A stretch of DNA of 23,294 nt from a virus: IMG/VR virus record IMGVR_UViG_3300017917_003907, positions 1 to 23,294 of that record. One strand, given 5' to 3'. The position numbers were made by a program, and so were the translations under genes. How positions within the stretch are numbered: the first letter of the stretch is position 1; each line of letters starts with the position of its first letter. This document shows, one piece after another, positions 1 through 23,294 of the stretch. The notes beneath the pieces were generated by a model. That model was not told the DNA's origin. It worked only from the letters and a program-made list of their open reading frames with translations, and made no database searches.

Positions 1-375
1 AAACAAATCGGCAGCTTTCCATTTTGCTTGATTTACGGCATATGTGGCAACTTCTGCCAGGTATCGTTGGGTCTTGCGTTTTTGCGTTGGCATCATCGTC
101 TGTTTATGCGGCTTCACTTCAAGTATCGAAGTCTGCTCGGAGCCATCTTTCCGTTTGGTCCTGACAATGAAATCTGGAAAATATCGATGCACTTTATTGT
201 CAACTGGCGAAACATAAGGTATCGGCAACTCCTCAGATGCCCACCATATGACGGCAGGATTGCCATCTAACCATTTCATCACTCTTAGTTCCCAATTAGA
301 GCGATAGATGATGTTTGCGGCATTACCTTTATATTTGCTTGGGTTTTTTGGTCGAAACCATCCTTTGTATGACAT
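1..375 (-). CDS. 4: gp4-like head completion nuclease (partial, C-terminus beyond window)
   Basis: Seen: an open minus-strand frame runs from ATG at 375-373 to the window edge, giving 125 codons without a stop; the 3' end is missing. The protein begins MSYKGWFRPKNPSKYKGNAA and continues with NIIYRSNWELRVMKW. A PD-(D/E)xK-type nuclease pattern is visible: E29 in the WEL segment, P67-D68 in YFPDF, and E86/K88 in LEVK. Known: T4 gp4 (also called gp50) is a head-completion protein with nuclease activity, needed before tails join filled heads; it has about 150 residues, so roughly 25 are probably missing. The NIIYRS...WELxxMKW...HRYFPDF...EVK layout matches that family. It is divergent from the baseplate operon, and a late-promoter motif for the plus strand covers its start codon. 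No strong Shine-Dalgarno precedes it. Identification is confident; nuclease activity here is inferred from conserved residues. Confidence 0.88.
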   Translation of the reverse strand, partial: MSYKGWFRPKNPSKYKGNAANIIYRSNWELRVMKWLDGNPAVIWWASEELPIPYVSPVDNKVHRYFPDFIVRTKRKDGSEQTSILEVKPHKQTMMPTQKRKTQRYLAEVATYAVNQAKWKAADLF

Positions 376-380
376 AAATA
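373..380 (+). promoter_or_regulatory. T4-type late promoter motif CATAAATA, unit 1
   Basis: CATAAATA matches the T4 late promoter -10 element TATAAATA and the NATAAATA form reported for T4-like cyanophages. It ends 26 bases before the gp48 ATG, leaving room for a short leader with AGGA at 398-401. Its first three bases are the complement of the gp4 start codon on the other strand. Such promoters are read by host polymerase carrying the phage sigma-like gp55; transcription here is inferred. Confidence 0.65.
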
Positions 381-406
381 TTATCTATCTAACGAACAGG
401 ATTTAT

Positions 407-1651
407 ATGGCACTTTTTGGCTTCGGCGACATAAAATTTGACAAAGGTTCTTCATCTGCGAGAGGTCCTCTTGCACCTCTTGTGAATAGTGATTTTGAAC
501 GAACAACACTTCGTTACCCTTTAGATGTTGGTAATTACGACAAAGGTCACTATGTTGTTTTTTATGTTAAACAACAAAGACACACAAGTTTTAAAAGGCC
601 TGAAGCTTCTGATACCGGTCTTTTTACAAAAAATGTAGGTGGTGTCAAAGAAATTCCTTCACCCGCTAATTTAGCATCTTCTTTTGGTAGTGAACTTCTT
701 GGTAAAATTAATAGTGGTCTTAGTCAAATTAATGGTGCAACAGGTGGTGCATTAGGCGGTATTACATCTGCAATTAGTAAAGCGGCAGGTGGTGCAGTAA
801 GTAATATTAACAACCTTTTTGGTCAAACAAATATTAAATTTGGTGGTGATTCTGCTTCTTCAAAAGAAATAATTGATAATTCAATTAAAAGAATAACTGG
901 TGGTTCTCTTTCATTTTTGAGAACTACAACACTTACAAAAGATGCAATTGCAATGTATATGCCCGACACATTGCAATACACATATAATCAATCTTATGAT
1001 TCACCTGCAATTGGTGAAGAATTAGGCGGTCAACTTTTAGCCGCAGGAAAATCAGCAGTAGATGCGTATAAAACTGGTGGTGGTGCCGATGCGGCCGCCG
1101 CAGTAATTAAAGCAGGTGCAGGTGCAGTTACAAAGAAAGTTGCCAATGCGGCATTAGGTACAACAGGTGATTTATTGTTTACTGCTGCAACAGGAACAGT
1201 TTCAAATCCTATGTTGGAGATGATTTATAAGTCTCCAAATTTTAGAACATTTCAATTTGATTTTACTTTTTATCCAAGGGATGAAAGAGAAGCACTTGAA
1301 GTTCAAAGAATTATTGAAAGATTTCGTTTTCATCAAGCACCTGAACTTGCATCTGCACAAAACTTTTTAATACCTCCATCCGAGTTTGATATTAAATTTT
1401 ATTATGCTGGTGCAGAAAATCCAAATATTCCACAAATTGCAACATGTGTAATGACAAACATGGATGTTAATTATGCGCCAAACGGTTGGTCTGCATATGA
1501 AGTGCCAGGAGAAAACAAACCTTCAGTTGGTAGAACAGGTATGCCAACTGCAATTCAAATTACATTACAGTTCCAAGAAGTTACTTATCTTACTAAGAAA
1601 GATTTTGACTTCAACCGAGCATCAACTAGCACACTAGCGAATAAACGATAA
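407..1651 (+). CDS. 48: gp48/gp54-type baseplate tail-tube cap/initiator protein
   Basis: Encodes 414 residues from ATG at 407, preceded by AGGA at 398-401. The frame stays open upstream to an ATG at 308, but those 33 codons lie antisense inside gp4, lack a ribosome site and precede the promoter motif, so 407 is the better start. The N-terminus (MALFGFGDIKF) leads into a beta-rich part with YPLDVGNYDKGHYVVFYV. A Gly/Ser/Ala-rich low-complexity stretch follows (about residues 75-165), then a C-terminal tube-like domain containing FQFDFTFYPRDEREA and IQITLQFQEVTYLTKKDF. Known: T4 gp48 and gp54 are tail-tube homologues that sit on the hub and start tube polymerisation. The ending in a beta strand plus FxE fits gp48 better than gp54. 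T4 has both genes; only one such protein appears here. The stop overlaps the gp53 start (TAATG). Confidence 0.75.
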   Translation: MALFGFGDIKFDKGSSSARGPLAPLVNSDFERTTLRYPLDVGNYDKGHYVVFYVKQQRHTSFKRPEASDTGLFTKNVGGVKEIPSPANLASSFGSELLGKINSGLSQINGATGGALGGITSAISKAAGGAVSNINNLFGQTNIKFGGDSASSKEIIDNSIKRITGGSLSFLRTTTLTKDAIAMYMPDTLQYTYNQSYDSPAIGEELGGQLLAAGKSAVDAYKTGGGADAAAAVIKAGAGAVTKKVANAALGTTGDLLFTAATGTVSNPMLEMIYKSPNFRTFQFDFTFYPRDEREALEVQRIIERFRFHQAPELASAQNFLIPPSEFDIKFYYAGAENPNIPQIATCVMTNMDVNYAPNGWSAYEVPGENKPSVGRTGMPTAIQITLQFQEVTYLTKKDFDFNRASTSTLANKR

Positions 1652-2307
1652 TGTCAAGATTCTTTAATTATTTTCCAAAAACTCTTTACACATCAAATAC
1701 CCGCACCGCAGGTGTTGATACTGTAACAAATATCATTGCTCGATTTGGTTTTGAATCATCATTAAAAAACAATTCTGCTGCATTTTACAAATACAATATT
1801 CAAGAAAGCGACACACCAGAAATTATCGCATCAAAGTATTACGATAATCCTGAAAGGCATTGGATCGTTTTACTATTTAATGATATCATGGATCCTCAAT
1901 ATGATTGGCCATTGCAATATCAACCATTTATTGATTATGTAAACACAAAATATTCTGCAAACAATTATGCAGATACCGCAAACACAGGTGTCACAGGTTT
2001 GGCATGGTCAATGAATGTAAACAATGTTGAATCTTATTATAAAGTTGTAACAAGAACAAATTTTGATAACATTTCAATTGTTGAAAAACTTCAAGTTGAT
2101 GCAAATACATATGCAAATATAGGTGCATCAACCATTTCATATACTTTACAAGATGGTTCATCAATTACTGAAAAAATAACAAAAGAAACAAAAACATATT
2201 ATGACTATGAGATGGAGTTGAATGAAGGTAAAAGAGAAATTAAATTATTGAAGCCCGATTTTGTTCCTCAAATTGAAAAAGAATTTAAAAAAGTAATTAA
2301 ATCGTGA
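1651..2307 (+). CDS. 53: gp53-like baseplate wedge protein
   Basis: Encodes 218 residues, close to T4 gp53 (196). The N-terminal region (MSRFFNYFPKTLY) is followed by a LysM-like segment at about residues 45-88 with YKYNIQESDTPEIIASKYY, ERHWIVLLFNDIMDP and YDWPL. This 'ask for a Y, low-number wedge position, then W-hydrophobic-N-I-DP-DWPL' pattern is the recognisable signature of gp53. Known: gp53 clamps neighbouring baseplate wedges and helps attach them to the central hub. The remaining C-terminal half (about 90-218) is less conserved and contains acidic and lysine-rich strands. The gene is translationally coupled on both sides: its ATG overlaps the gp48 stop, and its TGA overlaps the GTG start of the next gene. 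No gene-specific promoter is visible. Confidence 0.85.
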   Translation: MSRFFNYFPKTLYTSNTRTAGVDTVTNIIARFGFESSLKNNSAAFYKYNIQESDTPEIIASKYYDNPERHWIVLLFNDIMDPQYDWPLQYQPFIDYVNTKYSANNYADTANTGVTGLAWSMNVNNVESYYKVVTRTNFDNISIVEKLQVDANTYANIGASTISYTLQDGSSITEKITKETKTYYDYEMELNEGKREIKLLKPDFVPQIEKEFKKVIKS

Positions 2308-3650
2308 GCCTTTCTATTCAAAAATCCACTCAGTTCAAAGTAAATGAACTGACAATTGTAACCAAAGCGGGTCCAATTGACATTACAAAAATTTATGAAG
2401 AATTGAATATTTTTGATTCGATTCTAATGCCCGTTCTTAGCGGCAATATTTTGATAAGAGATTCTGTTGGTCTTTCTGGTAAATTGTTATTTGATGGCTC
2501 AGAAAGTCTTTTAATTGACATTGTAAAAGATGAAAAGAATCCAGATATTGCAAATTTTCACAAATCGTTTAGAATCTATAAACAATCCAATCGTAGAAAT
2601 GAAGGATTGAATAGTGAAAATTTTACATTACATTTTGTTACAGACGAATTGATTTTTTCAGACCAACAACGAATTAATCAATCTTATCAAGGCACATACG
2701 CCAAAGTTGTAGGTAAAATACTTACTGACTATTTGAAAGTTTCTGAAAACAACTTGGGTGGTTTTTATGAAGAAACAGTAGGCATAAGAGACATTGTAAT
2801 TCCAAATTTAAAACCATTAGATGCAATTGATTGGTGTGCAAAAAGGTCGGTTGATAAAAAACAATCACCCAACTATATGTTTTTTCAAAACTTAACTGGA
2901 TTTAACTTTGTCTCTCTGTCAAAACTATTGACACAAGAAGATTTATTGAATGTTAAATTTGAACCTAAAAATCAATCAAAGGCATCAGGTGGTAATGCAC
3001 TTTCTGAAATAAGTTCTGCAAGAGCTTTAGAAGTTGTTGCACAAACTGACATGATTGAAAAGACAAGGTCTGGTGTTAATGCGGGTCAATTTATTGGATT
3101 TGACCCATTAACAAGAACAACGGCAAAAAAACAAATTGGATTTGGTGATGTGTATGCAGGAATGAATCATGCAAACGACAATGCAAATCAATCTGTAATT
3201 GTTAACCGTGCAGGCGTAAGCAGTACCGAAGCTTATGATTCAAAGAAAACAATGGCAAGTTTTGATGCTGCAAAACAGTTAAGTAGTTACATCAAAAAAG
3301 TTGACCCAACATTGGCATCAAAGTTGGACAATATTGAAAATTGGTTGTTCCAAAGAAAATCTATTATCAACAACTTGATGAGTAAAAGAGTTAAACTTGT
3401 AATGCCAGGCAATTTTCAACTGACTTCAGGTTTTAATATTAATCTTGAAGCACCTAATTTTGGTAAAAAAGAAAAAGGTGGAGACAATGATGACCCAAGT
3501 ATTAGTGGCAAATACATTATCGTAGGTTCACGACAAATCATTGGTTACGATAAACATGAAACAATTATTGAAGTTGCGACAACTTCTACAAACAATGATT
3601 TTATACCTGTAAGTGATGCAAGACAAAACCAAGAAATTTTAGAATATTAA
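2304..3650 (+). CDS. 27: gp27-like baseplate central hub protein
   Basis: Encodes 448 residues starting at GTG 2304, which overlaps the gp53 stop (GTGA). This was preferred because the N-terminus MSLSIQKSTQFKVNELTI is full and spacing is typical of coupled genes. The sequence has early beta strands with an FDSILMPVLSGNILIRDSVGL segment, a DELIFSDQQRINQSYQG region (about 114-130), and a helix-strand block LKPLDAIDWCAKRS (about 169-182). Known: T4 gp27 (391 residues) is a trimeric torus that holds gp5 and continues the tail-tube lumen; the equivalents are Mu gp44 and VgrG N-terminal parts. The 'FDSIxxPxxSGxIxIxDxxGL' start and the 'LDAIDWxAxRS' motif are typical of these hub proteins. The gene directly precedes gp5, its binding partner. 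The assignment to gp27 combines motifs and synteny. Confidence 0.72.
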   Translation: MSLSIQKSTQFKVNELTIVTKAGPIDITKIYEELNIFDSILMPVLSGNILIRDSVGLSGKLLFDGSESLLIDIVKDEKNPDIANFHKSFRIYKQSNRRNEGLNSENFTLHFVTDELIFSDQQRINQSYQGTYAKVVGKILTDYLKVSENNLGGFYEETVGIRDIVIPNLKPLDAIDWCAKRSVDKKQSPNYMFFQNLTGFNFVSLSKLLTQEDLLNVKFEPKNQSKASGGNALSEISSARALEVVAQTDMIEKTRSGVNAGQFIGFDPLTRTTAKKQIGFGDVYAGMNHANDNANQSVIVNRAGVSSTEAYDSKKTMASFDAAKQLSSYIKKVDPTLASKLDNIENWLFQRKSIINNLMSKRVKLVMPGNFQLTSGFNINLEAPNFGKKEKGGDNDDPSISGKYIIVGSRQIIGYDKHETIIEVATTSTNNDFIPVSDARQNQEILEY

Positions 3651-3651
3651 T

Positions 3652-4635
3652 ATGGAACAACAAGATAAAGATTTTGCAGGTAAAGGTGGGTTCAATTGGT
3701 GGTTTGGTTTTGTGGAAGACCGAAAAGACCCAATGAAATTAGGACGACTTAAAGTTCGTGCAGTAGGTTGGAACGCAGATAATAAAATGCAATTACCAAC
3801 TTCTGCTTTACCTTGGGCTCAAGTTGCATTTCCTGTAAATCATAGTAACACATATGCACCAAAAGAAGGTGATATGGTTTTTGGTTTTTTTGTTGATGGA
3901 GAAATGGCACAACAACCAATTGTTCTTGGTGTTTTCTCAAGTATTCCTTTAAAATCTGCAAATATTCAAGAACCATTTAGTGACCCAAGAAGTGCATCTG
4001 AACTTGCTTCATCACCTAGAAGTCCAGAATCAAAAACATACAATACTGATGGAACAGGAATTACAATTGCAGAAAAATCTCAAGCAAGTAATTATCCTTT
4101 AAATTTAGATGAACCAACTACATCTAGGCTCGCAAGAAATGATTCTGATACAATCACCAAAACTTTCATACAAGAAAGAAAAAATAATAAAGTATCTGGC
4201 GTTCCAACGGCAACATCAACATGGAACGAACCAGAGACAAAATACGATGCGGTTTATCCATACAACAATGTAATGGAGACCGAATCTGGTCATATTGTTG
4301 AATATGATGACACACCAGGTAAAGAACGAATTCATATTGCACACCGAAATGGTAGTTTTACGGAATGGTATCCTGATGGTGACAGAGTAGAGAAGATTAC
4401 AAAAGACAAATACACTATCGTTATGAAAGATGATAATGTTTATATTATGGGAGATTGCAACATTACTGTTCAAGGAAATGCCGAAGTTTATGTGCAGAAA
4501 AATGCGACAGTAAAGATTGATGGAAATGTAGAAGTTGAAGTTGGTGGTAATTACAATGAACAAGTTGGCGGAACATATACAGTAAACTCTGGTGGTAATA
4601 TGAAGTTTACTGCTCCTCGTATTGATTTGAATTGA
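3652..4635 (+). CDS. 5: gp5-like baseplate hub needle, OB-fold and beta-helix, no lysozyme domain
   Basis: Encodes 327 residues; the ATG lies one base after the preceding stop. Residues about 13-103 form the gp5 OB-fold, with FNWWFGFVEDRKDPMKLGRL, ALPWAQVAFPV, EGDMVFGFF and PIVLGVFSSIP in the order of T4 gp5. Residues 208-225 carry METESGH followed by EYDDTPGKERI, the block that in T4 opens the C-terminal needle. Residues about 255-327 are octad-like repeats (such as NITVQGNAEVYV and VEVEVGGN) of the triple-stranded beta-helix, ending APRIDLN. Known: gp5 trimers form the cell-puncturing needle and sit in gp27. T4 gp5 has 575 residues with a lysozyme domain between OB and helix. Here a polar linker of about 105 residues, with no lysozyme motif, replaces it. 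The protein therefore pierces but should not digest peptidoglycan. Confidence 0.9.
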   Translation: MEQQDKDFAGKGGFNWWFGFVEDRKDPMKLGRLKVRAVGWNADNKMQLPTSALPWAQVAFPVNHSNTYAPKEGDMVFGFFVDGEMAQQPIVLGVFSSIPLKSANIQEPFSDPRSASELASSPRSPESKTYNTDGTGITIAEKSQASNYPLNLDEPTTSRLARNDSDTITKTFIQERKNNKVSGVPTATSTWNEPETKYDAVYPYNNVMETESGHIVEYDDTPGKERIHIAHRNGSFTEWYPDGDRVEKITKDKYTIVMKDDNVYIMGDCNITVQGNAEVYVQKNATVKIDGNVEVEVGGNYNEQVGGTYTVNSGGNMKFTAPRIDLN

Positions 4636-4636
4636 T

Positions 4637-4852
4637 ATGACACATGAGTTTGTTATCTTATTGAATGGTGAGTTATTAACATATACAAAGTATGAAGATA
4701 TACCCGAAAAATTTGATAATGTGATTCGGTTTATACCTAAAATACCAGAACCACCACATACAAATGAACAACATGTGGAGATTGATTCTTGGAACGATAA
4801 ATTGCAGGAATTAATGAAGCGAGAAACAAATGGCCGTAACATTAACAATTAG
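4637..4852 (+). CDS. small protein of unknown function between gp5 and the PAAR gene
   Basis: Encodes 71 residues (MTHEFVILLNGELLTYTKYE...), acidic and proline-containing, with an amphipathic C-terminal helix (about residues 48-65, WNDKLQELMKRE). The ATG lies one base after the gp5 stop, and the 3' end overlaps the next gene by 23 bases in another frame, so the three genes are probably translated together. I do not recognise a domain; there is no signal peptide or membrane segment. Its place inside the spike cluster suggests a virion or assembly role with gp5 or PAAR, but this is inference from position only. A longer minus-strand frame covers this region and is rejected because gp5 motifs are clear on the plus strand. 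Confidence 0.7.
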   Translation: MTHEFVILLNGELLTYTKYEDIPEKFDNVIRFIPKIPEPPHTNEQHVEIDSWNDKLQELMKRETNGRNINN

Positions 4853-5321
4853 TCCTGCTGGTGATGACCCATTAACACAAATACAGTCAACACCAAGGTC
4901 AACAAGAACAATTAATGCAACAATTATTCCTACAGGCGATGCAGGAGAAGTCATTAATAATGTTACTGCTCAATTAATGAGTACCGGTGCAAGTGTTATA
5001 ATTACACCAGGTACAACAAGTGTAATGATTGTTGGAAAATATAGCGATCCATTTAAAGACTCATTTCAATATGTAAGTAAAGGTAGTTCTAATAAAATTG
5101 AAACATCAACAACAATTGTAGGTGTAGATAATGTGCCAAAAAATAAAGAATTGTTTAATTTAAATCAAGACACAAAACCAATTGAAACATTTACATATCA
5201 AATTATCGTTGATTATGATGACGAATTTTTTGTACCAACAAAAGAGACATATACAGTAACCCATGACATATACAACGAGTGGGAAGGTATTCGTTCTTTC
5301 ATGGACACTTATTACGACTAG
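4830..5321 (+). CDS. putative virion structural protein, unknown, in the hub/spike cluster
   Basis: Encodes 163 residues beginning MAVTLTISPAGDDPL. The composition (Thr, Ile, Val, Asn; few charged clusters) and alternating strands such as SVIITPGTTSVMIVG and FTYQIIVDYDDEFFVP suggest an all-beta fold, possibly one or two Ig-like sandwiches. No catalytic motif, signal peptide or transmembrane segment is visible. The start lies inside the preceding 71-codon gene; the stop TAG overlaps the strong ribosome site (AGGAGA) of the PAAR gene. Sitting between the needle gene and its PAAR tip, it could be a spike-associated or baseplate decoration protein, but I cannot assign a T4 counterpart. Confidence refers to the gene being real. 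Confidence 0.75.
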   Translation: MAVTLTISPAGDDPLTQIQSTPRSTRTINATIIPTGDAGEVINNVTAQLMSTGASVIITPGTTSVMIVGKYSDPFKDSFQYVSKGSSNKIETSTTIVGVDNVPKNKELFNLNQDTKPIETFTYQIIVDYDDEFFVPTKETYTVTHDIYNEWEGIRSFMDTYYD

Positions 5322-5329
5322 GAGATAAT

Positions 5330-5620
5330 ATGCCGGCCGCAACAAGAATTGGAGATGCAGATTCCGCACATTGCTCAGGAATGGTTCGAGCAGTAGGATC
5401 GGGAAATGTGTTTGTCAATGGAATTCCTTGGTCTCGTCAAGGTGATGTAAACACCGTGCATTTGTTACCAGGTTCTCCTTGTCCAGCACATAACGCACCA
5501 ATCGCCACAGGATCCTCTAAAGTTTTTGTTAACGGAAAAGGTGCCGGCCGAGTTGGAGATGCATTATCGGGATGCACATCTGTTGCAGCAGGATCCAGCA
5601 ATGTCTTTGCCGGAGGTTGA
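5330..5620 (+). CDS. 5.4: PAAR-motif spike tip protein (T4 gp5.4-like)
   Basis: Encodes 96 residues from ATG 5330, chosen because AGGAGA at 5320-5325 lies just upstream and MPAATRIGDADSAHCSG is the usual PAAR start; the frame extends 17 codons upstream to 5279, inside the previous gene. Three related turns are visible: GSGNVFVNG (23-31), GSSKVFVNG (61-69) and GSSNVFAGG (88-96), with RxGD motifs at 6-9 and 74-77. Candidate metal ligands are H14, H44, C51, H54 and C82. Known: PAAR proteins fold into a small cone with a metal ion near the tip and sharpen the gp5/VgrG needle; T4 gp5.4 has about the same length (97). The stop is followed within 12 bases by the gp25 start. Confidence 0.92.
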   Translation: MPAATRIGDADSAHCSGMVRAVGSGNVFVNGIPWSRQGDVNTVHLLPGSPCPAHNAPIATGSSKVFVNGKGAGRVGDALSGCTSVAAGSSNVFAGG

Positions 5621-5627
5621 ATAAATA
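5620..5627 (+). promoter_or_regulatory. T4-type late promoter motif AATAAATA, unit 2
   Basis: AATAAATA overlaps the last base of the PAAR stop codon and ends only 4 bases before the gp25 ATG. It matches the NATAAATA late motif. If transcription starts the usual 6 or so bases after the motif, the RNA would begin at or inside the gp25 start codon, giving a leaderless message or one whose first well-placed start is gp6. It could also be a chance AT-rich spacer. Confidence 0.45.
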
Positions 5628-5631
5628 GACG

Positions 5632-6042
5632 ATGACAACAATTACTACTACCGAAAATTTTACTAGAGATTTTAGAGATTTGGACTTGAGTTTCAACATT
5701 CATCCTGTTCGAAAAGATGTGAATGTGCATAAGAGTGAAAGAGCTGTAATTAATTCGATTAAAAATCTGATTCTTACAAATCACTATGAACGACCTTTTC
5801 AGCCTGAATTGGGAAGCAATATTCGCCGACTTTTGTTTGAAAATGTTGATTCCGTCATGGCCGCACAAATCGAAAGAGAAATAGAAGAAACGATTGAAAA
5901 CTTTGAGCCAAGAGCGCAAATTTCAAATGTTACCGCAATTGCAGCTCCAGATGAAAACAAATATGAAGTTATAATGGAATTCTTCGTAATTAATAATCCA
6001 AATCCAATTACAATCAATTTTTTCCTAGAACGGATTAGATAA
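5632..6042 (+). CDS. 25: gp25-like baseplate wedge protein
   Basis: Encodes 136 residues, almost the length of T4 gp25 (132). The sequence shows the family layout: an N-terminal DFRDLDLSFNIHPV segment, a helix with ERAVINSIKNLILT, RPFQPELGSNIRRLLFE (54-70), and the FEPR motif at 91-94 in a helix-to-strand turn. It ends in beta strands with VIMEFFVINNP. Known: gp25 (TssE-like in type VI secretion) bridges gp6 and the hub, and the EPR motif nucleates sheath assembly. GGAGG at 5612-5616 is farther from the ATG than usual (about 15 bases). The gene is followed two bases later by gp6, its structural partner, an arrangement typical of T4-like phages. Confidence 0.93.
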   Translation: MTTITTTENFTRDFRDLDLSFNIHPVRKDVNVHKSERAVINSIKNLILTNHYERPFQPELGSNIRRLLFENVDSVMAAQIEREIEETIENFEPRAQISNVTAIAAPDENKYEVIMEFFVINNPNPITINFFLERIR

Positions 6043-6044
6043 AA

Positions 6045-8102
6045 ATGGCAGACCGTTTAAGAGTTACAGAACTTGATTTTGACCAAATCAAGAATAATTT
6101 AAAGACCTTTTTAAATCAGCAAACTGAGTTTACTGATTATGACTTTGAGGGTTCTGGCCTATCCATTCTGTTGGATATTCTCGCATACAATACACATTAC
6201 AATGCCTACTACTTAAACATGGTAGCCAATGAATCTTTCTTGGATACTGCATTGTTGAGAGATTCAGTTGTTTCACATGCTAAAGCTTTAGGGTATGTTC
6301 CTTATTCACAAAGAGCTCCAATTGCGACAGTTAATTTTACTGCACAATCATCTAGCAATACTTCCGCTTCATTAACAATACCTTCTGGTTTTTCATTTTT
6401 GTCAAATCAGATTGACAATACATCATACAACTTTGTTGTTTTAAATGAAGTTACTGTTGCAAAAGCCAACAGTCAGTATTATTTTGAAAATTTAGATATT
6501 TACGAAGGTCAATTAGTAACTTATAATTTTAACCACAATCAAGCAACAAATCCAAAACAAGTATTTACTTTACCCGATGCAAGTATAGATACAACAACAA
6601 TTAAAGTAACATCTGTTCCTGCCGCAGGAAACACACAAGTAACTGTATATCAAAAAGTAACAGATGTTTTAGAAGTTACAACAACATCAAATGTTTTTTA
6701 TTTACAAGAAAATAAAAGTGGTAAATTTCAAATTTATTTTGGCAATGATGTAATTGGTAAAAAATTACCAGATGGTGCAATCGTATCTGTAACTTACCTC
6801 GTTACAAACGGAACTGCTGCAAACAAAGCAAATAATTTTATTGCAACTGCAACTCTCGTAGATTCTGTAGCCGAAGGTATTAACAATTTTGTTATTGAGC
6901 CTATTTCTGCGGCATCAGGCGGTGCAGATAGAGAATCAATTGATGAAATTAAATTTGGTGCACCTGCACAGTTTACGACACAGAATCGTTTAGTTACATT
7001 TAAAGATTATGAATCTTATATTAAAAAGAACTATCCATCCATTGATTCATTGTCAGTATGGGGAGGAGAAGATGAATTACCACCAGTTTATGGTAAAGTT
7101 TTCATATCTTTAAAACCAAAACAAAATTATTATATTTCTGAAACAGAAAAACAAAGAATCATTGATGATATTATTTCTCCAAAATCCATTGTATCAATTG
7201 GTGCGGAAATTATTGAACCACAATATTTGTATTTGCTAATTGACAATTATGTTGAATATGATAAAAATAAAACTACTCAAAGTCCTGAAGCAATTAAAAC
7301 TGCCATTCGCAATGCCATTTTATCATATAGTGATACAAACTTAAACAAATTTGATGCGACATTTGTTCTTTCAAAACTACAAGATTCGGTAGATGGTGTT
7401 GATTTAAATGCAATTCGTGGTTCTGAAACTATATTAAGATTACAAAAAAGATTTGTACCAGAACTTGGTCTTTCCAAAACATATAGTATTCAATTTAATG
7501 CCGAACTACATCGTGGTACGACAACGAATCGTTTAGCATCTTCTGAATTTGATGTATTTGATTCATCTGGTGTTCGAAGAACTGCACAGTTAGAAGAAGT
7601 GCCAAACTCTTATACTGGTGTCACAGAAATCAATGTTACGAATCCAGGTTTTGGATATACAACCGCACCTACTGTCACAATTACGGGTGATGGCACTGGT
7701 GCATCGGCAACTGCAACAATTGTAAATGGTCGTGTTCAAAAAATTACAGTAGTTAATCGTGGTATTGATTTTACTACTGCATTAGTTACGATTTCGGGTG
7801 GTAATGGTTATGGTGCTACCGCTATTGCAGTTTTAGATGCTCGTTATGGTGATTTAAGAACTGTTTACTATGATAGTAATGCACAGAAACAAATTATCCG
7901 TGAAAAAGTGGGAACTATTGATTATGAAAATGGAATTGTTGCATTAAACGATATTCGAATTTTATCAGTAAAACCAAGCGATGGTTATATTCGAATTTCT
8001 TTAGAATCAGAAAAAGGAATTATTTCTTCTGCAAAAAATACAATCATCACAATTGATAATACTGACCCTGCAGCTATTGTAACCGAACTTGTTAGTGTCT
8101 AA
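6045..8102 (+). CDS. 6: gp6-like baseplate wedge protein (gpJ family)
   Basis: Encodes 685 residues, near T4 gp6 (660). Residues about 1-95 hold the gp6 signature: ELDFDQIKNNLKTFL, FEGSGLSILLDILAYNTHYN, and ANESFLDTALLRDSVVSHAK leading to LGYVPYSQRAP. The middle has the core gpJ-like block with GGADRESIDEIKFGAPAQF and NRLVTFKDYE (about 290-325). Known: gp6 dimers join neighbouring wedges into the inner baseplate ring and rearrange on contraction. Residues 529-596 hold a pair of glycine-rich beta repeats (PGFGYTTAPTVTITG, then a second copy ending GGNGYGATA) of a kind also seen in neighbouring gp7-, gp8- and DUF4815-type proteins; this looks like an added module. The stop overlaps the next ATG (TAATG). 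Confidence 0.92.
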   Translation: MADRLRVTELDFDQIKNNLKTFLNQQTEFTDYDFEGSGLSILLDILAYNTHYNAYYLNMVANESFLDTALLRDSVVSHAKALGYVPYSQRAPIATVNFTAQSSSNTSASLTIPSGFSFLSNQIDNTSYNFVVLNEVTVAKANSQYYFENLDIYEGQLVTYNFNHNQATNPKQVFTLPDASIDTTTIKVTSVPAAGNTQVTVYQKVTDVLEVTTTSNVFYLQENKSGKFQIYFGNDVIGKKLPDGAIVSVTYLVTNGTAANKANNFIATATLVDSVAEGINNFVIEPISAASGGADRESIDEIKFGAPAQFTTQNRLVTFKDYESYIKKNYPSIDSLSVWGGEDELPPVYGKVFISLKPKQNYYISETEKQRIIDDIISPKSIVSIGAEIIEPQYLYLLIDNYVEYDKNKTTQSPEAIKTAIRNAILSYSDTNLNKFDATFVLSKLQDSVDGVDLNAIRGSETILRLQKRFVPELGLSKTYSIQFNAELHRGTTTNRLASSEFDVFDSSGVRRTAQLEEVPNSYTGVTEINVTNPGFGYTTAPTVTITGDGTGASATATIVNGRVQKITVVNRGIDFTTALVTISGGNGYGATAIAVLDARYGDLRTVYYDSNAQKQIIREKVGTIDYENGIVALNDIRILSVKPSDGYIRISLESEKGIISSAKNTIITIDNTDPAAIVTELVSV
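7630..7833 (+). repeat. glycine-centred beta module, copy in gp6
   Basis: Residues 529-596 of gp6 hold a pair of units: PGFGYTTAPTVTITGDGTGA then NRGIDFTTALVTISGGNGYG. Related pairs are found in the gp7-position, gp8 and DUF4815 genes of this window. It lies near the C-terminus, outside the gp6 core motifs. Confidence 0.7.
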
Positions 8103-10726
8103 TGTCTGATTTAAAAACATCGTTACTTGTAAATCGTCAAGTTCCTGAATTTATTCGGGAAGAATATCCATTATTCATTTCCTTTTTGGAAGCATACTAT
8201 GAATACCTTGAAAATAAACAAGGTACACAGCTCAACGATTTAACAAATAAAGCAAAAGACTTTCGAAATTTATCTGATGTTGATGATTCAATTGATGATT
8301 TTGAAGAACAGTTTTTTGCAACATATGCTTCTCTTGTATCAAAAGATGTTGCAATCAATAAAGAAGTTTTAATTAAAAATGTTTTACCTCTTTATTTAGC
8401 AAAAGGTTCTGAGAACTCATTTAAGTTATTGTTCAGAATGTTATATGGACAAGAACTTGAAGTTAAGTATCCAAAAAATGATGTATTACGAGCATCTGAT
8501 GGTAAATGGAAACGAGATGAGGTTATTAAATTAACCGATGATATCTCAAGTTATTATACAGGCAATGGAACGAAAAAAGAATTTAATCTTGTTCCATTTG
8601 ATGGTTCGTTAGATACAAATATTACCGTTTACATTAATGGTGCTCTAATTGCATCATCAAATTATTTTGTTCGCAAAGAAATAAACAAACTCTATTTTTA
8701 TACTGCTCCTGCAAATAATTCTTTAATTGAAGTATTTTATGGAAATCTTGATAATTCGGTATTTACAAATCGTAAAGTAACGGGACAAATTTCTGGTGCA
8801 TCGGCAATTGTAGAATTTACAGAAATTAAAACAATAAACAATCAACCTGTAATTGAATTGTTTATAAACCCAAAAACAGTTGTTGGTGACTTTAGATATG
8901 GTGAAACAATACTTACAGATATTATTGCATCCGATGGTACTTTAGTTTATTTAAAAGGTCGAGCATTTGCATCACTACTTTCAATTTCCATTGTTGATGG
9001 TGGTGCAAACTATAATGTTGGCGATCCTGTTCCTATTGTTGTTCCCTCTTTTGATAGAATACCAGTTGCGTTTGTTTCAAAAACTTTTAGTGGTAAAATT
9101 AATCAAGTATTAATTCGTGATGGTGGCGCAGGATTTCAGGTAGCAGCTAATGTTCGTGCGGTAGGTGTTCCTGAATCAGAATTATTTTTTGCAGTTGGAC
9201 AAATTAATTCAACAGGTAAAAATACACCAAACACATATACTATTTTTTCGGATGTGATTTCAGATATCGACCCAGCAAACAATGTAATTTTAAATTTAAA
9301 TTGGGGTCTTTCTGGTGGCACAGTTGCAAATGTAAACACAGTCATTTCAAAAGCACTTTCAAACATTTCTTATAGCACAATTGGTGAAATTAGTAATGTT
9401 CAAGTTCTTATTTCAGAATTAGCTGTAGTGAGCACACCAACACTAAATGCTGATCCTGCAATTGTTGATATTGTTCCAATTGCAAATACAACCACAAATA
9501 CAATTGTAAAAATTGATACATTTGGTTCATTAGGAAAATTAATAATTAATAATGGCGGATTAGATTATGCAGTTGGTGATGAACTTGTTTTTATCAATAA
9601 ACCTATGAGTTTTGGACTTGGTGCTGCCGCTGAAGTGACCAATGTTTCTGCATTTGGAACTATTACTGAAGTTCAATTTGTTCCTGCAAAAATTACAGGC
9701 AATGCAAGTGTAACATCAGCAAGTAATGTTATGGTGCAAGGTTATGGAACATTATTTGAAACAGAATTGACTGTTGGTGATAGAATTAAAATTGGTTCAA
9801 ATACACGAACTGTTGTGTCAATTGCATCAAATACCTCTCTTAATGTGAACACCAGTTTTGGGTCTATACTTACAAATAAACCAGTTAGACATTGGGGAAG
9901 ATATTTAATAGGTGGTCAAGGTTATACAAATGATAAACTACCAACAGTTACCGTATCTTCTACTAATGGTTTTGATGCAAATATAGCCGTTCCAACAGTC
10001 ATGGGTGATGGTGAAAATCTATTCCCTCGTGGTTTAGGTCGTGCTGGCGAGATTCAAGAAATTACAATCCTTGATCCAGGAAAAGGACTAAGAACAGTTC
10101 CAGAAATTGTATTAACATCAATTGGAGATGGAACTGCGATTGCAAATTCATCACTTGCACCAACATTAGAAACTTTACCTGGTAGATGGACTTCATCTGA
10201 TTCCATACTTTCTTCATCAGACAGAAAACTGCAAGGGCGTGATTTTTATATCAATTATTCATACTTGTTATCTTCGGAAATTGAGTTTGCACGATACAAA
10301 AAAATCTTTAAGGAACTCTTACATCCTGCTGGATTTAAGTCCTATGCAGAGCTAAATAAACTAAAAGAATTAGGTGTTGCCAATGTGTCAATGAGCACAT
10401 TGACGGTACCTAAAAATATACGAACACTTTCTGGTACTGTTAATGTTAACAGCACCATTTTTGTTGTTGGAACAGGTACTAAATTTACCAAAGCCGCTAA
10501 TCTCGACTTTATTGGCGCCAATACTTGGATTGCCGTAAATTCGGAGATTCGTATGGTGAACTCAGTCATCAGCGATACATTGCTAACTGTAAATTCTGCC
10601 TTTACAATAACTGCAAATAATGAAGAATTGGTGGTATTGAATGTTGATTACGATGCGATTGCAACAGAGGTAACACTAGATGAGATTATTGCTGAAAACG
10701 AATTGATTCTTTCAGTAGAAACATAG
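8102..10726 (+). CDS. gp7-position baseplate wedge/virion structural protein
   Basis: Encodes 874 residues. N-terminal residues 1-130 are helical and read PEFIREEYPLFISFLEAYYE followed by YLENKQGTQ, then LYLAKGSENSFKLLFRMLYG. This start is common in large virion proteins encoded next to gp6 in T4-like cyanophages. The middle contains three pairs of glycine-centred beta repeats (about 293-357, 480-530 and 604-670). The C-terminal part has a conserved GRDFYINYSYLLSSEIEF block with KELLHPAGFKSYAEL (about 713-755). A second module type (VxGxGTxF...L...I...xRxVxSI...LxVxxxF) occurs twice, at about 534-586 and 776-847. T4 has gp7 (1032 residues) here, so gp7 is the likely counterpart by position, but I see no direct gp7 motif. 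Stop TAG at 10724 is 8 bases before the next ATG. Confidence 0.65.
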   Translation: MSDLKTSLLVNRQVPEFIREEYPLFISFLEAYYEYLENKQGTQLNDLTNKAKDFRNLSDVDDSIDDFEEQFFATYASLVSKDVAINKEVLIKNVLPLYLAKGSENSFKLLFRMLYGQELEVKYPKNDVLRASDGKWKRDEVIKLTDDISSYYTGNGTKKEFNLVPFDGSLDTNITVYINGALIASSNYFVRKEINKLYFYTAPANNSLIEVFYGNLDNSVFTNRKVTGQISGASAIVEFTEIKTINNQPVIELFINPKTVVGDFRYGETILTDIIASDGTLVYLKGRAFASLLSISIVDGGANYNVGDPVPIVVPSFDRIPVAFVSKTFSGKINQVLIRDGGAGFQVAANVRAVGVPESELFFAVGQINSTGKNTPNTYTIFSDVISDIDPANNVILNLNWGLSGGTVANVNTVISKALSNISYSTIGEISNVQVLISELAVVSTPTLNADPAIVDIVPIANTTTNTIVKIDTFGSLGKLIINNGGLDYAVGDELVFINKPMSFGLGAAAEVTNVSAFGTITEVQFVPAKITGNASVTSASNVMVQGYGTLFETELTVGDRIKIGSNTRTVVSIASNTSLNVNTSFGSILTNKPVRHWGRYLIGGQGYTNDKLPTVTVSSTNGFDANIAVPTVMGDGENLFPRGLGRAGEIQEITILDPGKGLRTVPEIVLTSIGDGTAIANSSLAPTLETLPGRWTSSDSILSSSDRKLQGRDFYINYSYLLSSEIEFARYKKIFKELLHPAGFKSYAELNKLKELGVANVSMSTLTVPKNIRTLSGTVNVNSTIFVVGTGTKFTKAANLDFIGANTWIAVNSEIRMVNSVISDTLLTVNSAFTITANNEELVVLNVDYDAIATEVTLDEIIAENELILSVET

Positions 10727-10734
10727 GAATAGAA

Positions 10735-12852
10735 ATGTCAACGACAATTAAGATAACGGATTTAACAGAACTAACAACGCCCGATTCAAATACGCTGAAT
10801 ACGGTATTTGTGGTCGTTGATAAAAGTAGTGGTGTATTTACCACTAAACAACTCAGTCTTGCAAACTTAGATTTTGCAATTGACAATGTGGCGCCTGTAG
10901 CTTTTGCAACTGCCAATCTTGCGTATGGAAAAGCAAACTCTGCAAATATTTTAGCACAGGCTGCATTTGATAAAGCCAATACTCCACATGCAATTGCAAA
11001 TACTGCCAATATTAGTGCAGAAGCCGCTTTTGCAAGAGCAAATGCCGCTAATGTTTTAGCACAGGCCGCATTTGATAAATCAAATTCTGCAAACATCATT
11101 GCAGATTCCGCATATGCATTTGCAAATAGCGTCAACATTAAAACCGATAGTGCATATGCTTGGGCAAATACCATTAATATTAAAGTAGATTCGGCTTATG
11201 CTTTTTCAAATACAGTAAATATTAAAACAGATTCTAGTTATGCATTTGCAAATACTGTCAATGTAACCGCTGATGCTGCATTTAGTCGTGCTAATGCCGC
11301 TAATGTATTAGCACAGGCCGCATTTGATGCCGCAAATACTGCTAATGCGGGTGTTGTTCAAGGTGCTTTTGATAAAGCAAACACAGCAAACATTACCGCA
11401 GAAGCTGCGTATGCTTTTGCAAACACAATTAATGTTAAAGTAGATTCTGCATATGCGTTTGCAAATACTGTAAACACATATTCTTATTCATCATACGCAC
11501 AAGCAAATGCTGCTGGTGTTCTTGCTCAAGCAGGATTTAACACCGCTAATACTGCTAATGTAACTGGTGAAGCATCCTTCGCAAAAGCTAATACTGCCAA
11601 CATTACGGCAGAAGCCGCATTTAGTCGAGCAAATGTTGCTAATGTTTTGGCACAGGCATCTTTTAATCTTGCAAATACTTCTAATGTTACTGCCGAAGCG
11701 GCATATGCAAAAGCAAATACTGCCAATGTTACTGGTGAAGCCGCATTTAGTAAAGCCAATTCTGCAAATGTATTAGCGCAAAATGCTTATGATTTTGCCA
11801 ACACAATTTCAGTCTCTTTGAATAATCAATTTATTACCAACGCATCAAATACCGCAAATGCTGGTTATAATCATGCAAATAATGCTTTCGATAGAGCAAA
11901 CAATGCGCTTTCTACCGCAGGTCTTGCTTGGGTAACTTCAAATACTTCGCAAGTAACTTCAGAAGCCGCATTTAGTAAAGCGAATTCAGCTTACGATTTT
12001 GCATCAAATAATGCACTTAATTTAAATACAACAAATTTAAAAACAGATGCTTCATTTAATGCTGCTAATACCGCACAAGGTGATGCTACAGGTGCGTTCT
12101 CAAAAGCAAATACCGCAAATGTAATTGCTCAATCGGCATTTAATTTTGCAAATACTGTCAATACAACACTTTATTTGACGATAGCAGATGAAACTGCCGC
12201 ATTTAATAAAGCTAATTTGGCCAATGTTCTTGCACAAGCTTCTTTCGATAAGGCAAATAGTTCACAATCAGATATTGTGGGAGCTTTCTCTAAAGCAAAT
12301 ACTGCAAATGTTGTAGCACAAGCGGCATATGATACTGCAAATACCGCACTTGCAACTGCGGCTATTGCACTTAATTATGACAACTTTGCTAATGCTGCTT
12401 TTGATAAAGCTAACTCTGCAAACATTTTGGCACAGGCCGCATTTAATCAAGCCAATAGTGCCAATGTTTTAGCACAATCTGCGTTTGATAAATCCAACTC
12501 TGCAAATGTAATTGCAGATTCAGGTTTTGCATTTGCCAACACAGTCAATGTTAAAGTCGATGCGTCTTATGCGTGGGCAAATACTGTAAACATTACTGCT
12601 GATGCTGCTTTCACAAAAGCAAATGCAGCCAATGTAATTGCACAAGCATCTTACAATTATGCAAATACTCTTGGTATCAATGTTGCAAATTCTTTGATTG
12701 TTATTTCTTCTGCACCTGCAAACAATAAAGGTGTGAATGGTCATACAAGAGGTATGGTCTATCTTGCAAATGATTATTTCTACTATTGCACAACTGCACA
12801 TGATGGAACTACAAATATTTGGAGTAGAATTGCATCTACTGACGCTTGGTAA
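10735..12852 (+). CDS. repeat-built fibre-like virion protein, about 37 units of 14 residues
   Basis: Encodes 705 residues. Residues 1-45 form a compact start (KITDLTELTTPDSNTLNTVF, then SGVFTTKQLSLANL) resembling adaptor segments of phage fibres. Residues 63-652 consist of tandem 14-residue units with consensus [AS]-[FY]-x-x-[AS]-N-x-x-N-[VI]-x-x-x-[AS], for example AFDKANSANILAQA and AYAFANTVNIKTDS; a few units are longer or degenerate around residues 345-470. Two heptads fit one unit, with aromatic and Asn at alternate 'a' sites and Ala at 'd', so a trimeric coiled coil is plausible; some units look beta-rich, so a solenoid is an alternative. Residues 653-705 form a C-terminal cap with GMVYLANDYFYYCTTAHDG and NIWSRIA. 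It lies between the gp7-position and gp8 genes, where T4 has none. I infer a fibre or whisker-like role. Shine-Dalgarno TAGGA at 10724-10728. Confidence 0.75.
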   Translation: MSTTIKITDLTELTTPDSNTLNTVFVVVDKSSGVFTTKQLSLANLDFAIDNVAPVAFATANLAYGKANSANILAQAAFDKANTPHAIANTANISAEAAFARANAANVLAQAAFDKSNSANIIADSAYAFANSVNIKTDSAYAWANTINIKVDSAYAFSNTVNIKTDSSYAFANTVNVTADAAFSRANAANVLAQAAFDAANTANAGVVQGAFDKANTANITAEAAYAFANTINVKVDSAYAFANTVNTYSYSSYAQANAAGVLAQAGFNTANTANVTGEASFAKANTANITAEAAFSRANVANVLAQASFNLANTSNVTAEAAYAKANTANVTGEAAFSKANSANVLAQNAYDFANTISVSLNNQFITNASNTANAGYNHANNAFDRANNALSTAGLAWVTSNTSQVTSEAAFSKANSAYDFASNNALNLNTTNLKTDASFNAANTAQGDATGAFSKANTANVIAQSAFNFANTVNTTLYLTIADETAAFNKANLANVLAQASFDKANSSQSDIVGAFSKANTANVVAQAAYDTANTALATAAIALNYDNFANAAFDKANSANILAQAAFNQANSANVLAQSAFDKSNSANVIADSGFAFANTVNVKVDASYAWANTVNITADAAFTKANAANVIAQASYNYANTLGINVANSLIVISSAPANNKGVNGHTRGMVYLANDYFYYCTTAHDGTTNIWSRIASTDAW
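10921..12690 (+). repeat. 42-bp coding tandem repeat array (14-residue units)
   Basis: About 37 units lie head to tail inside the fibre gene. DNA-level similarity is strongest in blocks such as gcacaggc(c/t)gcatttga and gcaaatactg(c/t)(c/t)aat, while many third positions differ, so this is an old, diversified array rather than a fresh expansion. Three longer spacer units interrupt the array around 11800-12060, 12160-12200 and 12330-12390. Confidence 0.9.
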
Positions 12853-12856
12853 TCAC

Positions 12857-12864
12857 AATAAATA
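12857..12864 (+). promoter_or_regulatory. T4-type late promoter motif AATAAATA, unit 3
   Basis: AATAAATA lies in the 18-base gap between the repeat-fibre stop and the gp8 ATG and ends 6 bases before that ATG. It matches NATAAATA. As with the gp25 site, a normally placed start would fall at the start codon, implying a leaderless gp8 message, unless the motif is only AT-rich spacer. Confidence 0.45.
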
Positions 12865-12870
12865 AAAGAT

Positions 12871-14463
12871 ATGGCAACTTTCTATACATCAGAAAAACTT
12901 GCGTTTCATAACGCAGAACAATTTAAAGAATCGTTCTATGAACCAGAACCAACTACCATTGGATATGTGTTCATTGGAAATCATGTTCCGTATGCAAACG
13001 AAGATGTTGCAGAATCAATTTCAGATACCGTAAAAAATGAAAAAAGTATTTGGGACAACATGTATGCCGGAAAAAGAGTTACGGGTAATGATGTTGAGTT
13101 GGTTGTTCCAAGAATTGATTGGACAGGAAATACAAAGTATCGTCAATATGATGACACAATCATTTTATCGGATTTGTTATCATCAAATACAACACAAAAT
13201 TTAAAACCAATGTATGTAATTAACACAGAACGAAATGTTTATCTGTGTTTATGCAATAATGTATCATCAAATTCTACCGTAGAACCATCAGGTCAAAATC
13301 TAACTGCCAATGGTATTGTTGAAACCGCAGATGGATATTTGTGGAAATATCTTTACAATGTTCGAGCATCCAATCGTTTTCTTACTTCAAATTGGGTGCC
13401 TGCTCCTACATCAACAGCGAAATTAGATTTTTCAACTTCTGCAAATGTGGCAGTTGATGGTGAAATATCAAAAATTGTAACTACAAGTGGTGGTACAGGT
13501 TACATTCACAGCAATATTACCGTTTCGGCTTTTCAAACTGGTTGCACAATTTTAAGTGTTTTGGGTACCGATGATACGGTTTCTCCAAACTTATCCGCAG
13601 CATTACAAAATACTGCAAATATGTCAATATCAGGTGTAGGTTTAGGTGGTGCGTATTATATTTCAAGTGTTGATGCGGTCAATTTAAAAATCACTCTTTC
13701 AACAGGTGCTACTGCAAATGGTGGCGGTTCAAATACCGCAAATGCACTTTCTTTAGTCACTAGAGTTTATGTTGACGGTGATGGAACAACTGTTTTGTCG
13801 CAACCAAAATTAAGTGGAAACTCTATTCAAAAAATAACAGTTACAACAAGAGGTCGCAATTATACCTACACAAATGTAAGTATTTTTGGAACAGGAACTG
13901 GAGCCACCGCTCGAGCAGTTTTACCACCAAAATTTGGCCACGGATTTAATTCTGCTAAACAATTAGGTGCCTCAAATGTCATGGTTGCCATGAGAATTGG
14001 TGAAATTGATTCGACTGAAGGTGGTCTTATTTCTGCAAATACAACCTTCCGTCAGTATGGTCTGTTAAGAGACCCATATAAATATGGAGCATCTGTTCAA
14101 GCAAACACGGCCGTTTCAAATACTGTCATCTCTCAAACAACCGATTTGACAATTGTTTCTGGAACAGCATATAATTTAAACGAATTTGTCTATCAAGGTG
14201 CATCGGCAAATTCAGCTAGTTTTAGTGGTTATGTAAATGATTACACATCAAATCTTGTTAGACTTACTAAAGTGAGAGGTTCTGTTCAAGTTGGAGCACC
14301 ATTACTTGGAGCAAATACAAATCCATCAGGTAGACGAGTTATCTCACAAAAAAATCCAGAGTTTCAACCCTATACTGGTGATGTGATGCATGTAGAAAAT
14401 ATAGTAAAGACTGAAAGAACAGACGGACAAGCTGAAAATCTCAAGTTTGTTGTAAGATTTTAA
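12871..14463 (+). CDS. 8: gp8-like baseplate wedge protein with extra beta insertion
   Basis: Encodes 530 residues against 334 in T4 gp8. Family landmarks appear in order: IGYVFIGNHVPYANED near residue 30, IWDNMYAGKRV then VVPRIDW (about 60-88), NVYLCLCNN (about 124-132), ETADGYLWKYLYNV (about 151-164) and the C-terminal GDVMHVENI ... AENLKFVVRF, equivalent to the T4 end with YMEN and INILFTF. Known: gp8 dimers sit on gp7 in the wedge and link to gp10. The extra length lies mainly at residues about 198-353, where a glycine-centred beta module (SGGTGYIHSNITVSAF; TRGRNYTYTNVSIFG) like those in gp6 and the gp7-position protein is inserted. No classical ribosome site is visible; a promoter-like motif lies directly upstream. 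Confidence 0.85.
   Translation: MATFYTSEKLAFHNAEQFKESFYEPEPTTIGYVFIGNHVPYANEDVAESISDTVKNEKSIWDNMYAGKRVTGNDVELVVPRIDWTGNTKYRQYDDTIILSDLLSSNTTQNLKPMYVINTERNVYLCLCNNVSSNSTVEPSGQNLTANGIVETADGYLWKYLYNVRASNRFLTSNWVPAPTSTAKLDFSTSANVAVDGEISKIVTTSGGTGYIHSNITVSAFQTGCTILSVLGTDDTVSPNLSAALQNTANMSISGVGLGGAYYISSVDAVNLKITLSTGATANGGGSNTANALSLVTRVYVDGDGTTVLSQPKLSGNSIQKITVTTRGRNYTYTNVSIFGTGTGATARAVLPPKFGHGFNSAKQLGASNVMVAMRIGEIDSTEGGLISANTTFRQYGLLRDPYKYGASVQANTAVSNTVISQTTDLTIVSGTAYNLNEFVYQGASANSASFSGYVNDYTSNLVRLTKVRGSVQVGAPLLGANTNPSGRRVISQKNPEFQPYTGDVMHVENIVKTERTDGQAENLKFVVRF
13462..13930 (+). repeat. glycine-centred beta module pair, insertion in gp8
   Basis: Residues about 198-353: SGGTGYIHSNITVSAF and, after a spacer of about 100 residues, ITVTTRGRNYTYTNVSIFG with GTGTGATARAV. 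The pieces resemble the gp6 and DUF4815 copies and account for most of the length that this gp8 has beyond T4 gp8. Confidence 0.65.
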
Positions 14464-14478
14464 AGGAAAAAATGGTTC

Positions 14479-17400
14479 ATGGCACTTGAAACTAATTTTA
14501 ATGTAAATCCATACTATGACGATTATGATGAGGATAAAAAGTTCCTCAGAATGTTGTTTAAGCCTGGCTATGCCGTGCAGGCCAGAGAGTTAACTCAACT
14601 TCAAACAATTCTTCAAAAACAATCTGAAAGATTTGGTAACCATGTATTTAAAAATGGTTCTGTTGTTACTGGTGGTCAAACATTTTTACAAAATGCAACT
14701 TACATCAATTTAAGTTCAACATACGCTTCTACCGAAATTGTTGCTAACAATTTTCTTGGTCAAACAATTTTATCAAACGATGAATCAAAGCGTGCCGAAG
14801 TAATTAAAGTTTATGATGCCGTTGAAGGTGGTGATCCAATCACTTTAATGGTAAAACAAGTTTATGGTGACGCATTTACTTCTTCTGAAACCATTAAAAC
14901 AAATGAAACTTCTCCTGTTTATGCCAATACAACTGGTGTTGGAACAGGTCAAACATATTCTGTAACAGAAGGTGTTTTTTTCTATGATGGTTTCTTTATT
15001 CAAAATGATGCTCAAACAATTGCAACATCAAAGTATAATAACAATACCGCAAATGCAAGAATTGGTTTTGAAATTACCGAATCTATTGTTACACCATCAT
15101 CGGACACTTCTTTATTAGATCCTGCACAAGACGCTTCAAATTATCAAGCGCCAGGTTCTGACCGCTTTAAAATTGATTTGGTTTTAGCTTCAAGGTCTCT
15201 TTCTTCTACTGATGACACACAGTTTATTGAATTGTCTCGTGTTGAAGAAGGTTTACTCACAAGAAATTATATTCTTCCTATCTACTCAGTTCTTGAAGAT
15301 ACTCTTGCTCGTAGAACATATGATGAATCGGGTAACTATACAATAAGACAATTTAATTTGTCATTAGATACAAACACATCCAATAGTGCAAACATGGATG
15401 TTGTTTTGTCACCAGGTAAAGCATACATTTATGGTTATGAATATGAAACTATTTCTCCATCAGTAGTTACAATTGAAAAACCAAGAGAAACAGATAATGT
15501 TCAAAACAAATTTGTTACCGCAGACTATGGCAATTTTGTTTATACAAACAACCATTATGGTAACTGGCCAATCAATAGTTTAACAACGGTTGATTTACAT
15601 TGTGTTCCAAACGCATCAATTAATACAACAACTACTGGTGCAATTACAAATACAAAAATTGGTACTGCAAGAGTTAAATCTGTTGCATATGATTCGGCAT
15701 CTAACTCATCAAACTCTCAAACATACACCTACAAAACATTTTTATTTGATGTGGATGTAAGTAGGTCAATTACTGGTACCGCAAATGCAGCAACAGTAAA
15801 TACTGTTCAACTTGCAAATACTTTAACCGGTAATGTCTTTTCTACAATAACAGATGCATACAAAGGTGCAAAATTAAGAATTACATCTGGCCTTGGTTCA
15901 GGAGAAGCACCAAAAATTATTAGTGGATTTAATGGTTCTACTCAAACTGCAACTTTAGCAGAAAGCTTTATTACCACACCAAATAATTCTTCTGTGTTCT
16001 CAATTGATTTTGAGTTTAATGATGCGGAAAGTATTGCAACATTCAATAGCACAACAAAAATAAATTCTGCGGACATTGATTCTCGTTCTAAAGATGCGGC
16101 ATCAACATATAATGATACCTTTTTAGCAGATTCAAGTTTAGAACCTACTATCTTTAAACTTGGCCAAGATTACATAACACAAAATACTATTGCTGATTTT
16201 GTATATTCATTTAGACGACTTTACGAATCACAATCTTTTGGTGCAACAGATTCACCTGCACTTACAACATATTCAAATGAAAATTTGGCTTCTGGTTCAG
16301 GTTCTGCTGTTGCTACAAATTATCAAGTAATTGTAACAAATGCAGGTACTTCACCTTATCCAGTTGGAACTACCGTTCCTTCAGGTAGTATTAGTGTCAA
16401 CACAACAACTAAAAAGTTGACAATTACCAATGCAAATAGTATGGTTGCAAATATTATTGCAACACTAACATACTCTTTACCTTCAGGCAGTCCAGCAAAA
16501 TCAAAAACATATGTGACTGCATCATCCACAATTCAAAATACTGGTGGTGAAGTTGTTAACACAAGTGGTGCAATTGTATATGCAACATCTGGACAAACAA
16601 CAATTCAAGCAAATAACATCATTAAAACACCAGATACCGCACAATCTTTGTATGTTTCTGATGTTGTAGATTTAATTCAAGTTTTAGACTACAATGGTGC
16701 CGCAGTTTCAAATACTGGCGGTAGTGATGTTACTTACAAATATACATTAGACAATGGTCAAAGAGATTCATACTATGACCATGCATCAATTAAATTAAAA
16801 CCTGGTTTTACACCACCTGTTGGACCATTAGTTGTTCGTTACAATCTATACACATCTTCTGGTTCAGGTTTCTTTACAGTAGATTCATATCCAAATTACG
16901 CAACAATTCCAATCTATACTTCTCCAGTTACAAGTACCGAATATACATTGCGTGATTGTTTAGACTTTAGACCTGTTCGTAAAAATGCAACAAACGCATT
17001 AGATTCAGGTACTGTAACAAAAACATTTGATGTTGATTCTGGAACTTTAGGGCCTAAGATTCCTGAAAATGGTTCAGATATCATTTTAGATTATTCATAT
17101 TATTTGCCTCGTATCGATAAAGTTGTTTTAAATAAAAATAAAACTTTTGAGGTTGTAAAAGGAAAATCTTCTTTAGACCCATCACCTCCAAAAGACAAAG
17201 ACGATTCGATGAATTTATACATTCTTCGAAATCCGGCTTATGTTGCCAATACAGGTGACATTCAAGTTGAGTATGTAAACAATCGCCGTTACACAATGCG
17301 TGATATTGGTACAATTGAAAAGCGTGTTGAAAACTTAGAATACTACACATCATTGTCTTTATTAGAACAAGATGCGGTAAACAAACAAGACTTGACAATT

Positions 17401-20400
17401 CTTGATAGCACAAATTTACCAAGATTTAAAAATGGTATTATTGTAGATTCATTTAAAGGACATTCAGTTGCTGATGTAACTTCTGCTGAATATCGTGCAT
17501 CTATTGATCCAAAATATAAAGAACTTCGCCCATCATTTAATGTATCATCTTATACACTTAATTTTGATGCAGCCAATTCAAGCAATTACTTGCAAACAGG
17601 TGCTTTTGTAACAGTAACATCTTCAAATACTGCATTTATAAATCAACCTTTTGCTTCAAAATCAATGAATATTAATCCATTCAATGTGGTTAATTATCTT
17701 GGAAAAATTCAATTAAATCCACCTTCTGACATATGGGTTGACACAAGCAAAAAACCAGATGTTCTTGTAAACATTGGTGGTGATAAAGATGCGTGGGATT
17801 TAATTTTACAAGCAACAAATGCTTCACCTTTTGCTTACGAATGGGGTTCTTGGGAAACTGTTTGGTCAGGAACAACTCAAACCAATCAGTTTATTGGCAA
17901 TGGTAGAATTCTTGATAGGAATTTTAATAGAACAACTACAACTACAACAACTGCACAAACTCGTTCAGGTATTTTAAGTCAAGTTGCACCACAAACAATT
18001 ACACAATCAATTGGTGACCGTGTTGTGGATGTATCTGTTATACCTTACATGCGACAAAAAGCAATTGCATTTACCGCATCTGATTTTAAACCTGATACAA
18101 CACTATACCCATTTTTTGACGGAACAGGTGTTGAAAAATATGTTGCACGAGCAAACAAATTTGTCCTTGCAAGTAACAATTTAACATATAATACAAAAAT
18201 ATCTGAAGCCGAAACTTTAAGTATTGTCAATGGTGCTGCTCGCACAAATGCAACTTGCATAGGTGTTAAAACATCTAACAATTCTGTTTTTGTTCTTAAT
18301 TTTGCATTAACATCAAATACTGAAAAACTAGGTACTGGTTTAACTCTTGTTGGTTCTAAAACTGGAACTAGCGTAACAATTACATCATTTGACCATTATT
18401 CAGGTAGAGTAAATGCAGCCACTTCTTCATCTATCACACTAGCACCTGAAGTTTCTGGTGCCAGCAATGAAACATTCTATGGAAATACTTCCAATAGTAA
18501 TATCATTTCAATTGTAAGTGGAAAAGGTGCTGGACAACAAGCAACGATTTCATCTTATAATGCAGCGACAAGAATCGTTACGATTTCAGGTTCTTGGGCA
18601 ACAACACCAGATACAACATCATTCTACTCAATTGGTCGTTTAACAACTACTCGTGGTGGCGATGTTGCAGGTGTCTTTAATGTCCCTGCTGGAACATTCC
18701 GTGTTGGTGAAAAACTCTTTAGATTGATTGACAGTTCTACTGGAGATATTCCATCTTCAACAACAAATGGTGATGCATCATTCTTTGCTCAAGGCTTACT
18801 GCAAACAACTGAAAATACAATAGTATCAACAATTCAACCAACAATTCAAAGAACATCGGTAAATGACAGTCGTGTAACAACTACTACAAGCACCGTTGAT
18901 GTTCCTGTTTCTGGTTGGTGGGATCCTCTTGCACAAACATTCTTAATTTCACCTGCACAATACCCACAAGGTTTGTTTGTCGAAAAACTTCGTGTGTGCT
19001 TCAAATCAAAAGACGATACTGTTCCAGTAACTTTACAGTTACGACCAACAGTCAATGGATACCCTTCTTCAACAGTTGTTTACCCATACGGTTCTGTAAC
19101 TTTAACGCCAGACAAAGTTAAAGTAAGTGATTCTCCAGATTTAGATAACGAATCCAAATACACAGACTTTGTATTTGACAGTCCAGTTTATATGTTGCCC
19201 GGTGAACACGCTTTTGTATTGTTGTCTAATTGTAACAAATATGAGGCATATGTTGCAGAAGTTGGAAAATTAGATTTAGTATCTGGTTCTCAGATATCAG
19301 AACAACCATATGGTGGTTCGTTCTTCCAATCTCAAAACGGTTCTACTTGGACTGCTGACCAAAACCTTGATATAATGTTTAGAATCTTCAAAAAGGTTCA
19401 CAGTAGTAGCACAGCAGTTGCACAATTCTTAATTGATGCTCCAAGTTCTAATGCGGCATATGATGTTGTTCACGCCATGACTTCTGAAGTTACAATGGCA
19501 AATACAAGCATCAGTTATTCATTTGCATCCGAAAAACATACAAGTGGTGGAATGACAAGCTTTAAGAATATTAATTCTAAAGAAGATTATACAATGGATG
19601 ATGGCGATGGTCGCCGAGTTCTCAATAGTTCTAAAGGCAACACCACATTCATTTTAAAAGCAACAATGTCAACTCGAAATCCAGATGTATCTCCAATCAT
19701 TGATACAACTCGTTTTGGTGCCATTTTTGTTGAAAATTCAATTAATGATTTACCATTATCAAATGGTGACTTTGTAATCACTACATTAGGAACTGGTTAC
19801 ACAGGAAATACAGGAGTAACAATTTCTGGTGGTGGAGGTTCAGGTGCAAATGCATACGCCGTTGCAAATACTACAACAGGAAATATTACTGCGATTATTG
19901 TTGATGTACCAGGTTCTGGTTACACATCAACACCAACGATTACAATTGCCGCACCACCTGTAGCAGGCGGAAATACAACTGCTGTTGCCGTTTATAATGG
20001 TGAAGATAAAAAATCAGAAGGTAATGCTAAAGTTCGTTACATTACTCGCCGTGTAACTCTTGCGGATGGTTTTGATTCTGGCGATTTGCGTGTTTACTTA
20101 ACCGCATATAAACCATCAGGTTCCAACATTTATGTTTACTATAAGATTCTTTCTGGTTCTGATTCAGATATTTTTGACAACAAATCTTATCAGTTAATGA
20201 CACAACTTGGAAATCCAAATTTTGCATCAACAAGTAAAACTGATTATAGAGAACTTGCTTTTGCACCAGGTATAAACAACTTTGCAAATAACTCTGTTTC
20301 TTATACATCGGGCTCATCTGCATTTAATTCATTTAAGACTTTTGCAATTAAAGTAGTTATGTCTGGAAATGATCCAACTGATGTTCCTAAAGTTCGTGAT

Positions 20401-20433
20401 TTAAGAGCAATCGCATTACCAACAGGAGCATAA
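14479..20433 (+). CDS. giant DUF4815-type virion protein, likely peripheral baseplate/fibre component
   Basis: Encodes 1984 residues. The N-terminus (7-67) has NPYYDDYDEDKKFLRMLFKP, then GYAVQARELTQLQTILQKQ and FGNHVFKNGSVV. I recognise this as the DUF4815 family of T4-like environmental phages. A conserved wall-like domain near 1477-1640 reads GWWDPLAQTFLISP, FVEKLRVCFKSKDDTVPVTL, PTVNGYPSS and SQNGSTWTADQNLDIMF. Two copies of one beta module occur at 15859-16017 and 18466-18642, and a glycine-centred pair lies at residues 1764-1844 (GTGYTGN..., GSGYTSTPTITIA). No enzyme motif is visible. It follows gp8, where T4 has gp9/gp10, so an outer baseplate role that links fibres is a reasonable inference. 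AAGGA at 14464-14468 lies 10 bases upstream; an out-of-frame ATG at 14472 competes (see findings). Confidence 0.75.
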   Translation: MALETNFNVNPYYDDYDEDKKFLRMLFKPGYAVQARELTQLQTILQKQSERFGNHVFKNGSVVTGGQTFLQNATYINLSSTYASTEIVANNFLGQTILSNDESKRAEVIKVYDAVEGGDPITLMVKQVYGDAFTSSETIKTNETSPVYANTTGVGTGQTYSVTEGVFFYDGFFIQNDAQTIATSKYNNNTANARIGFEITESIVTPSSDTSLLDPAQDASNYQAPGSDRFKIDLVLASRSLSSTDDTQFIELSRVEEGLLTRNYILPIYSVLEDTLARRTYDESGNYTIRQFNLSLDTNTSNSANMDVVLSPGKAYIYGYEYETISPSVVTIEKPRETDNVQNKFVTADYGNFVYTNNHYGNWPINSLTTVDLHCVPNASINTTTTGAITNTKIGTARVKSVAYDSASNSSNSQTYTYKTFLFDVDVSRSITGTANAATVNTVQLANTLTGNVFSTITDAYKGAKLRITSGLGSGEAPKIISGFNGSTQTATLAESFITTPNNSSVFSIDFEFNDAESIATFNSTTKINSADIDSRSKDAASTYNDTFLADSSLEPTIFKLGQDYITQNTIADFVYSFRRLYESQSFGATDSPALTTYSNENLASGSGSAVATNYQVIVTNAGTSPYPVGTTVPSGSISVNTTTKKLTITNANSMVANIIATLTYSLPSGSPAKSKTYVTASSTIQNTGGEVVNTSGAIVYATSGQTTIQANNIIKTPDTAQSLYVSDVVDLIQVLDYNGAAVSNTGGSDVTYKYTLDNGQRDSYYDHASIKLKPGFTPPVGPLVVRYNLYTSSGSGFFTVDSYPNYATIPIYTSPVTSTEYTLRDCLDFRPVRKNATNALDSGTVTKTFDVDSGTLGPKIPENGSDIILDYSYYLPRIDKVVLNKNKTFEVVKGKSSLDPSPPKDKDDSMNLYILRNPAYVANTGDIQVEYVNNRRYTMRDIGTIEKRVENLEYYTSLSLLEQDAVNKQDLTILDSTNLPRFKNGIIVDSFKGHSVADVTSAEYRASIDPKYKELRPSFNVSSYTLNFDAANSSNYLQTGAFVTVTSSNTAFINQPFASKSMNINPFNVVNYLGKIQLNPPSDIWVDTSKKPDVLVNIGGDKDAWDLILQATNASPFAYEWGSWETVWSGTTQTNQFIGNGRILDRNFNRTTTTTTTAQTRSGILSQVAPQTITQSIGDRVVDVSVIPYMRQKAIAFTASDFKPDTTLYPFFDGTGVEKYVARANKFVLASNNLTYNTKISEAETLSIVNGAARTNATCIGVKTSNNSVFVLNFALTSNTEKLGTGLTLVGSKTGTSVTITSFDHYSGRVNAATSSSITLAPEVSGASNETFYGNTSNSNIISIVSGKGAGQQATISSYNAATRIVTISGSWATTPDTTSFYSIGRLTTTRGGDVAGVFNVPAGTFRVGEKLFRLIDSSTGDIPSSTTNGDASFFAQGLLQTTENTIVSTIQPTIQRTSVNDSRVTTTTSTVDVPVSGWWDPLAQTFLISPAQYPQGLFVEKLRVCFKSKDDTVPVTLQLRPTVNGYPSSTVVYPYGSVTLTPDKVKVSDSPDLDNESKYTDFVFDSPVYMLPGEHAFVLLSNCNKYEAYVAEVGKLDLVSGSQISEQPYGGSFFQSQNGSTWTADQNLDIMFRIFKKVHSSSTAVAQFLIDAPSSNAAYDVVHAMTSEVTMANTSISYSFASEKHTSGGMTSFKNINSKEDYTMDDGDGRRVLNSSKGNTTFILKATMSTRNPDVSPIIDTTRFGAIFVENSINDLPLSNGDFVITTLGTGYTGNTGVTISGGGGSGANAYAVANTTTGNITAIIVDVPGSGYTSTPTITIAAPPVAGGNTTAVAVYNGEDKKSEGNAKVRYITRRVTLADGFDSGDLRVYLTAYKPSGSNIYVYYKILSGSDSDIFDNKSYQLMTQLGNPNFASTSKTDYRELAFAPGINNFANNSVSYTSGSSAFNSFKTFAIKVVMSGNDPTDVPKVRDLRAIALPTGA
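19768..20010 (+). repeat. glycine-centred beta module pair in the DUF4815 protein
   Basis: Residues 1764-1844: ITTLGTGYTGNTGVTISGGG and IVDVPGSGYTSTPTITIA. Spacing and motif order are the same as in gp6, one unit every roughly 35 residues. Confidence 0.72.
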
Positions 20434-20434
20434 T

Positions 20435-20665
20435 ATGAGTGGTCGAGTTCAAATTGAAAATTCGAGACTTGTTAGAGATTTACATTCTAAAGCACTTCTA
20501 AATACTGATAAAGTTGGTTTAGATGATTATTTGATGAAAAGAGAATTAGCAAAGCGTCAACAGGTAGAACAACAAGACACTAAAGAACGATTGGTAAAGT
20601 TAGAAAACGATATGACAGAAATAAAAAATCTGTTGCTTGAAATTGCACAGATGAGGAAAGTATAA
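20435..20665 (+). CDS. small coiled-coil virion-associated protein, unknown
   Basis: Encodes 76 residues. The N-terminal half reads MSGRVQIENSRLVRDLHSKA then LLNTDKVGLDDYLMKRE; similar small proteins with 'VQIENSRLVRD...LNTD' starts accompany the large structural gene in T4-like environmental phages. Residues about 37-75 form a charged amphipathic helix with heptad-like leucines (RLVKLENDMTEIKNLLLEIA), predicting a coiled coil. The ATG is one base after the giant gene's stop, and its own stop overlaps the next ATG (TAATG), so translation is coupled. A bridging or assembly role with the flanking fibre proteins is inferred; I cannot name a T4 equivalent. Confidence 0.8.
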   Translation: MSGRVQIENSRLVRDLHSKALLNTDKVGLDDYLMKRELAKRQQVEQQDTKERLVKLENDMTEIKNLLLEIAQMRKV

Positions 20666-21462
20666 TGGCGGCAAATTTAATTAATCAGTTATCTACCGCT
20701 AATACCTTTCAACATTGGCTTAATGCAACTGAATCATTAATTTCCACGGCTAATCTTTTAACTGATGGAAATGGCCAATCTTTTTACGCAAATACACGAC
20801 TTATAATTGGTGGTTCTGCAGCCAATGTTTCACTTAATGTTGAAACTGGTGCAACGATTAATGTCATTGCTGGTAATATTGCAAACATTACCAATGTTAC
20901 TACAAGAAATTTAGTTGTTACTTCAAATGTCGAAACACTTAATGTTACTACCGATGTTTTCGTTGGTGAAGATTTAACGGTTTATCGTGAAACATATTTA
21001 AAAGGTAATACCACAATTTCAGGTGACCTTACTGTATCTGGTAATGTCATACTTGATGCAATTGGGTTTGATGACCTAAAAGTAAATGGATCCGCAACAG
21101 TTGCCAACACATTACAGGTAACTGGAACAACGACATTATCCAATGTAACGATTACAGGTAATATTGCAACACTCAATGTCACTTCGGCCGCAAACATTGG
21201 TGGTTCTGTTTACATTGCAGGTGATTTGACAATTGGTGGAAACACAATTATTGATTCTGTTGGTTTTAATGATTTAACTGTATCTGGAAATGCATCAATC
21301 ATTGGAACATCAAACACAACGGGAACTGCAACTTTCAGAGATGCAGAATCGACAGGAATATTAACAGCCAATAACCTAAGTGGCACAGCAAACACAAGAA
21401 TATTTACGGCAATTGATGAACGAGACGGCTCGGCCCTTGCTTATTCAATTGCACTAGGATAA
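20665..21462 (+). CDS. beta-repeat fibre-like virion protein
   Basis: Encodes 265 residues. The N-terminus has STANTFQHWLNATESLISTA and a NTRLIIGG turn. From about residue 45 the chain is built of short strands and turns such as GDLTVSGNVIL, VTGTTTLSNVTITGN and NVTTDVFVGEDLTV, typical of beta-helical or beta-prism phage fibres. A 66-residue duplication is visible: GDLTVSGNVILDAIGFDDL (from 21022) and GDLTIGGNTIIDSVGFNDL (from 21220). The C-terminus reads RIFTAIDERDGSALAYSIAL. There is no catalytic motif or signal peptide. It ends unit 3 and is followed by tandem late-promoter motifs whose first copy overlaps its stop codon. A short tail fibre or fibre-attachment protein is inferred. Confidence 0.75.
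   Translation: MAANLINQLSTANTFQHWLNATESLISTANLLTDGNGQSFYANTRLIIGGSAANVSLNVETGATINVIAGNIANITNVTTRNLVVTSNVETLNVTTDVFVGEDLTVYRETYLKGNTTISGDLTVSGNVILDAIGFDDLKVNGSATVANTLQVTGTTTLSNVTITGNIATLNVTSAANIGGSVYIAGDLTIGGNTIIDSVGFNDLTVSGNASIIGTSNTTGTATFRDAESTGILTANNLSGTANTRIFTAIDERDGSALAYSIALG
21022..21336 (+). repeat. 66-residue coding duplication in the beta-repeat fibre gene
   Basis: Two units spaced 198 bases apart share GDLT(V/I)xGNx(I)(L/I)D(A/S)(I/V)GF(D/N)DL(K/T)V(N/S)Gx(A). The copies differ at many codons, so the duplication is old. The pattern suggests stacked rungs of one fibre segment. Confidence 0.7.
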
Positions 21463-21473
21463 ATACATAAATA
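21458..21473 (+). promoter_or_regulatory. tandem T4-type late promoter motifs GATAAATA-CATAAATA, unit 4
   Basis: Two NATAAATA motifs stand end to end (21458-21465 and 21466-21473), overlapping the stop of the upstream gene and lying in the only gap of this region longer than 30 bases. The second ends 21 bases before the ATG at 21495, and AGAGGA at 21483-21488 gives a normal ribosome site, so a usual late promoter with a short leader is well supported. The doubling may raise or stagger initiation. Confidence 0.72.
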
Positions 21474-21494
21474 GTTGAATACAGAGGATGATTC

Positions 21495-21821
21495 ATGCCA
21501 AATACTTTTAAAAACTATGTTTTACAGAACGCAGGCACAACGGCGCAAAATGTGTATGCCGTAGGTTCTGGAACACAATCTACCATTATTGGTATGACGG
21601 TTGCCAATACTACCGATTCACCAATTACTGCAAATGTCACTTTGACGCATAGTGGCACAACACTTTTCATGGTCAAACAAGCAACGATTGCGCCTGGTGG
21701 TGCATTAGTTCCAATTGGCGGCGACCAAAAATTAGTTATGGAAGCAACAGACTATTTGCGTGTTCAGACCAGTTCGGCAAGTTCTGCTGATGTAATTTTG
21801 TCAGTATTGGAGATTACATAA
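21495..21821 (+). CDS. small beta-sandwich virion protein (paralogue of the gene at 22243)
   Basis: Encodes 108 residues, mostly alternating strands: NYVLQNAGTTAQNVYAVGSG, TIIGMTVANTT, ANVTLTHSGTTLFMV, IAPGGALVPIGG, DYLRVQTSSASSADVILSVL. It shares layout with the 109-residue protein at 22243 (NVYxV...TQ...I...TVxN...; PGGA/PAAD; ASD/ATDxxRxxTxSA; final EI). Known: such roughly 110-residue beta proteins are frequent beside fibre genes in environmental T4-like phages, but their function is not established as far as I know. It is the first gene after the tandem late promoters, with ribosome site AGAGGA. A decoration or fibre-capping role is inferred from context. Confidence 0.75.
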   Translation: MPNTFKNYVLQNAGTTAQNVYAVGSGTQSTIIGMTVANTTDSPITANVTLTHSGTTLFMVKQATIAPGGALVPIGGDQKLVMEATDYLRVQTSSASSADVILSVLEIT

Positions 21822-21822
21822 C

Positions 21823-22239
21823 ATGTCATATCTAGGTAATACACCTGAAGTCTATCAGTATGACGCTGCCACAGAAAAATTTAGTGGCGATGGTTCAAAA
21901 ACACTTTTCACCCTTACTCGCCGAGTATTGGAGGTAGATGATGTAATTGCGGTTATCGAAAATGTTATACAAGAACCAACTGCTGCATACACTTTAGCCG
22001 CTAATACAACTTCTGGTACCGCAGATATTACATTTACTTCAGCACCACCTTCAGGCACAAATAATATTCAAGTAAGATATACTGCAATTAACTACAATGC
22101 ATATAATGTTGTTACTGCACAACAAATACAAGCGAATTCAGTAACCGAAAGCAAAATTGCTGACGGTGCAATTACCCAATCAAAATTAAATTCAAATGTT
22201 GATTTGGGTCTTAACCCTTTTCTATTATCAGGAATGTAA
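21823..22239 (+). CDS. short tail-fibre-like protein (N-terminal domain plus stalk start)
   Basis: Encodes 138 residues. Residues 1-92 read SYLGNTPEVYQYDAATEKFS, GDGSKTLFTLTRRV, DDVIAVIENVIQEP and ITFTSAPPSGTNNIQVRYTA, the pattern of the small beta domain at the head of many phage fibres. Residues 101-124 (QQIQANSVTESKIADGAITQ) match the stalk repeat 'xxIxxxSVTxSKIADGAIT' that usually precedes a long fibre shaft. Here the chain stops soon after (LNPFLLSGM), so it lacks a shaft and receptor-binding tip. It may be an adaptor, or the front part of a fibre whose tip is encoded separately. The start is one base after the previous stop. Confidence 0.75.
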   Translation: MSYLGNTPEVYQYDAATEKFSGDGSKTLFTLTRRVLEVDDVIAVIENVIQEPTAAYTLAANTTSGTADITFTSAPPSGTNNIQVRYTAINYNAYNVVTAQQIQANSVTESKIADGAITQSKLNSNVDLGLNPFLLSGM

Positions 22240-22242
22240 ACA

Positions 22243-22572
22243 ATGGCAACTACTTACAAAGTATTAGGTCAATTAAATCCTGCAGCAAATACACTTAGTA
22301 ATGTGTATACCGTTCCTGCAGCAACTCAAGCAGTTATATCAACAATTACCGTATGTAATCAAACTGCGACAAATGCATCTTATTCAATTGCAGTAGCAAA
22401 TAATGGTGCTGCTGACAATGCATCACATTATATAATTCGTGGTGGTGTTGTACCTGCCGCAGATTCAATTGGTATTTCATTAGGTCTTACACTTGATGCT
22501 TCAGACCAAGTTCGTTGCAATACTAATAGTGCAAACATTTCATTTAATATTTTTGGTTCAGAGATTGCGTAA
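22243..22572 (+). CDS. small beta-sandwich virion protein (paralogue of the gene at 21495)
   Basis: Encodes 109 residues: MATTYKVLGQLNPAANTLSN, VYTVPAATQAVISTITVCNQ, SYSIAVANNGAADNASHYII, GVVPAADSIGISLGLTLDAS, with the end SFNIFGSEIA. The YTVPAxTQxVxSTxxVCN start and the SLGLTLDASDxV...SFxxFGSEI end recur in small structural proteins of T4-like cyanophages and other aquatic phages. It appears to be a single Ig-like or jelly-roll-like sandwich without signal peptide or enzyme motif. Its stop overlaps the ATG of the glycine-rich gene (TAATG), coupling it to the adhesin-like product. A base or adaptor for the distal fibre is a plausible but unproven role. Confidence 0.78.
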   Translation: MATTYKVLGQLNPAANTLSNVYTVPAATQAVISTITVCNQTATNASYSIAVANNGAADNASHYIIRGGVVPAADSIGISLGLTLDASDQVRCNTNSANISFNIFGSEIA

Positions 22573-23294
22573 TGACTATTCGTACCATTGGACGCCCTAA
22601 CGGATATAAATTTCCTGTTGGTTTATCACTAGGAGTATTAGCACAAGTAGAATATCTTGTTGTTGGTGGTGGAGGTTCTGGCCACACTGGTGGCGGTGGT
22701 GCTGGTGGTGTAAGATATGGTACCGGTTATTCAATAACTGCTTCGACTTCTTATCCAGTTTCAATTGGTGGTGGTGGAACAGTTGGTGGTTCAGGAAATC
22801 CAGGAACAAGAGGTTCATCTGGAACAGCATCATATTTTGGTCCTCCAGGACCTGGCAGAGTAACTGCTTCTGGTGGTGGCGCTGGTGGTGCCAACAATAG
22901 TGTTCCACAAGGTCCAGGAACACCAGGAGGTTCTGGTGGAGCTGGAGCATATACATCAAGTCCGCCATATGCAAACGCTTCTGCTGGTACTGGAAATGCA
23001 GGTAGTTATAGTCCATCTGAAGGGAATGATGGAGGAACAAGTATTCTTCCTTGGATTGGTTATGGCGGCGGTGGTGGCGGCGGCGCAGGTGCAGTTGGAG
23101 GTTATACAAAAGGACCAGGTGCAAGTCCAGTAAATCCAAGTGCTCCTCCAGCAATTGTTCTTGGAGCAGGTGGCGTTGGTTTAGCATATTCTATTTCAGG
23201 TTCTTCGGTTTTTTATGGCGGTGGCGGCGGAGCAGGTGCTTATGATTCGCCAACCACAGGAGGACCTCCTACATTTGCTGGTGCGGGTGGTAAT
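22572..23294 (+). CDS. glycine-rich adhesin/tail-fibre tip-like protein (partial, 3' end beyond window)
   Basis: ATG at 22572 (inside the previous stop, TAATG) opens a frame that stays open to the window edge for 241 codons. The protein starts MTIRTIGRPNGYKFPVGLSL then VEYLVVGGGGSGHTGGGGAG. The remainder is dominated by Gly with Ala, Ser, Pro and Thr, including runs of six to seven Gly (near residues 165-172) and PGxPGG, GPPGPG-like pieces, interrupted by hydrophobic strands (SYPVSIGGGG, PAIVLGAGGVGLAYSIS). Known: the 'EYLVVGGGG..GGGGAGG' block is a widespread glycine-rich phage domain, and polyglycine-II helix bundles form the receptor-binding tip of adhesins such as S16 gp38. I infer a host-recognition role. 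The real length and C-terminus are unknown. Glycine codons GGT/GGA/GGC make this stretch GC-richer than neighbouring genes. Confidence 0.8.
   Translation, partial: MTIRTIGRPNGYKFPVGLSLGVLAQVEYLVVGGGGSGHTGGGGAGGVRYGTGYSITASTSYPVSIGGGGTVGGSGNPGTRGSSGTASYFGPPGPGRVTASGGGAGGANNSVPQGPGTPGGSGGAGAYTSSPPYANASAGTGNAGSYSPSEGNDGGTSILPWIGYGGGGGGGAGAVGGYTKGPGASPVNPSAPPAIVLGAGGVGLAYSISGSSVFYGGGGGAGAYDSPTTGGPPTFAGAGGN

Follow-up and report, generated by a model that had tools for sequence, protein, structure and literature searches.

A T4 gp5.1 relative and a small companion gene form an exchangeable cassette with the PAAR spike-tip gene of T4-type phages

T6SS VgrG-PAAR modules have adaptors and effectors, the effectors being carried by the PAAR proteins. 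In phage T4, the genes at the corresponding place follow the order gene 5, gene 5.1 (164 aa), segC, 5.3, and 5.4, the PAAR gene. Across eight named T4-like loci, PAAR lies downstream of gp5.1 in seven and directly adjoins it in six; the exception is AhFM11, where PAAR is upstream, near gp53. With the T4 proteins as queries, tblastn found relatives of gp5.1 in 1194 phage records and of gp5.4 in 1424. T4 gp5.1 is PHROG 1168 (5.5e-67), which is labelled 'unknown function', and no published function was found for it in the literature searched, which held few subscription papers and no supplements.

The stretch of DNA analyzed here, called the window, is an IMG/VR virus fragment of 23,294 bases that contains a T4-type baseplate cluster, with genes in the order gp53, a hub protein in the gp27 position, gp5, ORF71, ORF163, PAAR, gp25, and gp6. 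The features in and around the region of interest are the following.

3652..4635, + strand: gp5-type central spike, with OB fold and triple beta-helix (phrog_430, E 1.7e-81; PF22178, PF06714)
4637..4852, + strand: ORF71, 71 aa, ATG start (phrog_24555), small obligate companion of one PAAR subtype
4830..4852, + strand: overlap of 23 bases, the end of ORF71 and the start of ORF163
4830..5321, + strand: ORF163, 163 aa, ATG start, gp5.1 family (phrog_23903, joined to phrog_1168, that of T4 gp5.1)
5330..5620, + strand: PAAR spike-tip protein, gp5.4 counterpart (PF05488, E 1.2e-15; T4 gp5.4 is found by its profile)
5632..6042, + strand: gp25 baseplate wedge protein (PF04965, E 4e-13), right-hand border of the cassette

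The window gp5 is short (327 aa), has no Pfam match to a lysozyme domain, and ends in ...APRIDLN, a C terminus of the PAAR-accepting type when compared across 80 loci. The downstream gene encodes a PAAR motif domain protein (57.9 bits to PF05488, against a cut-off of 27) and starts at the ATG at 5330, with AGGAG just upstream; mechanical ORF listing gives a longer GTG start. This protein is the counterpart of T4 gp5.4, placed after gp5 and before gp25/gp6, but it differs from T4 gp5.4 in being of a subtype that is always accompanied by ORF71 wherever the locus is complete enough. Elsewhere in the window, a 76-aa ORF at 20435-20665 matches phrog_473, a virion structural protein (E 3e-11).

A preliminary description of the region had the 71- and 163-codon genes sharing 23 bases, which is exact, and packed against gp5 and PAAR without gaps; the packing is tight, but 1 base follows gp5 and 8 precede PAAR. 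Both are genuine genes, as judged by purifying selection, PHROG matches (E 9e-15 for ORF71 and 8e-27 for ORF163), and recurrence in many contigs. The dN/dS values were 0.12 to 0.16 for ORF71 in two of three comparisons, dS not being computable in the third, and 0.17 to 0.26 for ORF163 in all three. Using X for a gene of the ORF163/gp5.1 type in the surveyed loci, we found that X starts before ORF71 has ended in 16/16 loci ordered ORF71-X-PAAR, and the 23-base overlap probably couples translation of the two genes.

We found that ORF163 belongs to the T4 gp5.1 family. When profiles of 16 ORF163 relatives and 8 T4-like gp5.1 proteins were compared with hhalign, columns 1-148 aligned with columns 1-161 at a probability of 97%, an E value of 9.4e-11, and a score of 68.7; the maximum score with 200 column-shuffled gp5.1 alignments was 20.3, and a reversed alignment scored 15.6. 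Five marine ORF163 relatives (L128, L179, L130, L122, and L138) match both PHROG 23903 and PHROG 1168, while neither ORF163 itself nor its relatives L044 and L036 matched phrog_1168 directly, and an HMM built from gp5.1 proteins only matched 16 IMG/VR ORFs (best, 4.5e-9). The AlphaFold2 model of ORF163 (pLDDT 86.5, pTM 0.77) has 11 strands and a helix at residues 151-162, a predicted Ig-like beta-sandwich with a C-terminal helix, so the earlier impression of an all-beta protein fits the model apart from that helix. Its BFVD neighbors, all of them predicted models, include gp5.1 proteins of T4-like phages, among them Acinetobacter phage 133 D9I689 (TM 0.64/0.71) and a Henu6 protein (0.63/0.67); against the PDB, it matched only generic Ig-like domains (Z about 8). 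The profile comparison, the bridging PHROGs, and the BFVD neighbors together overturn, for ORF163, the statement that neither gene matches a T4 gene. T4 gp5.1 resembles ORF163 in nearly full-length profile homology, in length (164 and 163 aa), and in its slot between gp5 and PAAR, although identity in the profile alignment is 19%, and T4 differs in having segC and ORF 5.3 between gp5.1 and gp5.4 and no ORF71 before gp5.1. ORF163 is not a new kind of gene, its T4 family being widespread though uncharacterized.

ORF71, on the other hand, is a new small protein that is restricted to phages within the data searched. We found it in 16 cyanophage records and at least 542 IMG/VR stretches, and a search of 84,980 bacterial and archaeal genomes returned 27 pattern matches, with no relative among them. 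Residues H3, H41, H46, and W52 are among those invariant in 20 sequences. Its predicted model (pLDDT 83.5) consists of a beta-hairpin, a third strand, and a helix at 43-62, and gave no significant fold match in the PDB (Foldseek/VIA). The preliminary description credited ORF71 with only an amphipathic C-terminal helix; the helix is predicted, but only its second half is amphipathic (moment 0.45-0.61), and the hairpin and strand had been missed. Neither ORF71 nor ORF163 matched a Pfam family at E ≤1. T4 5.3 was considered as an ORF71 counterpart and rejected, giving no HMM match; it seems to be a fragment of the homing endonuclease next to it. A relationship between ORF71 and gp5.1 was likewise rejected, the profile score of 20.2 being at noise level.

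A survey seeded with gp5, and so unbiased by ORF71 or X, covered 80 loci, 10 of which end inside the interval, leaving 70 that are complete; locus counts throughout include near-identical contigs, and identical rows are collapsed in the trees and in the distance and C-extension comparisons. In 28/70 complete loci, gp25 follows gp5 after 40 to 46 bases, and PAAR, ORF71, and X are all missing, absence of PAAR here referring to the gp5-gp25 interval only. The other 42 loci carry PAAR, arranged as ORF71-X-PAAR in 16, ORF71-PAAR in 13 (10 of them with an unclassified gene for 225-331 aa between the two), X-ORF71-PAAR in 1, X-PAAR in 6, and PAAR alone in 6 (one of which holds another 202-aa gene). 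ORF71 or X is present in 0/28 PAAR-less and 36/42 PAAR-bearing gp5 loci, and because their presence follows PAAR, we conclude that they are tied to PAAR and not to gp5. The conserved coupling with the spike that had been proposed therefore holds for PAAR specifically, but the ORF71 and X pair is not universal, occurring in 17/70 complete gp5 loci and 17/42 of those with PAAR. Counted over all gp5 relatives, the pair is absent from most; in 28 of these loci, however, PAAR is missing as well, as would be expected of genes that function at the tip.

Seeding with the other genes gave the same association. PAAR lies downstream in 77/80 ORF71-seeded loci and in 60/63 X-seeded loci, and the three remaining in each set are cut within 520 and 85 bases, respectively. 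Among 313 loci, neither ORF71 nor X was ever fused to PAAR or gp5; a joined PAAR-gp25 ORF in L111 seems to be an assembly artifact and was rejected as a true fusion. In the Prochlorococcus phage P-HM2, the homologue of ORF163 is 40% identical, and the order ORF71-ORF163-PAAR is kept (L001 4711-5727) near gp25/gp6; unlike in the window, gp5 does not adjoin the trio, so the three genes can hold together away from gp5.

When mapped on a tree built from 94 PAAR proteins, the distribution of ORF71 needs 1 change, compared to a shuffled mean of 15.9 (0/500 as low); this tree has few alignment columns and its loci were found partly through ORF71. We therefore performed the converse, PAAR-seeded test, in which ORF71 was found in 75/80 loci, the other five having PAAR 15 to 574 bases from the contig start; that is, ORF71 is kept in 75/75 PAAR loci where it could show. 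X was missing from 44/80 ORF71-PAAR loci. In contrast, mapping the three tip states on a tree built from 51 gp5 bodies (residues 1-245) takes 16 changes, where the minimum is 2. Because ORF71 changes once on the PAAR tree and the tip state 16 times on the gp5 tree, we conclude that ORF71, ORF163, and PAAR are an exchangeable tip cassette that has been swapped between gp5 backbones of related viruses. Distance correlations over 53 distinct loci, computed from pairwise distances that are not independent of one another, were 0.61 for ORF71-PAAR (0.58 after gp5 is removed) and 0.24 for gp5-PAAR, while gp25 distances follow gp5 (rho 0.67) more than PAAR (0.37). In loci L007-L009, gp5 is 91-92% identical to that of the window and PAAR only 52%, and ORF71 and X are absent.

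All 28 PAAR-less gp5 proteins have an extra C-terminal tail, which is of the GAARIGD...VIIGG/D type in 21 and contains an HxH motif in 7. The former is a tail of about 40 residues (GAARIGD...GSxTVIIGG) at the gp5 3' ends of L016, L019-L021, L025, L039, L051, L054, L055, L058, and L061 and also of L063-L065, L071-L073, L076, L077, L083, and L085. Compared to the PAAR profile, it scores 24.6, versus 18.5 in 100 shuffles, over 15 columns, a faint likeness to half a PAAR that is only suggestive of a reduced PAAR. The other tails (HTHTD/HSHPD; L031, L032, L047, L048, L053, L059, and L060) are reminiscent of metal-binding spike tips, such as the iron-bound tips of the P2 and Mu spikes.

The slot between gp5 or ORF71 and PAAR varies in content: it may be empty or hold a gp5.1-like gene, a gene for a 225-331 aa protein, or a gp5.1-like gene together with a fibre-like one. 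The 225-331 aa proteins, encoded between ORF71 and PAAR, are of no known family (L068-L070, L075, L078-L082, and L084); membership in the gp5.1 family was not established for them (E 0.38 and 0.012), and they match a large X profile at 3e-4. A fibre-like gene (202-322 aa) lies between X and PAAR in 6/53 distinct X loci with PAAR downstream (L128, L163, L164, L165, L170, and L179), 'fibre-like' being a reading of the sequences in which only the L128 protein matched tail-fibre PHROGs, and weakly. In these loci, X has a tryptophan-rich C-terminal extension of 36-41 residues (6/6, versus 0/47 of the others), a pairing that suggests a structural anchor. The seventh long X-PAAR gap is that of T4, filled by segC. 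Homing endonucleases of two kinds lie just upstream of PAAR, T4 segC (L087:4197-4619) and an HNH enzyme in MA01 (L005:4189-4701). In cluster C cyanophages, a slot protein encoded before ORF71 shares about 52 C-terminal columns with X (probability 90%, E 1.6e-6, score 45.4, against at most 16.5 in 100 shuffles).

We read bases 4637-5620 as a cassette for the tip of a central spike of the T4 type, in which PAAR caps the gp5 trimer. These genes are best explained by a role at the tip, a reading that we consider about evenly poised. Homology, synteny, PAAR dependence, and cassette exchange between gp5 backbones are established above; the roles that follow are inferred. ORF71, with its small beta-hairpin and helix, would bind its PAAR subtype and either keep the free PAAR subunit from unfolding before it reaches the gp5 trimer or clip it in place. 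ORF163/gp5.1 would be a low-copy, Ig-like accessory located at the PAAR tip or close to it, and the C-terminal extension that some relatives of the gp5.1 type possess may anchor a further, fibre-like protein. The overlapping starts would couple synthesis of ORF71 and ORF163 to that of gp5 and PAAR.

A more tentative extension of the tip reading is that the cassette is the phage counterpart of the T6SS PAAR-adaptor-cargo module. In such a module, ORF71 would be a subtype-specific loader or clip and gp5.1 a docking platform that holds extra proteins, including fibre-like ones via the tryptophan-rich extension, and recombination within gp5 would let phages switch between bare tips built into gp5 and armed tips made with PAAR. 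The cassette is like T6SS VgrG-PAAR modules in that small genes are linked to one PAAR type and a variable slot lies beside PAAR, but it differs in that neither of its two small proteins matches any Pfam family at E ≤1.

The main rival is that ORF71 and gp5.1/ORF163 are assembly factors only, which chaperone PAAR or the gp5 C terminus and are gone from the finished virion. We keep this possibility, which we also hold to be rather doubtful, because gp5.1 is missing from the structures, from the gp5C-gp5.4 complex, and from the virion list of Klebsiella phages VMC03/04. No PDB chain matched gp5.1, and the solved T4-type baseplates that have gp5 and gp5.4 give it no place as a stoichiometric component of the T4 virion spike: T4 gp5.4 is present in 5iv5, 9mkb, 9mog, and 4ku0, while 9f4b contains gp5 and PAAR of another T4-type spike, with gp5.1 in neither the T4 nor this second baseplate model. 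Strict PAAR dependence is also compatible with a chaperone, and Ig-like pilus chaperones are among the many Ig folds that resemble ORF163. In the virion list of cyanophage S-CREM2, as given in PMC10665884, ORF214 (the ORF71 homologue) and ORF215 (PAAR) are absent. The same purified-virion proteome contains ORF213 (2 unique peptides, 7.8% coverage; Table 3), an X-like cluster C slot protein, which argues against a factor that leaves the particle; this is the sole virion evidence, and it is weak for X, since ORF213 by itself reaches just 7.4 bits with the X profile. In the VMC03/04 (Jiaodavirus) virion data reported in PMC13119998, gp5 has 52/45 spectra, and no gp5 neighbor that could be gp5.1 exceeds the 15-spectrum cut; judged by length and copy number, a single-copy gp5.1 would probably give about 5 spectra, below that cut. 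The Morganella phage MP1 virion list passes from gp141 to gp147, with nothing of the gp5 region by inferred numbering, and so bears on neither view. Against a chaperone role, T4 gp5C and gp5.4 form a 3:1 complex when those two proteins alone are coexpressed, as described in PMC7600766, which argues against a need for gp5.1 in docking in T4. The X extension that accompanies the fibre-like gene also points to a structural anchor.

That ORF163/gp5.1 is instead a payload, riding on PAAR until it is released into the envelope or cytoplasm of the host in the manner of T6SS effectors, we regard as improbable. The variable content of the slot before PAAR would suit a payload, as would the names given to its relatives: PHROG 23903 is called 'toxin', its isolate members being from Prochlorococcus phages P-HM1, P-HM2, and MED4-213, and the P-HM2 copy is annotated 'putative RTX toxin'. 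RTX proteins are recognized by glycine-rich, calcium-binding nonapeptides. We rejected this identity for ORF163, which has 0 matches to the nonapeptide repeat and in which Pfam shows neither a catalytic nor a toxin domain. That the family is conserved in T4-like phages whose hosts are unrelated, and under purifying selection, is more in keeping with a part of the machine than with an effector. Weakest of all, and very unlikely, is that both genes merely hitchhike between gp5 and PAAR, for although homing endonucleases do enter the interval and X is frequently absent, the unbroken retention of ORF71 beside its PAAR, its single change on the PAAR tree, the persistence of gp5.1 in over a thousand phage records, and the low dN/dS of both genes speak against it.

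New here are the findings that gp5.1 and the 'toxin' family are one, that this joint family depends strictly on PAAR, that one PAAR subtype is obligately accompanied by a small protein, and that PAAR cassettes and tails built into gp5 replace one another. The gp5.1 gene neighbors the tip gene in the most thoroughly studied of contractile machines; linking it to the cyanophage 'RTX toxins' corrects a misleading label and, with the recombining, PAAR-dependent cassette, points to a concrete role in tip assembly or arming. With PAAR and two gp5 tails of different kinds, T4-type phages thus have no fewer than three spike ends that can stand in for one another.
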